DNA of 64,000 nucleotides from the NCBI GenBank assembly GCA_029260215.1, contig JAJDDQ010000051.1:1-64000 (forward strand), written 5' to 3'. The DNA is from Phycisphaerae bacterium. Its GTDB lineage: Bacteria; Planctomycetota; Phycisphaerae; UBA1845. The translations under genes were made by a program, and so were the position numbers. The notes beneath the pieces were generated by a model. It saw nothing but the letters and a program-made list of their open reading frames with translations. It was not told the DNA's origin and made no database searches. Shown here piece by piece: positions 1-64,000 of this stretch (position 1 is its first letter; every line of letters begins with the position of its first letter).

Positions 1-220
1 ATGGGGCTGGCTCGAAATCGTTAAATGGCACACCCTGGTGGCGATGCCGAATAGATGCTTGGAAAGATCCCGAATTCTTCCCGCAACCCTCTTGACGGAG
101 ACTCGCTCATAGATGCCACCCTGCACTGCGAATTGCCACCCATTTGGGGATGGACCCGCTGATGATTGGGACAGGCTGGAACACTACCGCTGCGCTCCGC
201 GCTGCGTTACCATCCGCGTC
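1..220. other. Leader region before lysA
   Basis: No gene, RNA or clear repeat could be supported here. A reading frame that continues into lysA is open from about 113, but it lacks family similarity before residue 37, so it is treated as untranslated leader. Confidence 0.4.
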
Positions 221-1519
221 ATGGATTGCTTTTCATTCAGGAACAACGAGTTGTACTGCGAGGATACGCCCGTTTCGCGCATTGCCGAGGAAGTCGGCAC
301 GCCGTGCTACATCTATTCAAAACGGACGTTTCTGGATCATCTCGAACGCATCGGCACCGCGTTTGCGGAACTGAACACCGTCATTTGTTATTCGATCAAG
401 AGTTGTCACAACCTCAATATTCTGCGCGTGCTCCGCGAGCACGGTGCCAGCTTCGACGTGGTCAGCGTCGGCGAACTGAAACGGGCGCTGGAAGTCGGCG
501 CAGAACCGTCGCGCATCGTCTTTGCCGGCGTGGGCAAAACCGACCACGAAATTCGCACAGCCCTGGAGGTGGGCATCGGCTGGTTCAACGTCGAGAGCGA
601 GCAGGAACTCGAACAGATCAACCGCATCGCTGGTGAAATGAAAACGCAGGCTGGTTGCGCTTTGCGCGTGAATCCCGACGTCGATCCGCTGACGCACCGC
701 TACACCACGACCGGCAAGAAGGAGACCAAGTTCGGCGTTGATCTGGAGCGTGCCCGCCGCGTTTTTCACGATATGGGCAGGAGCGAGCACCTGCGCTTGA
801 CCGGCATTCACATTCACATCGGCTCGCCGGTCAACACCGTCGAACCCTACGTGCGGTCGGCCAAGAAGGCTGTCGAGCTGATCGATTCTCTCCGTGACGA
901 CGGCTTCGAGATCAACACGCTCAACATCGGCGGCGGATTCGGTGCTCATTACCGAGAGCAGGAAGCGCCTCCAGCCGCCCATTACGCTGAGGCGGTCCTT
1001 CCGGTTCTGCGTGACAAAGGATTGACACTCATCCTTGAGCCGGGGCGATCCATCGCCGCCAACGCGGGCATTCTTGTCGGCAGGACGATCTTCGTGAAAT
1101 CCAGCGGCGACAAGAAATTTCTGATCACCGACGCAGCCATGACCGAGTTGCTTCGCCCGGCGCTCTACGATGCCTATCACTTCGCCTGGCCGGTGAAGCC
1201 GAGGGACGGTTTCGTCCCGCCCGCGCGGGACCACGAATACAAGACCGCCGGCATGGTCATGATGGATGTCGTCGGCCCGGTTTGTGAAAGCGGCGATTTT
1301 CTAGCCAAGGATCGCCCCCTGCCCCCGATGCAACGCGGGGATCTGCTGGCGGTTTTCTCGGCGGGTGCGTACGCATCGGTGATGGGCAGCCGCTACAATT
1401 CCCGTCCCCTCGCGCCCGAGGTGCTGGTCGACGGCGATGCGTTTCGGGTTATCCGTCGCCGGGAATCGTACGAAGAAATGGTCGCCCTCGAACGAAACGG
1501 GCAGGCGTCCGGCGTTTGA
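221..1519 (+). CDS. lysA: Diaminopimelate decarboxylase
   Basis: PLP-dependent decarboxylase of the alanine-racemase/ornithine-decarboxylase fold (fold III). It converts meso-diaminopimelate to lysine, the last step of lysine synthesis, in the cytoplasm. Visible motifs in the 432-residue product: the PLP lysine in YSIKS (K60; the usual form is YAxKAN), HIHIGS near 196, the glycine-rich phosphate loop GGGFG near 237, EPGRS near 273, and the CESGDF active-site motif with Cys at 355 that serves the partner subunit of the dimer. Length is normal for LysA (about 410-440). The ATG at 221 is preferred because homology begins there. No other lysine gene adjoins. The asparagine-to-serine change after the PLP lysine is a mild oddity. 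Related decarboxylases (carboxynorspermidine, ornithine/arginine) cannot be fully excluded, but CESGDF and length favour LysA. Confidence 0.9.
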   Translation: MDCFSFRNNELYCEDTPVSRIAEEVGTPCYIYSKRTFLDHLERIGTAFAELNTVICYSIKSCHNLNILRVLREHGASFDVVSVGELKRALEVGAEPSRIVFAGVGKTDHEIRTALEVGIGWFNVESEQELEQINRIAGEMKTQAGCALRVNPDVDPLTHRYTTTGKKETKFGVDLERARRVFHDMGRSEHLRLTGIHIHIGSPVNTVEPYVRSAKKAVELIDSLRDDGFEINTLNIGGGFGAHYREQEAPPAAHYAEAVLPVLRDKGLTLILEPGRSIAANAGILVGRTIFVKSSGDKKFLITDAAMTELLRPALYDAYHFAWPVKPRDGFVPPARDHEYKTAGMVMMDVVGPVCESGDFLAKDRPLPPMQRGDLLAVFSAGAYASVMGSRYNSRPLAPEVLVDGDAFRVIRRRESYEEMVALERNGQASGV

Positions 1520-1682
1520 AAATTCAATCGCCCGAATGCGTGCCCGGCTGGCTGAAACATCTTCATTCTTTTTGTGTTGTCCGAATTCGTTTTGTCATTA
1601 TCCTACACGCATCGTTCGTAGCCACTTGGATCGCAACTCGGTTCGGGTGCGACTCAGCAAGTTCAGCGGAAGGAATTCAAAT

Positions 1683-2324
1683 ATGTTTTTGTCCACACGG
1701 TCTATTGGACTGGCGTTCATGGTTTTCGCGGTCGGTTTGTCGGCTGGATGCGACATAATCGGCACGCCCGACAATGAAAACGAGAACGGCAACATGTCGA
1801 TGGAATTCGACGGCATCGCCGCCGACACGCAGACGCGCCTGCCCTTCGCGTCGCAGTGTGCTCAGTTCGCCGGGTTATGCACGTCGTCTTTCCCGGAGGC
1901 CGTCATTACGATCACAGCCTCTGAAGGCCAAACGGTGACGCCCACGGACGATCCGCTCGGCTTCATTGTCGAAGGCGCTGCCGAAGGCATTGCCGAAGGC
2001 ACTGACGGAGACGGTGCGGAATCCGTTCAGCTTCGGGGTAGCGAGAGCGAATTGGGCAACACTGCCGGCACATTACAGTTCAGTTGGTCCTCGGGCGCGA
2101 CCGATGAAGACCCTTGCGTCCGTGCTCCGGGCGAGGAGTTTTCGACCGCCGCCGATCCGATGGTCAATTTGCAGGCGGGGCGACATCTTATCCGCCTCAC
2201 CGTCCGCAACGATCTCGTTCTGGACCCGAGCACGCTGCCGCAGCAGGTCATCGATGAATGTGGCGACCTGGGCCAGGATTTCAAATTCTCCGTACTCGAA
2301 ATCCTCGTCGAAGTCCGCGACTGA
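1683..2324 (+). CDS. Lipoprotein of unknown function
   Basis: 213-residue predicted lipoprotein. A hydrophobic signal peptide ends in the lipobox LSAGC, giving a lipidated Cys at 23, followed by an Asn/Glu/Gly-rich tether (DNENENGNMS). The mature part is acidic with four widely spaced cysteines and looks beta-rich; no family was recognised. A GGAAGG Shine-Dalgarno sequence lies about 9 bases before the ATG. The downstream barrel gene starts 23 bases after the stop, so the two are probably co-transcribed. An envelope location is inferred from the lipobox only. Confidence 0.8.
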   Translation: MFLSTRSIGLAFMVFAVGLSAGCDIIGTPDNENENGNMSMEFDGIAADTQTRLPFASQCAQFAGLCTSSFPEAVITITASEGQTVTPTDDPLGFIVEGAAEGIAEGTDGDGAESVQLRGSESELGNTAGTLQFSWSSGATDEDPCVRAPGEEFSTAADPMVNLQAGRHLIRLTVRNDLVLDPSTLPQQVIDECGDLGQDFKFSVLEILVEVRD

Positions 2325-2347
2325 AACACCGCTTTGGAGACGTCGAT

Positions 2348-3649
2348 TTGCGACCCTCAGCCGTTCCCTATCGTGTTGTATTGCTGACTGTCTTGTTGGT
2401 TTTTCCTGCCGGTCTCCCCGCGCAGGATCGATCCGAGTCAGCCGTGCTGACCGCGCTCGAATCCGCCGCTGCGAACATCGCGAACGATCGCCCGCGCGAA
2501 GCCCTCAAGAAACTCGCCGAGGCTGAGACGCTCGAAAGCGGCAATCCCTGGCTGTGGTTCTACCGCGGGTTGGCCCACCTCAAGCTCGGCAACTGGTACG
2601 ACGCGATGGACGGATTCGACCGGGCGCAGGACTTGCTCACCGTCTACGGCCAACCAGATCCGACGCTGTCAGCCAGCATCCGGGAATACCGCCATCTCGC
2701 CCGTCGGCAGGTCTTTGGCCTATCGTTCATCACCGGCCTTGCCTTCGATTCCAACGTCACGTTTCTCGGCGCGGGCGGGGCAGGATTCGAAATCTCAGGC
2801 CAGGAAGACAGCAAGTTCACCTCGCGTTTTCAGGTGGCCTACTCGCCCATCTCCGACGAAACGCACACGCTGACCATCAACGCACGCATCGCCCACACCT
2901 GGAATTTCTCCGTCGAGCAATTCAACGATCAGGACTACGGCTTGACCATCCGCTACAGCCGTCACTTGGACGATCGATGGGAAGCGGCTATTCAGTACGA
3001 CTATGACGTCTTCTACCTCGGCAATCAGCCGTTCCTCTCCGACCACGGTCTAAGCCCCAGCCTGACCTACCATTGGGATGCGCCAGCTGGCAGACTCGCT
3101 CCGACGGAAACGGTTCTGCAATATCGCATCGATTCCCGAGATTACCTGTTCGATACCTCGCCCGAGTTCGACCGCGACGGCTTCGCCAACTTCGTCGGCC
3201 TCGAACAGCGATTCACGATGCAGCCGATCTCCGGCAGCGATTGGACCTGGGACGGGTCAGCCGGCTACTCGCTGTCCTCGATCGCGACGGAAGGCTCGGA
3301 ATTCGATCGCCTCGACCACACCTTTTTTCTCGGCTTCGGGTTCCCGATCACAAACCCGTGGATGCCCGACCGCCCGTGCAACATGAATGTGAACGCAAGC
3401 TGGCTCATCAGCGACTACCGAAACGCCAGCCTGATCGACGGCAACGGCGATGAGCGATCCGACCTCATCACCTCCATCGATGCCGTGATATCTCAGGAAT
3501 TATCGCGGGATTCCGAAAGCGGCACGCTTATCCTGCACACCATCCTCGGCTGGACCGACGCCGATTCCAACGTGAAAACCGAGGATCAAGGCGACCCGTT
3601 CACCTACGACAAGTGGATCGTCGGATTTCAATTGGAATGGTCGTGGTGA
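2348..3649 (+). CDS. TPR-containing outer-membrane beta-barrel protein
   Basis: 433-residue predicted exported protein. A TTG start at 2348 has GGAG eight bases upstream and gives a clean signal peptide ending near PAGLPAQ; an ATG at 2258 would overlap the previous gene and bury the signal. Residues about 30-110 hold TPR-like helical repeats (EALKKLAEAE, WYDAMDGFDRAQDLL). From about 125 to the end, alternating aromatic/polar strands typical of an outer-membrane barrel end in a C-terminal tryptophan (EWSW), the usual barrel-insertion signal. The layout (signal, TPR, about 14-strand barrel) resembles the surface lipoprotein assembly modifier/DUF560 group, but identity is not established. Lipoprotein genes on both sides fit an outer-membrane role. 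Confidence 0.7.
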   Translation: MRPSAVPYRVVLLTVLLVFPAGLPAQDRSESAVLTALESAAANIANDRPREALKKLAEAETLESGNPWLWFYRGLAHLKLGNWYDAMDGFDRAQDLLTVYGQPDPTLSASIREYRHLARRQVFGLSFITGLAFDSNVTFLGAGGAGFEISGQEDSKFTSRFQVAYSPISDETHTLTINARIAHTWNFSVEQFNDQDYGLTIRYSRHLDDRWEAAIQYDYDVFYLGNQPFLSDHGLSPSLTYHWDAPAGRLAPTETVLQYRIDSRDYLFDTSPEFDRDGFANFVGLEQRFTMQPISGSDWTWDGSAGYSLSSIATEGSEFDRLDHTFFLGFGFPITNPWMPDRPCNMNVNASWLISDYRNASLIDGNGDERSDLITSIDAVISQELSRDSESGTLILHTILGWTDADSNVKTEDQGDPFTYDKWIVGFQLEWSW

Positions 3650-3701
3650 TTTTGGCCGAAGAGATGCCTATACTTCCGTCGAAGGGCAGAGGATCACAAT
3701 C

Positions 3702-4379
3702 ATGAATCGAAGCAATCTCAATCTGACTGTTCTGATCGCGACATTTCTCCCGCTGGCCGGTTGCGGCACGAGTCGCGTTTTCTATTCACCGTCGATGCCT
3801 CCCGGCGTTCAGGTGTTCGATCAATCCGAAGTCATCCTGGCTGCGGACTTTGTTCAGCAACCAGCCCCCAAGTCGGACACGCAATCCGCCAAGAAGGACG
3901 CGCCCGAGCAACCTGCCGAACGCAAAACCGCCAAAGACGAGAAGCCTGCCGCCGATGCAAAAACCGCCGATGGTAAGAAGGCTGAAGAAAAGTCCAGGGA
4001 CGAGAAGCCGCCGTATACCGTCCCCGGTGCCCAGTTTCGCCAGTTCGCCGCCGTCGCGCTCGGAGCCGCCGCGTTCGGCCTCAATGACGTTTCCGGCAGC
4101 GGGCGCGAAGCCGCTGAATCGCAGGTGTCGTCTGTTTCAAATGCCGTCTTCGGACGACCGGGGCTGAGCGCGCCGCCGACGCGCGTCAATCAGGCTGTCT
4201 TCGGTCGCCCGGGCTTGCAGCAAGGGTTCGCCACAGGACTAGGCCCCGCGAACGACCGCAACATTTTCACTGCCATGCCCAACCGGCTCACCGGTGCCAA
4301 CGGTCGCTGTCAGGAATTGATCAACGCCGGGTTCTTCAATCGCAACCACGCCACCTGCGAAGCCAACTTCCGTCGCTGA
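3702..4379 (+). CDS. Lipoprotein with charged linker
   Basis: 225-residue predicted lipoprotein with lipobox LAGC (lipidated Cys21). Residues about 50-110 are a low-complexity Lys/Asp/Ala/Glu/Pro linker that could span periplasm or peptidoglycan. A hydrophobic Ala-rich stretch follows (FAAVALGAAAFG), then a direct repeat in which AVFGRPGL occurs twice, 24 residues apart. The C-terminal end carries two cysteines. AGAGGA lies upstream of the ATG. No function is recognisable. It follows the barrel gene by 52 bases and may belong to the same envelope unit. Confidence 0.75.
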   Translation: MNRSNLNLTVLIATFLPLAGCGTSRVFYSPSMPPGVQVFDQSEVILAADFVQQPAPKSDTQSAKKDAPEQPAERKTAKDEKPAADAKTADGKKAEEKSRDEKPPYTVPGAQFRQFAAVALGAAAFGLNDVSGSGREAAESQVSSVSNAVFGRPGLSAPPTRVNQAVFGRPGLQQGFATGLGPANDRNIFTAMPNRLTGANGRCQELINAGFFNRNHATCEANFRR

Positions 4380-4434
4380 ACAGGTACACTGCATTCCGCC
4401 AACCCGTTTACCAGCGTACTTCGCGCGCTCCTTC

Positions 4435-4552
4435 AGAGCCGCGACCGTGAGGGAGCGGTTGGCGAGAACACGCAAAATTGCGTGTGGCGTTGCATTAGTC
4501 AGAACCGCGACACTGAACGCGCCCAATGCGGAAGCGTGAAGGGAGCGGCCGG
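4435..4552. repeat. Intergenic repeat pair (AGAGCCGCGACC type) with hairpin
   Basis: Two imperfect copies of a unit reading AGAGCCGCGACCGTGA...GGGAGCGG lie at 4435-4460 and 4501-4552. Between them sits a near-perfect inverted repeat, ACACGCAA/TTGCGTGT (4468-4485), with a 2-base loop. The 269-base gap between genes holds little else. It is probably a dispersed REP-like element rather than a promoter. Confidence 0.5.
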
Positions 4553-4648
4553 ATTATCAGCAGCGTCAAATCCCGCCTATGCTGTCACGCACCCGCCCAA
4601 CCATTCGCGAATCCCTCGCACCCGCGATAGAATCTGGCCCCAACTGCC

Positions 4649-4891
4649 ATGCACTTTGACGAAGACTACGATCGCGACCTGCCCCTTAACGAAGACGTCG
4701 ACTTCAACGACGACGCGCCGGACTACGTCGTCCCCTGTCCCGCCTGCGGGGCTGACGTGCATGAAGACACCCAGCAGTGCCCGGTCTGCGGCGACTGGAT
4801 CGTCCCCGGTGCCAAAGGTTCCCCGCGAACCATCTGGGTCGTCGCCGCCATGCTCGCCCTCGCCGGCATGACGTATTGGATCGTGCGATAA
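4649..4891 (+). CDS. Small zinc-ribbon membrane protein
   Basis: 80 residues. The N-terminus is very acidic (DEDYDRDLPLNEDVDFNDD). A four-cysteine ribbon follows at about 30-48 (CPACGADV ... CPVCGDW), then one C-terminal transmembrane helix (WVVAAMLALAGMTYWIV). The predicted topology is N-terminus and zinc site in the cytoplasm with a tail anchor. Its stop overlaps the start of the next gene (TAATG), indicating translational coupling with the zinc-ribbon/Nudix protein. Function unknown. Confidence 0.75.
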   Translation: MHFDEDYDRDLPLNEDVDFNDDAPDYVVPCPACGADVHEDTQQCPVCGDWIVPGAKGSPRTIWVVAAMLALAGMTYWIVR

Positions 4892-6363
4892 TGTCGCAAG
4901 ACGTTCAAGAAACTGGCTTGCACTGCCTTGACTGCGACTACAACCTCACCGGCCTGGACGCGGCAGACCGTTGCCCTGAATGCGGCTGGCACATCGACCG
5001 AAAACTCCTCGAATTCGCCCGCGAAGTTGAACCCGCGCAAACTCGACGCGTCGTGCTCGCCGCATGGTGTGTATCTTTGGGTTTGTTCTTCGGTGTTCCG
5101 TTGCCGTTGTCCAGTTTGTTTGGTTCGCTCGGATTCGTGCCAGGTCCGAAGCTCGCGCTGGCTGGCCCGTCAGCGATTGTGCTGCTGCTGTGTACGGTTG
5201 TTGCCGGCAGTTATTGTCTCGCGTTCGGGTGGCGATTGCTTCGGCCTGCACGTGTCTGGCCGCTGCCGCATTCGTTTCTTTCGCGATCGGCTGTTGTGGC
5301 CGCGATCGCACAGATCATTGCTGCCGCGATTTGGATCATGCTACGCAACGCAAGTCAACCGATGGGGCTATTCGAAGCGATCGTATTGTTCGTCCCTCGC
5401 TCCATTTGCGCGTGGATGTTGTTGCTTACGGTTTCGATCGCCTTTGGCGCAAAACCCGAAGTGCTCCGCCGACTCAAGAGCGAGTACAAACGTCGCCCGG
5501 ACATGCGACCCATCGGCGCCCCCATCACCATCGAAGCCGCAGGCCGATTCACCCGCGACGATGTGACGGTCACATGGACCGACGAAGTCCGCCATACCCA
5601 TCTCGACCTCGAAGCCGTCATCGCCGAGACGTGGACCGAGCGCACGCGCATGGCAGAGGAAAAAGGCCAACTGCTGTTCAACGGCTCCGTCGGCCGACTC
5701 GTCTCCGCCACGCAGCGTGACAGCCAACTCGAACTCGCCATAGGCCATTCCGATTACCGCGATTTCGTCGGCACGAACATCTTCAACGCTCAACTGCTCG
5801 AAAAGTTCGGGGCGGACTATTTTTCCAACCCGCTCGGCACGAGTGCCATCATCGTGACAGCGGACGGCTACCTGCTCTTTGGCCGTCGCAGCGAGCGCGT
5901 ACTCTGCCACGCCGGGTACATGCACACCTTTGGCGGCATGATAGAACCCGAGGACCGCCGCCCCGACGGCGCATACGACGTTTTCGCAGCCGTCGCCCGC
6001 GAAGTGGCTGAGGAATTGCACATCGCCGAAGACGAAATCGACCGTCTCATCTGCACCGGCTTGGCCCGCGACATCGCCACGTATCAGCCGGAGTTGCTCT
6101 TCGACGCCCACGTCAAAATGACGAAGCGTCAGGTGCTCGAACGCTTCGCCGCCCACGACGACGAAGAGCACACCGCCATCGAAGCCTGCGAAGACCTCCC
6201 CGAAGCCATCGCTCCCTTTATCGGACGTATGAAAACCGTCGTCCCCGTAGCCCAAGCCGCCCTCATGCTCCACGGCCGATGCACCTTCGGCCACGACTGG
6301 TACGAAAACAACAGCTACCTAATCTTTGGCGACCTGCCCCAACAAACGGCGACGACGCAGTAG
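4891..6363 (+). CDS. Zinc-ribbon membrane protein with C-terminal Nudix domain
   Basis: 490 residues with three parts. Residues 11-35 are a zinc ribbon of the CxxCxYNLTGL...CPECG type. Residues about 50-200 hold four hydrophobic segments. Residues about 315-480 are a Nudix-like domain: GTSAIIVTADGYLLFGRRS, then a Nudix box from about 348 (GGMIEPED...REVAEEL) that keeps the metal-binding REVAEE core but has a longer gap after the first glycines than the standard box. Nudix enzymes hydrolyse nucleoside diphosphates linked to another group; the substrate here is unknown. It overlaps the upstream small zinc-ribbon gene (TAATG). Joining a membrane-bound ribbon to a Nudix domain is unusual. Confidence 0.75.
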   Translation: MSQDVQETGLHCLDCDYNLTGLDAADRCPECGWHIDRKLLEFAREVEPAQTRRVVLAAWCVSLGLFFGVPLPLSSLFGSLGFVPGPKLALAGPSAIVLLLCTVVAGSYCLAFGWRLLRPARVWPLPHSFLSRSAVVAAIAQIIAAAIWIMLRNASQPMGLFEAIVLFVPRSICAWMLLLTVSIAFGAKPEVLRRLKSEYKRRPDMRPIGAPITIEAAGRFTRDDVTVTWTDEVRHTHLDLEAVIAETWTERTRMAEEKGQLLFNGSVGRLVSATQRDSQLELAIGHSDYRDFVGTNIFNAQLLEKFGADYFSNPLGTSAIIVTADGYLLFGRRSERVLCHAGYMHTFGGMIEPEDRRPDGAYDVFAAVAREVAEELHIAEDEIDRLICTGLARDIATYQPELLFDAHVKMTKRQVLERFAAHDDEEHTAIEACEDLPEAIAPFIGRMKTVVPVAQAALMLHGRCTFGHDWYENNSYLIFGDLPQQTATTQ

Positions 6364-6393
6364 GTAGACCAACACGCTTGCAGTCATGTCAGA

Positions 6394-6463
6394 ACGAGCC
6401 ACGGACTTCAGTCCGTGCGGACGCTCGGACGTCCGTAACCGCGCGTCGCAACGCGCGCGTCCA
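6394..6463. repeat. Palindromic intergenic repeat, family A copy 1
   Basis: Positions 6394-6424 read ACGAGCCACGGACTTCAGTCC followed by GTGCGGACGC, an inverted repeat around CGGACTTCAGTCCG. A second palindrome follows (CCGCGCGTCGCAACGCGCGCG, about 6438-6458). Near-identical copies of the first unit occur at 13675-13710 and, inverted, at 61337-61368. It lies between convergent genes (Nudix and moaB). Confidence 0.65.
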
Positions 6464-6511
6464 GCCCTCTATCGAGATCCAATAAGCCGGAATCTCCATG
6501 CCGCTTGAATC

Positions 6512-7015
6512 CTACCCCCGCAATAGAAAAACCACATGCCCCAACTCCGGCAGGATGAGCTTCTCCATCGCCAGACGCACCGCCGCCGGGGAGCCGGGCA
6601 TGGAAAAGACAGCCGTCCGCCCGACGATGCCCGCCACCGCCCGCGACAGCATCGCAGCCGGGCCTATGTCGTCGTAACTCAACTGTCGAAACAGCTCGCC
6701 GAATCCGTCCAGCCGCTTGTCCAGCAGGCCAGCCACCGCCTCGTAGGTCGTGTCGCGGGCGGATAGCCCCGTGCCGCCGTTGAGCAGAATCGCGTCGCAT
6801 TCCTCGGAGCGAGACGCCTCCGCCACCAGCGCGCGAACGCGATCCGGCTCGTCGGGAACGATTTCGTAGCGGCAGATGCGATGGCCGACGCCGGTCAGGA
6901 GTTCCTGCATCAGCCGTCCGCTCACGTCGGTTTCGACGGTGCGCGAGTCGCTGACAGTCAAAACGGCGCACGCGACGGACGCGATCGTTTTTCCCTCGTG
7001 AGTAGGTGCAGGCAC
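6512..7015 (-). CDS. moaB: Molybdenum cofactor biosynthesis protein MoaB/MogA family
   Basis: 167 residues of the MoaB/MogA fold, cytoplasmic. Members adenylylate molybdopterin before metal insertion (MogA) or act in related steps (MoaB). Visible motifs: LTVSDSR near 19-25, the nucleotide-binding GGTGLSARDTT at 80-90, and the C-terminal MPGSPAAVRLAM near 139-150. Length matches MoaB. It starts 12 bases after the stop of the GGQ protein gene, so the two are probably one minus-strand operon. No other molybdopterin genes are in the window. MoaB and MogA cannot be separated with certainty from sequence alone. Confidence 0.88.
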   Translation of the reverse strand: MPAPTHEGKTIASVACAVLTVSDSRTVETDVSGRLMQELLTGVGHRICRYEIVPDEPDRVRALVAEASRSEECDAILLNGGTGLSARDTTYEAVAGLLDKRLDGFGELFRQLSYDDIGPAAMLSRAVAGIVGRTAVFSMPGSPAAVRLAMEKLILPELGHVVFLLRG

Positions 7016-7027
7016 TAATTCGGTCTC

Positions 7028-7552
7028 CTATTTCAGCGGTCTGATGCCGAACGACGCCCGCATGCGGTTCACCGCAGCCTTGAGTTTGACGTCCCCGCAC
7101 AGAAATGTGGACAGATTCGCCGTCGAAACGCCCAGCTTGCGGGCCGTCAGCGAAACCCGAAGCCCGCACGCGAAAAGCAGGTCCAGCACCTCCGCCACCA
7201 CCAGAAAGTAGCGACGATCGCGCTTGCCGATCCGCAAACGCGCGCCGGCTACGATGCATTCCCGCAAGACCGGTCCGGGCGCGTAACAGCCCGCATCGAT
7301 TGTCGCGCGTATCTCCAGGGCGATGGTCTGACGCAGCCGTTTGACCGCTTTTGCCCGATTTTCATGCTGGGAACGGCTTTCCTCGGCGATGGCGATCAGT
7401 TTGGTCGGGCGATGCCGCAAACGGACCGCCGAGTCGGTTTTGTTGCGTTTTTGCCCGCCGGGACCGCTGGCCCGGTAGCGATCGACGTCGCTTTGGGCGA
7501 GCAGGCCTGCGTCGTCCAGCGTCAGAAATCCGTCGCGTTCCCGTTCTGTCAT
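7028..7552 (-). CDS. Peptide chain release factor-like protein (GGQ domain)
   Basis: 174 residues. The N-terminal half is a class-I release-factor catalytic domain with [16 protein letters not shown]; the GGQ tripeptide at 32-34 catalyses peptidyl-tRNA hydrolysis on the ribosome. There is no codon-recognition (PxT/SPF) domain, so it resembles the rescue factor ArfB/YaeJ or the PrfH-like group rather than RF1/RF2. ArfB normally ends in a basic tail that enters the mRNA channel. Here residues about 100-174 look like a compact helical domain with a helix-turn-helix-like stretch ([14 protein letters not shown]). A role in rescue of stalled ribosomes is inferred. It is probably co-transcribed with moaB. 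Confidence 0.82.
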
Positions 7553-8092
7553 AACAAATCACAACCCCGCGACACATAAAGTGACACAGGAAACCGGATT
7601 CAATGGAACCGCAGCCCCAGCCATGCCGACGAAATGATTGACACCGCCGACGTGGGCATCAGAATATGCCCAAGTATGGTATCCCATCAACGGGGCGGGG
7701 TCAGCAGGCGGCGTTCCGACGCGGTGAAGGCTGTCAGCATTTTGTGGAAAGGATGTCACATGCGCTTGTCCGCCGTTTTGTTTCTCATCTTTACTGTTCT
7801 CCTGTCACTCGTCGACGTCTTGATTCAGACTGCGGGGTAGCTTGACCTCTGGTTGCCGTTAGCTGGCCTTCAACGGCGTGGACGACAATTGTGCTGGTCG
7901 CGCGTTGTGCGCACTGAATCCTCACCTTCGAGCGGTCGTTTGGTCGATACAGGCCTGTGGGACCAGCCTCGGGGCGGGAATTGACGATAATGACGATATC
8001 GTAACCTTGGGCTGCGGCGCGCGATCTCATGTGTCCGCATCGCTGGTCCGATAATAGGGTAAGAGGCTTAGTCGAACGATGGAGACCCATCG
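7553..8092. other. Intergenic region with one possible tiny ORF
   Basis: 540 bases between divergently oriented genes. Apart from the possible 26-codon peptide gene at 7760-7840, no gene, RNA or strong hairpin was found. The Shine-Dalgarno sequence of the next gene (GGAG, 8081-8084) lies at its right end. Confidence 0.5.
7760..7840 (+). CDS. Possible 26-residue membrane peptide
   Basis: ATG preceded by AAAGGA with a 6-base spacer, then 26 codons. The product is almost wholly one hydrophobic helix (LSAVLFLIFTVLLSLVDVLI). Single-helix peptides of this size exist in many bacteria, but nothing beyond the start signal and hydrophobicity supports this one. Confidence 0.3.
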   Translation: MRLSAVLFLIFTVLLSLVDVLIQTAG

Positions 8093-10036
8093 ATGCTGAA
8101 GAGGATTGCCGGAAAAGCGTTCAAGGTGTGCGTGGTGTGTGCGATCGTCGCGGGTTGTACGGACCCGCCGGTCGGTACGACCGATCCGGGCGGCAACGCG
8201 TTTACCCGGCTTAACGAGGATACATTCGTGGACTCCGGCGGGTTCTTCACCATTGGTGAGGGGGCTGGCACGGTTTTGCCGTTTGAGCCGGAAACCGAGG
8301 AAGAGCGCGCCACCGAGAGTTTTTTCGCCGTGCGGGCCATCGATCCGTTCAGCGAAGACAGCGCGGGGCCTAAGTTTGTGAAGTGGGGCGATCTGGACCT
8401 CGACGGTCTTCCCGACCTGGCCACCGTGTGGAACCAGTCGCAGGTCATCCAGCTGCAGTTTCAGCGTCGCGACGCCGAAGGCAACATCACGTTCGAGAGC
8501 GTTCAGGTCGACGGCAATTCACCTTTGGCAATCATGGCTGGGTTGGAGTTATCGGACATTGATCGTGACGGGCAGCTCGACCTGATCATTCTGGTCAAGC
8601 ACAACGCAACGCTCCCGATCTGTCCCGGCAACGGGCAGGACCAGGACGATGCTTATGTGGGTGAAGTCGTTATCTTGTTCTCGCCCACCAATCAGGACGT
8701 CACCGACGGTGCGCTGTGGAAGGCGAATCAGGTGCGGCTTCCGGCGACGCGTTTCGGTGCCAACATGGTCGATGACCGTTTCCTCATCGAGGAAGCTTTG
8801 ATGACTCAGGAAACCAACCAGCCGTGCAACGACGATGCCAACTGCGTTGGCGGCAGAACCTGCATCAACAACCAATGCATCACACTTTGTGCAAACGACG
8901 CTGATTGCCCTGCCGGTGAATCGTGCGCACCGAACGGTGTCTGCGTGATGTCGGACACGTTCTGTGTCAGCAGCAATGATTGCAGTGTGGGCGAAGCTTG
9001 TGTGGACAATCGTTGCCGTCTCGATATTCTCGGTTTGATTGATGATAATTTCCCCGGCTTGGTTTTCGGCGACGACCGCGTGATTGATGTTCCGGAGAAC
9101 GGCGGCATGAATGCCCTGGCTGTCGGCGACATTACCGGCGACGGATTTCCGGACATCGTCCTCACGTCGAACGTGCCCGCGCCGCCGTGCCACAACGGTA
9201 TCAACGAGGTCGAATTGTATCCGAACCCTGGTGCGGGGAATTCGCGCACCGGCACCGGATGGCAGCAGATCATTCTCGACGGCGGGGGTGGCATACTCAA
9301 AGATATTGTCATCAATGACGTGGATGCGGACGGCGACCTCGACGTCGTCGTGACGCGGCTGGCCATCAGTCAGAATGTACATTGGCTGGTCAATCCCATT
9401 CGCGATCCGGTGCTTTCCAGACCCGTACCGACCACGACGGCGTTTTGGAATTGGTCGCGACGGTCGATAGGCCAGGTTGACGGCGGGGCGGATGTGATGG
9501 CCGTCGGCGATGTGGACGGCGATGGTTTGAGTGATGTGCTGTTGCGATCCAACGGTGGGCGTTTGATTCAGTGGTTCCGCCATCCCAACCCCAATGACGA
9601 CCTCAATGTCGAGGAAGTGACCGCGGGAATCCCGTGGTCGGTGTACACGCTGTTCGAACTGGTCGAACGCGTGCCGCTCGGCATTACAGTCGGCGACATC
9701 AATTTCGACGGCCAAGTGGAGGTAATCCTAGCTGCCGATGGGTCTGTGTTCTGGCTTGATTCCAGTACCGCTCCCACGGTCTTTGACGAATGGTCGGCCA
9801 ACCTGATCGCAGACGACATCTTGCTTGATACAGCCTTGTTCGCCTCCTCGGGGCCGGCATTCATCAATGATCTGTTGGTGCTGGACATAGACTGTGACGG
9901 TGCGAATGATGTCATCGCGACGATGGACCGCCGCCCGCTCAGCGGACTCAGCACCGACGTCGTGCTTTGGTTCCGCAACGTGTTGCTGCCCGAGGATGTC
10001 GGCTTGGAAACGCCGCTCGTTCCGGGGTGCCCCTAA
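8093..10036 (+). CDS. FG-GAP/VCBS-repeat lipoprotein with cysteine-rich insertion
   Basis: 647-residue predicted lipoprotein (signal ending IVAGC, lipidated Cys22), with GGAG eight bases before the ATG. The mature part has many FG-GAP/VCBS beta-propeller blades with Ca-binding loops such as DLDLDGLPDL, DIDRDGQLDL, DVDADGDLDV and DVDGDGLSDV. Near 243-309 an insertion contains three tandem cysteine units of the pattern C-x-x-D-x-D/N-C-x-x-G-x-x-C-x-x-N-x-C, like Dickkopf N-terminal or myxobacterial cysteine repeats. Such propellers often bind ligands or other proteins at the cell surface; no specific role can be assigned. The next gene is a paralogue lacking the insertion. Confidence 0.8.
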   Translation: MLKRIAGKAFKVCVVCAIVAGCTDPPVGTTDPGGNAFTRLNEDTFVDSGGFFTIGEGAGTVLPFEPETEEERATESFFAVRAIDPFSEDSAGPKFVKWGDLDLDGLPDLATVWNQSQVIQLQFQRRDAEGNITFESVQVDGNSPLAIMAGLELSDIDRDGQLDLIILVKHNATLPICPGNGQDQDDAYVGEVVILFSPTNQDVTDGALWKANQVRLPATRFGANMVDDRFLIEEALMTQETNQPCNDDANCVGGRTCINNQCITLCANDADCPAGESCAPNGVCVMSDTFCVSSNDCSVGEACVDNRCRLDILGLIDDNFPGLVFGDDRVIDVPENGGMNALAVGDITGDGFPDIVLTSNVPAPPCHNGINEVELYPNPGAGNSRTGTGWQQIILDGGGGILKDIVINDVDADGDLDVVVTRLAISQNVHWLVNPIRDPVLSRPVPTTTAFWNWSRRSIGQVDGGADVMAVGDVDGDGLSDVLLRSNGGRLIQWFRHPNPNDDLNVEEVTAGIPWSVYTLFELVERVPLGITVGDINFDGQVEVILAADGSVFWLDSSTAPTVFDEWSANLIADDILLDTALFASSGPAFINDLLVLDIDCDGANDVIATMDRRPLSGLSTDVVLWFRNVLLPEDVGLETPLVPGCP

Positions 10037-10076
10037 TCGTGAAGAAAGCCCGTTACTCAAGCGCAGAGTGGATTAG

Positions 10077-11585
10077 ATGATGAAAATCACCCCCAGGCGT
10101 TTCGTCGTTGCAATGATCGCGATCGTGGCGATACAGGCTGGTTGTCAGGTTCTGTTCCCGTTCGTTCCCGATCGCATTAGTCGGCTATTTTTCGACGAAT
10201 CGCGCGGCGCGGTTGGGCAGGGACTTTTTACGGCCATCCAGGTGGACCCGAGCAGTGAAGACTCCGCTGGCCCTCAATTGGTGGCGACGGGCGATTTGGA
10301 CGGCGACGGGCTGATCGATCTCGCGTCGGTGTGGAATGAATCGAAGCCGTTGCAGTTGCATTTTCAGCGACGCAACGAATTCGGTTCCATCTCGTTCGAG
10401 ACAATTACGTTGATCGGCGACTTCCCTCTGACCATTGGCGCGGGTATCGAGATCGCGGACCTGGACGATGATGGTCGCAACGACGTCGTGCTGCTCATCA
10501 AAGAGAATGGTTTTTTCGCGCGCTGCCGGCAGTCCGGCGAGACGCTAGGCGGTGCTGACATTCCTTCCGGCATCATCGTGGTTTACTTCGCACCCGAGCC
10601 GGAGAATGCCGTCAACGCACTGGCTTGGGAAGAAGTTCCGCTCACGCAGTCCGAAACAGCGGGCAATCCGCCCGCACTGCCGGATACGCCAGAAACGGGT
10701 GGGTACACATCGATGGTCCTCGGCGATATCGATCGTCAAAATGGGTTGGACATCGTGGTGGCCTGGAATGCCAACGACTGCGAAGGCGGCGGCAATCGCG
10801 TCGAGTTTTATACCAACCCCGGGCCTGGGACCGCGCGGCAGTCGAGCGGGTGGGGGCCCTTTATGGTCGCATCGGACAATCCGGAAATCAAATGGGTGGA
10901 CTTGACCGATGTCGATCGAGACGGCGACCTCGACATCATCGCAACGTATCCCACTTCGCGGGCCAACAACATCCGCTGGTTTCGCAACCCAGCCGTCGAT
11001 ATTCCGGACGTGTTCCATCTCAGTGACGGCACGTGGCAGGAAGGCTCGATCGCTCAAATCCGTACAGGTGCTGATGTGATCGATGTGGCTGACATCGACG
11101 GTGACGGCATTTCCGATGTGGTCATGCGGTCCACCGAAGGCCGGCTAATTCAGTGGCTCAAAGGGCCGCCGAATCCGACCACCGCACCGATTCGCAACGT
11201 CCCGTGGCAGGTTTTTACATTGGCAGAGTTTACTACGCGCATTCCGCAGGCGATCACGATGGCCGACATCGACAACGATGGAGAGTTGGAACTCGTGGCC
11301 AGCGCGGAGGGTGCTATCCTCTGGTTCAAGCGGTTCCCCAACGCGACGGTCTTCGACCACTGGCAGGAAAACATTATTATCGACGATGTCGGCATGACCA
11401 CCGTGACCGACCCGAACGTTGACACCAGCGAAGTGACGACGGCCACCACCATCATCAACGAGGTGGAAGTCGTCGATCTCGACGGCGACGGGCGGAACGA
11501 CATCATCGCGGGCTTGGATCGCCGCGACCTGTCAAGTCTGACCAACGACGCGCTGATCTGGTTTCGCAACAATGGGCTGAGGTAA
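10077..11585 (+). CDS. FG-GAP/VCBS-repeat lipoprotein (tandem paralogue)
   Basis: 502 residues with lipobox IQAGC. It aligns with the preceding gene over nearly its whole length: SSEDSAGPQLVATGDLDGDG here corresponds to FSEDSAGPKFVKWGDLDLDG there, and later blades also match. It has no cysteine insertion, and its middle is shorter. Blades carry DxDxDG loops such as DLDGDGLIDL, DVDRDGDLDI and DIDGDGISDV. It is a tandem duplication followed by divergence, 40 bases from the first copy; function unknown. Two adjacent ATGs (10077, 10080) are possible starts. Confidence 0.8.
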   Translation: MMKITPRRFVVAMIAIVAIQAGCQVLFPFVPDRISRLFFDESRGAVGQGLFTAIQVDPSSEDSAGPQLVATGDLDGDGLIDLASVWNESKPLQLHFQRRNEFGSISFETITLIGDFPLTIGAGIEIADLDDDGRNDVVLLIKENGFFARCRQSGETLGGADIPSGIIVVYFAPEPENAVNALAWEEVPLTQSETAGNPPALPDTPETGGYTSMVLGDIDRQNGLDIVVAWNANDCEGGGNRVEFYTNPGPGTARQSSGWGPFMVASDNPEIKWVDLTDVDRDGDLDIIATYPTSRANNIRWFRNPAVDIPDVFHLSDGTWQEGSIAQIRTGADVIDVADIDGDGISDVVMRSTEGRLIQWLKGPPNPTTAPIRNVPWQVFTLAEFTTRIPQAITMADIDNDGELELVASAEGAILWFKRFPNATVFDHWQENIIIDDVGMTTVTDPNVDTSEVTTATTIINEVEVVDLDGDGRNDIIAGLDRRDLSSLTNDALIWFRNNGLR

Positions 11586-11601
11586 GAACCGGTGTCGTGG
11601 A

Positions 11602-13641
11602 ATGTCCGAAACACCGGGAACTGACCCATCGCGTCACGCGGTTCCGTGCAAGGATCGCTTCGTACACAATCGTCGTTGTGCCGTCTGTCACGATCATGCC
11701 CAGCGTCTGCTCCGTCTTTCCGGCGGGCGCATTGAATCGGCGACGAAGACCGTCGGCGACGAAGCCCGCAGTGCGCAAGAGGGTGACATCTCGTTCGAGT
11801 TCGCCGCCGGCAGAACCCTGCACGGGTTCGACGCTGCGTACCATGTTCTGACACGTCGCCTGATTTTCCGCCTTATGCTCTGGCCTCTGGCGATTCCGGG
11901 TGTGCGCGCCGTCGCGCGATCGCTCTATGGCTGGTCGCGTACCCATCGCCGGCGCTACACAGCCGTCCCGGTTCCCGACGATGTGTGTGCGTTTCACCGT
12001 GCGCAGTTTGTCGAGGTGGAGTCGCCCGATCTGTCGAGATCAGCCTGCGACGTGCCCACCTATCGTCGCAGTACCAAGTTATTCCTCACGCTGCTCGGCC
12101 TTATTCATCTGGCTGCCTTCACGTCGCTTTACGTTCAGTTGGATGTCCTGATGGGTAGCGCGGGCATGCTGCCGGCTGAAGAGGCGCTCGACGCGATGCA
12201 AACTCGCCTCGAACGATCGGCTGAACCCGGCGACGACGCGTCGATGTTCGACTGGCTGGGTGAAACCGGGAGCGCGATGGTCAGCCGGTTCATTGCGCAT
12301 CCCACAATTTTCTGGATGGACCCGTCTGACGAAACTTTGCGTCTCGCCTGTGTGGCTGGCATGGCGATGGCTGTCCTGGTGACACTCGGCCTCTTTCGGC
12401 GGATCGCATTGTTTTTTTGCGGGTTTTTGTACCTGTCATTCGTGACCGTCGGCGGGCGATTTTTCTGGTTCCAGTGGGACAACCTGCTCATCGAGACGAC
12501 GTTTTGCGCCCTCTTGCTGCCCATGTATTCGTGGCACATCGTGCTTTGGCGCTTCAACGGTGTCTCACGCCTGCGCCCGCCGCATCGGGCTGCGGTCTTT
12601 CTGATGCTCTGGCTGCTGCTGCGACTTTATCTCGAATCGGGCATCGCGAAGATTTTGCCCGCAAACGGTGGATGGCGCGACCTGTCAGCCATGAGCAAAT
12701 ACTACGACACCGCTCCGCTGGCGACGTGGATCGGCTGGCACGCCCGCAACCTGCCCGCGTGGTGGCACGAGTGGGAGACGCTGCTGACGCTGCTGATCGA
12801 GCTTGTCGTGCCGATGTTCATCTTCGCATCGCGACCGTGGCGATGGTTCGCATTCATCGTGTTCCAGTCGTTTCAGGTCGCGATTTTGTTGACCGCGAAT
12901 TACGGATTGTTCAACTATCTGTCGATCGCGTTGGGTTTCTTCCTGCTCGACGATCGCGCCTACCTGCCGCTTGTCCGTGCGTGGCGACGTGTGCGAACGA
13001 TCCAGATCAAGCCGCGTCGTCGCACGGTGTTCAGCCCCAATCCGATTGTGCGATCATTGAGTGCCTCAATTCTGACACTCATTGCGATGGTCGTGGTGTG
13101 TGCTTCGCTGATTGAGTTTTCGCTAGTCGTCGTTTCGAACGAGGGCTATCGCAGCCGGGCGCGGGTGTGGCGAGACGTCTACAGCCGATACCGCGTGGTC
13201 AATTCGTATCATCTCTTCGCGGGTATGACACCGGAACGCCACGTGCCACGTATCGAAGGGCTGTCGGGCGACGGCGAATGGGTCGCGTACCCCTACCGCT
13301 TCGCCCCGAGCGACCCGAAAGACGTCCCCCGTTTCGCCGCACCGCACCAACCCCGTTTCGATTTTCAGATGTGGTTCGTCACGTTGAGCCGGGCCGGCCA
13401 TCGGCAACAGTGGTTCACCAATATGCTGGATCGTGTGTGCGACGATCCGCAGTTTGTCGATAGCGTCTTCCGCGAAAACCCCTTTCCAGACGGTGTGCCG
13501 ATCCGCCTGCGCGTGCTGGCAGATCAGTACGAAATGACCACGCCCGAGGAGCGCGAAGAGTCCGGTGCGTGGTGGAAGATCGTCGGCACGCGCACGCTGA
13601 TTCCGCAATGGGAATGCTCCGCCGGGCGAGTGGGGCGTTGA
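11602..13641 (+). CDS. DCC-domain/lipase maturation factor-like membrane fusion protein
   Basis: 679 residues. Residues about 15-115 resemble the DCC (DUF393) thioredoxin-like family: a C-x-x-C at 26-29 (CAVC), later GFDAAYHVL, and the closing LYGWSRTHRRR. From about 150 a multi-pass membrane region resembles lipase maturation factor 1 (LMF1/TMEM112): GGRFFWFQWDNLLIET, LRLYLESGIAKI, HEWETLLTLLIELVVPMFIF and NYGLFNYLSIAL. The soluble C-terminus begins near 510 (HLFAGMTPER). In vertebrates LMF1 assists folding of secreted lipases; bacterial members are uncharacterised. Adjacent DCC and LMF-like modules suggest redox-coupled folding at the membrane (inference). The usual DG before CxxC in DCC proteins is replaced by HN here. 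Confidence 0.78.
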   Translation: MSETPGTDPSRHAVPCKDRFVHNRRCAVCHDHAQRLLRLSGGRIESATKTVGDEARSAQEGDISFEFAAGRTLHGFDAAYHVLTRRLIFRLMLWPLAIPGVRAVARSLYGWSRTHRRRYTAVPVPDDVCAFHRAQFVEVESPDLSRSACDVPTYRRSTKLFLTLLGLIHLAAFTSLYVQLDVLMGSAGMLPAEEALDAMQTRLERSAEPGDDASMFDWLGETGSAMVSRFIAHPTIFWMDPSDETLRLACVAGMAMAVLVTLGLFRRIALFFCGFLYLSFVTVGGRFFWFQWDNLLIETTFCALLLPMYSWHIVLWRFNGVSRLRPPHRAAVFLMLWLLLRLYLESGIAKILPANGGWRDLSAMSKYYDTAPLATWIGWHARNLPAWWHEWETLLTLLIELVVPMFIFASRPWRWFAFIVFQSFQVAILLTANYGLFNYLSIALGFFLLDDRAYLPLVRAWRRVRTIQIKPRRRTVFSPNPIVRSLSASILTLIAMVVVCASLIEFSLVVVSNEGYRSRARVWRDVYSRYRVVNSYHLFAGMTPERHVPRIEGLSGDGEWVAYPYRFAPSDPKDVPRFAAPHQPRFDFQMWFVTLSRAGHRQQWFTNMLDRVCDDPQFVDSVFRENPFPDGVPIRLRVLADQYEMTTPEEREESGAWWKIVGTRTLIPQWECSAGRVGR

Positions 13642-13674
13642 AGACGCATTTTCAGAACAGTTGCGATCCAAACG

Positions 13675-13710
13675 CTGCGAGCCGCGAACTTCAGTTCGCG
13701 CGGACGCCCC
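13675..13710. repeat. Palindromic intergenic repeat, family A copy 2
   Basis: CTGCGAGCCGCGAACTTCAG followed by TTCGCGCGGACGCCCC, an inverted repeat around CGCGAACTTCAGTTCGCG. It matches the copies at 6394 and 61337 and sits between the convergent LMF-like and mdh genes. Confidence 0.65.
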
Positions 13711-13728
13711 AGTGGTCACGACCTCAAC

Positions 13729-14670
13729 CTACCCCAGGAACGTCTCCGCCAACGCCACAAGCTCCTTCACATGCGCCACCGATGAATCCAGCATCTTCCG
13801 CTCCTCGCCGTCGAGTTCGACCTCGATGATCTTCTCGACGCCTTTCGCCCCCAGCACGCAGGGCACGCCGACGTAGTATCCGCCCACCCCATATTCCTTG
13901 TCGCAGTGCGCGGCACAGGGCAGAATGCGATGCTTGTCCTTAATGATCGCTTCGGCCATCTGCACGCTGCCCGCCGCCGGCGCGTAATAGGCACTGGTGC
14001 CCATGAGCTTGACGAGTTCGCCGCCGCCCATCTTGGCTCGATCGATGATGGCAGTGAGACGGTCCTTCGAGATGAGCTGCGTTACCGGAATGCCCGAGAC
14101 CGACGTGTAGCGTGGCAGCGGCACCATGTCGTCGCCGTGTCCGCCCATCAGTAGTGCGGTGATGTCCTCGACGCTGCATTTCAGTTCCATCGCGATGAAC
14201 GTGCGGTAGCGGGCGATGTCCAGGCATCCAGCCTGACCCACGACGCGATGCGGGGGGAAGCCGGACTTCTTCCAGGCTGTGTAGACCATCGCGTCCAGCG
14301 GGTTGGAGACGACGATGAGCACGGCGTTCGGCGAATGTTTCGCCACCTGTTCCGAAACCGATCCGACGATCTTCACATTGGTCGCGACCAGATCATCGCG
14401 GCTCATGCCCGGCTTGCGCGGCAGACCCGCCGTGACGATGACCACGTCGCTGTCGGCTGTGTCCGCGTAGTCGCCCGTGCCGACGATGTTGGCATCGAAG
14501 CGTTCGATGGGGCCGCATTGGGCGAGGTCCAGCGCTTTGCCCTTGGTTTTGTCGGCGAAATCCGGAATATCCAGAAGGACGATGTCGCCGAGTTCCTTGG
14601 ATGCTGCCCAGACGGCGCAGCTCGCTCCGACGTTTCCCGCTCCCACAATGGTGATTTTCGCGCGTTTCAT
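13729..14670 (-). CDS. mdh: Malate dehydrogenase (lactate dehydrogenase-like type)
   Basis: 313 residues; NAD-dependent interconversion of malate and oxaloacetate in the TCA cycle. The NAD-binding GAGNVG is at 10-15 and an acidic residue after the second strand (LLDIPD) selects NAD. The substrate-binding loop RKPGMSRDD is at 85-93, with two arginines where lactate dehydrogenase has Gln/Arg, which argues for malate. NPLD and the catalytic histidine in GGHGD follow. The ATG at 14670 has GGAG about 10 bases upstream; an 80-residue upstream extension in the same frame lacks similarity and is rejected. Monocistronic. Confidence 0.92.
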   Translation of the reverse strand: MKRAKITIVGAGNVGASCAVWAASKELGDIVLLDIPDFADKTKGKALDLAQCGPIERFDANIVGTGDYADTADSDVVIVTAGLPRKPGMSRDDLVATNVKIVGSVSEQVAKHSPNAVLIVVSNPLDAMVYTAWKKSGFPPHRVVGQAGCLDIARYRTFIAMELKCSVEDITALLMGGHGDDMVPLPRYTSVSGIPVTQLISKDRLTAIIDRAKMGGGELVKLMGTSAYYAPAAGSVQMAEAIIKDKHRILPCAAHCDKEYGVGGYYVGVPCVLGAKGVEKIIEVELDGEERKMLDSSVAHVKELVALAETFLG

Positions 14671-14929
14671 GGTGTTATGACTCCGGTGTATGGTTGCCTG
14701 CGATCGACCTGACTTTTGTGTCGATCCGCCGGGCAGTATAGGTCCGCGACCGCACGCCGCCAACGGCGCAGTATACGATGATCGAGGTTTCTGAATTCTG
14801 AGACTTTTCTTTTGCCCTCTCGCGGGAGGGAAACGCGGACGTGAAGCCTGATTCTCAGGATGCGAAACCGCGGTGACTTTTCGGTTCGGCGCAGTCCGCA
14901 TTGACAAAGCAGTTTGGCGACAGCGGAAC

Positions 14930-16351
14930 TTACTCTGAGGCGGAGCCTATCGAAGCGTGGACGCTCTCCGAGACAGGCAGCATAGCCAACACTTTTTCGT
15001 ACTTCGCTCTGAACATTTGTGACCATTCGTGGCGCATTTGCACGGCGCGCATGGCGTCGGCGGTTTGGTATTCGTCGTACATGCGGCCAGCTTCCTTCTC
15101 GTCGAAGGGCGGGGCGACGAGCGCATCGAGGGCGGCTTGGGGCATGTTGGTGTCGATCAGGCGTTTCCACGTTCGTTGCAGGAGCAGATGGTTATCCCCG
15201 CAGGCGGCTGATACGAACGGGGCCAGCAGGTGGGATTGTCGGGTGCTGGCGATGGGGTCGATGCGCAGCGACGGCTTGTCCTCGACCGGGTTCCAGTCGA
15301 CGGCCAGGTCTTCGCGTCTTTCTTTGTAGAATCGGGTCGAAATCGGCGTGTGGTACAGCGTCGGCTGGTACATGGTGCGACGGTCCTTGCGGACGCACCA
15401 CAATTCCTGGCCGACGTCGCTAAGACAGAATCGCAGGAATCGTTCGGCGGTCACGGGGTTCTTACCGCAGGTGAGTATGCTAAGGATGTCGGGTGTGATG
15501 GTGACCCCGCCTTCGGGTTGAACGTAGGCGAGCGCTTTATCGTCAACTTCGACACGGGCCAACCCGTCGAGATTGGCGGCGAAGGCTGCAACGGAGACGC
15601 CGTCGCTGACCTGGTCGAGAGACTTGGAACTGGTTCCGACCAGAGCGCGGGCGTTGGCCAGCGTGCGGGTGAGAATACCCCAGCCCTTGTCCCAGCCGTA
15701 TTGCTGAAACATGAGCATCATGCAATAGCGATTGCTGCCGCTCACGGTCGGGTCAGCCATGCCGATCCAGCCGTAAAAGCGTGGTTCAGCCAGGTCGGCC
15801 CAGGTGGTCGGGGGGGCGATGCCGTGCGCAGCGGCTGCTCTCTTGTTGAACAGGATTCCGAAGCTTGTCAGCCCGGTGGCGTGCCACATGCTGATTTCGT
15901 GGCGCGTTTTGATTCCTGCCACTTCGCTGGGAATGTCCTTGAGGGCGTCTGAAATATCGATCGGGACGGAGTACTCAAGCTCGGCGAGCCTGTTGTGGTC
16001 CGCCACGCCTCCGCCGAACACAAGATCGGGAACGAGACGAGGGCGTGCGTCGCGTCGTTTCTTAAAATAATCCTCGACGTAGCTGACACACTCCGGGGCA
16101 CCGCGTTTCACCCAGGTGATTTCGACGTCGCGCGCGTGGTTTTCACGATGCCAATTGGAAAACTCAATCGCGAATGCGCTGCGAATCGCCTCGTTGTGGG
16201 GAGAGAGCATGACAAGATGCGCGGGCGTCGCATCCTGCGCGGAGCCGGTAGCGGGCGAGGACTGCGTCGAGCATCCGAAGCGTCCCAGCCCGACGGCACC
16301 GGCCAAGAGGCACAGAGTACTGATTGTCACGATTCTCGCGGTTGCTGGCAT
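14930..16351 (-). CDS. ABC transporter extracellular solute-binding protein (family 1, iron/AfuA-like)
   Basis: 473 residues with an N-terminal signal (TLCLLAGAVGLGRFGCS) that may be lipidated at the first cysteine, though RFGC is a poor lipobox. The body matches periplasmic binding proteins of the Fe3+/spermidine group: LVMLSPHNEAIRSAFAIEF, PPTTWADLAEPRFYGWIGMADPTVSGSN and PEGGVTITPDILSIL. The chosen ATG has GGAG seven bases upstream; an in-frame ATG 27 bases earlier has no such signal. No permease or ATPase gene adjoins, so it is an orphan binding protein. The ligand is unknown; ferric iron is only a family-level guess. Confidence 0.82.
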   Translation of the reverse strand: MPATARIVTISTLCLLAGAVGLGRFGCSTQSSPATGSAQDATPAHLVMLSPHNEAIRSAFAIEFSNWHRENHARDVEITWVKRGAPECVSYVEDYFKKRRDARPRLVPDLVFGGGVADHNRLAELEYSVPIDISDALKDIPSEVAGIKTRHEISMWHATGLTSFGILFNKRAAAAHGIAPPTTWADLAEPRFYGWIGMADPTVSGSNRYCMMLMFQQYGWDKGWGILTRTLANARALVGTSSKSLDQVSDGVSVAAFAANLDGLARVEVDDKALAYVQPEGGVTITPDILSILTCGKNPVTAERFLRFCLSDVGQELWCVRKDRRTMYQPTLYHTPISTRFYKERREDLAVDWNPVEDKPSLRIDPIASTRQSHLLAPFVSAACGDNHLLLQRTWKRLIDTNMPQAALDALVAPPFDEKEAGRMYDEYQTADAMRAVQMRHEWSQMFRAKYEKVLAMLPVSESVHASIGSASE

Positions 16352-16639
16352 ATCCCGACTCCGTAGAGAGGTGTCCATTGCGATTCACTTGTCGACCTTT
16401 AAGATATCACAACGCGGGGTGGGGGCTTGTCAACCGTATTTGGGCGGAATCTCGTGGGGCGATGCTTGACAGGTGGACGTTGTACCTCTTGGCTGGTGTC
16501 TTGAGTCGGTGACGGTATCCGCCGAAGATGCTCCGGAAATCCGTGAAAACCGGGATTCGTGGTTGGCCGTATGATGGCCGATGCCGCGTTTGGCGTACGG
16601 TGCTTTCGGGGGATGTTTGATCTGATAAGGAGCATGCTG
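16352..16639. other. Intergenic region
   Basis: 288 bases to the left of the first tiny peptide gene. A 16-codon hydrophobic frame at 16462-16512 has only GGGG before its ATG and is not supported. Nothing else was seen. Confidence 0.4.
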
Positions 16640-16717
16640 ATGGGCTTCGCCAAACTTGCTTATCTGTTGTACGTGATTCCGGTGGCCGGCGTGGGTTTGA
16701 AGATGGGTTTCTGCTGA
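16640..16717 (+). CDS. Possible 25-residue membrane peptide (first of a pair)
   Basis: ATG with a full AAGGAG seven bases upstream and 25 codons. The product is MGFAKLAYLLYVIPVAGVGL followed by KMGFC, a single hydrophobic helix ending in cysteine. The second tiny frame starts 9 bases after its stop, with its own GAGG overlapping this stop. Two consecutive, well-spaced start signals make translation more likely than for a random frame, but no homologue is known to me. Confidence 0.4.
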   Translation: MGFAKLAYLLYVIPVAGVGLKMGFC

Positions 16718-16726
16718 GGGCACCCT

Positions 16727-16801
16727 ATGGACTTGCTCGGTTCGGGCATGGTGATCGCGGGTTTTCCGCTGTTTTTCCTGGTGCAGAAAATCGTGAAATA
16801 G
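16727..16801 (+). CDS. Possible 24-residue membrane peptide (second of a pair)
   Basis: ATG preceded by GAGGG (overlapping the stop of the previous frame) with a spacer of about 7 bases. The product is MDLLGSGMVIAGFPLFFLVQ followed by KIVK, a single hydrophobic helix with a basic C-terminus. Coupled translation with the preceding peptide is plausible. It could be a small-protein subunit, a hydrophobic toxin-like peptide, or noise. Confidence 0.4.
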   Translation: MDLLGSGMVIAGFPLFFLVQKIVK

Positions 16802-16973
16802 CCGTGTCCCGCCGGGGCGGAGTCGGCGGTTGATGGAGGCGCGGTACAGTTTCGAACCAATGTCCCTGACGGGCGGGCAGATTCCTCATCATATCACTTG
16901 CCGTGGGTCGCTCAGTAACTTTTTTGGAGGAGAACCGAAAAAGATACGACCGTTTCTGATGGGGCAAGCGTTA

Positions 16974-17960
16974 TCACGGGTGGGGTATCGAATGTTCCCG
17001 GGCGAGGGAGCCCCGCATCGCCTTTCGGCACTGCCCCCACACTCCTGCCATCGAGACCATCGACGCCAACAGTGTGAAAGCAAGCCCGAAATCCACCAAT
17101 TTGAGCAACCCCATGATCGGTGATTGCTCAAACGCGCGTCCGAAGGACATATCCGGAGAGACTACTCTCACGAGCGCAAGCAGGACGGTGCAACCGGCGA
17201 TCAGGTTAACCACCAGGCCGCAACGCTGCGCCAATTCTTGGGCAGGGACTCGCTTGACAAGACAACCAAGATACGAGGTCACTGCGACGAGTACGGAAAC
17301 CAGCCCCAGACCAAACATCAGCTTCACTGCACCCATGAGCGTCGGATGTGACGCGACGCCCCGCGTTTCCCGCGCAATAATCGACAAGACGAAAGGAAGC
17401 AAGGTCATCACCAGGATCGCGCTTCCGCGCGCAAAGCGTCGCGTAGTGAGAGAACGCTCCGTGAGCGCGAGGCGAGGATCAACCCTGGTAAGGGCCATCA
17501 CCCCCCAGAGCATGAGAAACCCAGGTGCAGACAGTGCAAGAGGGAGCGAGAAGTCCCAGATGAACGGTGTACATTTCGGTTTCAGGTACGCGTGGGCGGG
17601 GCCGATCACAACAAAGAATACCACGCATGCGATGACCCCCGTAAAGAACCCTGCATGGACGCACCGAATGCCGCGAGAAACGCACGTCAGCCACTCCGCG
17701 TCGGCATATCTCAGTTGATCGCCGCGCACCGATCGTTCGATGGCCGTGCTGCATTCCGGGCACATGGATGATCCTTGAAGCCCCGTCAGGTTGTACCCGC
17801 AATGGATGCACAAAAAGTCCGACTCGCGTGGCGGGACACCACACTGTCCCGGTGCAAGGACAGAGTCCGGCGGCCGAGCGGTCTCAATCCCAGCCTGATC
17901 GCACACGTCCGGCACCGGCATTTTATCCTCGCCCGTGAAATTCCTGCGTCCGTTCTTCAT
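16974..17960 (-). CDS. Zinc-ribbon multi-pass membrane protein
   Basis: 328 residues. Near 51-75 lies a ribbon of the type CxxCGYNLTGLxxxxxCPEC (CIHCGYNLTGL ... CPECSTAIE), followed by five or six hydrophobic segments to the C-terminus. No catalytic motif is visible. The second of two close ATGs (17960) is preferred because AGGAG then lies 6 bases upstream. It stands alone and diverges from cysC. It belongs to a recurring set of planctomycete membrane proteins with this cytoplasmic ribbon, of unknown function. Confidence 0.75.
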   Translation of the reverse strand: MKNGRRNFTGEDKMPVPDVCDQAGIETARPPDSVLAPGQCGVPPRESDFLCIHCGYNLTGLQGSSMCPECSTAIERSVRGDQLRYADAEWLTCVSRGIRCVHAGFFTGVIACVVFFVVIGPAHAYLKPKCTPFIWDFSLPLALSAPGFLMLWGVMALTRVDPRLALTERSLTTRRFARGSAILVMTLLPFVLSIIARETRGVASHPTLMGAVKLMFGLGLVSVLVAVTSYLGCLVKRVPAQELAQRCGLVVNLIAGCTVLLALVRVVSPDMSFGRAFEQSPIMGLLKLVDFGLAFTLLASMVSMAGVWGQCRKAMRGSLAREHSIPHP

Positions 17961-18211
17961 GGTCATCTCCTCTCCCCGGACAACCTAAGCCCGGGTCAGG
18001 GAATGTCCAATTCGGACTGAGGCAGCACAGATCAGCCTGCCTAACGCGCCCGGTCTGAGGCGGTATGGGACATGGATGAAGGGCTATGACGCGACATGAG
18101 GACGTTTTTGGGGGAAATTGGCATGGGTTGTGGGGCGGGGCGGGCGTTTCTATACTGGCTGGCCGGTACGGGGAAGGCTTTTTTGACACACCATCATTGA
18201 GGAGAGGTCCA

Positions 18212-18832
18212 TTGACCGAGATCAAAGCGACGAACATTACCTGGCATGAAGGGCACGTCGGGCGGGAAGAACGAGAAGGATTGCTGAAGCAGAAGGGCGC
18301 ACTAATCTGGTTCACCGGCTTGAGCGCATCGGGGAAGAGCACCATTGCTTTCACGCTGGAACACGCGCTGGTCGAGCGCGGGCACATGGCCTACGTGCTT
18401 GACGGCGACAATATCCGGCACGGGTTGAACAAGAATCTGGGATTCAGCGCTGAAGATCGCACGGAAAACATTCGCCGCATCGCGGAGGTGGGCAAGTTGT
18501 TCGCCGATGCGGGCATCGTGACGTGTACGGCCTTCATCAGCCCGTACCTGGCGGACCGTCAGAGCGCTCGCGAAGTGGTCGGAGCCGATGATTTCATCGA
18601 GATTTACGTGAATCCGACGCTCGAAGTTTGTGAAAAGCGCGATCCGAAGGGTCTTTATAAGAAGGCTCGCGCGGGCGAGATCAAAGGGTTTACCGGTATC
18701 GACGACCCTTACGAGGCGCCTGCGAACGCTGAACTGGAAATCGATTCCGGGAAGATTTCGCCGGAGGATGCGGCTGCGATGATTATCGAGCTGCTTGAGA
18801 AACGCGGAAAGATTCCCACTCTGGGGAAATGA
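18212..18832 (+). CDS. cysC: Adenylylsulfate kinase
   Basis: 206 residues. It phosphorylates adenosine 5'-phosphosulfate to PAPS, in sulfate assimilation or for sulfotransferases. The TTG start at 18212 has GAGGAG upstream and places NITWHEGHVGREEREGLL at the N-terminus as in other CysC proteins. The Walker A GLSASGKST is at 36-44. The substrate motif DGDNIRHGLNKNLGFS and the FISPY loop follow, then GLYKKARAGEIKGFTGIDDPYE, typical of the family. Neither cysN/cysD nor a sulfotransferase is nearby; planctomycetes often have many sulfated-polymer genes, but no link is visible here. Confidence 0.93.
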   Translation: MTEIKATNITWHEGHVGREEREGLLKQKGALIWFTGLSASGKSTIAFTLEHALVERGHMAYVLDGDNIRHGLNKNLGFSAEDRTENIRRIAEVGKLFADAGIVTCTAFISPYLADRQSAREVVGADDFIEIYVNPTLEVCEKRDPKGLYKKARAGEIKGFTGIDDPYEAPANAELEIDSGKISPEDAAAMIIELLEKRGKIPTLGK

Positions 18833-19002
18833 CCGACTGCTGCGCAGAAAACTGAGCGCAAAAAAATACGAGGATCCGGGCTCGCCGTGCCCCGAATCCC
18901 CGCAATTCGGCTGTCCATCTTTTCAGATGGAGACCCACAGCCGCACCTTAGTATCGTCGGGACGCAAGCCGCGCTTTAGAACTGTTCGAGGCGAAGTACA
19001 TC

Positions 19003-19683
19003 ATGCAGCATTTGTGCAAGAAAACGCTGACGGTTCTCGTGATTCCGGCTCTATTGTTGTGGGGCTGTGTGCCCGTGCCGCCGGATCAGGGCGGGAGCAT
19101 TCCGCCACCGGACATTGATCCTGGTGGTTCGCCGGATGTTCCGAACGTCAACGACAACGGTTCTTCCGGCGGGGCGCTTATTTTTGACGTGACGATGCAG
19201 GCTGCGTCGATTTTCGTGACGAATATCGACGTGCCGGCTACCTTGACGCTGACTGAAAACACGGGGCCTGATGCGGGTGATTTTCCGTATTCGACGGCGA
19301 CTTTGCGTGACAATTTCAACAGCATCGTCGATCCGAGCGATCGTGAGGTCGGTTTTTCGGGGGGGATCGGTCTCATCGCGACGCGCGAGGCGTCGTTCGG
19401 CGACACAGCGTTCGTGATGCGTGCCCAGCGAGACGGGGTTGTACAGTCTTCGCTGAGCGGGAGCGGAACGAACCGCAATGGATTTATTCTTCCTGCGGGA
19501 TCGTCCATTTTCATTCCGGGCGAGTTAGGTGTGACGTTCGAGGCCATTGGCGGTTCGACGTTCAGTTTTCGCGTTGAGGGTGGTTCGGTGAGTGGTTCGG
19601 TCGATCTTTCGGGCAGCCCGATCACGGATTTCAGCAGCACGGACGTCTACATCGGGACGTTTGCCGGGACGCTCCGGCGGTAG
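19003..19683 (+). CDS. Lipoprotein of unknown function
   Basis: 226-residue predicted lipoprotein with lipobox LLWGC (lipidated Cys22), a Pro/Gly/Asp-rich tether to about residue 55, and a beta-rich domain with no cysteines. No family recognised. A hairpin with an 8-base stem or less (CCATCT/AGATGG, about 18917-18932) lies in the 170-base gap before it. It may share a transcript with the following hydrolase. Confidence 0.7.
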   Translation: MQHLCKKTLTVLVIPALLLWGCVPVPPDQGGSIPPPDIDPGGSPDVPNVNDNGSSGGALIFDVTMQAASIFVTNIDVPATLTLTENTGPDAGDFPYSTATLRDNFNSIVDPSDREVGFSGGIGLIATREASFGDTAFVMRAQRDGVVQSSLSGSGTNRNGFILPAGSSIFIPGELGVTFEAIGGSTFSFRVEGGSVSGSVDLSGSPITDFSSTDVYIGTFAGTLRR

Positions 19684-19811
19684 CGGGACCGCTTTGCTGT
19701 TGAAAACTTCGTCGCGTGTCAGCATGCGGGGACTGCGATGCTTGTTTGCATTGGAGACTGGGAACATTCGTGCCGTGCGGGCTGGATTTCCAAGGCAGTG
19801 TGGTTGATATT

Positions 19812-21206
19812 ATGAGAAACGACTCCCGACCCCTTTTAGCGAGATGGATACTGACCGTTGCGGTGTTGTTGGCGGTGATGCCTGCTTTTTCGGCGGGGCG
19901 TGATCGTGAGGCTGAGATCGGGCGGCTTGTGAAGCCGTTGATTGACAGCCAGCTCATCCCCGGTGTGGCGGTGGGTATTTACGAAAACGGTAAGGCGACC
20001 GTGTTCGGGTTCGGCTCGGTCGGGGGCGAAAAGGCGCGAAAACCGAACGGGCGGACCATTTACGAAGTCGGTTCCATTTCGAAGGTGTTTACGGGCGTGT
20101 TGCTGGCGGAGGCTGTTCAACGCGGCGAAGTCGGGCTTGATGATCCGCTGAGCAAGCATCTTCCGAACGGCGTGCAGGCGCCCAAGCGCGACGGAAAAGA
20201 GATTTTGCTTTGGCATCTCGCGACACACACGTCCGGGCTTCCGCGCATTCCATCGAATATGGCGGCCACCGATCTGGCGAACCCGTACGCTTCGTACGAT
20301 CGGGAAAAACTGTGGAGCGCGATCGGCGGATTTCGCCCCGCGACGCCGATGGGCGAGACATACGCCTATTCCAATCTTGGCGTGGGTTTGCTTGGGACTT
20401 TGCTTTCGCGGGCTGCGGACAAACCCTATGAACGATTGCTTCGAACGCGCATTGCCAAGCCGTTGAAGATGAAGGATACGACAACGGTGTTGTCCAGGTC
20501 GCAGAAGAAAAGGCTCGCGCCTCCGCGCGCCGCAGGGGGGCAGCCGACCTCCAACTGGGACTTTGATTGTCTCGTGGGTTGTGGCGGTGTTCGGTCAACG
20601 GTGGACGATATGCTGAAGCTCGTTGCCGCGACGCTCAGTGATAAATCCGACGGTATTCACGACGCCATCAAGCTTTCCACCGAACGCAAGTACACGATGC
20701 CCGGCTTGATGTCGGGGATCGGGCTGGGGTGGCAGATTGCGCAGGATGGCTCGACACTTTGGCACAACGGGCAAACGGGCGGCTACCACTCGGGTCTCTT
20801 TGTGGACCGGTTGAAACATACCGGTGTGGTTGTGCTCGCGAACGGGGCGGAGCCGCAGGTCAGCGCGGTCGCGGAGTCGATCATTCAATTGTTGGCCGGC
20901 ATCGAAGTCAAACCGCCCAATGTCAGGTCTCATATTGCGGTTCCGGTTGCGAAGCTGGACCGTTTGGTCGGTGAATACCCGTCAAGCTTTAGATTCACGA
21001 TTTCGATTACGCGCGAGGGTGACGCACTGATGGCGCGCTTGACGAACCAGACTGCGATGCGTGTATTCCCCGAGTCGCCGACGCTGTTCTTTTATCGTGA
21101 CGTGGAGGCTGAGCTTGAGTTCGAAATGGATCTGGCGACCGATCGTGCCACGGCGGTGACGCTATTCCAAAACGGGCGAAAGTTTCGATGTGTGCGTAAG
21201 AAGTAG
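19812..21206 (+). CDS. Serine hydrolase of the beta-lactamase/AmpC-like family
   Basis: 464 residues with a signal peptide (RWILTVAVLLAVMPAFSAG). Class C-type catalytic motifs are visible: SxxK as S88-I-S-K91, YxN as Y186-S-N188 within YAYSNLG, and HxG as H318-N-G320 (WHNGQTGGYHS). These enzymes include beta-lactamases, D-aminopeptidases and esterases; the sequence does not show which. Residues after about 385 form an extra C-terminal beta domain as in Pab87-like enzymes. The ATG at 19812 is chosen because the signal peptide begins there. Confidence 0.85.
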   Translation: MRNDSRPLLARWILTVAVLLAVMPAFSAGRDREAEIGRLVKPLIDSQLIPGVAVGIYENGKATVFGFGSVGGEKARKPNGRTIYEVGSISKVFTGVLLAEAVQRGEVGLDDPLSKHLPNGVQAPKRDGKEILLWHLATHTSGLPRIPSNMAATDLANPYASYDREKLWSAIGGFRPATPMGETYAYSNLGVGLLGTLLSRAADKPYERLLRTRIAKPLKMKDTTTVLSRSQKKRLAPPRAAGGQPTSNWDFDCLVGCGGVRSTVDDMLKLVAATLSDKSDGIHDAIKLSTERKYTMPGLMSGIGLGWQIAQDGSTLWHNGQTGGYHSGLFVDRLKHTGVVVLANGAEPQVSAVAESIIQLLAGIEVKPPNVRSHIAVPVAKLDRLVGEYPSSFRFTISITREGDALMARLTNQTAMRVFPESPTLFFYRDVEAELEFEMDLATDRATAVTLFQNGRKFRCVRKK

Positions 21207-21312
21207 AATCGCCCGGTCAATTGCTTTCGGCGTAACAGATCAACCATGTGCAATGCCGAATGGCGACAAGTACTATTGGATTTCGTGGACGCAACGATCG
21301 TCTTCTTCCGCC

Positions 21313-21396
21313 CCTCCTTGCAAAGGAGGCTGGACGCGACCAAGGCGGGAGCGTCCAGAATCAGGTTCTTCTTGCGAACCGAAGTGTTACTTCGGT
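21313..21396. repeat. Three consecutive hairpins between convergent genes
   Basis: CCTCCTT/AAGGAGG at 21313-21329 is followed directly by CTGGACGC/GCGTCCAG (21330-21358, 8-bp stem, 13-base loop), then ACCGAAGT/ACTTCGGT (21378-21396, 8-bp stem, 3-base loop). The last overlaps the 3' end of the glycosyltransferase gene. There is no T-tract. It may be a bidirectional transcript end or a mobile palindrome. Confidence 0.55.
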
Positions 21397-23417
21397 CCTG
21401 ACCCCGCTGTCCCCGGGACTGCGTACAGACTGCCGTAAGGGCGGAGTGGCTGGCCTGTGGTGAACGTATGGGTTCGTTGCAGTCCGGCAATTTCGAGACG
21501 CTTGAATAGATTTGGATCGATGACGTTGGGGAATCCGTAACTTGACGCTCTTAGTCGGCCTATCTCCCACCAGTTTACGAAAACGTGCGTGTACTGTTCC
21601 TGGATTAACCACTCGATGATCTCCGCCGGGTTCTTGGCGGATTCGGCAACGGCTTCGAAGGGGCTGCGGTTGAAGACGACGCAATAGTCATTCGGTTTTT
21701 CGAAGTAGAAGGCCCGTGCGTCGCCGACCGAGAGAATGCGGGCGTCGGGCGGCAGCTCGTGGTTGATCACAGCCAGATGCTCGTAACTGCCGCCGAGTCC
21801 GTCGCGGAAGAAAGGGTAAGCCCCTTCGATGGGGAGTTTTCGACCTTCGTGGTAGGTGTGCTTCGTCCAGTAGTCCGCGATGCAGAACAGGTTGATGGCC
21901 AATCCGCCGCTGAGCAGTAATGCGTGAGGCCAGCGGTTTCGGTACGCAATGCCCGCGAGAAGCGTGAGTGGGATCAAGATCGGCACGGTGAAGCGCGCGT
22001 AGAGATGGGTCAACATCGCCCACGCGGCCAATTGGGTCAGTAGTACGACGGCCATGAAGAGGGCGACGCGGTTTCGACGGAATGAAGGGATACCGCAAAT
22101 CGCGAGCAGAAGCACTGCTGGGCCGACGCGCTGCAGGGGGTCGGCTGGTATGCTCGTCCACAGTGCGCGCAAACGTCCGCCAATGCCTTTCAATGCTTCA
22201 TCCGATCGGTGCGATGCATCGAAGTGCCGAGACTCAGCCAACCCAAAGCCTTCGGGGTAGGCGTGAAATACTTTGTTGGCCAGCGGAAAGACAGGGTTGC
22301 CTGTTAATAAAGAATTTTTGATCAGCCACGGTGACATTGACGCGACGCAGGGCAGGATGAACACCACGACGGTCAAACAGGCTGACCGCTTGGCGGGCGA
22401 GGTGGTTTCGCCAATCGGCCTGCGCAGCGCGTCGAGGAACAGGCCGATCGCGAACGGCAACGCACCGAGGATGATGGCGGTGTATTTGCATCCGCAGGCG
22501 AAACCGGCGCACAAACCACTCAAAGCCAACCAAGTCCATGAGCGTGTGTTGATGTATCGAACAGCCAACGCGGCGGCAGACATCAGGTAGAACAGCATCG
22601 CGTTTTCGACATACGCGATTCCGGACAGATAGACGAGCCATCCGCTGCACGCGGCCAACACGGCAGTCGGCGTGCCGGCACCTTTGCGTGCCTGCTCTCC
22701 CGCGACCCAGGCTGCGAATACGAACCACATACCCAGCAATGCGTTGAACACTTTGGCGGTGGCTGCTCCGTTGAACGGGTCGTCACGGAGGATCATGGAC
22801 AGGAGGTAAAGCATCTCCGTGTTGGCGGGGAAGTTTCCGTAGACGTTGTGCGGTGTGTAGGCGATGCGTCCGCTTTCGAAATACTCACGGGGCAGTTGCA
22901 GGTGGTATTCGAGCACGTCGTAGCCCGCACCTTCCTCGATCCAGAGGAACCCCGGCGGGACCACGCAGACGAGGATGGTGAGGGCGGCGAACGGCGCGAT
23001 CCACCACCACAGCCAGCGCGTGCGATGATCGCTTTCCGTTGGGTCGCCGGGGTGAGCGCGAGCCGTTTTCCAAAGAGAAAACGTGGCGGCTGTGGTGGCG
23101 GCGAGCAGGGCGATGATCCAGAGGCGTCGATCCAGGAGGCTGGAAAATCCGCAAGTGAGAATCAGGAGCGACAGCGCGCCGTGTCCGATCGCGGCTCCGA
23201 CGAGAATGCGCCAGCGCAGCGGTGTCGCGACGGGCACGAGCAGCATGGCTGCCAATGTTGCGACGGCTGATACCACGACGGCTAACCATCCGTCGAGCAG
23301 GAAGAGCACGATCGCATCGCGCGACTGGGTCGCGACCAGGACCACGGTCAGCACAGCCACGAAAACGGCCAGGTTTCGTGCGCTATCGGCGGGCGGTGGT
23401 TTGGTCGGAGTGGTCAT
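21387..23417 (-). CDS. GT-C type membrane glycosyltransferase (family 39-like)
   Basis: 676 residues with about a dozen transmembrane segments and a soluble C-terminal third. The first periplasmic loop has the acidic motif near EEGAGYDVLEYHLQLPREYF, followed by NVYGNFPANTEMLYLLSMIL, typical of the PMT/ArnT-like (GT39/GT83) superfamily that transfers sugars from polyprenyl-phosphate donors. Donor and acceptor are unknown. Its start overlaps the stop of the upstream exported AMMECR1-like gene by 4 bases (ATGA), so the two are translationally coupled. Confidence 0.8.
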   Translation of the reverse strand: MTTPTKPPPADSARNLAVFVAVLTVVLVATQSRDAIVLFLLDGWLAVVVSAVATLAAMLLVPVATPLRWRILVGAAIGHGALSLLILTCGFSSLLDRRLWIIALLAATTAATFSLWKTARAHPGDPTESDHRTRWLWWWIAPFAALTILVCVVPPGFLWIEEGAGYDVLEYHLQLPREYFESGRIAYTPHNVYGNFPANTEMLYLLSMILRDDPFNGAATAKVFNALLGMWFVFAAWVAGEQARKGAGTPTAVLAACSGWLVYLSGIAYVENAMLFYLMSAAALAVRYINTRSWTWLALSGLCAGFACGCKYTAIILGALPFAIGLFLDALRRPIGETTSPAKRSACLTVVVFILPCVASMSPWLIKNSLLTGNPVFPLANKVFHAYPEGFGLAESRHFDASHRSDEALKGIGGRLRALWTSIPADPLQRVGPAVLLLAICGIPSFRRNRVALFMAVVLLTQLAAWAMLTHLYARFTVPILIPLTLLAGIAYRNRWPHALLLSGGLAINLFCIADYWTKHTYHEGRKLPIEGAYPFFRDGLGGSYEHLAVINHELPPDARILSVGDARAFYFEKPNDYCVVFNRSPFEAVAESAKNPAEIIEWLIQEQYTHVFVNWWEIGRLRASSYGFPNVIDPNLFKRLEIAGLQRTHTFTTGQPLRPYGSLYAVPGTAGSGPK

Positions 23418-25177
23418 CGATCCGAACCAAGGTGCTCGTGATAGCGCGTCAGTGCGAGGGCGGCGAGTTGAAGGCTTCGCAGGCGCACGCGATTGTCGGC
23501 GGGCGAGATGCGGATGCCGCCGACCGCGTCGCTCTTGGCCAACATGTGAAACGCTTCCTCGTCGCGAATCTGGAGTTGCAGGACAAAGCGTGCGGCTCGG
23601 TCTGCGGCGCTGTGATAGCGCAACGCCCGTTCGGGTTCGCGGAAGGCGCGTGCGGTTTCCATCGCATCGAGCCAGGCGGTGATACAGAGGGCTGTGTCAA
23701 TGTCGGGGACGCGCTGGCCGCTCGGTCGGACGCCGCCGTGCAATTCTGGCCAGGGGCTGTTGTCGGGGGTCATCTGATGTTCGATTAGTCGGTCGGCCAG
23801 CTCAAACGCGAACCGTGCAAACTCCCGCCGATTGGCTGCGACAGCCATTCGTGCGTAGGCCTGGGCGAACCAGCCGGCGAACGGAATGGTCGGTTTTTCG
23901 GCGAATGCGGTTTTGTAGAACGGTAGCGCTTTTGAAAACGCGATTGCGATGCGCTCGTCGGGGGATTCCCGGTATGCGTCCGCCAATGCGACGAGCGCCG
24001 GTCCTGTGTTGACATCGATCGGACCGAGGCGGCGGGCCGGTGGAAACGCGGTCAGAAACTCGCCGGTGTCCTGCTGTAGCCAGAGCATGCCGTTGATCAA
24101 CTTGGCCCGTGCTTCGGCGATATCGCCTTCGCGCGATGAAGCTGATAGGGCCAGCCATGTGTTCGCTGTCAGCGCGAGCGGGTTTCGATTGTTGGGCGTG
24201 GTCACGCAGGCGACTTGCGGCAAATCTTTCAGGCTTACGATTCTTTGAAGGGCGCGGCGGAGCGTGTCGTCCGCGAGTTTCGTCCATTTCGCGTTGTGTT
24301 GTGTCGTGCGCAGTCGCCCCACCGCCCAGGCTGCGCCGGCTTGCGTGGATGCATCGCCGCCGTCGTGATAGACAGCCGCCGCCGGTTCGTATTCGTGCTT
24401 GAATGTCGCGTTTGGTTTTCGTCGCCGTTGGAACTGTTTGGCGAGCATGTTCAAAGCTGTTTCGATCGAACGTGCATTGACTTCGTCGGCGGTGACGAGT
24501 CGCAGGCCTCGACGGAGCTGAACGATCTCCGCACCGGCGTTCGGCTGATACCAATGGGCGGATCGAAATCGCCCGAGCGCTTGTTGCGTCCGAGAGCCGG
24601 GCACTCTTTCCATGAGTGGTTTGACCGCGTCGCTGGGCAGGAGATTCTTCAAGGCGAGGTCCGCCGGGGTAATGCGACGAAGCTCTCGCCCTTTCTGCAA
24701 TGTCAAACCGTCGAGGCCTGGTTCGAAGATGCGGTCCACGTCGCTCGGTTCAAGCCACTCGCCGTGAATTTCGACCGGAACGTCTTGGCCTATGGCTTCG
24801 ATTTCGATCAGGACCGATCGCTGGTCCGGGAAGGGTGTTGTTCCCTCGCCGCTCTTGACGGCTGCTATCACGGCGAAGACGACTGCGTGAACGATCGGTT
24901 GGCGCGAGGATGACCCTAACCCAAGTGGAAGCCCCTGGCCTCGAAGTGTCACGACGATTTCGGTATCGATTTCCCGCAGGTTCGACGGGGTGTACGCGGG
25001 TGCGTAGGTGGTGTGGTCGTTTTGGAATTGTTCGTACGTGCGGCGGGCGACGCGCGAAAGGAATCGCTTGTCCACCGCGTCCAGCTTGGGCGCGGAAGGC
25101 TCCTGCCCCGGCGCGACGGCCGACGACAGCACCAACATTGGAAACAAGGCTGCAAACCGCAAGTTGTGGCCCCGCAT
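23414..25177 (-). CDS. Exported AMMECR1-like/alpha-toroid protein
   Basis: 587 residues with a signal peptide (FAALFPMLVLSSAVAPGQ). Residues about 30-190 resemble the AMMECR1 fold: IVVTLRGQGLPLGLGSSSRQ, then PIVHAVVFAVIAAVKS, PFPDQRSVLIEIEAIG, PGLDGLTLQKG and LPSDAVKPLMERV all fall in AMMECR1 order. The usual LRGCIG is PLGLGSS here. Residues about 230-587 are repeated helix pairs typical of an alpha/alpha toroid (glycosyl-hydrolase or terpenoid-cyclase-like): DGGDASTQAGAAWAVGRL, NTWLALSA and DTALCITAWLDAM. Function unknown. It is translationally coupled to the glycosyltransferase, suggesting a glycan-related envelope role (inference). An upstream same-frame extension to 25408 lacks a signal and is rejected. 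Confidence 0.65.
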   Translation of the reverse strand: MRGHNLRFAALFPMLVLSSAVAPGQEPSAPKLDAVDKRFLSRVARRTYEQFQNDHTTYAPAYTPSNLREIDTEIVVTLRGQGLPLGLGSSSRQPIVHAVVFAVIAAVKSGEGTTPFPDQRSVLIEIEAIGQDVPVEIHGEWLEPSDVDRIFEPGLDGLTLQKGRELRRITPADLALKNLLPSDAVKPLMERVPGSRTQQALGRFRSAHWYQPNAGAEIVQLRRGLRLVTADEVNARSIETALNMLAKQFQRRRKPNATFKHEYEPAAAVYHDGGDASTQAGAAWAVGRLRTTQHNAKWTKLADDTLRRALQRIVSLKDLPQVACVTTPNNRNPLALTANTWLALSASSREGDIAEARAKLINGMLWLQQDTGEFLTAFPPARRLGPIDVNTGPALVALADAYRESPDERIAIAFSKALPFYKTAFAEKPTIPFAGWFAQAYARMAVAANRREFARFAFELADRLIEHQMTPDNSPWPELHGGVRPSGQRVPDIDTALCITAWLDAMETARAFREPERALRYHSAADRAARFVLQLQIRDEEAFHMLAKSDAVGGIRISPADNRVRLRSLQLAALALTRYHEHLGSDR

Positions 25178-25242
25178 TGGTCGAAGTATAGTCCGACGGC
25201 TGTATCGTATCAACGCACGGATTCGCCGAGAGGACGACGCAC

Positions 25243-26157
25243 TTGTCTGAAAACGAACATGGCTTCGCATCGGCGATTGTCGAGGCGGCTGCGCGTGTGG
25301 CCGAGAGTTCGCAGGCTCGGGCGTTGATGGCGTATGTGGACGGCGTTGACGATCTTCAATTCCTGGTGGATTCGATTCCGGCGACGACGGACGTGGTTCT
25401 GGTGACACGCGATGAACATGATCGCGATCGCGTGAAGGACATCTCCGCGAAACATCTATCCGTGCCGCGCTTCGGCCTCACGCGGATGGGGCAGATCAAG
25501 ATGGCGACGCTGATGGCGTTCTCGCAGGGCATGCTCAAAGCGGGCGATGTGTTTGTGTTCCTGACCGGTGTTTCGGGGCAGAAAATCGACACGCTCGTTG
25601 TGATGGAGGTGGGGCAGGAGTACGAACTGTTTCAATCGGTCGGGCAGCCCAAACTTACGGAGCACATTCGCCGCGTCGTATTTCAGCGCGTGCTGACGCT
25701 GCTGCTCGAACTGGCCAACGAAGGGCGGGAAGGCAAGCCGGTCGGTACGCTGATGGTGCTCGGCGACTATCGGGAAGTTCAGAAATACTGCCAGCAGAAC
25801 ATCATCAATCCGTTCAAAGGATACGCCGAGAAGGAGCGAAATATTCTCGATGACGCCATTCGTGAAACGATCAAGGAATTTTCAGCAATCGACGGAGCGT
25901 TTGTCATCAAAGGCAGTGGCGTCATCATGTCGGCGGGTACGACGCTGACACCCAACGTCTCCTCCGAGCCATTGCCGCAAGGTTTGGGCGCTAGACATTC
26001 CGCTGCGGCAGCTATCACGGCGACCACCAAGAGCATCGCGATGACGGTGAGCGAATCGACCGGAGCGGTCCGCATTTGGCGGCGCGGACGCATGGTCACG
26101 GAAATCGAGAAAGCGCCGCGTTCGCCCGGCACGCCGTCGCCGAGTCAGGCTGACTAG
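25243..26157 (+). CDS. Diadenylate cyclase (DisA_N domain, DacZ-like)
   Basis: 304 residues. The C-terminal half is a DisA_N/DAC domain that makes cyclic di-AMP from two ATP: D217-G-A then FVIKGSGVIMSAGTTL, and GARHSAAAAIT with R251-H252. The N-terminal half (about 10-130) resembles the pyruvate-kinase C-terminal-like domain of archaeal and some bacterial DacZ/CdaZ enzymes. The second signature normally reads RHR; here it is RHS, which may affect ATP contact. No transmembrane segment (unlike CdaA) and no HhH DNA-binding part (unlike DisA), so it is cytosolic. TTG start with AGAGGA upstream. The divergent neighbour is the AMMECR1-like gene. Confidence 0.85.
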   Translation: MSENEHGFASAIVEAAARVAESSQARALMAYVDGVDDLQFLVDSIPATTDVVLVTRDEHDRDRVKDISAKHLSVPRFGLTRMGQIKMATLMAFSQGMLKAGDVFVFLTGVSGQKIDTLVVMEVGQEYELFQSVGQPKLTEHIRRVVFQRVLTLLLELANEGREGKPVGTLMVLGDYREVQKYCQQNIINPFKGYAEKERNILDDAIRETIKEFSAIDGAFVIKGSGVIMSAGTTLTPNVSSEPLPQGLGARHSAAAAITATTKSIAMTVSESTGAVRIWRRGRMVTEIEKAPRSPGTPSPSQAD

Positions 26158-26185
26158 CAGCCTGTCCGGGAGCGCAGGCTTTCTG

Positions 26186-26255
26186 TGTGGCACCGGTTTT
26201 CAACCGGTGCAATCGAAGGTGTTCCACGAGGCACCGGTTGAAAACCGGCGCCACA
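26186..26255. repeat. Inverted pair of palindromic repeats, family B
   Basis: TGTGGCACCGGTTTTCAACC then GGTGC (26186-26210), and its inverted counterpart GCACCGGTTGAAAACCGGCG then CCACA (26231-26255). Each is itself palindromic around ACCGGTT. A third copy is at 58741-58766. It lies between the cyclase and aceK. Confidence 0.65.
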
Positions 26256-26287
26256 TTTTTTCAACAGCCGCCTGAGGAATTCACACG

Positions 26288-28018
26288 TTGCCTGTGGACC
26301 CGTCGATCGAAAGCGCAGCCGATCTTATCCTTTGCGGATTCGAGGATTATCAGCACCGGTTCGCGGAGATCACACAGCGGGCACGGGGTCGATTTGAAAC
26401 GCGAGACTGGCAGGGCGCACAGCGCGATGCCCTCGAACGCCTGGGTCTGTACGGCGACATTGTGGACACGATCGACGCGGGAACGCGCACGCTTCTGGGC
26501 GAGCATCTGCATCGCACGGACCTTTGGGCGGAGATAAAGGCGGCGTTCGCCGCGCACGTCGATGACAGCCCGATCATCGAAATAGCGGAGACGTTTTTCA
26601 ACTCGGTTACGCGGCGCGTGTTCGATACCGTGGGCGTCGATCCACGTATCGAGTTTGTCGCGCCGCCGGTGGCTGTGCCGCACGCAGCCGTTGAAGAGGC
26701 GGTCTTTGAAACGATCCCGATCGACGGCTCCATCGAGTCAGCCGTCAAGAAAATCATCAGCCGGTCCGAATTCAAAGCCAATTGGAACAATCTGGATCGC
26801 GATGTTCGATTGGCTGCCCAAGAGATCGAATGCGAGCGTGCCCGCGTGCTCGGCGACCGGGAGCTTGTGGCGGTGGACGTGATATCGCCGGTGTTCTATC
26901 GCGGGCAGCGTGCGTTCATCGTGGGCAGGCTGCGGGCGGGAGAGCGCGTGATGCCGATCGTTCTCGCGTTGGCCCACGATGCGGGCGGCGTCGAGATTGA
27001 TGCAGTGCTGCTGACCGAAAACGAAGCCAGCATCGTTTTCAGCTTCACGCGGTCCTATTTTCACGTGGAGCTGGATAGGCCTCGGGACATGATCGCGTTC
27101 CTCAAGTCGATCATGCCGCTCAAGCCGGTGGCGGAATTGTACACCGCGCTCGGATTCAACAAACACGGCAAGACGGAGTTGTACCGGGACTTGCTGTTTC
27201 ATATGGATCGTTCGACGGACCTGTTCGAGATCGCGCGCGGCGACCGCGGGCTTGTCATGATCGTTTTCACGCTGCCTTCGTACGACTTGGTGTTCAAGAT
27301 TATTCGCGACCACTTCGCTCCGCCCAAGACGATCACGCGTCGCGAGGTTATGGACAAGTATCAGCTCGTGTTCCGCCACGATCGCGCGGGCAGACTTGTT
27401 GACGCTCAGGAGTTCGAACACCTCAAGTTCGCGCGCAACCGTTTTTCCGAATCGCTCCTGACGGAACTCGCTTCCAACGCGAGCCGAAGCGTGACGATCT
27501 CGGAGCGTTTCGTGCATTTCGCGCATCTGTATACGGAGCGACGCATCACGCCGCTGAACCTGTACCTGCGTGAAGAAGAGGAAGAGTTGGCTGTTGAGGC
27601 GGCCCTCGACTATGGGCGTGCGATCAAGAATTTGGCAGCTACGAACATCTTCCCGGGCGATTTGCTGTTGAAGAATTTCGGTGTGACGCGGCACGGTCGC
27701 GTTATTTTCTACGACTATGACGAACTTTGCCCGTTGACCGATTGTCGCTTTCGTACCATGCCGCCGGCCCAATATCCCGAAGACGAGATGCGGGCCGACC
27801 CTTGGTATTACGTGGGGCCGAACGATGTTTTTCCCGAAGAATTCGAGTATTTTCTCGGGCTAAGGGGTGTCGTACGCGATCGCTTCCTGCAACGTCACGG
27901 AGACCTGCTGACGGCGAGCTACTGGAAATCCGTACAGGATCGTCACCAAGCCGGCGAAATCATCGACATCTGCCCCTACCGCGAACGCAAGAGGCTGCGC
28001 AATCGCAAGGCCCATTAG
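26288..28018 (+). CDS. aceK: Isocitrate dehydrogenase kinase/phosphatase
   Basis: 576 residues, matching AceK length. This bifunctional enzyme phosphorylates and dephosphorylates isocitrate dehydrogenase, diverting carbon to the glyoxylate shunt during growth on acetate or fatty acids. Recognisable AceK segments: ALGFNKHGKTELYRDLL, the ATP-site region YDLVFKIIRDHFAPPK, and the catalytic/metal region NIFPGDLLLKNFGVTRHGRV then IFYDYDELCPLTDCRFR. TTG start with GAGGA about 10 bases upstream. No aceA/aceB or icd lies in the window. aceK is best known from proteobacteria, so its presence here merits a phylogenetic look. Confidence 0.92.
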   Translation: MPVDPSIESAADLILCGFEDYQHRFAEITQRARGRFETRDWQGAQRDALERLGLYGDIVDTIDAGTRTLLGEHLHRTDLWAEIKAAFAAHVDDSPIIEIAETFFNSVTRRVFDTVGVDPRIEFVAPPVAVPHAAVEEAVFETIPIDGSIESAVKKIISRSEFKANWNNLDRDVRLAAQEIECERARVLGDRELVAVDVISPVFYRGQRAFIVGRLRAGERVMPIVLALAHDAGGVEIDAVLLTENEASIVFSFTRSYFHVELDRPRDMIAFLKSIMPLKPVAELYTALGFNKHGKTELYRDLLFHMDRSTDLFEIARGDRGLVMIVFTLPSYDLVFKIIRDHFAPPKTITRREVMDKYQLVFRHDRAGRLVDAQEFEHLKFARNRFSESLLTELASNASRSVTISERFVHFAHLYTERRITPLNLYLREEEEELAVEAALDYGRAIKNLAATNIFPGDLLLKNFGVTRHGRVIFYDYDELCPLTDCRFRTMPPAQYPEDEMRADPWYYVGPNDVFPEEFEYFLGLRGVVRDRFLQRHGDLLTASYWKSVQDRHQAGEIIDICPYRERKRLRNRKAH

Positions 28019-28088
28019 CAAATGGGCGACGATTCCGCAGCCTGATGCAAAGCTCAACGCATTATTGCCAACACGCGAACCGGGCGAA

Positions 28089-29339
28089 TCAGCACCAGCC
28101 GCGGAGTTTGCACGCTTCCGCCACGCGCGAAACGGACACGAGATAAGCCGCCAATCGCATGTGGCACTTCTCCTTCGTGCTCATCGTATGCACGTCGTGA
28201 AACGCGGTGGTCATGCGTCGGTCGAGCTGAACGTGGATGTCCTCCAGAGGCCAATAGTAGTTGGCGGTGTTCTGAACCTGCTCGAAGTACGAAACGGTCA
28301 CGCCGCCCGCATTCGCCAGGAAATCCGGCAATACGAAAACGCCGTTCTCGAAGAGGATTTTGTCGGCCTCCGGCGTCGTCGGGCCGTTGGCGAGTTCGCA
28401 CATGATGCGGGCTTTGATGTTCGCTGCGTTGTCGGCGGTGACGGCGTTTTCCAGCGCAGCGGGATAGAGCACATCGACATCCAATTCGAGCAAGTCCTCG
28501 TTGCTGATCGGCTCCGTGCCGGGCAGGCCGGCGACGCGACCGGTCTCGCGTTTGTGGTGAACGGCTTTTTCAGGGTCGATGCCAGATTTTGAATACACGC
28601 CGCCGCCGGAATCACTGACCGCGAGGAGCTTCCCGCCGCCGAGAATCTCGCAATGGAGCAGTGCGGCGAATTGCCCCGCGTTGCCGAACCCCTGAACCGC
28701 GTGGCTCATCTTGGTCGCGTCCATTTCTTTGGCCCTGGCTGCTTCGCGCACGCAATACACGCCACCTCGGGCCGTCGCATCGCCGCGTCCCTGACTGCCG
28801 CCGAGCGGAATCGGCTTGCCCGTAATCACGCCGGGGTGCTTATGACCCACGATTGTCTCGTACTCATCCATCATCCAGGCCATGATTTGCGGCGTGGTGT
28901 AGACGTCGGGCGCGGGCACGTCGCGATCGACTGCCAGCACAGGGGCAGCCGCTCGAATGTAGGCGCGGGCGAGTCGTTCCTTTTCCGACTCGGTCATTTC
29001 CTTCGGATTGCAGGTGACCCCGCCCTTGCCGCCGCCGAGGGGGATGTTCACGACGGCCGTCTTCCACGTCATCCACGCAGCCAACGCACGAACGGTGTCA
29101 ATGGTCTCGTCCGGGTGCCAGCGGAGTCCGCCCTTGGTGGGGCCTCGGGCGGCGTTGTACTGCACGCGGTAGGCGTGGAAAATGCGTGTTTCGCCCGTGT
29201 CCATTTTCACCGGCAGCAAATAGCGATATTCGCGCATGGGCCATTTGAGCAGTTCGTGCGTCGCTTTGTCGAGACCGAGAATCTGGGCGGCCTCGTTGAG
29301 TTGAGTCTGAGCAATCTTGAACGGGTTGAGTTCTGCCAT
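28089..29339 (-). CDS. gdhA: Glutamate dehydrogenase (Glu/Leu/Phe/Val family)
   Basis: 416 residues; reversible oxidative deamination of glutamate to 2-oxoglutarate and ammonia. Motifs: PMREYRYLLPVKMDTGE, GGLRWHPD, then the catalytic-lysine region MTWKTAVVNIPLGGGKGGV, GFGNAGQFAALL (dinucleotide fold) and ELANGPTTPEAD. Length fits the roughly 420-residue hexameric class. Starts with AGGCGACTTCTC upstream (AGGAGGC in the same stretch). Monocistronic. Cofactor specificity is not decided here. Confidence 0.92.
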   Translation of the reverse strand: MAELNPFKIAQTQLNEAAQILGLDKATHELLKWPMREYRYLLPVKMDTGETRIFHAYRVQYNAARGPTKGGLRWHPDETIDTVRALAAWMTWKTAVVNIPLGGGKGGVTCNPKEMTESEKERLARAYIRAAAPVLAVDRDVPAPDVYTTPQIMAWMMDEYETIVGHKHPGVITGKPIPLGGSQGRGDATARGGVYCVREAARAKEMDATKMSHAVQGFGNAGQFAALLHCEILGGGKLLAVSDSGGGVYSKSGIDPEKAVHHKRETGRVAGLPGTEPISNEDLLELDVDVLYPAALENAVTADNAANIKARIMCELANGPTTPEADKILFENGVFVLPDFLANAGGVTVSYFEQVQNTANYYWPLEDIHVQLDRRMTTAFHDVHTMSTKEKCHMRLAAYLVSVSRVAEACKLRGWC

Positions 29340-29524
29340 GAGAAGTCGCCTCCTTGAACAAGCGGCTGTTTACCAAGCCGCGAAAAAAGCCGTCAAGCGA
29401 GCATTCTAACAACGTCTCGGCTGCACCGCCAATGGGCGGTGGTTCGGATACGCCGTCACAGTATTGAGCGGAGCGACGGAGCAATGACGACTTGTCCGGT
29501 CGGGGATTGGCCTCACGGTACGGG

Positions 29525-30196
29525 CTACTTGCTCGCATCGTGAGGCCAATCGCGGAGCGGGCAATCGTCGCAATCGGCGGTGGATTTGCAGTGGCGTTTG
29601 GCCAGCGCGACGAGCAGAGCGTGATATTCGCCGTAGACGTGGGCGTCGGGCGAGTTGGCGTGTTCGAACAGTCGTTTCACGTGTTCGTAACCGGCCTCCC
29701 CGTCGATGATGTCGTGTCGGCGGAGGATGCGTCGCGTGTACGCATCGACCACGAACGTCGGAATGTCGCCTGCATACAGCAGTATCGCGTCGGCGGTCTC
29801 CGGGCCTACGCCGGAAACGGACAGGAGCATCGGGCGCAGCTTGGCCAACGGCGTCGCAAAGACTCGATCGAGGTCGCCGTCGAAGTGATCGTAAAACCAA
29901 TGCACGAGCGCCTTGAGGCGACGGGCTTTGACGCGGTACGTGCCTGCGGGCTTGATCCAGTCGGCCAACCGGGATTCGTCCAACTCATGAATCGCGCGGA
30001 GCGTGAGCGCTTCGTGTTTTCTCAATTGTGTGATAGCGCGTGCGACGTTGGTCCAGGCTGTGTTCTGCGTCAGGATAGCGCCGATGATGATCTCGTCGCG
30101 CGTCTCCCCAGGCCACCAATACTGAGGCCCGAATGCGGCGAACAGGGTGGTGTAGAATTCGCGAAGTACGCGGCTGGAATCATTCGTTGCCGTCAT
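29525..30196 (-). CDS. Endonuclease III-family DNA glycosylase (MagIII-like)
   Basis: 223 residues of the HhH-GPD base-excision superfamily. The helix-hairpin-helix SVSGVGPETADAILLYAGD is followed by the catalytic aspartate in VVDAYTRRI. In endonuclease III a lysine follows the HhH (GVGRKTA) and acts as nucleophile for the AP-lyase step; here the position is Glu (GPETA), as in monofunctional 3-methyladenine glycosylases of the MagIII type. The C-terminus has three cysteines (HCKSTADCDDCP) of the four expected for a 4Fe-4S loop. The ATG at 30196 is chosen; a TTG 18 bases earlier is possible. It is 33 bases downstream of gcvPB and may be its operon's last gene. Confidence 0.83.
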   Translation of the reverse strand: MTATNDSSRVLREFYTTLFAAFGPQYWWPGETRDEIIIGAILTQNTAWTNVARAITQLRKHEALTLRAIHELDESRLADWIKPAGTYRVKARRLKALVHWFYDHFDGDLDRVFATPLAKLRPMLLSVSGVGPETADAILLYAGDIPTFVVDAYTRRILRRHDIIDGEAGYEHVKRLFEHANSPDAHVYGEYHALLVALAKRHCKSTADCDDCPLRDWPHDASK

Positions 30197-30229
30197 GGTG
30201 CGTGCGGCACGCAAAGTTCACCGGCTCCG

Positions 30230-31696
30230 CTACTGTTTCCACTGCACGTTCGGTTTCCGGCTGGCAGCCACCTCATCCATGCGGGCGACCGGCGTGGTGT
30301 GCGGGGCGGCGTGGACTGTCTCGGGATCGTGCTCGATCTCGTCGGCGATGGTCAGCATCGCCTCGACGAATTCGTCCAGCGTGGGCAGCGATTCGGTTTC
30401 GGTCGGCTCGATCATGAGGCAATGGGCGATAGGCCAACTCATCGTCGGGGGATGGATACCGAAATCGATCAAACGTTTGGCCACATCCAGCTCGGTGACC
30501 TTCGCACCGTCGAATTTTGGCACGAGGATGAATTCGTGGGCATAGGGCGCGGGGAATGGCAGGTGGAATCGCTCCTTGAGACAGGCGGCGAGGTAGTTCG
30601 CGGACAGGACAGCCTTGCGCGAGACGTTGAGCAATCCATCGGAACCCAGGGCGCGAATGTAGGCGTAGGCGCGGATCAGCACGCCGGTCTGCCCGTAGAA
30701 CGAACGAACCTTGCCAATGCTCTTTTCACGGTCGTAGTCCCAACCGAACGTTCCATCGTCTCGCTGGATGACCTGCGGCACGGGCAGGAACGGTCGCAAA
30801 TGATCCGCCACGCCGACCGGCCCCGCGCCAGGCCCACCACCGCCGTGCGGCGTGCTGAATGTCTTGTGTGTGTTGAAGTGCATCACATCAACGCCGAAGT
30901 CGCCCGGCCGAGCGATGCCGAGCATGGCGTTCATGTTGGCTCCGTCGAGATAAAGCTGGGCACCGGCGTCGTGCAGGATGTCCGCGATTATCTCGATCTG
31001 CTCGTCGAAGACGCCGACCGTGTTGGGGTTGGTAATCATCAACGCAGCCGTGTGTTCGTCGACATTGGCGCGCAGGTCGTCGAGATCGACGCGCCCGTCG
31101 GGCTTGGTCTTGATCTGGCAGACATCGCGGGCACACATGGCACACGTAGCGGGGTTCGTACCGTGGGCCGACGCGGGCGCGAGCACCTTCCGGCGCTTCT
31201 CGCCACGACTGCGGTGGTACGCATTGATAATCATCAGGCCGGTCATTTCACCGGCTGCACCTGCCGACGGCTGAAGCGTCACCTCGGACAACCCCGAGAT
31301 TTCCTGCAGGAAACCGCGCAGGCGATAGAGCAATTCCAGGATGCCCTGCGTGTCAGACTCGTATTGATACGGATGCAAGTCGGCGAAGCGCGGCATGGCC
31401 GCCGCGATTTCGTTGACCCGCGGGTTGTACTTCATCGTGCAACTGCCAAGCGGGTAGAAATTCGCGTCGACGCTGAATACGCGGTGGGCCAGCCTGGTGT
31501 AATGGCGAACGAGGTCCATCTCGCCGATCTCGGGAAGGTCCGGCCCTTCGCCTGCGAGGTATTCCGAATCGATGGCCGCGGCGCGATCGAATGCGGGCAC
31601 GTCGGAATCGGGAATCGATGCGGCTGTCGCACCGGGCGAGACGCGCTCGAACAGAAGCGGATGGTCCTTATCCAGAGGAAGCGTGGTCTTTTGCAT
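30230..31696 (-). CDS. gcvPB: Glycine dehydrogenase (decarboxylating) subunit 2
   Basis: 488 residues; the C-terminal half of a split P-protein of the glycine cleavage system, which decarboxylates glycine with PLP and passes aminomethyl to H-protein. The PLP lysine is in HFNTHKTFSTPHGGGGPGAG near 277; also SAGAAGEMTGLMII, PASAHGTNPATCAMC and YPLGSCTMKYNPR. The ATG at 31696 is preferred because family members begin about there; a start at 31738 would overlap the zinc-ribbon gene by 14 bases. gcvT and gcvH are not in the window. Confidence 0.92.
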   Translation of the reverse strand: MQKTTLPLDKDHPLLFERVSPGATAASIPDSDVPAFDRAAAIDSEYLAGEGPDLPEIGEMDLVRHYTRLAHRVFSVDANFYPLGSCTMKYNPRVNEIAAAMPRFADLHPYQYESDTQGILELLYRLRGFLQEISGLSEVTLQPSAGAAGEMTGLMIINAYHRSRGEKRRKVLAPASAHGTNPATCAMCARDVCQIKTKPDGRVDLDDLRANVDEHTAALMITNPNTVGVFDEQIEIIADILHDAGAQLYLDGANMNAMLGIARPGDFGVDVMHFNTHKTFSTPHGGGGPGAGPVGVADHLRPFLPVPQVIQRDDGTFGWDYDREKSIGKVRSFYGQTGVLIRAYAYIRALGSDGLLNVSRKAVLSANYLAACLKERFHLPFPAPYAHEFILVPKFDGAKVTELDVAKRLIDFGIHPPTMSWPIAHCLMIEPTETESLPTLDEFVEAMLTIADEIEHDPETVHAAPHTTPVARMDEVAASRKPNVQWKQ

Positions 31697-31724
31697 TGGT
31701 ATGGTCGCACTCACGTTCGCCTGC

Positions 31725-32018
31725 CTACCCTTCGACATTATTCGTTTTCATTCGTTCCCACAGGGCGGTGTCCAACTCGGGCACCGTCGCCAGAATCTGA
31801 TCGATGCTGAACCGTTGGCCGCATTCCGGACATCGACACTCCGTTAAGCCCGTCATGTTGTATCCACACTGCGGGCAATTCGGCGGCGCGGATCGAGACG
31901 CCCGCCAACCACGCACGAACCCGCTTCGCCAAACCAGCCCCACGCCCATCAGAGCAAGGCCTGCGGTCAGCACGACAAGCACGCCGACGCCCACCACAAT
32001 CCACGGATTCAAGCTCAT
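31725..32018 (-). CDS. Small zinc-ribbon membrane protein in glycine-cleavage operon
   Basis: 97 residues. One N-terminal transmembrane helix (WIVVGVGVLVVLTAGLALMGVGLVW), a basic stretch, then a ribbon at about 48-67 (CPQCGYNMTGLTECRCPECG). It starts 1 base before the stop of gcvPA and ends close to the start of gcvPB, so it is embedded between the two P-protein subunits. It belongs to the CxxCGYNLTGL-type ribbon set. A role in P-protein assembly or membrane association is a guess; it could equally be a mere hitchhiker in the operon. Confidence 0.75.
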   Translation of the reverse strand: MSLNPWIVVGVGVLVVLTAGLALMGVGLVWRSGFVRGWRASRSAPPNCPQCGYNMTGLTECRCPECGQRFSIDQILATVPELDTALWERMKTNNVEG

Positions 32019-32019
32019 G

Positions 32020-33363
32020 TCACACGCTGCTCAGCGCATCGACCAGCGCATCAATCTGCGTCTTAGTCCGCTTTTCGGTCAACGCGATCATGAAGCAATC
32101 GCTCTTATTCTCGAACCACTGCCCCATCGGCACACCGGCCAGCAAACCCTGCGCACGACAGTGGGCCAGGACGTCTGCCACGGGTTTTCGGCTGCGCACG
32201 ACGAACTCGCGGAAAAAAGGCCCGGAGAATCGCAGTTCGAATCCGTCCAGCTTGGCGATTTCGCTTGCGGCGTAGTGCGCCTTGTCGAAACAGATTTCGG
32301 ATATCTTTCTGAACCCGGTTTTGCCCAAAGCAGCCATGTGGACGGCTGCGCGCAGCGCGAGCAATCCCTGGTTCGTGCAGACGTTACTCGTAGCCCGTTC
32401 GCGTTTAATGTGCTGCTCGCGGGCTTGCAAGGTCAGGCAGAAGCCTCGCTTGCCGTTCACGTCGCGCGACAAGCCGACAATACGCCCGGGCATCTTGCGC
32501 AGGTACTTTTCGCGACAGGCGAAGAACCCGCAAAAAGGCCCGCCATACGACATCGGAATGCCCAGCGGTTGAGCATCGCCGACAGCCACGTCCACGCCGA
32601 GTTCGCCCGGTCGCTTCAACATTCCGCAACTGATCGGGTCAACGCTTTGAATCGCCAGAGCACCGACCTTGTGGGCGAGTTCCGACGCCTTGGCCACCGG
32701 CTCAATCAGACCGAAGAAGTTCGGCGATTGCATCACGACGGCTGCGGTCTGTTCGTCAAGCTCCCGCTCGAGAAGGTCAAGGTCCAGATGACCGTCAACG
32801 TGTTCGATGCGAACCGGCTTGATCGAGCGTTCGTACGTCAGCGTGCGTAACACGTGCATGGCGTCGGGGTGGATGGCCGTCGATACGAGCACGCGATCGC
32901 GCCGCGTGACGTTGCAGGCCATGATGATCGCCTCCGCAACGGCGGTGGCCTGCTCGTACAGCGAAGCGTTGGCTGCCTCCATCCCGGTAAGACGGCAGAT
33001 CATCGTTTGAAATTCGTAAAACGCTTGCAACGATCCCTGCGACGCTTCAGCCTGATAGGGTGTGTACGCGGTCAGAAACTCGCTTTGCGTCGCGAGTTGC
33101 TCGACAACGCAGGGCGAATAGTGGTCGTACACACCGGCCCCGAGGAAACAGGCCAGATCGCGCCCGTCACTGTGATTGTTGCGATGGGCCAGGTCGCTCA
33201 GCTCAGACATCAATTCCGGCTCGCTAATGCCCCGGGGCAAATCGAGCAGGCCTTTGACGCGATGGGCGGCTGGCACGTCGGCAAAAAGTTCATCGATGGA
33301 ACCAGCGCCGATGCGTTCGAGCATCAACCGCTCATGGTCCGGCGTAATCTGTGTGAAATCCAT
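32020..33363 (-). CDS. gcvPA: Glycine dehydrogenase (decarboxylating) subunit 1
   Basis: 447 residues; the N-terminal half of a split P-protein, partner of the gcvPB product. Family features: PRGISEPELMSELSDLAHRN, FLGAGVYDHYSPCVVEQL, SEFLTAYTPYQAEASQGSLQ, EYERS-like TYERSIKPV and GGPFCGFFACRE. Its stop nearly abuts the start of the zinc-ribbon gene (1-base gap), and it begins 9 bases after the upstream HD nuclease gene, so four genes run as one minus-strand operon. Confidence 0.92.
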   Translation of the reverse strand: MDFTQITPDHERLMLERIGAGSIDELFADVPAAHRVKGLLDLPRGISEPELMSELSDLAHRNNHSDGRDLACFLGAGVYDHYSPCVVEQLATQSEFLTAYTPYQAEASQGSLQAFYEFQTMICRLTGMEAANASLYEQATAVAEAIIMACNVTRRDRVLVSTAIHPDAMHVLRTLTYERSIKPVRIEHVDGHLDLDLLERELDEQTAAVVMQSPNFFGLIEPVAKASELAHKVGALAIQSVDPISCGMLKRPGELGVDVAVGDAQPLGIPMSYGGPFCGFFACREKYLRKMPGRIVGLSRDVNGKRGFCLTLQAREQHIKRERATSNVCTNQGLLALRAAVHMAALGKTGFRKISEICFDKAHYAASEIAKLDGFELRFSGPFFREFVVRSRKPVADVLAHCRAQGLLAGVPMGQWFENKSDCFMIALTEKRTKTQIDALVDALSSV

Positions 33364-33372
33364 AGGCGTGTT

Positions 33373-34353
33373 CTAACTGTCGCTCGCCAAAGGGTCGGCC
33401 TTGTAGAGCTTCGTCTCCATCGCCCGGCTGAACTGCGTCCAGTTGCGGTCGTCCTTGTCCGCGTCGATCAGCTTGAGACACATGTTCAGTTTGGCATCCA
33501 GGTTGTCCAGGTAATGCACGGCGATCGCTTCGGGCGTGGCCGGGAATTTCGGGCTGCCGAATTCGGGCTTGGCGTGATGGCTGAGGACGATGTGCTGCAA
33601 TGACCATTTGACGCGGTCCGGGATGGGTTGCCCCGTCGTTTTTGCAGCCCGCTCCGCCATGCGATCGATCCAGTTGACACAAATGCTGATGTGCCCGAGC
33701 AACTGCCCTTCGTCGGAATATTGAAAGCTCGTTTCGTAGGTCAGCTCAGCCGTCTTGCCGATGTCGTGCAGGAACAAACCGGCAAGCACGAGGTCGATAC
33801 TGACGCGCGGATAACGCGGGATGACAGTCTGGGCCAACTCCAACAGGCACATCGTGTGTTCGAGCAATCCGCCGATGTAAGCGTGGTGCAACGCCATCGC
33901 AGCTGGCGCTTTCTTGAACCGTTCGATAAGCACTTCGTCGTTGCGAAACTCGTCGATGATCGCCTTGACGGCTGGGTTCTTGATGTCAGCCAGCACAGCC
34001 TGAACGCGCGACCACATGTCGTCGATGTCGTTTTCCGTACGCGGGAGGAAATCCCCCAGATCGACATTCTTCGTATCCACCGGCCGAACGGCTTCGATGA
34101 TGAATTGCAGCGCGCCTTTGTAGTTTTCCGTGCGACCCTTGAGGTTAATGAACCCGCCCTCAGGCAACAGCCTGTACATGCCCTCCGTCGCCGACCACGC
34201 ACGAGCCGTCATCTGCCCCGAGCGATCAGCCAACACCGCGTGAATGTAAAGCGAGCCTTGCGTCGTGGTGCGCAAATCCTTGCTGGCCACGAGAAACGTG
34301 ACATCATCAAAATGCTCCCCAGGCCCCATGTCTCTGACAAATCGCCGCGCCAT
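33373..34353 (-). CDS. 3'-5' exoribonuclease YhaM family (OB-fold plus HD domain)
   Basis: 326 residues. Residues about 10-110 form an OB-fold nucleic-acid domain (LRTTTQGSLYIHAVLADRSG ... ARAW). Residues about 155-290 are an HD metal-dependent domain: the first His in HHAYIGGLLEHT, the HD pair in AGLFLHDIGK, and later HHAK. It matches YhaM/CBF1 exonucleases, which trim RNA or single-stranded DNA from the 3' end. It is first in the operon with gcvPA, the zinc-ribbon gene and gcvPB. A functional link with glycine cleavage is not evident. Confidence 0.85.
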   Translation of the reverse strand: MARRFVRDMGPGEHFDDVTFLVASKDLRTTTQGSLYIHAVLADRSGQMTARAWSATEGMYRLLPEGGFINLKGRTENYKGALQFIIEAVRPVDTKNVDLGDFLPRTENDIDDMWSRVQAVLADIKNPAVKAIIDEFRNDEVLIERFKKAPAAMALHHAYIGGLLEHTMCLLELAQTVIPRYPRVSIDLVLAGLFLHDIGKTAELTYETSFQYSDEGQLLGHISICVNWIDRMAERAAKTTGQPIPDRVKWSLQHIVLSHHAKPEFGSPKFPATPEAIAVHYLDNLDAKLNMCLKLIDADKDDRNWTQFSRAMETKLYKADPLASDS

Positions 34354-34622
34354 CGCTGTCTCCGATCGGTTTTCTCGATGCTGATGAATTCTGCGCGTAC
34401 TTTAGACTCACAAAGCACTTCCTTCAACAGACGCAACACCCCCGCGAAAGTCAATGGGCACTCTACCAAAGGCCCATGTCCGCCCAGCGACGGTACAACC
34501 GGCTGAAAACGTACGACACAGCCGTCCACATTAGCCGTTTCGATACCGTCACAGCCCCCGGAAAAGGGATGTTTCGGGTGGACGCTGTTCGGGCACGTGC
34601 ATGGGTAGTAGTCTTGCCGGGT

Positions 34623-35615
34623 ATGAAACTGATCGACGCGAACGAAAAAAACCTCGACGCCTTAGCCGGCAAGACGGCGGCGGTCGTTGGATACGGCAAT
34701 CAGGGGCGGGCGCACGCACTGAACCTGCGCGACTCGGGCTTGAAAGTCTTGGCTGCTCAGCGACCCGGCGGGCGCGGGCATCGATGGGCCACGGAAGATG
34801 AGTTCGATATCGTGCCCGTGGAGCAAGCAGCAAAAACGGCGGACCTGCTGATCATGGGCCTGCCCGACGAGTCAGCCTCGGATGTCTATCGAGCCGACAT
34901 TCAGCCGCACCTGCGCCCGGGTCAGACGCTGGGCTTTATTCACGGATTCAACATTCGCTTCGGATTCATCACTCCGCCGGACGGCGTGAATTGCGTCATG
35001 GTCGCGCCCAAGGGGCCGGGCACGCTGGTGCGATCGTTGTTCGAGGAGGGCAAGGGCCTGCCCGCACTGTTGGCCGTCGAACGCGATGCGACGGGCGATG
35101 CGCTGGCCGTCGCGCTCGCGTGGGCGGCTGGGATCGGCGCGACGCGCTCCGGTGTGATCGAGACGACCTTCGCAGCCGAGACCGAAGCCGATCTCTTCGG
35201 CGAACAGGTCATACTCTGCGGCGGCGTGACGTCGCTGATGAAGGCTGCGTTCGAGACGCTGACCGAAGCCGGCTTCGCACCGGAGTTGGCCTACATCGAA
35301 TGCATACACGAATTGAAGCAGATCGTGGATTTGATCTACACACAAGGAATGGCTGACATGCGCGAGCGGATCAGCAACACCGCAGCCTACGGCGACGTCT
35401 CCCGAGGCCCTCGGATAGTCGACGAGCGCGTGCGCGCTTCCATGAAAGAGATTCTGTCGGAGATCCAATCCGGCGCATTCGCAGACGAGTGGATCGCGGA
35501 ACATCGCGCGGGAGCCAGGAAATTCCGCACACTGCTCGATCAAGACACCAACACCCCCCTCGAAAGCGCCGGCGCGTCTGTGCGGAAACTCATGCCGTGG
35601 TTGAAGAAGGCATAG
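34623..35615 (+). CDS. ilvC: Ketol-acid reductoisomerase (class I)
   Basis: 330 residues; NADPH-dependent isomeroreductase of branched-chain amino acid synthesis. The Rossmann motif AVVGYGNQGRAHALNLRDSG is at about 17-36. HGFNIRFGFITPP and MVAPKGPG follow, then the metal- and substrate-binding ETEADLFGEQVILCGG and ECIHELKQIVDLIY. The ATG at 34623 gives the class I length; a same-frame extension to 34476 has no similarity. No strong Shine-Dalgarno sequence is visible. The usual ilvB/ilvH neighbours are absent. Confidence 0.92.
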   Translation: MKLIDANEKNLDALAGKTAAVVGYGNQGRAHALNLRDSGLKVLAAQRPGGRGHRWATEDEFDIVPVEQAAKTADLLIMGLPDESASDVYRADIQPHLRPGQTLGFIHGFNIRFGFITPPDGVNCVMVAPKGPGTLVRSLFEEGKGLPALLAVERDATGDALAVALAWAAGIGATRSGVIETTFAAETEADLFGEQVILCGGVTSLMKAAFETLTEAGFAPELAYIECIHELKQIVDLIYTQGMADMRERISNTAAYGDVSRGPRIVDERVRASMKEILSEIQSGAFADEWIAEHRAGARKFRTLLDQDTNTPLESAGASVRKLMPWLKKA

Positions 35616-35873
35616 CAGGCTAAATCCCTGAGCGATCCCGGGGACTGTGGTGTCCAATCCGCAAGCCCACACGACACGAAAAACGCCACACTTCTCCCAA
35701 ACGCAAAGGTGCCTGCGCTGGCAGAGTCCACTGAGTCAAGACCATGACGGAAATCCTTCAGCAGTCTGAGTACTTTGTTCTTGCTGCCAAATGTGGCTTC
35801 TTGGTATACTTGCACCGTCAGTATGCAATCGGGTAATTCGACATCGGACGACACCCGCTTGGAGTATGATCGC
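35616..35873. other. Intergenic region, somewhat AT-richer
   Basis: 258 bases with no convincing gene. A 165-codon antisense frame crosses it but lacks similarity and start signals. Confidence 0.4.
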
Positions 35874-36284
35874 ATGTCACCAGGAATTCGTCGTTCTCGC
35901 CTTCGCAAGTATTTTCTGCCGATGTACGGAATTGTCGGGATGATTCTCTTTTTTTGGAATTGGACAAACGGCAGAATCCAAGACATTGCGCCTACGCAAC
36001 ACACCGGCCATGTACCAACGTCGCCGTCAATAGGCAAACCGCAACCTCAAGGCGGGGAAACGACGATAGTCGAATTCGAACAATTGAAGTCCGGTACGCT
36101 TTCTCTCAGCCCACACAACGCAGCCCGCATGTCCGCGATTCGAGCTGGACTCATGCAACCCAGGTCAAACTACGAGGAATTCATGAATATCGTTCAACGG
36201 GACCAGCGACATCAAGAGCGCAGGTGGTCGCCTGATCTCGTGCATGAGGGACACGAACAATGTCTTGATGGGTTGCGTCAATAG
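35874..36284 (+). CDS. Hypothetical single-pass membrane protein
   Basis: 136 residues. A basic N-terminus (SPGIRRSRLRK) precedes one transmembrane helix at about 14-30 (LPMYGIVGMILFFWNW); the rest is soluble and polar, C-terminal part about 60-136. No family recognised. The ATG at 35874 is preferred (GGAG nine bases upstream); 35823 is an alternative. Base composition is lower in GC than the neighbours, which could reflect acquisition or weak selection. Confidence 0.5.
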   Translation: MSPGIRRSRLRKYFLPMYGIVGMILFFWNWTNGRIQDIAPTQHTGHVPTSPSIGKPQPQGGETTIVEFEQLKSGTLSLSPHNAARMSAIRAGLMQPRSNYEEFMNIVQRDQRHQERRWSPDLVHEGHEQCLDGLRQ

Positions 36285-36329
36285 ACACTCAAAAGACGAC
36301 CGCTCCGATGCACCGAATGCGGCGGCAGA

Positions 36330-38120
36330 CTACATCCGCTCCACAGTCTTAATCCCCAGCAGGCTCAAGCCCAGTCGCAGGGCCCGCGAAGTGAGGTCGC
36401 ACAGGCGCAGCCGCGAAAGTTTCAACGCTTCCGACTCGGTGTCGATCACGCGGACGCCCTGCTTGCGATCGTAAAACACGCTGAACGCCTTGGCCAAGTC
36501 GAACAGATAGTCCGTGAGAACGTTTGGCTTCAAATCGGCGGCGATTTGGTCCACCGTTTCGGCGAAGCGGAGAATGGTCTTCGCTAAGCGTATCTCAGCC
36601 TCATGCTCGAGAATGAGCGGGGAATCCGTCGGCAGAGTGGCCAACTCCACGCCGGCTTTACGACCCATGCTGCGCACGCGGGCGTAGGCGTACAGCATGT
36701 AGGGGGCTGTGTTGCCGTCCAGTGACAGCATGATGTCCCAGTCGAACTTGTAGTCGCTGGTCAGGTTGTGCGAGAGGTCGAAGTATCGGATCGAGCCCAT
36801 GCTGACCGCGTTGGCGATTTCGTTGATGGTCGGCTCATCGAACTGCGTACGCCGCGCGTCGTCGCTGACGTTGGCCACCACCACCGCCTTGGCCCGATCG
36901 AAAGCTTCGTCGAGAAGATCCTTGAGCTTAACCGTGCCGCCCTCGCGCGTTTTGAACGGTCGGCCATCGCGGGCCAACATGTTGCCGAACGCGAGATGGG
37001 TCAGCTCCACATCCTCACCAGCCCAGCCGATCTTCCGCGTCGCGTCGAAGAGCATGTTGAAGTGCTGCTTCTGCGGGATGCCGACGATGTAGATCAGCCG
37101 CTTGGCTCCGAGGTCTTCGATGCGGTAGCGGACAGCGGCTAAGTCCGTCGTGTCGTAATTGTATCCGCCGTCGGACTTGCGAATAATCATCGGCAAGCGG
37201 TCGCCGTCGCGCGTGCTGTATCCGTCCAGGAATATGCACAACGCACCGTCGCTCTCCTCAGCCAGCCCCCGTTCCTCGATCGTGCGCACGACCTCGGGCA
37301 GCATGTCGCGGTAGGCGCTCTCGCCCTTGTCCTCCAATCGCACATCGAGCCGTTTGTAAATCTCGTGGCAGTGGCGCAGCGACTCAAAACAGAACGCCCG
37401 CCAGACAGCCATGATCTCCGGCTGCTGACTCTGCAATTCGACCACGGTCTTGCGGCTGGTTTCGGCGAAGGCTTCGTCGGAATCGTAAAGCGCCTTGGCT
37501 TCGACGTAGAATTTCTGAAGGTCGTCAATTTGCAGCGTATCGGGGTTTTCCAGTACGTGCGGTTGCGTACGACGCAGGAACGACAACAGCATGCCGAACT
37601 GCGTACCCCAGTCGCCGACGTGGTTGATACGGTGAACGGTGTGCCCCTCGAACTCGAGCACGCGAGCCACGCAATCACCGATGACCGTACTGCGCAGATG
37701 CCCAACGTGCATTTCCTTAGCCAGGTTGGGGCTGGACATGTCTACCGCGACGACGATCGGGTTTTCCACGGGCGTCTTGCCGAGTCGATCCTCCCACGGA
37801 TTAGCCGCCGGCGGGATGGCCCCCAACTGCTCCGCCACGAACTCGCGACTGAGGCGCAGATTGATAAACCCCGGCCCGGCGATTTCGGGTTTCTCGCAGA
37901 TACCCGCCAAATCGAGCTTGTCGATAATTTTCTGGGCCACATCGCGAGGCTTGGCCCCCACCTTCCTGGCAAGCGCCATGGCTGCGTTGCACTGATAATC
38001 GCCGAACCTTTCGTCCTGCGAACGGACGACGGTCGAGCCGATCGCGATTTCGTCGATGCCAAGGGCATCGTTGACCGCCTTAGTGACTCGGTTGCGAAGA
38101 TTCTGGAGCGTCGAATTCAT
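36330..38120 (-). CDS. argS: Arginyl-tRNA synthetase
   Basis: 596 residues; charges tRNA-Arg. The class I HIGH motif is HVGH at 138-141 in NLAKEMHVGHLRSTVIGD. The N-terminal Add-1 tRNA-binding domain spans about 1-110 (SQDERFGDYQCNAAMALA). The catalytic core continues with HVGDWGTQFGMLL and DLAAVRYRI, and the C-terminal DALR anticodon-binding domain from about 470 includes APYMLYAYARVRS. A canonical KMSK is absent, as in many ArgS proteins. Monocistronic. Confidence 0.95.
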   Translation of the reverse strand: MNSTLQNLRNRVTKAVNDALGIDEIAIGSTVVRSQDERFGDYQCNAAMALARKVGAKPRDVAQKIIDKLDLAGICEKPEIAGPGFINLRLSREFVAEQLGAIPPAANPWEDRLGKTPVENPIVVAVDMSSPNLAKEMHVGHLRSTVIGDCVARVLEFEGHTVHRINHVGDWGTQFGMLLSFLRRTQPHVLENPDTLQIDDLQKFYVEAKALYDSDEAFAETSRKTVVELQSQQPEIMAVWRAFCFESLRHCHEIYKRLDVRLEDKGESAYRDMLPEVVRTIEERGLAEESDGALCIFLDGYSTRDGDRLPMIIRKSDGGYNYDTTDLAAVRYRIEDLGAKRLIYIVGIPQKQHFNMLFDATRKIGWAGEDVELTHLAFGNMLARDGRPFKTREGGTVKLKDLLDEAFDRAKAVVVANVSDDARRTQFDEPTINEIANAVSMGSIRYFDLSHNLTSDYKFDWDIMLSLDGNTAPYMLYAYARVRSMGRKAGVELATLPTDSPLILEHEAEIRLAKTILRFAETVDQIAADLKPNVLTDYLFDLAKAFSVFYDRKQGVRVIDTESEALKLSRLRLCDLTSRALRLGLSLLGIKTVERM

Positions 38121-38298
38121 TGTTAGCCTTCACCATCCGCGCGAATGTCTCGCCTTCCGCCGTCATTACTGGTCGACAGCCCAGGAAAAGCGATGTTTTC
38201 GTAAGTCATTGTTTGCCCGTGAGTTACAACACTGTCAGCCTTGCATATCCAACCCAACGGAAAACAAACATGATCGTAAGCATTGTGATGACAATCGT

Positions 38299-39804
38299 TT
38301 ATGGCTGGTCGCCCATGTCTTTTCCGAACAGATGGGAAAAGCTAAACACAGGCTCCTGCCCCGCAAGTTTATACCGGCGATTCTGCTTGGCTGCATCAGG
38401 GTTGGACACCACAAGCAATCCACGGTTCACCAACCGCCTAAGGGTCTTCGATGCCCGAAGCGTATCGTCCGTTCCCATGATCGTCCGAACTTCGGCGTTG
38501 CCGATCTTGTCATTCTTCAGCAAGTAGTCACGAATTTGATCCCATGCGCTCGGCCGCTGTTCGTTGGATAGTGCGACAAGGAGTTTGTCGCGCCCCGACA
38601 GATTTCGAGGCCGATATAAGGGCGGATACAAACCAGACTCGCTCATCGTGTGGTGCATCATCCTCACACCTTCACCCGCATCAAGATTGGGCGGATCGGG
38701 GAATTCTCGCAGGTTATCTACGATCAGAGGATTCCGCGTAAACGACCCAACCGTCTGGATGTTTCGAACCGTAATGTTTCCGGGAAGCGCCCCCGGACTT
38801 TCAACATCAATCCGAGTGGGGAAGATTCGCACGTGTATGTCGGCAGGGATACTGTCGTCTCGATGAATCACCGCGTTCGTGATGGCCTCCTTGATTACCC
38901 GAACGGGATATTGCTGGACTATTTCGAATCCAAGCGGCCCCATTTGAATTCCTGCGGCAAGTTCATCGATAACGTAAGCGTATGAATCGTTGATTTGCGA
39001 GAGAATCGGTCCCGAGAAGCTTTTCGGTTTCTTGACGAGACTTGGCTTTGGCGAGTGCTCAACAGCCTCCGTCTTGTAATGAAAAACACGGACGCTTGCC
39101 TTGGCTGCGAGTAGGCCGGCAGGTTGCTCAGCGAACAGCAACACTGCGGCGAACGTTGGCCGGGGTGACCCGTCGGCGGACCGTTTCGCCAAGCCAAGAT
39201 GCTCCATTGCGTCGGTGATCGGCCGGGACAATTTCCGCTGCGATGCGTATCCTCTCCATGAATCCGTGTCGAGCAACTCAAATGGCACGTCGGCCAACTG
39301 GCTCTCCGCAGTGATCTTGCCGCGATCAAACCGCAATCGCGTGATTTCGTCCGCTGTCATCTGGCGGTTGCTGAGCGATTCGCGAACCCATGTGCCACCA
39401 CCTAATATGGAATGAACATCGATCCCTTTGGCGACGTCCACAACTACGATGTTTCCAGGGCTCCCATCGCGTAACGTACAAGGAATATCTACAAAGTAAG
39501 CCTCCGCCAGCGTAGGAGTAATTCGTTCACGCACCAGACGTTTGAGTTCATCGACATTGGCCGGTCTTTCCTCGACCCCATAGACACGATCGTGCCCCAC
39601 AGCTTTTGCGGCGTCCTCGATGCCGAGGATTAGATACCCTCCCTCACCGTTCGCAAAGGCGCAAATCGACTCCAGAGCGCGTGTCAACTTATCGCGAACG
39701 ATGCGTTTGAACTCAAGCGTGTTGGATTCGCCTGTTCGTAGAAAACGGTCGACCAGACCGTCGAGAGGCAACGGAGTCGCAGGTGTGGTTTCGTTCTCGG
39801 GCAT
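38299..39804 (-). CDS. AlbA_2/Schlafen-like DNA-binding protein (ATP-dependent helicase-related regulator)
   Basis: 501 residues. Residues about 25-150 match AlbA_2 (Schlafen AAA-4-like): ESNTLEFKRIV ... ICAFANGEGGYLILGIED. Middle segments (VRVFHYKTEAVE, VIKEAITNAVIHRDDSIPAD) and the GEGVRMMH region belong to the HATPase_c_4 part common in these proteins; AITNAVIHRD resembles the N-box of GHKL ATPases. The C-terminal 80 residues look like a winged helix (KIGNAEVRTIMGTDDTLRAS). Such proteins are annotated as putative transcriptional regulators or RecG-related; some sit in defence islands, but no defence partner is present. Nothing recognisable lies in the 178 bases before argS. Confidence 0.75.
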   Translation of the reverse strand: MPENETTPATPLPLDGLVDRFLRTGESNTLEFKRIVRDKLTRALESICAFANGEGGYLILGIEDAAKAVGHDRVYGVEERPANVDELKRLVRERITPTLAEAYFVDIPCTLRDGSPGNIVVVDVAKGIDVHSILGGGTWVRESLSNRQMTADEITRLRFDRGKITAESQLADVPFELLDTDSWRGYASQRKLSRPITDAMEHLGLAKRSADGSPRPTFAAVLLFAEQPAGLLAAKASVRVFHYKTEAVEHSPKPSLVKKPKSFSGPILSQINDSYAYVIDELAAGIQMGPLGFEIVQQYPVRVIKEAITNAVIHRDDSIPADIHVRIFPTRIDVESPGALPGNITVRNIQTVGSFTRNPLIVDNLREFPDPPNLDAGEGVRMMHHTMSESGLYPPLYRPRNLSGRDKLLVALSNEQRPSAWDQIRDYLLKNDKIGNAEVRTIMGTDDTLRASKTLRRLVNRGLLVVSNPDAAKQNRRYKLAGQEPVFSFSHLFGKDMGDQP

Positions 39805-39879
39805 TCAGTGCGTTCCGCGTGAAAGCCAACTCAATCGACGCCGCGGTTCAACGAAACAACTGTGCGACGAAACCCATCG

Positions 39880-40245
39880 TCACGCGGAAGCCGTGCGGGC
39901 CCAGTCAAGACGGGGAGCGTCGCCCCACAGAAGCTCGAGATCGTAAAAGCGGCGCGTCTCGGGGGTGAAGATATGCACGACCACATCCACGAAATCGACC
40001 AGAATCCACTCGGCGTTGTCCCGGCCCGCTCGGCCGTAGGGTCGGGTGCCGATTTTCTTCGCGTGGTCGATCAACGTGTCGGCCGCTGCGCGCATCTGAC
40101 GATCAGACGTGCCCGAACCCACGATGAAAAAGTCCGCCACGGACGATCGGCCACGAAGGTCCATCACCGTCACGTCGTCGCACTTGTTGTCGTCGGCCAG
40201 CCGCGCCAACTCGATAGCCAATTTTTCTGCTGATATCTCTGACAT
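39880..40245 (-). CDS. rsfS: Ribosomal silencing factor RsfS
   Basis: 121 residues. RsfS binds ribosomal protein uL14 on the large subunit and blocks subunit joining in starvation. Visible: CDDVTVMDLRGRSSVADFFI, VGSGTSDRQMRAAAD, and EWILVDFVDVVVHIFTPETR then RFYDLELLWGDAP, the family signature. The ATG at 40245 gives standard length. nadD, the usual neighbour, is not present. Confidence 0.93.
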   Translation of the reverse strand: MSEISAEKLAIELARLADDNKCDDVTVMDLRGRSSVADFFIVGSGTSDRQMRAAADTLIDHAKKIGTRPYGRAGRDNAEWILVDFVDVVVHIFTPETRRFYDLELLWGDAPRLDWARTASA

Positions 40246-40314
40246 TTCAAGGCCCATTCTAGCGAAACGCGCCACAAGCACAAATCGCCCGGAAAAACAA
40301 CCGCCCCGGACGAC

Positions 40315-40358
40315 CACAAAAATAGCCCGCGACGGGGAAGAACTCCACCGCCGCGGGC
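40315..40358 (-). terminator. Probable Rho-independent terminator
   Basis: Inverted repeat GCCCGCG (40325-40331) and CGCGGGC (40352-40358). On the minus strand it is followed by TATTTTTG, a T-rich tract. It ends the minus-strand transcript of the large cysteine-rich gene. Confidence 0.65.
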
Positions 40359-40392
40359 GTGACTCAATGGTTATCAGACGACGCTGCGATCC

Positions 40393-43300
40393 CTACGGGC
40401 GCGGATGGTCCATCGTCTCGCCGCCCCAAGCCTGCGTCGCCGGCGGAACACCGTTGACCAATTGCCTGAAGTGCAGCAAATCGAACGGCCCGAGCGCCCC
40501 ATCGCGGTTGATGTCCACGTAATCCAACAGCAAACCGCAACTTGGCACGAGCACGCCGTTCACATACTGACGGAATCGCAACAGATCGAACGGCCCGCAC
40601 GACCCGTCCTGATTGATGTCGCACGGCAGGAAACCGATGTCCAGCCGGTCCGGCTCATTCGCATTGCCGAGGTCACCGAGATTCGCAATCGGCACACCGA
40701 ACGCACTCTGCACCGATGCCCGAACGGTCGTCCATTCCTCCAGCGTGATGATCCGATCGAGTGTCACCACAATCAGCGGGTTGCCCGACGCATCCACACC
40801 CGTCACGGTCGGCGGAGCTGCCCCACCGGTTTCCGTCGCGGAGAAGTTGGCCGTCGTCACCGGCCCGCCACCGATGGCAAACACCGGCACATTGAACACC
40901 AGCGTCACCTCGGTCAAACCGAGATCGAGATTCACGCCGTCCGTACTCTCGCACAGCGGGTCGATATACCCGGAACAAGGGCGCGTCTCGCCGATATGAC
41001 CCAATGCGTGAACGATGAAAGGCCGCTCAGGACAATGCCCATCATCACACGTCGTTCCAGGAGCCATCGGCGTTCCGTCAAATTCGTCACAACAAATGCG
41101 ACCAATCTCCACACACGAATCGTTCGGCAAGCAACAAGCGACGGGTTCGTCACAGAACAGGTTCGGACCCTGCGGCACGCCGCCGGCCGCCTCACAGCAG
41201 CGTGGATCGGTCTCGCCGCAAAACGGAACGTCCTGGTTGACGAAGCAGCACGGCTCCGGCTCACAGAGATCGCCCAAAGCCAACGGCTCGCCGCCCTTCT
41301 GCTTGCACACGCCAATCGGCAGGTTCTCGCACTGGCCTTCGCCGAGGCAGCAGCCCGTCTCCGGCGGTATGCACGCGCAGTGATAGCGGAACGTATTGAG
41401 GAACGGCGTGACGCGCAGTTCACAATCGAATCCCGGCGGGCACGCCCCCGAACAGAACGGGGAGTTCGGCGGGTCGAGGTCCACATGACACTCATTGGGA
41501 TCTTGGCATTCGCATTCAACCACGCGACACGGACCATTCGGCGTCAGGCATTCGACAACTTGCGGAACGCATCGATCCTCCGGAATGTCGCAGGCGGTGT
41601 CTGTGCAACGATCGCCGTTGGGCGTTGGTGTACACTCGCCCGCCCCGCACGGATCGTCACCGCAACTGACACCGACCTCTTGCGGCATTCCGCCAAAGTC
41701 GTCGCAACAAACACGATCCGTTTCGATGCACGATCCGTCCGGAAGGCAACAGGCGACCGTCTGCGTGCACAGCGCGTTCTGGCCTTGTGGCGTACCGCCG
41801 GTCCTTTCACAGCATTGCGGATCGGTTTCGAAGCAGATGGCCGACCCATCCGGCGTTGGGAGGCAGCAGGCTTCAGGCTCCTGACACACCGTATCCGGGC
41901 CAAGCGGTTCGCCCCCGATCTGAACACATTCTTCGCGCGGCAGCTCGACGCAGTGCGGGAATCCGCCCGGAACATCCAACGGAAGGCAACATGCTTCGTC
42001 CACCCCGACACATTCGCAGGAGTAGAGCACACCACTGGGAACGGTAAGCACACGCAATTCACAATCCGTACCCGGTGGGCAGACACCCTGACAAACCGGC
42101 GGTCCGCCCGGCGTGAACACCGCGTGGCAAAGCTCGGGATCGCGGCATTCGCATTCCAGAATCACACACGGCGCGCCCGGAGGACAACTCACCACTGTCG
42201 GGACGCATTGTTCACCGGCAGGGCAATCGAACGGCGCACATTGGAATCCGCCCGGCGTCGGCCCACAGTCTGGCTCTTCGCACAAGGTGTTCGAGCAGTC
42301 TGTGCCAGTCCCTTGCGGGATACCGCCGAAATCGTCGCAACACAACGGATCGACCATAAGACACGCGGTTCCCAGGCAGCAGGCTTCCGGCTCTGAACAC
42401 ACGCTGCCAGCCGGCTGAGCGATCCCGCCCATGAATTGGCAACACTGCGGATCGGTCTCGATACAGAACGAAGTCGCATCCCCGATCACACAGCATGGCT
42501 CGGGAGCCTGACATTCGCTGCCAACACCCAGGGGCTGACCGCCCATTTCAACACAGGATTCGCGCGGCAAGTCCTGACACGATCCGTCGGTCTGAGCGAG
42601 ACAACAGGCCTCTGTGGGCGGTTCGCACTCGCACACATGCAGGAATTCATCCGTCGGCAACTTGATGACCCTCTGCACACATTCCAGCCCATTGGGACAA
42701 CTGCCGACACAGAATGGGAACGTCGGCGGATCGAGTTCGACATGGCACAATGCCGGGTTGCGACACACGCATTCCGTCACACGGCACGGCGCGGGACCAG
42801 GCCCGCAAATGACCCGCGTCGGCACGCACACTTCATTCGGATCCGGACAGACCGTGGGGTTACACCCGTCACCTTCCGGATTGGGCGCGCAAGGCTCCGG
42901 CTCGGGTTCGCACGTACACTTGAACGTATCATCAATACCGTCGCCGTCCGTGTCGTCCATTGACTGGAAGCACACTTCTCCAGCAGGGCAGCCGCCGACA
43001 CATACCACTGGAGGGCCACCCGCTGTGCTGAGCTCCGCATGGCATTCCTGCGCACGACGACACTCACACTCAAGCACCTGGCAGAAACCATTGGGATCGC
43101 ACTGAACAACCGTTGGCTGGCAAATCTCATCCGCAGCGGGACAAATCGTGTCCAGGCAACCCTGCCCATCCGGCTGCGGGCCGCATTCGACCGGCTGATC
43201 CTGGCAACTACAGCAGATGTCGATCGAGCCGTCGGCATTGACGAATTCATCACGAACGCAAGTCGTTCCGGGCGGGCACGCACCGACGCACGGCGGCCCC

Positions 43301-44628
43301 ACGGGCGAACCAGACGCTTCCATACGGACCGTCCCAGTGGTTGAGCCAGCCATTCCGTCTAAGACGCTGCCCGGACACCCCTGAAAATCAATTCGATAGG
43401 TGATGTCGAAAAAACTGTCGACCTGAAAATCGCCACCGGGCAACTGTGTCAAAGTCGTCTGACCGGGGCTGGGCAAGCCGAAGTTTGTACCGGCTGTAAC
43501 GACCAACTGGCAGAAATCGGGGTCGCCAAACAACTGCCCCTGAAGACGGAACATGTCCGTCGGGAAAGTCTGTACCGGGTCACCGGGGTTTCTCGGGCCG
43601 ACATGCGTCTCGCAGAACACAGGCACGTTCAAATCACGCTGAAGCGTGGACAGTGCTCCCGTGCCCTGCACGTTAAGACTGAGATCGGAGAAAAATAACT
43701 CCACCTCCCCACCCAGCGTGCCACCGGGTTGACCGCAATCGTTCGGGCCACCCTGCGTCTTGCAAATAAAGTTGCGATGAATCGGAGCCAGCTCAATCGT
43801 CGTCCCCGCGGGCAGGCCGTCGATGATCAGGTGAACCTCGTCGGGACTAAGATATTCGCAGCCATCCGGCGGCAGTGAAACGGTACCGTTGCCCACATCC
43901 GACACCACACACGGATTGCCAGGCCCCTCAGCCACCACACCGATACCGACGTGGCACTCGTTCGGGGTGGAGCAGTCGCACGCGTTGACGCGGATTCCGC
44001 CCGTGGCCGGATTGAATGTCACGCAACTTGGCTGACACCGATCTTCCGGGATGTCGCACGACGGATTCACGCAGGCCGTCTGATTCGCATTCGGCATACA
44101 TTGGTCGCCTACCGGAATGCAGTCGCACTTGAATTCTGTGAACCCGGTGGGAAGCAGTGAAGATACCAATTCACAAGTGGTATTCGGTGGGCAATCGCCC
44201 GGAATACAAAAAGGAGAGGACGGCGGATCGAGCGCGATCTGACATCCACCCGGGAAGCTGCAATCGCAATCCTCCACGCGGCATTGGCCGTTCGGGTCGC
44301 AAACCACCCGAGCAGGCCTGCAAACCTGATTCGGATCCGGACAATCGACCTGGTTGCAACGCTCACCCGTGATGTCCGGCTCGCACGGACAGGTTGTTGC
44401 ATCACAGTTCGTGCCAAGCCCCTGCGGTACGCCGGAAAACTGACCTACGCAAACGTCCTCCGGCACATCGGCGCACGCACCATTCGGCAGGCAACACGCA
44501 CTACCCTGCGCCATCGCCGCCTGTGACGATCCAAAGCCGAGGCCGATTAAAGTAAGAATTACAAACTGGCGTCGGCATAGTCTGCGCATCCCGACACCAC
44601 AACGATCCGAGCGAATTTCGCTCACCAT
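40393..44628 (-). CDS. Large secreted cysteine-rich protein with C-terminal dockerin-like repeats
   Basis: 1411 residues. A twin-basic N-terminus and signal peptide end near AAMAQ; GGAGG lies 8 bases before the ATG at 44628. Two module types fill the body. Type I (about 95 residues; CRVxECECxDPxECHVDLDPP, SPFCSGACPPGxxC) occurs six times, the second interrupted by a beta-rich insert at about 225-450. Type II (about 33 residues; ACCLPDGSCxE...CCxxFGGxPQGxGxxC) occurs ten times. From about 576, type I plus three type II modules form a unit of about 205 residues repeated three times. The end (from 1197) is a beta domain then two dockerin-type Ca repeats (DINQDGSCGPFDLLRFRQYV, DINRDGALGPFDLLHFRQLV). 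Extracellular display or adhesion is likely; function unknown. Confidence 0.82.
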   Translation of the reverse strand: MVSEIRSDRCGVGMRRLCRRQFVILTLIGLGFGSSQAAMAQGSACCLPNGACADVPEDVCVGQFSGVPQGLGTNCDATTCPCEPDITGERCNQVDCPDPNQVCRPARVVCDPNGQCRVEDCDCSFPGGCQIALDPPSSPFCIPGDCPPNTTCELVSSLLPTGFTEFKCDCIPVGDQCMPNANQTACVNPSCDIPEDRCQPSCVTFNPATGGIRVNACDCSTPNECHVGIGVVAEGPGNPCVVSDVGNGTVSLPPDGCEYLSPDEVHLIIDGLPAGTTIELAPIHRNFICKTQGGPNDCGQPGGTLGGEVELFFSDLSLNVQGTGALSTLQRDLNVPVFCETHVGPRNPGDPVQTFPTDMFRLQGQLFGDPDFCQLVVTAGTNFGLPSPGQTTLTQLPGGDFQVDSFFDITYRIDFQGCPGSVLDGMAGSTTGTVRMEASGSPVGPPCVGACPPGTTCVRDEFVNADGSIDICCSCQDQPVECGPQPDGQGCLDTICPAADEICQPTVVQCDPNGFCQVLECECRRAQECHAELSTAGGPPVVCVGGCPAGEVCFQSMDDTDGDGIDDTFKCTCEPEPEPCAPNPEGDGCNPTVCPDPNEVCVPTRVICGPGPAPCRVTECVCRNPALCHVELDPPTFPFCVGSCPNGLECVQRVIKLPTDEFLHVCECEPPTEACCLAQTDGSCQDLPRESCVEMGGQPLGVGSECQAPEPCCVIGDATSFCIETDPQCCQFMGGIAQPAGSVCSEPEACCLGTACLMVDPLCCDDFGGIPQGTGTDCSNTLCEEPDCGPTPGGFQCAPFDCPAGEQCVPTVVSCPPGAPCVILECECRDPELCHAVFTPGGPPVCQGVCPPGTDCELRVLTVPSGVLYSCECVGVDEACCLPLDVPGGFPHCVELPREECVQIGGEPLGPDTVCQEPEACCLPTPDGSAICFETDPQCCERTGGTPQGQNALCTQTVACCLPDGSCIETDRVCCDDFGGMPQEVGVSCGDDPCGAGECTPTPNGDRCTDTACDIPEDRCVPQVVECLTPNGPCRVVECECQDPNECHVDLDPPNSPFCSGACPPGFDCELRVTPFLNTFRYHCACIPPETGCCLGEGQCENLPIGVCKQKGGEPLALGDLCEPEPCCFVNQDVPFCGETDPRCCEAAGGVPQGPNLFCDEPVACCLPNDSCVEIGRICCDEFDGTPMAPGTTCDDGHCPERPFIVHALGHIGETRPCSGYIDPLCESTDGVNLDLGLTEVTLVFNVPVFAIGGGPVTTANFSATETGGAAPPTVTGVDASGNPLIVVTLDRIITLEEWTTVRASVQSAFGVPIANLGDLGNANEPDRLDIGFLPCDINQDGSCGPFDLLRFRQYVNGVLVPSCGLLLDYVDINRDGALGPFDLLHFRQLVNGVPPATQAWGGETMDHPRP

Positions 44629-44720
44629 GATTTGAACCTCCGAAATTGGCACCCCTGCCAAATGCGCCCACCCCGGCGCTCCGCCCCGTATTGGTACCAC
44701 CGTGTAGGTGTACGCCCTAT

Positions 44721-44749
44721 ATCCTAACTTTTATCAGGACTTGCGGCAA
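44721..44749 (-). promoter_or_regulatory. Possible sigma-70-like promoter for the cysteine-rich protein
   Basis: On the minus strand TTGCCG and TAGGAT are 17 bases apart, about 95 bases before the start codon. The surroundings are AT-rich. The match to consensus is moderate. Confidence 0.35.
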
Positions 44750-44862
44750 ATTTTTACAAATTTTTTCGCGGGTTGCGGGCAGCGGTGTGTACCGGTTAGG
44801 CTCCGCCGGTGAATTGTCGCTCTGACAAGCCAAGAACGAAGATTTGAAAGGACCGTCACGTC

Positions 44863-45333
44863 ATGCGCTCAAATCCAGGTTTCGCAAAATTTTTGAGTTT
44901 CACGGTATTGACGACGCTCTGCCTGTCACTTTCCGGCTGCCCAGCCGTTTCGGTCGGCCCTTGTGAAACGCCGGATTCCACCGCGACCATCAACGTCGCT
45001 GGCGTGTACCGGTACAGTTTTTCCAATTTTTTCAATTTTGACGTTCCCCAGGTTTCGGGCACCATCGAACTCGAGCAGGAAGGTGACACCGTACGTGTGG
45101 TCAACACCACCTACGACTCAGCCGGCAACCGGGCGCTCGAAGGCGAAGGCCGACTCGACGGCAACGTGCTCGTCATCCAGCTCACCCCCATCAACGGGGA
45201 TACGGATTACACGACCGACGTCCGATTCGTGTTCAGCAAGGGCGGCGACGAGTTTTGTGTCGAATTCTCCGACACCAACGAAGACGTGGGCGAGCTTGGC
45301 AGCTTCATAGGAAAACGCCTGCAAACACCCTGA
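44863..45333 (+). CDS. Lipoprotein of unknown function
   Basis: 156 residues with lipobox LSGC (lipidated Cys26), then a beta-rich domain: VYRYSFSNFFNFDVPQVSGT, DTVRVVNTTYDS and GNVLVIQLTP. The layout resembles small planctomycete/bacteroidete lipoproteins with a lipocalin-like or META-like barrel, but no family was established. AAAGGA lies upstream of the ATG. It is divergent from the cysteine-rich gene. Confidence 0.72.
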   Translation: MRSNPGFAKFLSFTVLTTLCLSLSGCPAVSVGPCETPDSTATINVAGVYRYSFSNFFNFDVPQVSGTIELEQEGDTVRVVNTTYDSAGNRALEGEGRLDGNVLVIQLTPINGDTDYTTDVRFVFSKGGDEFCVEFSDTNEDVGELGSFIGKRLQTP

Positions 45334-45362
45334 CGCGAGTCGAACCGATTTGCGCGTTTAGC

Positions 45363-45380
45363 GGTGTCGCGTGCGACACC
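45363..45380. terminator. Inverted repeat between convergent genes
   Basis: GGTGTCGC and GCGACACC with a 2-base loop, a perfect 8-bp stem, between the lipoprotein and the yfcE-like gene. No T-tract, so a terminator role is uncertain. Confidence 0.35.
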
Positions 45381-45420
45381 GTCCGGTTCGGTCCGATCAG
45401 AAGCAGCAGGGCACTCGTCG

Positions 45421-45906
45421 CTACCCCACCTCATGAAACGTCAGCATGTCGCTCAACAAATCAAGCGTCGCCACAGTCTTCGGCTGCGCGCGATGCAGAG
45501 CGCCGGGGTTGACAATACGCACTTCACCGAACCGCTCATCGCGCTGACGATGTGAATGACCGTGCAAAACGTAATCCACACCCGGCGTCGATTCCATACG
45601 GTTCGCCTCGCGCTCATGCCCGTGGTAAACCGCGATCCGCTTGCCCGCAAGCGTTAGCCGCAACGGCACGACGTCCGGAATCGGAATGTTGACCGTTTTC
45701 AAATAGGCCCGCATCGCCTGCGACGGAATATCGCAGTTGCCCCAGACGAAATGGCACGCCCGACCCGTCAGCTCGTCAAACACGTCGATCGTCCCAACAT
45801 CCCCGCAATGAATCACGTGCTCGACGCCCAGAGAATCGAACAGCGCTACCGTCCGCCGCACACGCAGATGATCACCGTGGCTGTCCGAGAGAATACCGAT
45901 CAGCAT
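45421..45906 (-). CDS. Metallophosphoesterase, YfcE/MJ0936 family
   Basis: 161 residues. Calcineurin-like motifs: GILSDSHGD (7-10), HCGDV, GNCD and the histidines in YHGHE and LHGHSHR near the C-terminus. Family members hydrolyse phosphodiesters with two metal ions; the physiological substrate is unknown. It overlaps the upstream gene by 7 bases, so the two are co-translated. Confidence 0.88.
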   Translation of the reverse strand: MLIGILSDSHGDHLRVRRTVALFDSLGVEHVIHCGDVGTIDVFDELTGRACHFVWGNCDIPSQAMRAYLKTVNIPIPDVVPLRLTLAGKRIAVYHGHEREANRMESTPGVDYVLHGHSHRQRDERFGEVRIVNPGALHRAQPKTVATLDLLSDMLTFHEVG

Positions 45907-46346
45907 GAGCAGCCGCTCCGCGTGCCCCCCGCGTCCTCAACAACCGGCCAAGGCTCGCGATCCGGCTCGATGAATGCAGCCTTCGCCTCCGCCGACATCA
46001 GCCGATCACGCGAATAGTGGGTGAGCAAGAGATTCTTCCGCAACAGTTCAGCGTGGTCAGCCAGAAACGCCTCCGAATCCACCGCCGGCCCCCGTCGATC
46101 CACGCAACCAGCCACAAGCGTCAGCCAACCCCGCGTGAGCGTCTCGTGATACCCGACCGTGGCTTTGCCCTCCAAACCATGCGCTTCAAGCAGCGCCCGC
46201 AGCCCCGCACGCATTTTTGTAAGCGCTTCTTCAAATTCATTCCCGATCAACAAAAGAAAAGCCGCCCGCACGTGTCCCCGATGATCGAACCCCTCGTGTG
46301 AAAGCGTACGATCCTCAAACGCGCGAAGAAATGTTGCGTCGTCCAC
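45900..46346 (-). CDS. Conserved hypothetical protein (HxxHVRAA family)
   Basis: 148 residues, helical. Features: FDHRGHVRAAFLLL near 20-33, LTKMRAGLRALLEAHG, then KATVGYHETLTRGWLTLVAG with an HE pair. This pattern is seen in small conserved proteins of actinobacteria and planctomycetes, but no function is known. Conserved histidines could bind metal. It starts the unit with the yfcE-like gene and ends close to the tRNA gene. Confidence 0.65.
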   Translation of the reverse strand: MDDATFLRAFEDRTLSHEGFDHRGHVRAAFLLLIGNEFEEALTKMRAGLRALLEAHGLEGKATVGYHETLTRGWLTLVAGCVDRRGPAVDSEAFLADHAELLRKNLLLTHYSRDRLMSAEAKAAFIEPDREPWPVVEDAGGTRSGCSC

Positions 46347-46415
46347 GGGTTTCTCCGGCCAGCGTAACCGACACGGGTGCCGACTTCGATTCTAATGTGT
46401 TACAGCGAAAGGATT

Positions 46416-46499
46416 TGCGGATGAGAGGACTCGAACCTCCACGACCTTACGGCCACTGGCACCTGAAGCCAGCGCGTCTGCCAATTCCGCCACATCCGC
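46416..46499 (-). tRNA. tRNA-Leu (CAG)
   Basis: 84 bases on the minus strand. The acceptor stem GCGGATG pairs with CATCCGC, with discriminator A. The D arm begins TGGCGGAATTGGCAGACGCG. The anticodon stem CTGGC/GCCAG encloses loop TTCAGGT with anticodon CAG (complement of 46463-46465). A long variable arm (class II, as in Leu) precedes the T arm GGTTCGAGTCC. The 3' CCA is not encoded. Confidence 0.93.
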
Positions 46500-46684
46500 T
46501 TCGGGCGAAGCCAAGGTACACTACTCGCCTCGCGCCGCGCGTCAAGCGAACCACCGAATCGCCAAACGCCGACAGCCCAACAAGGTTCACGGGTTGACCC
46601 GAACCTTGAATTCATCATTATATCCAGCGAGCCACCCTGATGAGGGTATGACCTTGGACCATCTGGAAAGGACGGTTCGCCCCG

Positions 46685-47500
46685 ATGAGTACGCCAGCCC
46701 GCCTGTCAGCCGCGATCTCAGTAGCGCTCTGCGCACTCTGGATGATCCCCGGCTGCGACGCGCTCAACCCCGCGTTTGTAGACTTCGTCTCAAGTACATT
46801 CGACGAAGTCAATATTTCCCCCCAAGGCCCGGACTCCGCAGGCCACGTTATTATTGCATTGCGCAACGATACCGTGTTCGACGAAGCCCTGCTCGATTAC
46901 CTGGTGGCCAGCGGTTTGGACGAGGCGCTCGTCACCGGCGACAACGTCCGCCCGTTGATTCGCATGCTCGTCACCATCACATTCCTCAACGACGAGCAAA
47001 TACAGATCGAATTCAACGACGGGAGCCCCACCATCCTGGACCCCGGCGTCGCCCCCATGAGCATTCCCGATCTCAACCGGGAACAGAAAAACAACATCGT
47101 ATTCCAGTGCAACGTCGCACGTGTGGAGCTGGCCTCCCTGCCGTCCGTTCTCGTGCCCGTCTCCTTCGAAACGACGCGCATCAATCCCGGAACCGACACC
47201 ACCCCGTCTTTCCGCGAACGGGTCATGGTCGCCCCGCCTCAATTCGACTTGTTGACCATCGATCAGACCGATCAGTTCGGCAACACAGTACTCCTGCAAA
47301 ACATCGACGTACGCGATCAGCCCGCGCCGGCCATCAGCCCCTTGTGCGGGGCCGTCGTCACCATACGCCTGTCCGGAGTCCTGAGCGTGCCGTTCGAGGT
47401 AAACGAATTCGGCCTGCTCCTTCCGGGCACGCTGGATACGGATGGACTCGCACAGGCTGCCAGTCCCGGGCGATTTGAAATCAACGTCGGAATTCGGTAA
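46685..47500 (+). CDS. Lipoprotein of unknown function
   Basis: 271 residues with lipobox IPGC (lipidated Cys24). The mature part is beta-rich with a few cysteines. GGAAAGG precedes the start. The next lipoprotein gene begins 6 bases after its stop, so they are co-transcribed. The two have similar size and layout but no clear sequence identity; function unknown. Confidence 0.72.
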   Translation: MSTPARLSAAISVALCALWMIPGCDALNPAFVDFVSSTFDEVNISPQGPDSAGHVIIALRNDTVFDEALLDYLVASGLDEALVTGDNVRPLIRMLVTITFLNDEQIQIEFNDGSPTILDPGVAPMSIPDLNREQKNNIVFQCNVARVELASLPSVLVPVSFETTRINPGTDTTPSFRERVMVAPPQFDLLTIDQTDQFGNTVLLQNIDVRDQPAPAISPLCGAVVTIRLSGVLSVPFEVNEFGLLLPGTLDTDGLAQAASPGRFEINVGIR

Positions 47501-47506
47501 AAAAAC

Positions 47507-48169
47507 ATGCAGCATCAACGACCTTACAAACAAGCAGGCCTCTGGGCGGTCGCATTCATCGCGTCGATTTCGGTTCTGGAAGCCGTCACGGTGCCCGGCT
47601 GTGGCAATTCGGCGCTTTTGTTTCTCAACCCGGCGCTCGTCAATCAGACGCAGGGCGGCTTGTTCCCCCTGACCCCAGGCCCCGAAACGGGATCGCTGCT
47701 CATTAGGGTGGTAAACACCACAAGCGAGACGCTCACCTTCATCGTGACAGCCGAACGTGCCCAGGGCGATGTCGCCTCCACGGAAACGCACGACCTTTTC
47801 ACCGTGCCGGGGCGATTCACCGGCGAGTCGGGCTATCTGTTCGAATGCACCCCGGACAACCCGATCCTTCGCATCGGGCTTGGCGAGAACCTGAACGCCC
47901 CAACGACCGAGACCGGACTGTTCGTCGGCGCCGCCGGCGCCATCGACCAGGGGTTCGGCGTACCGTCCAATATCAACCCCCTCAGCGCCACCGAGGGCGA
48001 TTTCCGCTGCGGCGACACAATCATCTTCCAGGCCATCGAAAGCGCAAACACAACCGGCGGGTTCAGGGTCCAGCCGTTCCTGCTCTCCGATGCGGGCCAA
48101 CCCGATGTATCCGTGTTCAACACGTTTCAAGTCGCGGTCGATTTCCTGCGCGAGTCAGCCTTCGAATAG
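47507..48169 (+). CDS. Lipoprotein of unknown function
   Basis: 220 residues. The signal peptide ends in VPGC, giving a possible lipidated Cys32 (signal longer than usual). Mature beta-rich domain: LLIRVVNTTSETLTFIVTAE and DTIIFQAIES. Second gene of the unit with the preceding lipoprotein. No family recognised. Confidence 0.68.
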   Translation: MQHQRPYKQAGLWAVAFIASISVLEAVTVPGCGNSALLFLNPALVNQTQGGLFPLTPGPETGSLLIRVVNTTSETLTFIVTAERAQGDVASTETHDLFTVPGRFTGESGYLFECTPDNPILRIGLGENLNAPTTETGLFVGAAGAIDQGFGVPSNINPLSATEGDFRCGDTIIFQAIESANTTGGFRVQPFLLSDAGQPDVSVFNTFQVAVDFLRESAFE

Positions 48170-48357
48170 CGTGCTCCGCCACCGGTCTACGTTCCCCGTT
48201 TATCGGCCCAATCCGCCGCTGTACGTTCGCATGCACCATACAGATTGTGACGATCCGCTTGCGGGAAGCTAAGATAAGATCAAGGTAATAAGGTAAATTG
48301 CACCGGCCCCCCACAGGCGGGAGTCCCGGACGATCAATATTCGAAAGGCTGAAAGAC

Positions 48358-49743
48358 ATGATTCGTTGCTCGACGCAAATCATCATTTTCGCTTTGTGCG
48401 CAGCGACCGCCTCGGCCCAAAACGCCCCGGCGATCGCGCCGAAGAAACCGGCAAACCCATTCACCGAAGCCCTGGCACGCGCCAGGCAGGAACGCCGATA
48501 TCTCCTCGTCTCGATCACCAAAGACGACGATGAAGCCGGCACCGCATTCAACAGCAAAACGCTAGGTCACGACCTCATCAAGAATTGGACGGACCATCGC
48601 GCCACCATCCTCAAGCTCTCCGACTCCGACCCCGTCGCGAAGAAGCTCGCAAAACAGTACAAAATTGATCGCTCGCCGGCGTTGCTCATCTTCGCCAGCG
48701 ACGGCACCCAGCTTGGCAAGCAGGTCGGCGACTCCAACCCCGAACGTCTCATGAAAGTCATCGCAGCCTCCATCCGAAATCGGGCTATTCGCGGAGACGC
48801 AGGCATCCACAGCTGGTCCGGAGAAGACGTTGTTCTGAACATCATGGATCGGGCCGACGCACTCACCGACAAGGGCGAATACGACAAAGCCCTCGAAGAA
48901 TTGAATTGGTGCATGGATCACCCAGCCATTCACTCGCCTCTCTTCCCCGTCCGCCACATGGAGAAGCTGTGCAAGACATTCGCCAAGCTCAGCCAAAAGC
49001 ACCCGCCAGCCAAAAAGGCGTTTCGCCTCCGCCTCTCCCGAGCAGAGTTTCTGTCGCTCGAAAAGGAACGCCCGAACGTCCACGCGCTTTATCTCATCAA
49101 GTACGGTTTCTCCGCGCTCGATCGCGAAGACAAAATCCTCCTGCATTTTGATCGTTTGAAAGGCAAATACCCCGGCAGCCACGCGGTTTCAGCGTTCGCC
49201 GACCTGATCTACGAACCGCTTCTGAACGCAAAACGCTACACCGATCTCAAACACACCGTCGAAGACCCGGAAAACGTCGACACGTTTCTGGGCGAATCCC
49301 AACGCACGCAACGCTCACGCGAGGAAGTACGCCGCCTCATCGCCGCCAGATACGAAATTCTGAGAGGCCTCGGGAAAAGCAGGCAGGCAGACGGGCTGGC
49401 ATACAAGGTGATCGCCTACGACGATTCGCCCGAAGCACACCTGGCCCTCGCAGCCGCAGCCCTGCGCTCTACCCACTCCACCGACAAAGACATCGAGCAC
49501 GCCCGCACCGCCTATCTCAAGATGGAGGGCAACAACATCGAAGCTGTCATGACTCTGGCGAAACTCATCGCTCAAAAAACCGCAAAAGACCCCGAAGCCG
49601 AGCAGATCGTCCGCCTCGCCCTGACGCGTTTCAAGGACGAATCCGACCTGCGCACGCTCACCCAATGCCTTTACGACATCCAAAGCGGAAAAATCCCATC
49701 ACGCAAAAAGGCAAACGCCCGAACAGCCAGGCCCAGACGCTGA
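48358..49743 (+). CDS. Exported thioredoxin-fold/TPR protein without CxxC
   Basis: 461 residues with a signal peptide (IIIFALCAATASAQ). Residues about 35-140 look like a thioredoxin fold (YLLVSITKDDDEAGTAFNSK, then KYKIDRSPALLIFASDG), but the active-site CxxC position reads DDDEAG, so it should not be redox-active. The rest is helical TPR-like repeats: DKGEYDKALEELNWCMDH and SPEAHLALAAAAL. A structural or chaperone role in the envelope is inferred. A same-frame start 60 bases earlier lacks the signal sequence. Confidence 0.7.
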   Translation: MIRCSTQIIIFALCAATASAQNAPAIAPKKPANPFTEALARARQERRYLLVSITKDDDEAGTAFNSKTLGHDLIKNWTDHRATILKLSDSDPVAKKLAKQYKIDRSPALLIFASDGTQLGKQVGDSNPERLMKVIAASIRNRAIRGDAGIHSWSGEDVVLNIMDRADALTDKGEYDKALEELNWCMDHPAIHSPLFPVRHMEKLCKTFAKLSQKHPPAKKAFRLRLSRAEFLSLEKERPNVHALYLIKYGFSALDREDKILLHFDRLKGKYPGSHAVSAFADLIYEPLLNAKRYTDLKHTVEDPENVDTFLGESQRTQRSREEVRRLIAARYEILRGLGKSRQADGLAYKVIAYDDSPEAHLALAAAALRSTHSTDKDIEHARTAYLKMEGNNIEAVMTLAKLIAQKTAKDPEAEQIVRLALTRFKDESDLRTLTQCLYDIQSGKIPSRKKANARTARPRR

Positions 49744-49865
49744 CGCTCAGCCCAGGCTCCGAATCTCGCCGTCTGAAGTGATACAAAACCCCCGCATCGA
49801 GCCGCCGGCTTCAGCCAGCGCGGAGTCGCGAGCAAACCGAACGCCGGACACGCGGGGAGTTGTCC

Positions 49866-51572
49866 CTAAGCCCCCAACACCGCCAGCTCATCCTGAATCG
49901 CACTCATCAAAGGCCCCAGCGTCTCGCTCGAAAAATCGAACTTCACCCCAGCAGCCTCAAACAGCTCCGGCAATGTCCTCGAACCCCCCAGCATCATCGC
50001 CTGACGGTAATGTGCGAGCGATCGACCGCGGTCCGCCTTCGAATTCCGCCAAACCTGCAACGCCCCAAGCTGCGCAATCCCATACTCAACATAGTAAAAC
50101 GGAGCCTCAAACAGATGCAACTGGCGATGCCACAACCGCTCAAGCGCTTGTTCGTAACCGGAAAAATCCTCGATCCCGCCGAATCGATCGTGCAGCGACA
50201 GCCAGTAATCCTTGCGCTCGTCGCGCGTGTGCTCCGGGTGCGTGTAAAGCCAATGCTGAAACGCGTCGATCGTCGCTACCCACGGAAACAGCATTACAAC
50301 GCCCACCAGTTGAGCACGCTTGGCACGGTCCAATTCCTCGCCCGAAAAGAACACGTTCAAACCCTCGAGCGCCAGCAATTCCATCGACATCGATGCCACT
50401 TCCGAAAACTCAATCGGAGCACTGCGATAGTGAATCAGCGGCTCCTCGCGACAGGCGATGGCGTGAAAAGCGTGACCAGCCTCATGCAGCAACGTACGCA
50501 CATCGCGCTGCATGCCGACCGCGTTCATGAAGATGAACGGCTGGCGCGATTCGTGATACGTCGATTGATAACCCCCCGGAGCCTTACCCTTGCGACTGTC
50601 CAAATCCAGCTTTCCGTCGGAGGCCATCGCCCGAAACTGCTCCGCCAACTCAGGGTCGATTCCGTCGAACACCTGCCCGCACTTCTCGATGAGTTCCCGC
50701 GTGGATTCAAACGGCTTGAGCGGCGATCGGCCCTTAACATCAACCGACAAATCCCAGGGCTTAAGCGTCTCCAGCCCCAACGCTTCCGCCCGCTCCTGAT
50801 GCAGAGTCCGCAGCAGCGGCACGCACGTTTCCTCGATAGCGGTGTGAAAGGCTATGCAGTCGTCCGGCGTGTAATCGAAGCGTTCCTTGATCCGAAACGC
50901 ATAGGCACGATAGTCTTCGAACCCCGCGTTCTTCGCCATCTGATGACGTAACTTGAACAGCTCGTCAAAGACGTCGTCCAGCCTCTCCGAATCCTGCAAT
51001 CGCCGCTTGTTCGCAAGCTCCCAAACCTCCTGCCGAACCTTCCGGTCACTGCCCTCAAGGTAGCAGGACAACTGCTGCATCGTTTGCTCGCGACCGTCGT
51101 AGTTGGCTGTCATCGCGCCGCTGATTTCCTGGTAGCGTTGTTCGAGCTTAGCCTCCTCGACCTGAAGGGCTACGTTCTCCTCGCGGAACAGTTCGACATC
51201 GTTACGCACCGAACGTTCCAGAACCGCGAAGCGCTTCTTCGGCAACGATGACACGATCGGACACTCCACCAGCTTCCGGCGGACCTCGTCCCAACGCGGC
51301 TTGCACTTGGGGTCCACATGCTCGACGAAATTCAGATATGCGCTCTTGCGTGTGTCGTTGTCCGTCTGGCAGGTCATCTGCACATACAAATCCGTGCCCA
51401 CCTCCGCGATACAGGAAGCCAGCTCGCTCCAATCCAGCAGCCACGAGTTCAAGTGCTCAGGCTTCTCGATCGGCCGCTCGGTGAGATCGTCGAAGTAGGG
51501 TTCCATGCGTTCCCACGTGGACAGATCCTCCCCCACCGCAACGAACTGCCTCGGAAACTCCCTTTTCGACAT
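49866..51572 (-). CDS. pepF: Oligoendopeptidase F (M3 metallopeptidase)
   Basis: 568 residues. Zinc-dependent cytosolic peptidase that degrades oligopeptides. The active site HEAGHAFH is near 362-369, with the third zinc ligand downstream in SMSMELLALEG (Glu). The family N-terminal helical lobe is present (FPRQFVAVGEDLSTWERMEP, then YFDDL). Length matches PepF (about 560-600). Monocistronic; no signal peptide. Confidence 0.9.
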   Translation of the reverse strand: MSKREFPRQFVAVGEDLSTWERMEPYFDDLTERPIEKPEHLNSWLLDWSELASCIAEVGTDLYVQMTCQTDNDTRKSAYLNFVEHVDPKCKPRWDEVRRKLVECPIVSSLPKKRFAVLERSVRNDVELFREENVALQVEEAKLEQRYQEISGAMTANYDGREQTMQQLSCYLEGSDRKVRQEVWELANKRRLQDSERLDDVFDELFKLRHQMAKNAGFEDYRAYAFRIKERFDYTPDDCIAFHTAIEETCVPLLRTLHQERAEALGLETLKPWDLSVDVKGRSPLKPFESTRELIEKCGQVFDGIDPELAEQFRAMASDGKLDLDSRKGKAPGGYQSTYHESRQPFIFMNAVGMQRDVRTLLHEAGHAFHAIACREEPLIHYRSAPIEFSEVASMSMELLALEGLNVFFSGEELDRAKRAQLVGVVMLFPWVATIDAFQHWLYTHPEHTRDERKDYWLSLHDRFGGIEDFSGYEQALERLWHRQLHLFEAPFYYVEYGIAQLGALQVWRNSKADRGRSLAHYRQAMMLGGSRTLPELFEAAGVKFDFSSETLGPLMSAIQDELAVLGA

Positions 51573-51679
51573 AACACCTTCTCCGTTTCAGTTGCACACA
51601 GACGTTACAAAGCAATGCGACGAGACGTCGGCACACGAGACACTTCTCACCGATTCAATGTTCCCACGACCACGGCGCG

Positions 51680-52642
51680 TCAGTCAAGCGTTCGACGGGG
51701 CACCTTCCGCGATTCTTTAACAATTGATCGGGCCGTCTCCCACTCAAGCCACTGTTCCGTCCACCACACCAGTTGCCGCCATTGACCAAACGGCTCGTAG
51801 ATTTCCTCGATCTGCTTCGGCGTAACGTCGCCGCCCTCGAAATAGCGATCGGAGACAAACTGCCGCGTCCAACTGTCGATACTCAGGCGATCGTAATGCC
51901 CCAGCAGCGATAGCAGAAAACGAGCGCTCGCAGGCCCCACACCCCGAATCGCCAGCAGGCGATCCTGCAGCACCTTCGTGTCCGCCGTCTCCGCCAGTGT
52001 ATCCAGCGCCCCGTCGTCGAATCGCCCGTCGCAGGCAGCCGCACAAAGCTCCAGAATCGACACAGACCGATAGCCCACACGCGCCACGCCCAGCAGGTAA
52101 TCCTCACCCGCGTTCAGAATCTCCCGAGGCGAAGGCCAGGCGTTCAAACTGCGAAATTCACGCAACCCCGGACCAAGCTGGGCGATGCGGTTGATCATCT
52201 TCACCGCCTGACCCCAGACCACGTTCGTCGCACAAATCGTCTTGATGATGTTCTCAATCATCGACGCATTACGCAGAATACGACCCGAACCAATCCGCGC
52301 CGCCGCACGAATCGGCTTGTGCCGGGTCGCCATCTTGTAAAACCCCGACAGATCAAGGTCGGCCCGCAGCATCAACTTCGCCCGAGCGATCATCAACCCC
52401 TTCAGTCCCTTATCGACTTCGTCGGCTTCGATGACCAAACGAACCCGGGCAGCCCCGTCGCGATCATCCGTCTGAACCATCGAAAGCCGCACCGGCATGT
52501 CGCCCCGACGTTCGATGACCTGCAGGCAGGCACCGCCCTCGCACCACGAAAACGGGGCACACTCATGCCAGCCGTGACCGAGCGCGGTGGCTTTGAGGCT
52601 GAAAGGAGCCGGTATCGAAAACGCGGTTTCGGTGCTTTTCAT
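51680..52642 (-). CDS. DNA-3-methyladenine glycosylase-like (AlkA/HhH-GPD)
   Basis: 320 residues. The N-terminal domain (about 5-110) is a beta domain as in AlkA (SIPAPFSLKATALGHGWHE). The HhH-GPD domain follows: ASMIENIIKTICATNVVWGQ, the HhH LLAIRGVGPASARFLLSLLG, and the catalytic aspartate in LSIDSWTRQFV. It excises alkylated purines. The ATG at 52642 matches the start of similarity; an extension to 52729 is rejected. It is divergent from nrdJ. Confidence 0.82.
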   Translation of the reverse strand: MKSTETAFSIPAPFSLKATALGHGWHECAPFSWCEGGACLQVIERRGDMPVRLSMVQTDDRDGAARVRLVIEADEVDKGLKGLMIARAKLMLRADLDLSGFYKMATRHKPIRAAARIGSGRILRNASMIENIIKTICATNVVWGQAVKMINRIAQLGPGLREFRSLNAWPSPREILNAGEDYLLGVARVGYRSVSILELCAAACDGRFDDGALDTLAETADTKVLQDRLLAIRGVGPASARFLLSLLGHYDRLSIDSWTRQFVSDRYFEGGDVTPKQIEEIYEPFGQWRQLVWWTEQWLEWETARSIVKESRKVPRRTLD

Positions 52643-53003
52643 AGCGAACGTAGTACCGGAAAGACCGGGGCGGGGTAAACAGCTCATGTCATTAGTTTTG
52701 CTCCCTCCGCCTAAACTCATACGAGCCATATCGTTGTGACCACCTGCTGAATTCTCCGAATATAATGGTTGACGGAGCCATGATCTTGGGGCAAGATGCC
52801 CGAGTACCCCCTAGATGTTGTAGTGACGACGATTGTCGCCAGCAGCCGATGTGTGGGTATGTGTCGCCATTTCGGCAACCCGGCGCTCGGCAAATGGATG
52901 CCTGTCGAGCGGGAGCATTTCGTTTCGGAGCCGGCGACGCGGACGGGATTGGTGCGAATTAGGTCACTTTGCTTTCGTCGCGATCGGCGGCGTGGAGTTC
53001 TTG
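52643..53003. other. Divergent intergenic region with possible nrdJ promoter
   Basis: 361 bases. TATAAT at 52761-52766 could be a -10 box for nrdJ, with no well-placed -35. I looked for a cobalamin riboswitch and an NrdR box and saw no convincing match. GGAG precedes the nrdJ start by 8 bases. Confidence 0.4.
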
Positions 53004-55637
53004 ATGTCTCAGGTTTCAACCCAACAGAATCGACCGGTCGCCAAAGACGAGCGGTTCTGCGATTTGGCGTTCACCGAGAACGCCCTGCGCGTTCTTGAAG
53101 CGCGATATCTCAAAAAAGACGAAACCGGTCGGTGTACCGAGTCTCCGCAGGATCTCTTTCGGCGCGTTGCTGGCGCGGTGGCCGATGCTGAGTTGCGGTA
53201 CGATCCGGACCCGACCATACGCAGCGAGTGGGAGCATCGCTTCTATCGCCTCATGGCGTCGCAGCGATTCATGCCCAACAGCCCGACGCTCATGAACGCC
53301 GGGCGAGAGATGGGCATGCTCAGCGCGTGTTTCGTGTTGCCCGTCCCGGACAGCATCAACGGGATATTTGATTCGATCAAATACACGGCCTTGATTCAAA
53401 AGGCCGGCGGCGGGACGGGCTTTGCCTTTGATGAACTTCGCCCCACGGGCGATTACATCCGCAGCTCCGGCGGGACGACCAGCGGGCCGATCACGTTCTG
53501 GCGCGCATTCAGCGAAGCCACCAACGCAATTCAGCAGGGTGCGTTTCGCCGTGGTGCGAATATGGGGATGATGAACATCGATCACCCCGATATCCTCAAA
53601 TTCCTGCACGCCAAGGAAGATCTGACACAGTTCACCAACTACAACATCTCGGTCAAAATCAGCGATGCGTGGATGGATGCGTTCGAGGCTGCCCCGAAAT
53701 CTCCCCAAGTCGTCACCAACCCGCGTAACGGCGATCAGTATCTGGTGCCCAAGACGATCAAAGTGTGGGAATACAACATCCGCTCGCTCACGCCGATCGC
53801 GGAGGCGGATGTCGATACGGTCGAGTACTACACGCGACAGGACATTTGGAACATCATCATCAAGAACGCCTGGCGCACCGGCGAGCCGGGTATCGCTTTC
53901 ATGGACCGCATCAACGATGCCAATCCCACGCCGCACGTCGGCAGGATGGAAGCGACCAACCCCTGCGGCGAGCAGCCACTGCTTCCGTTTGAGGCCTGCA
54001 ATCTGGGCAGCGTCAACCTGAAAATGTTCGTGACTGACCCCGGCACGCCCGAAGCCGCCGTCGACTGGGACGCCCTGCGCGAGACCATTCACGAAGCCAC
54101 GCGCTTCCTCGACGATGTCATCGATGCCAACAACTACCCGCTGCCCCAGATCGACGAAATCTGCAAACGGAATCGAAAAATCGGCTTGGGCATCATGGGT
54201 TTTGCGGACGCGCTGTTCCAACTCGGCGTTGGCTACAACACCGAGGAAGGCATCGCGTGGGGCCGGCGATTCATGCAGTTTGTGGACGACGAATCCCATG
54301 CGTGCAGCGAGGAACTCGCGAAAACGCGAGGCTCATTCCCAAACTGGACGGGAAGCACTTGGGACACCAAACACCACCGTCCCATGCGCAACGCCACCTG
54401 CACCACGGTGGCACCCACCGGGACGATCAGCATCCTGGCTGGCTGCTCGTGCGGCGTCGAACCGCTCTACAGCCTCGCCTTTTACCGAAACGTGTTACGG
54501 GGGCAGGACCACGGTAAAAAGCCGATGGTCGAAATCAACCCCATTTTCGACAAAGCCGCGCAAGCGCGTGGCCTGCTCAGCGGGGAACTGATGGATCAGA
54601 TTGCCAGGGAAGGCACCCTCGCTGGGATTTCCAATATTCCCGACGACATGCGCAAGGTCTTCGTTTGCGCTCACGATATAGCACCCGATTGGCACGTGCG
54701 CATGCAGGCCGCCTTCCAGGAACATTGTGACGCAGCCATCTCCAAGACCATTAACTTCCCCGAGTGCGCCACCATCGACGATGTCGAGACGATCTACCGC
54801 GAAGCGTACCGCCTGCGATGCAAGGGCGTCACGGTCTATCGCAACGGTTGCCGTCAGTTTCAACCGATGGCCCTCAAAGGCAGCGATGCGAAGGAGCAGC
54901 CAGCCGCTGAGAAAAAAGCGGTGGCGAGGCCTGTGCCCGAGCCGATGGACCTTCACGACATCGCAGCCGGTGTTCGCATTCGCCAGATCACGCCCTTCGG
55001 CAACATGCACGTTCAAATCACGGTAAACGTCGAAACCGAGCAGGACCTCGAAGTCTTCGCACAACTCGGCAAGGGCGGTGACCTGGCCACCAGCGACCTC
55101 GAAGCGATCTGCCGCATGATCAGCCTTTGGCTTCGCAGCGGCGGAAAACTGCACCACGTCATCCGTCAACTCAAGGGTATCGGTTCCAGCCTTCAAATTG
55201 CAACCAAAGAAGGGAAAATCCGCAGCCTGGGCGACGGCTTGGCGCGGGCGCTCGAGAAATACTCCCGTGCCAAATCGAAGTTCGGGTTGAAAAACCTTAT
55301 TATCGGGCGTTTCGATTCGGCGGAGCTTGATCGCGATTGGACGCAAATGCGCTTCGCCGGCAACAGCATGAATGGCAGCAGCACGAACGGCAGCAACGGA
55401 AACGGAATCGCGAAGACCAACGGCAAAAGCACCAGTGGCGAAGCCACCAATGGTGACGGCGCCAGCGGCGAAGGCGCCAACGAACACAACCGGGCGGCGA
55501 CGCGCGTCAGCGCGTGCCCGAGCGATTTCAGCGTCCTCGAAGAACAATACAAGGTACTTTGCCCAGATTGCCAAGGCCCCCTACGTTTCGCCGAGGGGTG
55601 CGTAAAGTGCGAAAGTTGCGGATATTCTCACTGTTAA
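53004..55637 (+). CDS. nrdJ: Adenosylcobalamin-dependent ribonucleotide reductase (class II)
   Basis: 877 residues; reduces ribonucleotides to deoxyribonucleotides with B12 as radical generator. Recognisable parts: ATP-cone-like N-terminus, FMPNSPTLMNAGREMGMLSA with the active-site cysteine region following (CFVLPV), KYTALIQKAGGGTGFAF, CNLGSVNL, VAPTGTISILAGCSCGVEPL, and an insert unique to the B12 class (YRLRCKGVTVYRNGCRQ). After about 790 there is a low-complexity Asn/Gly/Ser/Thr linker, then a C-terminal zinc ribbon (CPDCQ ... CVKCESCGYSHC) carrying cysteines that can reduce the active site. The ATG at 53004 has GGAG eight bases upstream. Monocistronic. Confidence 0.92.
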   Translation: MSQVSTQQNRPVAKDERFCDLAFTENALRVLEARYLKKDETGRCTESPQDLFRRVAGAVADAELRYDPDPTIRSEWEHRFYRLMASQRFMPNSPTLMNAGREMGMLSACFVLPVPDSINGIFDSIKYTALIQKAGGGTGFAFDELRPTGDYIRSSGGTTSGPITFWRAFSEATNAIQQGAFRRGANMGMMNIDHPDILKFLHAKEDLTQFTNYNISVKISDAWMDAFEAAPKSPQVVTNPRNGDQYLVPKTIKVWEYNIRSLTPIAEADVDTVEYYTRQDIWNIIIKNAWRTGEPGIAFMDRINDANPTPHVGRMEATNPCGEQPLLPFEACNLGSVNLKMFVTDPGTPEAAVDWDALRETIHEATRFLDDVIDANNYPLPQIDEICKRNRKIGLGIMGFADALFQLGVGYNTEEGIAWGRRFMQFVDDESHACSEELAKTRGSFPNWTGSTWDTKHHRPMRNATCTTVAPTGTISILAGCSCGVEPLYSLAFYRNVLRGQDHGKKPMVEINPIFDKAAQARGLLSGELMDQIAREGTLAGISNIPDDMRKVFVCAHDIAPDWHVRMQAAFQEHCDAAISKTINFPECATIDDVETIYREAYRLRCKGVTVYRNGCRQFQPMALKGSDAKEQPAAEKKAVARPVPEPMDLHDIAAGVRIRQITPFGNMHVQITVNVETEQDLEVFAQLGKGGDLATSDLEAICRMISLWLRSGGKLHHVIRQLKGIGSSLQIATKEGKIRSLGDGLARALEKYSRAKSKFGLKNLIIGRFDSAELDRDWTQMRFAGNSMNGSSTNGSNGNGIAKTNGKSTSGEATNGDGASGEGANEHNRAATRVSACPSDFSVLEEQYKVLCPDCQGPLRFAEGCVKCESCGYSHC

Positions 55638-55668
55638 AGTTGTTTTTTTTGTGATGAAACCGAGGTTT

Positions 55669-55699
55669 TTGACGACTTTTCCGAATTTGCGAGTATAAT
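55669..55699 (+). promoter_or_regulatory. Promoter-like sequence before candidate RNA
   Basis: TTGACG at 55669-55674 and a perfect TATAAT at 55694-55699, separated by 19 bases (2 longer than ideal). It points to a transcript starting near 55706, which contains the hairpins described next. Confidence 0.5.
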
Positions 55700-55705
55700 C
55701 GCGGG

Positions 55706-55906
55706 TATTGATCTAAGAAATACCGCCTGCATGACCGATACAGAATTCTAGGTCGGTGCAGAACGAAGGTGTTCAATCGCGGCTGGAATTATTGGAGGGC
55801 TTTGCGGCGAACCTTTGGGGTCGCCAACGTGTATCAAATAACGGCTTCTTTCCCCTCCGGAAAGCACCGTCACTGTGCTATGCACGGGCGGTGCTTTCTT
55901 TTTTTG
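55706..55906 (+). ncRNA. Candidate structured non-coding RNA
   Basis: About 200 bases between nrdJ and the convergent cheY gene with at least four nested or consecutive stems. GGTATT/AATACC at 55704-55724. CTGC...ACCGA / TCGGT...GCAG at 55727-55761. An outer GGAGGG (55794-55799) / CCCTCC (55853-55858) enclosing GGCGA/TCGCC (55806-55825). It ends in a strong terminator. No coding frame with a start signal was found. It does not match 6S, SRP, tmRNA or RNase P features that I recognise. It could instead be the long 3' leader of nrdJ, but the promoter-like sequence argues for a separate RNA. Confidence 0.5.
55861..55906 (+). terminator. Rho-independent terminator
   Basis: AAAGCACCG (55861-55869) pairs with CGGTGCTTT (55889-55897), with an inner stem GTGC/GCAC, followed by a run of seven T (55899-55905). 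It is the strongest intrinsic terminator in the window. Confidence 0.85.
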
Positions 55907-56008
55907 ATCCCCCAAGAGTGTCGCGAAACGAATACGCGTCAGGTTACGCGTATGGCAGGGCGAGCACGCCTGGCAGGGCAAGACCGTGAAACGAGCGGAG
56001 GGTGGCGA

Positions 56009-56380
56009 TCAGGCCGTCGCTACCCGGCTTAGGGTTTGTTCGATTTTTTCAGCCATCGTTTCGGTGGAAAACGGCTTGACGACGTAGTTGTTCGCGCCGG
56101 CTTGAACCGCCTGGATGACGCGCGACTTCTCCGCCTCCGTCGTACACATGATGACCGGCGTGGTGACACCGTCTTTCCGGATGGTCTTGAGGAAGGTAAT
56201 GCCGTCCATGTTGGGCATGTTCCAGTCCAGGAGGATGAGGTCCGGTGAGGTTTCCTTGAGTTTTACGATGGCTTCCACGCCGTCTGCGGATTCGACGATA
56301 TCGGTGTGTCCCAGCGTCGACAGAATGTTCTTTTGAATGTTGCGTATCGTTCGCGAATCATCTACGAGGAGTATTTTCAT
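56009..56380 (-). CDS. cheY: CheY-like single-domain response regulator
   Basis: 123 residues, receiver domain only. Acidic pocket D7/D8 (LLVDDS), phospho-acceptor D52 (LILLDWNMP), Thr in the MCTTEAEK stretch and the conserved Lys in YVVKPFSTE near 105. Its start overlaps the cheX stop (ATGA, 4 bases). It is the likely substrate of the CheX phosphatase. No CheA or motility gene is adjacent, so the input and output are not visible. Confidence 0.92.
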   Translation of the reverse strand: MKILLVDDSRTIRNIQKNILSTLGHTDIVESADGVEAIVKLKETSPDLILLDWNMPNMDGITFLKTIRKDGVTTPVIMCTTEAEKSRVIQAVQAGANNYVVKPFSTETMAEKIEQTLSRVATA

Positions 56381-56865
56381 GATGTTGCTCCCGCCATCGC
56401 GGCTTTATTGACTTTCATGGACACGTGAACGTGAAAATCACCGACGGACGTGCTGCACGGAATGCAAACCCCCGGGTGTGCCTTGGAATTGGTGACTTCA
56501 TGATGTTCGCCGATGATGACGCTCGGCAGTGAAATGTTGACATCAAGACCGACGAATTCAGACTTTGCACCGCCTGCGATCATGTTGGCGATCTCGCCGA
56601 CCGCGTCGGCAAAATCCACGTGGTCCAGATCCATTTCAATGCCGGAGAACTTGGACGCAATCCGGACGGCTACCTCTTTTCCCATCGCCAACACAACCGC
56701 ACCGGACGCATCACCCGAAAAACCGATGATGGCCGAAACGTGCGGGCGAGATTGGTTGTCCGAATTCGGGACGAACGGCTTGCCGTACGTGACGTTCATA
56801 TCGAGCATCATTTTGAAGAGATTCTGAATTGACTTCACGAACGGATTGATGAATCGAACGTCCAC
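56377..56865 (-). CDS. cheX: CheX-like chemotaxis phosphatase
   Basis: 162 residues. CheX dephosphorylates CheY-phosphate. The catalytic ExxN motif is at E91-I-A-N94 in DAVGEIANMIAGGAKSEF. GYFGFS-like strands (AIIGFSGDASGAVVLAM) precede it. It forms a two-gene operon with cheY. The single ExxN (not two as in CheC) agrees with CheX. Confidence 0.87.
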   Translation of the reverse strand: MDVRFINPFVKSIQNLFKMMLDMNVTYGKPFVPNSDNQSRPHVSAIIGFSGDASGAVVLAMGKEVAVRIASKFSGIEMDLDHVDFADAVGEIANMIAGGAKSEFVGLDVNISLPSVIIGEHHEVTNSKAHPGVCIPCSTSVGDFHVHVSMKVNKAAMAGATS

Positions 56866-57059
56866 GTCTTACTCCCTTTGCCGAACGGCGAACCGCACGG
56901 GCAAATCCTTGAAATACAAGCCGATTTTGTGTCGGCGTGACTCAATCTAGTTGTCGGCCATTTCCCCCGCCGAGTTTGTCCCGGATTTGGTTCGAACACG
57001 ACCCCGTCGTGCTCCTAGTGTGATTGCCCCGTTTCAGGTTCGACCCTCAAGGCCACTGG

Positions 57060-57653
57060 TTATTCCGGCCCGGCCGTCAGGGACAGGTGGAATACTCCAT
57101 GCCTGTCCGACATCGTTACGCCGCGTTCGTGAACAACCTCAAGTCGCGCCCCCAGCAACCGATCGCCGTCTTGGAGGACCGAGTTGTTGATGACGGCCAG
57201 CCGATTATTACCGGACCTTAAAATCCCCGTGAGGCGAAAGTTCGCGGAGCGGTCGATGGCTTTGCCGACTGCATCGTCAGTGTACGATTCGGGCACCTTC
57301 TGCTGCGGCGGTCGGGATGCGATTTGCGTTTCAATCGGCTGAGCGACGCCCGTTTCGGCGAGGGCGGTGTTTGGAGCGGTTGCCGGTAATGGCGTGATGT
57401 TATTCGGACGTTCGCGTGCCAAGACCATGCCAAGTCCCATAACGGCGGCTGCGACCAGAATCAGGCCGATCGCAATTGCATCGCGATTGGCGTCTCCGTT
57501 CGCCCTGACTTTTTTTTCGCCCGTACCCACGGTTTCGGGCAGTTTCAGGTCCAGCCGGCAAACGTCCGGCTGGCGCCACGGTTCGGCGGGTGGGGGCGTG
57601 CGGTTTTGGGTGTCGGCCTGCGTTCGCCGCATCGCGTCGGAAATAACGCTCAT
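57060..57653 (-). CDS. GspB-like type II secretion/pilus-assembly protein
   Basis: 197 residues. Cytosolic N-terminus, one transmembrane helix at about 60-80 (AIAIGLILVAAAVMGLGMVLA), a Pro-rich linker, then a periplasmic domain at about 135-195 with FRLTGILRSGNNRLAVINNS then VLQDGDRLLGARLEV, typical of T2SSB/PilP-like domains. GspB pairs with GspA (ExeA) to assemble the secretin in the outer membrane. It overlaps the ExeA gene by 4 bases. No secretin gene is in the window. Confidence 0.75.
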   Translation of the reverse strand: MSVISDAMRRTQADTQNRTPPPAEPWRQPDVCRLDLKLPETVGTGEKKVRANGDANRDAIAIGLILVAAAVMGLGMVLARERPNNITPLPATAPNTALAETGVAQPIETQIASRPPQQKVPESYTDDAVGKAIDRSANFRLTGILRSGNNRLAVINNSVLQDGDRLLGARLEVVHERGVTMSDRHGVFHLSLTAGPE

Positions 57654-58462
57654 TCGAGGGACTCCCGGAGGTCGTCAACGGCTTTGGCTACGTGAACACA
57701 GGTGACGCAATCGTTTTGGGATGCGAAGGCAGCCAACAGCGAGATGTCACTGATGGCGTTGACGAGTCTGGGAATTCCGGACGACCTTGCGTGAATTTCC
57801 TCGACGGCGGCGTCTGCGAAGCTTGGCCGTCCGTTGCCGCCGGCGACGGTCAAGCGGTGTCGAATGTAAGCGTTGGTCTCATCGGAGTTTATGGGCCTCA
57901 GGCGATAGCGTACGGTAACGCGCTGGCGTAGTTGTCTCAGTTTTGCGGCTGCGAGTTTCGTATCGAGTTCCGGTTGGCCGCTGAGGACGATCTGGAGCAG
58001 CTTGCGGTCGTCGTTTTCGAAGTTGCTCAGCAGGCGGACCTGTTCCAACTGGGCGTAGGTCAGGTGCTGGGCTTCGTCGATCACGAGAACGACGTCCCTG
58101 CCGGCTTGAAATTCGTCGAGCAATAGTTGGTAGAGGCGTTCGCGGAGCGTGAGGCGATCGCCCTTGGCGTCCGGACAGCCGAGTTCGTGGAGGATGGCGC
58201 GCAGGAGCTGGGTATCGGAAAGGCAGGGGTCGAGGATCAGGGCTGTGCGGTACCGGTCATCCAGACGGTCGAGCAGTGCTCGGCAGAGCGTGGTTTTGCC
58301 CGTGCCGACGTCGCCGGTGAGCACGATGAACCCGCGCCGGAGCTGCACGCCGAACATCAGGTGGTCCATGGCCTGTGCGTGGGCGTCGGACAGGTACATG
58401 AAACGCGGGCTGGGCGTGATGTTGAACGGGAGTTCACGAAGCCCGTAATAATCCAGATACAA
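57650..58462 (-). CDS. ExeA/GspA-like AAA ATPase
   Basis: 270 residues. Walker A GDVGTGKTT at about 50-57 and Walker B DVVLVIDEAQHL near 120-131. The N-terminus YLDYYGLRELPFNITPSPRF is the ExeA signature when the TTG at 58462 is used (GGAG eight bases upstream); an ATG at 58489 adds nine non-family residues. ExeA ATPases assemble the secretin of type II secretion or type IV pili. Unlike GspA, no C-terminal peptidoglycan-binding domain is present. Coupled to the gspB-like gene. Confidence 0.8.
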   Translation of the reverse strand: MYLDYYGLRELPFNITPSPRFMYLSDAHAQAMDHLMFGVQLRRGFIVLTGDVGTGKTTLCRALLDRLDDRYRTALILDPCLSDTQLLRAILHELGCPDAKGDRLTLRERLYQLLLDEFQAGRDVVLVIDEAQHLTYAQLEQVRLLSNFENDDRKLLQIVLSGQPELDTKLAAAKLRQLRQRVTVRYRLRPINSDETNAYIRHRLTVAGGNGRPSFADAAVEEIHARSSGIPRLVNAISDISLLAAFASQNDCVTCVHVAKAVDDLRESLE

Positions 58463-58595
58463 GGTTAATGCTCCACACGTTATCGGCACAGCCGGCAGGA
58501 GTTAGGTCGGCGGAACGATGTGGTGACTTGAGAATCATGCTGCGGGCCGGGGTTTGGGATCGGTGTTGAGTTTGGTAGGCTTGTGCTTTGTTGGG

Positions 58596-58740
58596 CCTGA
58601 AGCGACGGGGGGGATTCGAGGTGGTCTCTGGATTCGACTTCCCCATGGCTAAAGCCGTGGGGCACCCGCCTGAAGCGACGGGGGGATTCGAGGTGGTTCC
58701 TGGATTCGACTTCCCCACGGCTAAAGCCGTGGGGCACCCG
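58596..58740. repeat. Tandem direct repeat (73 and 72 bp)
   Basis: Two abutting copies, 58596-58668 and 58669-58740, beginning CCTGAAGCGACGGG and ending CCGTGGGGCACCCG. They differ only in G-run length (7 against 6) and three substitutions. Each copy contains the palindrome CCCCACGGCTAAAGCCGTGG (CCCCATGG in the first). Confidence 0.8.
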
Positions 58741-58766
58741 CACCGGTTGAAAACCGGTGCCACACG
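58741..58766. repeat. Palindromic repeat, family B copy 3
   Basis: CACCGGTTGAAAACCGGTGC then CACACG, matching the pair at 26186-26255. It follows directly on the tandem repeat. Confidence 0.6.
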
Positions 58767-58809
58767 GAAAGCCCTTTTGTCCAAGGGGCTATTATGGTGG
58801 AGATTCATG

Positions 58810-59658
58810 ATGAGTTGGTTTCGTTCGGCGATGCTGGTTTGGTTGATCGTTCCGTTTGCGGCGCAGGCACAGGTATGCACGTTTGGCGATGCGAACGGCG
58901 ATACGGATGTTGATTTCGCTGATTTCGGGTCGTTTCAGCTCTGTCATGGCGACGCAGCTGGGGAGGGGTGCGCGGCGTTCGATTTCGACGGTGATTTGGA
59001 TATCGATCAATTCGATCTGGATGCGTTTCAGGGGGCGCTGACGTTGCCGCTTGCGTTGTTCGATTACGGTGCCAGCCCGCGTGCGAATCTGGAGGCTGAG
59101 TTACTGGCTTTGGAGAATGGGCTTTCGCTGCTGGCGACCGATGTGATGTACGAGCGTATTTTGCGCGATCTGGCGGCTATCCGTGTTCTGGAGCCTGCGG
59201 TCGTCAACGTGATTCACGACATGGCCTGGGGGCCTACACAGTTGATTGTGAAGCTGAACACGGGCGCGGATCGGTGCGCGTTCGACGAAATGAACGCATT
59301 TTACAAGACGACGGACGTGCAGTTTCTGTTCGATTTCGGGAGCGGTCCGTTTTATCTTGTTCACTATCCTGGGCGGATGAGGATGCCGCTGTTGGGTACT
59401 TTGTATGCTGTGTTGGATGAAGTTGAATTCGCGGAACCGGACGGACTTATTGGTACGGATGACCGGATTACGATTCAGACGGCTTCGCCGACTTGGACGT
59501 ACACGATCGACGATGGGTTTCTGGATTGTTTCGACGGTTGCGACTGCCATGTTGTGCGGACGTTTGAGGTGGATGCGAACGGGGTTGCTGCCGAATCGGA
59601 TTTGAACTGCTTTGGGCAGTCGTGGTGTGTGTTGCCGGATGTTTGTCTGGGGAAATAG
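58810..59658 (+). CDS. Secreted protein with N-terminal dockerin-like Ca repeats
   Basis: 282 residues; signal peptide ending FAAQAQ. Immediately after it come two dockerin/EF-like loops: GDANGDTDVDFADFGSFQLC and FDFDGDLDIDQFDLDAFQGA. The rest is a beta-rich domain of unknown family with a few cysteines. GGAG seven bases before the ATG at 58810. Placing the Ca repeats at the N-terminus is opposite to the large cysteine-rich protein. It may be anchored or assembled outside the cell. Confidence 0.72.
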   Translation: MSWFRSAMLVWLIVPFAAQAQVCTFGDANGDTDVDFADFGSFQLCHGDAAGEGCAAFDFDGDLDIDQFDLDAFQGALTLPLALFDYGASPRANLEAELLALENGLSLLATDVMYERILRDLAAIRVLEPAVVNVIHDMAWGPTQLIVKLNTGADRCAFDEMNAFYKTTDVQFLFDFGSGPFYLVHYPGRMRMPLLGTLYAVLDEVEFAEPDGLIGTDDRITIQTASPTWTYTIDDGFLDCFDGCDCHVVRTFEVDANGVAAESDLNCFGQSWCVLPDVCLGK

Positions 59659-59694
59659 GTAACTGATTACCTGACCGCGTCGTCGAGTCTTGCC

Positions 59695-60468
59695 ATGCCT
59701 GAATTGAATCGCACAAACGACCCTCTTGATTTGACCGACGCTCCAATTCTTATCTGTGAAACCCGTCATCGGCCGTTTCTAGGCGGGCGTGAGACAATTG
59801 CCCTTTACCAGACGAAACTAATAATCGCGATCGTGAGGGGCAAAGGGGATTTGCCGGAAAGCCTGTTACGTACCGATGGCGCATCGAACTGGATTGAATT
59901 CGGGCGGGCGAAAAAAGTCAGAATTGTCGCCGTCGACGAAATTGAGTCGGTAAATACTTACGAAAAGCAAGATTGGATATCGTTCGCAATAATCGCAAAT
60001 GACGAAAAGATCGTGTTCGATGTTGCCCACGACGCTGGCGAGGTGATTCTCCAAGAATTCGCTCAGCGGATGCCGAATAAGTTGGTCTCGCGCCTACACA
60101 CTGGCCGTGACGCTCGCAGAGCGCACTATTGGGGAGTCGTTGTGGGTTGCGTGGGCGTGGACATACTCGCTGCGTGGGTTGTGTACGAAATGTACAGGGG
60201 AACGTTTCAGGGCAGGGGCGTTGTAGCGAACATCATTTACCAAATCTATGAATCGCGCGGATTCGCGGTGGCTGCGGTATTGACGGCCTTTGGAGCGATG
60301 GCGATCAACATGCTATTCGCGCTGATGCTGGTTATCGTGCCATCAAATCCAGAATCGATCCTTAATTGCAATGAGTGTGGTTATGATATTCGCGGCCTCC
60401 GGGGCGAACGGTGCCCGGAATGCGGATTACTGCTGAATCGAGAATTCGAAACTCCCAAGAAGCCCTGA
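59695..60468 (+). CDS. PH-like/zinc-ribbon membrane protein
   Basis: 257 residues. Residues about 25-135 look like a bacterial PH-like beta domain (LGGRETIALYQTKLIIAIVR, then VDEIESVNTYEKQDWISFAI). Two transmembrane helices lie at about 150-170 and 190-220. The C-terminus carries a ribbon CNECGYDIRGLRGERCPECG. It is the same ribbon type as other proteins here but at the C-terminal end. Function unknown. Confidence 0.7.
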   Translation: MPELNRTNDPLDLTDAPILICETRHRPFLGGRETIALYQTKLIIAIVRGKGDLPESLLRTDGASNWIEFGRAKKVRIVAVDEIESVNTYEKQDWISFAIIANDEKIVFDVAHDAGEVILQEFAQRMPNKLVSRLHTGRDARRAHYWGVVVGCVGVDILAAWVVYEMYRGTFQGRGVVANIIYQIYESRGFAVAAVLTAFGAMAINMLFALMLVIVPSNPESILNCNECGYDIRGLRGERCPECGLLLNREFETPKKP

Positions 60469-60547
60469 ACCTTAACCGTCCACAATCGTTTTCAGAATTG
60501 CTTCGGGCGTCCCTGGTGGGATCTGCCGACGAGATGTCCAAGAAACG

Positions 60548-60579
60548 ACCGAGCACCGTCGCAGACGACGGTGCTCGGT
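60548..60579. terminator. Strong bidirectional hairpin terminator
   Basis: ACCGAGCACCGTCG pairs with CGACGGTGCTCGGT around a 4-base loop, a perfect 14-bp stem between convergent genes. The minus-strand side is followed by CGTTTCTT. It could end both transcripts. Confidence 0.65.
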
Positions 60580-60604
60580 TCGTGATTCAAAGATTTCGCA
60601 GATC

Positions 60605-61216
60605 CTATTTCTTGGCGGCGGCGGCGATTTTTCTTGAGAGCGCGCCGTAGTTCTGTGCTTTGAGGTTGGGCGCGTAGCGAGCGGGGTCAGCCTTGAATCC
60701 GCCGATGCACCGCTTGCAGCAGAAGTAGACCTTCTCACCGCTTTCGAGCGTGGTTGAAACCTTGGGATTGATCGTTTCGCCCATGACCGGGCATTTTGTC
60801 TGGTAGGTGTAGCTGGCAGCCATTTTCCCCTGAATGTTGTCGAAGTCGGACTCGATTTTTCCAACGCAATCCTTGCAGCAAGCGTAGATTTTTTGGCCTT
60901 TGATCTCGGCGAACGCTGTTGGGTCGATGGGATTGCCCGAGATCGGACAGGTGACCTGCACGCGATCGAATTTCGCGAGCGCCTTTCGCTGGTCCTTGAC
61001 CTTCGCGTCGTACTTCGCGGGGTTGCCCTCAAATCGCCCCGCGCAACGTTTGCAGCAGAGGAAGGCGGGGCCGTCCTTGGTGGCGGCGCTTACGGAAAAG
61101 TCGATCGGTTTGCCCATGACGGGGCAGTTGGGGATTGGGTTCTCTTCAGCCGAAACGAAACCGGTGGCCAAGCACAATACGCAAGATGCGAACACGGTAG
61201 CTGATATTTTGATCAT
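60605..61216 (-). CDS. Exported protein with three YHS/TRASH-like metal-site domains
   Basis: 203 residues; signal peptide (KISATVFASCVLCLATGFVSA). It has three tandem domains of about 55 residues, each with CP(V/I)(M/S)G...PI near its start and a CC-x-x-C (CCKRC, CCKDC, CCKRC) about 25 residues later: NCPVMGKPIDFS...FLCCKRCAG, TCPISGNPIDPT...YACCKDCVG, KCPVMGETINPK...YFCCKRCIG. YHS/TRASH domains bind copper or other soft metals. GAGGAG precedes the ATG at 61216. A periplasmic metal buffer or sensor is inferred. The second domain has ISG in place of VMG. Confidence 0.75.
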   Translation of the reverse strand: MIKISATVFASCVLCLATGFVSAEENPIPNCPVMGKPIDFSVSAATKDGPAFLCCKRCAGRFEGNPAKYDAKVKDQRKALAKFDRVQVTCPISGNPIDPTAFAEIKGQKIYACCKDCVGKIESDFDNIQGKMAASYTYQTKCPVMGETINPKVSTTLESGEKVYFCCKRCIGGFKADPARYAPNLKAQNYGALSRKIAAAAKK

Positions 61217-61336
61217 GTGACTGCTCCTCAATAGCTTCAAGCCCTTTGTGACAATACGCTGTACGTTGTTCGAGAGGGCCATAAGGTAGCGGATTGGGCG
61301 CGGCGGTCAAAGCTGTTCGTTCGGGTCGTCGTTGTT

Positions 61337-61368
61337 GCGTCCGCGCGGACTGAAGTCTGCGGCTCGTT
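61337..61368. repeat. Palindromic intergenic repeat, family A copy 3 (inverted)
   Basis: GCGTCCGCGCGGACTGAAGT then CTGCGGCTCGT, the reverse complement of the copies at 6394 and 13675. It lies just upstream of the oxoprolinase gene. Confidence 0.62.
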
Positions 61369-61411
61369 GGGTTGTGACTGAGACTGTTTTAGCCTTTGGA
61401 GCGAGAATATC

Positions 61412-64000
61412 TTGGGCGAAGCGGCGTGGCGATTTGCTATTGATGTTGGGGGGACTTTTTGCGACGTGTTGGCTGTCGATTCGGGCGGCGAGACGCACGT
61501 GCGGAAGGTGCTGAGTTCCGGGCGTGTGCCGGGGGTGGTTGAGGCTGGTTCGGGCGGGTTGCGTGTTTTGGACCGGCGGCGGTGCGGCGATCCGGACGGG
61601 TTTTGGAACGGCGGGGAAATCGCGATTGGTGCGGGGTTTTCCGGCGGGGGATTTGCGTCGCGTATTTTGGAGCATCAAGCAGCCACGGGGACGCTCACGC
61701 TTGAATCTTCGCTTCCTGCCGCATCGGTCGTCGGCGAGGCGTATCAGTTGCGATTGACATGCGAAGCGCCGATTCTGGCGATTCGACACATTATGGGTCT
61801 GCGGGCGGGGCAGCCGATTGAGCCTTGTTCGGTGCGTTTCGGAACGACGCGGGCGACCAACGCATTGCTGGAACGCAAGGGCGCGCGCACGGGGCTGATC
61901 GTGACGCGCGGTTTCGGCGACCTGCTGCTCATCGGCGATCAAACCAGGCCTGCGCTTTTCGATCTGAACATTGTCAAGCCCGTGCCACTGTCTGACACCA
62001 GTGTTGAAGTGGACGAGCGTATCGACGCGGACGGGATTGTGCTGCGTGGGCTGGACGAGGAGCAAGCGTTTGATGCGTTGGAGCGATTACGCGCGGGGGG
62101 TGTCGAATCCGTTGCGATTTGTCTTCTGAATGCGTATCGCAATCCGGTTCATGAGATTCGGCTGGCTGAGCTGGCGCGGCGGTTAGGTTTTGAGTTTGTG
62201 TCTACGTCGGCGGGCCTGTCGCCGTCGCAGGGAATGCTGCGGCGGGCTGAGAATTGTGTGGCTGACGCGTACCTTGCCCCTGCGCTTCGGCGGTATGTGG
62301 GTGATCTGGAGGGAGCATTTTTCGGTGGTCGGTTGCGTTTGATGACCGGTGCGGGGGGTCTGGTGGGGGCGGACGGTTTCAACGGTTCTTCGAGCATCAT
62401 GAGCGGTCCGGCGGGTGGATTGGTCGGGGCGGTGGATGTGGCGAGGCGGGCGGGTTTCGCCAAGACCATTACGTTTGACATGGGTGGTACGAGTACGGAC
62501 GTTTCGCGTTTCGACGGGCAGTTCGAGTTGCAACATGAGACTGTCCGGGCGGGTGTGCGGATCGCGTCGCCGATTCTCGCCATCGAAACGGTGGCGGCTG
62601 GCGGTGGGAGCGTGTGTTCGTTCGACGGGCAGCGGTTTCTCGTGGGCCCGGAGAGTGCTGGGTCGCATCCCGGGCCTGCGTGCTATGGACGCGGCGGGCC
62701 ACTGACGGTTACGGACGCGAACGTGTTGCTCGGTCGCGTGCCGGTGCGTCACTTTCCGTTTCGGCGTGATGCGGAGGCGGTGCGCGTGGGGTTTGAAGCG
62801 TTGGCTGACGCGGTGCGCGACGCGACGGGGCGCGCTATGGGGTTGCATGAAATAGCTGACGGGTTTGTGCGCATCGCGAATGAGTCGATGGCGGCGGCTG
62901 TTCGGCGTATCACGATCGAGCGCGGGGTCGATCCGAGTGCGTACGCGTTGACGAGTTTCGGTGGGGCGGGTGGTCAGCATGCTTGTGCGGTGGCGCGATT
63001 GTTGGGAATCGAGACGGTGGTTGTGCCGGGGCGGGCGGGGGTGCTGAGTGCGTACGGCATTGCAATTGCGGACGTGAAGCGGTTTGTCGAGCGGGCGGTT
63101 CACTCGGAATATGGGCCTCGGTTGGCTGGTGAGCTGGAGGATTTTTTTTCTGAAATGGAAAGGGAGGGTTTCGCGCTGCTTGAGGCTGAGGGGATTCCGT
63201 CGTCGCGCGTTTTGTGTGATCGCTGGATCGATGCGCGCTACGCGGGCGAAGGCGGGGTGTTGACTGTGCCGGCGGCGGACTTTGCGGTGGCGTTCGAGCG
63301 TTTGCATCGGCAGCGGTTCGGATACATACACGATGATCGGGCGATCGAGGTTGTGTCGTTGCGCGTTGAGGCTGTGGGCGGGAGCGAGGATCGTGAAGCG
63401 TTTCGCGTGTGCCATAATACTGACACTTTAAGCACACCTTCCGATGAGATGGCTGACGTGTGGTTCGACGGCCGACCGCGTGCGTGCCGGATTCTGGATA
63501 TTGGAGCGTTGCGCTGCGGGGAGTTGATCGATGGGCCTGCGGTGATTGCGCATGCGACGAGCACGACGGTAATTGATCCGGGCTGGTCGGCTGAGGTGGG
63601 TGAGGCTGGTGATTTGCTGTTGGCGGACAGTGTCGGGGTTTTGCCGGTTGATGAATCGCAGGCTGGGGCGGACCCTGTGCGTCTGTCGTTGTTCAATCAT
63701 CATTTTGCAGCTGTGGCGGAGCAGATGGGGGCGGCGCTGCGGCGGACGGCTATTTCGACGAACGTCAAGGAGCGGTTGGATTTTTCGTGTGCGGTGTTTG
63801 ATCGCGCGGGTGAGCTTGTGGCGAACGCTCCGCACATTCCAGTGCATCTGGGCAGTATGGGAGTGTGTGTGAAGGCTGTGATGGAGGATGTGGGCAGCCC
63901 TCGCCCGGGCGACGTTGTGATTACGAACAACCCGTTTCGCGGGGGGACGCATCTGCCGGATGTCACAGTCGTGACACCGGTGTTCGCCGACGGATCGCTC
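61412..64000 (+). CDS. 5-oxoprolinase/hydantoinase HyuA-HyuB fusion (3' end outside window)
   Basis: 863 codons seen, still open at the window's end. The TTG start at 61412 has GGAG ten bases upstream and gives the ATPase-like AIDVGGTFCDV at 9-19. HyuA features: RFGTTRATNALLERKGARTG, GPAGGLVGA, TFDMGGTSTDVSRFDG, AAGGGSVCSFDG. The HyuB-like domain starts near 760 (FNHHFAAVAEQMGAALRRTA, ERLDFSCAVFD, NNPFRGGTHLPDVTVVTPVF). Eukaryotic-type 5-oxoprolinases of about 1,250 residues open 5-oxoproline with ATP to glutamate; hydantoinase substrates are an alternative. A long antisense frame on the minus strand is judged a shadow. Confidence 0.87.
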   Translation, partial: MGEAAWRFAIDVGGTFCDVLAVDSGGETHVRKVLSSGRVPGVVEAGSGGLRVLDRRRCGDPDGFWNGGEIAIGAGFSGGGFASRILEHQAATGTLTLESSLPAASVVGEAYQLRLTCEAPILAIRHIMGLRAGQPIEPCSVRFGTTRATNALLERKGARTGLIVTRGFGDLLLIGDQTRPALFDLNIVKPVPLSDTSVEVDERIDADGIVLRGLDEEQAFDALERLRAGGVESVAICLLNAYRNPVHEIRLAELARRLGFEFVSTSAGLSPSQGMLRRAENCVADAYLAPALRRYVGDLEGAFFGGRLRLMTGAGGLVGADGFNGSSSIMSGPAGGLVGAVDVARRAGFAKTITFDMGGTSTDVSRFDGQFELQHETVRAGVRIASPILAIETVAAGGGSVCSFDGQRFLVGPESAGSHPGPACYGRGGPLTVTDANVLLGRVPVRHFPFRRDAEAVRVGFEALADAVRDATGRAMGLHEIADGFVRIANESMAAAVRRITIERGVDPSAYALTSFGGAGGQHACAVARLLGIETVVVPGRAGVLSAYGIAIADVKRFVERAVHSEYGPRLAGELEDFFSEMEREGFALLEAEGIPSSRVLCDRWIDARYAGEGGVLTVPAADFAVAFERLHRQRFGYIHDDRAIEVVSLRVEAVGGSEDREAFRVCHNTDTLSTPSDEMADVWFDGRPRACRILDIGALRCGELIDGPAVIAHATSTTVIDPGWSAEVGEAGDLLLADSVGVLPVDESQAGADPVRLSLFNHHFAAVAEQMGAALRRTAISTNVKERLDFSCAVFDRAGELVANAPHIPVHLGSMGVCVKAVMEDVGSPRPGDVVITNNPFRGGTHLPDVTVVTPVFADGSL

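Follow-up and report, generated by a model that had tools for sequence, protein, structure and literature searches.

What occupies the gap between nrdJ and the convergent cheY-cheX operon in the genome of this Phycisphaerae bacterium? The first-pass annotation of the 64,000-nt stretch that we analysed (the window) had proposed an orphan structured RNA with four stems, its own promoter and a strong terminator, belonging to no class that was recognised. The flanking genes are as it had named them, since profile searches returned all three (Table 1; the family nearest to cheY in NCBIfam, CheY PRK10610, scored below cut-off). Between positions 55369 and 55490, nrdJ encodes a low-complexity linker of the NGS/ATNGDGAS type that precedes the C-terminal Cys-rich tail. 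A search of Rfam 15 at gathering and relaxed thresholds matched no family to the nrdJ-cheY gap (best score 12.9 bits, chance level), bearing out the claim that no catalogued class is involved, and the sole match at gathering in the whole window was a tRNA (46416–46499). The sequence comparisons described below give good support to a conserved RNA gene at this locus, and they also lead us to lean, with some reserve, towards a small RNA gene of ~160–200 nt from a Phycisphaerae-specific family, acting in trans as an Hfq-independent anti-Shine-Dalgarno (anti-SD) sRNA.

Table 1. Features of the nrdJ-cheY interval and its flanks, in window coordinates
Feature	Position	Strand	Remarks
nrdJ, vitamin B12-dependent ribonucleotide reductase	52833–55637	+	open frame from 52833, stop 55637; start codon probably ATG 53004; NCBIfam NF006417 979.5 bits and TIGR02504 667.6 bits, both over cut-off; Pfam agrees
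P1, sigma70-like promoter	55672–55699	+	-35 ACGACT 55672–55677, 16-nt spacer, -10 TATAAT 55694–55699
P2, sigma28 (FliA/WhiG)-like promoter	55714–55740	+	TAAG 55714–55717, N16, ACCGATA 55734–55740
Predicted sRNA transcript from P2	55747–55905	+	~159 nt; from promoter and terminator positions
GGAGGG, internal SD mimic	55794–55799	+	can pair with CCCUCC 55853–55858, masking it
Variable hairpin GGCGAACCUUUGGGGUCGCC within the GGAGGG/CCCUCC helix	55806–55825	+	predicted
GCUUCUUUCCCCUCCGG, invariant pyrimidine tract, proposed anti-SD seed	55844–55860	+	identical in order-level copies
Intrinsic terminator	55860–55905	+	stem GAAAGCACCG/CGGTGCTTTC (55860–55869/55889–55898), inner stem, T7 (55899–55905); covariation
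cheY, convergent neighbour	56009–56380	-	Pfam PF00072
cheX, chemotaxis phosphatase	56377–56865	-	Pfam PF13690, 87.8 bits

A DNA search with the 271-bp region found a match in 59 of 60 relatives, almost only at query positions 203–265 (55842–55904 of the window), indicating that the upstream stems are not kept by selection. The four 5′ stems by which a structured RNA had been defined drift freely among homologues, including the GGTATT/AATACC hairpin and the hairpin after it, and it is the 3′-terminal 60 nt that are conserved. Covariance model R1 was positive in 70 of 150 genomes of the class Phycisphaerae and in 9 of 199 genomes of a phylum-wide draw, in which good scores came only from the genome of the window and three others of the same class; matches outside the class (26–29 bits) look like chance terminators or coding sequence. 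We also scanned TTYTYTCCCCTCCGGWARRC across 84,980 named GTDB genomes, which yielded at least 80 loci. A stable hairpin follows in 65 of the 65 Planctomycetota loci among the matches listed, nearly always with a T tract, and these loci carry the names Phycisphaerae, Phycisphaerales, Sedimentisphaerales or only Planctomycetota/Planctomycetales. The 15 loci from other phyla among the matches listed (Hungatella, Peribacillus, Chitinophaga and others) are about as many as expected by chance, and none has a hairpin with a T tract. Judged by the matches listed, the predicted RNA family is confined to Phycisphaerae across GTDB. The term "orphan" does not hold, as the family is class-wide and a genome usually carries 1–3 copies (Phycisphaerales bacterium UBA1845, which probably typifies the order of the window, has nrdJ-linked and other copies, L183 and L194); a mobile repeat was rejected on this copy number and the differing terminator loops.

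The part that does not change is the pyrimidine tract. Among the matches listed, GCTTCTTTCCCCTCCGG was unchanged in all 57 distinct order-level copies, followed by a stem, and GCUUCUUUCCCCUCCGG was also identical in 35 of 35 aligned sequences. The tract stays although the adjoining order-level stems differ (e.g. GGAGAG.., GGAAAACACC.. and GGGAAACACC..), and other orders of the class keep the consensus UYUYUCCCCUCCGG at this position next to stems that are wholly different (AAAACATC, AAGACACC, TAGGCGAGC); terminators in other families of the class are likewise unrelated in sequence (TTTTCTCCCCTCCGGAAAACATC, TTTTCTCCCCTCCGGAAGACACC, CTTCTCTCCCCTCCGGTAGGCGAGC). The strong terminator of the first-pass annotation was confirmed as a stem followed by T7, and the compensatory changes that it had asked for among homologues are present in this stem: across 35 sequences, 12 of 16 pairs changed on both sides with 88.8% of cells paired, a level that 0 of 500 shuffles attained. 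A covarying stem beside an unchanged tract places the former under a pairing constraint and the latter under a sequence constraint. An alternative hairpin, CUUUCC-CCUCC-GGAAAG, was rejected, as no compensatory change preserves it where the stem changes. The locus has an invariant CCUCC-type stretch complementary to the SD sequence, a feature expected of trans-acting anti-SD sRNAs. Its signature, an invariant single-stranded pyrimidine tract by a terminator, is typical of a base-pairing sRNA and not of a riboswitch-like fold, and the invariant, mostly single-stranded CCUCC tract in drifting surroundings points to SD regions as the likely aim of the pairing.

Upstream of the tract, the RNA itself carries an SD mimic. 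GGAGG occurs at -80 to -20 (before CCCC) in 49 of 91 order-type copies, compared with 2 of 91 in the control interval (-200 to -140), and was absent in the other orders examined. The GGAGGG:CCCUCC helix appears in predicted minimum-energy folds, with a mean pairing probability of 0.67 for GGAGG:CCUCC, and most folded order-level homologues place a hairpin of other sequence inside this helix, which abuts the terminator. This pairing never covaries, both of its sides being invariant and thus beyond a test by covariation; in the modelled folds GGAGGG can mask CCCUCC in the order to which the window belongs. A small protein was discarded as an explanation, given that homologues differ by indels, that no start codon is conserved after GGAGG and that the GCCGATA-core distance varies.

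These same elements could mean that the RNA titrates an RNA-binding protein (e.g. CsrA via GGA motifs, or a pyrimidine-tract binder) as its sponge or decoy instead of regulating by base-pairing. Such a role would accommodate the invariance of the tract, whose sequence identity exceeds what pairing needs, and the GGA motifs at GGAGGG and CCGGAAAG; we nevertheless consider it unlikely, as each RNA offers one unpaired GGA where CsrB-type sponges have many repeats, and as copies from outside the order keep the C/U tract but lack GGAGG.

For an anti-SD sRNA, the next question is how the RNA would be transcribed. The promoter scan of the nrdJ-cheY region found none, and inspection of homologues points to two promoter-like elements. 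Of the TTGACG...TATAAT pair proposed earlier, TATAAT (55694–55699) stands as the -10 box of P1, but TTGACG (55669–55674) would lie 19 nt from it. The usual sigma70 spacer is 16–18 nt, and TTGACG is probably not the -35 box; in most order-level homologues GACTTT is found a constant 20 nt before TAnAAT, equivalent to a -35 with a 16-nt spacer. P2, which is absent from the first reading, lies ~20–25 nt beyond P1. The pattern AAG-N16-[GA][CT]CGA[TA] occurs in 26 of 91 order-type copies and in 21 of 46 copies from other orders, against 0–7 at other spacings. By comparison, then, the AAAG/TAAG-N16-[GA]CCGATA unit is rigid in its spacing, although the sequence of the 16-nt spacer is itself not conserved and the distance from GCCGATA to the core ranges from ~22 to 170 nt. 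In families f14 and f97 the unit lies 48–67 nt before CCCC (48–50 nt in f14), such that the RNA there would be only ~60–80 nt long, whereas f92 and f90 copies have, by eye, sigma70-like boxes in place of P2. The transcript start near 55706 that had been suggested fits P1, from which an RNA of ~200 nt is predicted; if P2 is active, the start would instead lie near 55747 and the GGTATT/AATACC hairpin would belong to the promoter and not to the transcript. At the level of sequence, these features support a discrete non-coding RNA gene equipped with a promoter and a Rho-independent terminator of its own.

The boxes of P2 resemble those of flagellar sigma factors, for which the consensus is TAAA at -35 and GCCGATAA at -10 (PMC8325347), or TAAAGTTT-n11-GCCGATAA for E. 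coli sigma28 (PMC2859248). AAAG and GCCGATA boxes corresponding to TAAA and GCCGATAA are present in many copies, but the spacing is not canonical, being consistently 2 nt longer (AAAG-N16 versus AAAG-N14). Most flagellin promoters in these genomes have another spacing as well (N14–15): flagellin genes of the order have TAAAG-N15-GACGAAA, with N16 in two genomes (overall TAAAG-N15/16-GMCGAWA), and those of f14 have TAAAG-N14-TCCGATAA. FliA/WhiG sigma factors scored above cut-off in 26 of 27 genomes tested, often as several paralogues. In the one exception (G002, 98% complete), neither a flagellin nor a FliA above cut-off was found, and its sRNA (L028) retains an AAAG-N16-GCCGATAG unit, which calls FliA into question as the cognate sigma factor. 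"FliA/WhiG-type" accordingly denotes a resemblance, from which we infer the identity of the sigma factor. A genome-wide P2 regulon was not discernible, for the pattern was no commoner than its reversed control, though several matches were flagellin promoters.

Three further observations concern these sigma factors and flagellins. Four f90 genomes (G333, G303, G283 and G288) encode a FliA/WhiG-family sigma factor well above cut-off and no flagellin that we could find, and this factor possibly has a non-flagellar, WhiG-like role. Several f14 and f97 genomes (e.g. G295, G290 and G350) encode 2–3 FliA/WhiG paralogues above cut-off each. Lastly, the flagellin ribosome-binding site at L307–L314 and L373–L383 sits within a small conserved inverted repeat, AATCA(A/C/G)GGAGGATT, upstream of the gene, and this repeat resembles a CsrA-type GGA-in-loop site.

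The genomic neighbourhood bears on whether the element is independent of nrdJ. Besides the window itself, 25 of the 29 best homologous loci have nrdJ as the gene immediately 5′ of the RNA, in the same orientation, and the link is also seen outside the order, in families f93 and f97. cheY-cheX was dismissed as a functional partner, since among the 29 other best-match loci it adjoins the RNA in just 3, all from close relatives. Families f92, f90 and f14 have neighbours other than nrdJ: in f92 the preceding gene encodes an acyltransferase, and in f90 an adjacent gene encodes a cytidylate kinase. Nor does nrdJ adjoin the second copy in the genome of the window (G000:C25:198799–198864, L132; core GAGCTTTTCCCCTCCGGAAGCACCGGG), which has an EF-G paralogue (675 aa) on its 5′ side at a distance of 225 nt; five family homologues share this neighbour.

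It could be argued from its usual place in the order, immediately after nrdJ and in the same orientation, that the element is only the nrdJ terminator or 3′ UTR, with the tract binding a termination, stability or processing protein and no independent sRNA being made. This is quite improbable in view of the promoter-like elements between nrdJ and the element, the other neighbours in f92, f90 and f14 and at the second copy, the f14 P2 unit 48–50 nt from CCCC that would give a minimal 60–80-nt RNA, and the 17-nt invariant single-stranded tract, for which an ordinary terminator has no need. The EF-G linkage of the second copy and its family homologues, along with the anti-SD/SD complementarity within one molecule, would suit a ribosome-directed RNA in which GGAGGG pairs with the 16S anti-SD (or CCUCC imitates that element) and tunes global initiation or hibernation instead of specific mRNAs; with GGAGG present in no more than 49 of 91 order-type copies and absent from the other orders examined, and with no other link to the ribosome, there is little to recommend this. 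Least credible is an orphan multi-stem RNA whose stems carry a riboswitch-like or 6S-like function, since, although the 204-nt stretch 55703–55906 folds better than shuffles (-71.9 kcal/mol, z -2.6; z -3.0 for the shorter 55747–55905), the lack of conservation of the upstream stems largely refutes it, Rfam offers no match and the convergent downstream gene leaves nothing to regulate in cis. A leader or riboswitch was set aside likewise, no same-strand gene lying downstream within the window. 6S RNA (RF00013) is similar in being a stand-alone RNA of ~160–200 nt beside a metabolic gene, but the region has no RF00013 match and the genuine 6S RNA of this genome is found elsewhere (G000:C81:19952–20132, L071; 48.5 bits, just over the Rfam cut-off).

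In the anti-SD sRNA model that we prefer, the RNA would be transcribed from its own promoter(s) in the nrdJ 3′ flank and end at the intrinsic terminator, and the tract CUUCUUUCCCCUCC just 5′ of this terminator would pair with purine-rich SD regions (GGAGG[GG]) of target mRNAs, thereby blocking ribosome binding. Hfq (PF17209) was found in none of 20 genomes tested, with controls positive, and hence the pairing would be Hfq-independent and not that of an Hfq-dependent sRNA. In the order of the window, the internal GGAGGG would fold onto CCCUCC, probably closing the seed until a target or factor opens it, and expression is probably divided between P1, as the housekeeping promoter, and P2, served by a sigma factor of FliA/WhiG type. 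A search of 35 genomes for GGAGGGGAAA-N0-9-ATG, a pattern that seeds of 6–8 bp would escape, revealed no recurrent orthologous target among the loci examined; most matches fell on the strand opposite the sRNA genes themselves, and the rest were isolated genes.

The closest working parallels, by analogy, are NfeR1/alpha-r14 and CJnc230. In NfeR1/alpha-r14 of alpha-rhizobia, identical CCUCCUCCC anti-SD motifs in otherwise divergent stems silence targets by blocking the ribosome-binding site (PMC10746234). As here, an ultraconserved, unpaired C/U-rich anti-SD seed is set among divergent stems in an intergenic trans-sRNA; unlike here, there are three hairpin-loop seeds in place of one linear seed abutting the terminator, the phylum is another one and the NfeR1 targets have been tested; we claim no sequence homology. 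CJnc230 (FlmE) of Campylobacter jejuni holds its anti-SD within a single-stranded stretch between two stem-loops (PMC11187230), and both it and CJnc170 (FlmR) share with our RNA a single-stranded anti-SD by stem-loops and a conserved position 3′ of a gene; CJnc170 is similar too in depending on the flagellar sigma factor (PMC11187230). The seed there is CCUU, and CJnc230 differs in its RpoN dependence and its location downstream of flgE (PMC11187230). The Phycisphaerae RNA, compared with both, lies 3′ of nrdJ and has a longer-spaced sigma28-like promoter. UhpU of E. coli also arises in the 3′ flank of a metabolic gene from its own sigma28 promoter, but the sigma28-dependent UhpU, MotR, FliX and FlgO are Hfq-associated (PMC10578931), in contrast to the Phycisphaerae tested, which lack Hfq, and sigma28 dependence is in our case deduced from the promoter boxes.

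The open-access literature searched contained no description of such an RNA in Planctomycetota, nor any characterised base-pairing sRNA from this phylum. A bolder proposal, which we advance tentatively and hold to be possible rather than probable, is that of a class-wide Hfq-independent sRNA family with a near-invariant anti-SD tract, a terminator stem swapped wholesale, a FliA/WhiG-type promoter of non-canonical spacing and, in one order, self-masking by an SD mimic, which would regulate translation globally and so tie many mRNAs to a lifestyle sigma factor. The 17-nt tract unchanged across the order, together with the 14-nt class consensus, provides an entry point to RNA regulation in Planctomycetota, and the family supplies a covariance model usable for annotation and suggests a testable connection of translation control to a sigma28-like factor.
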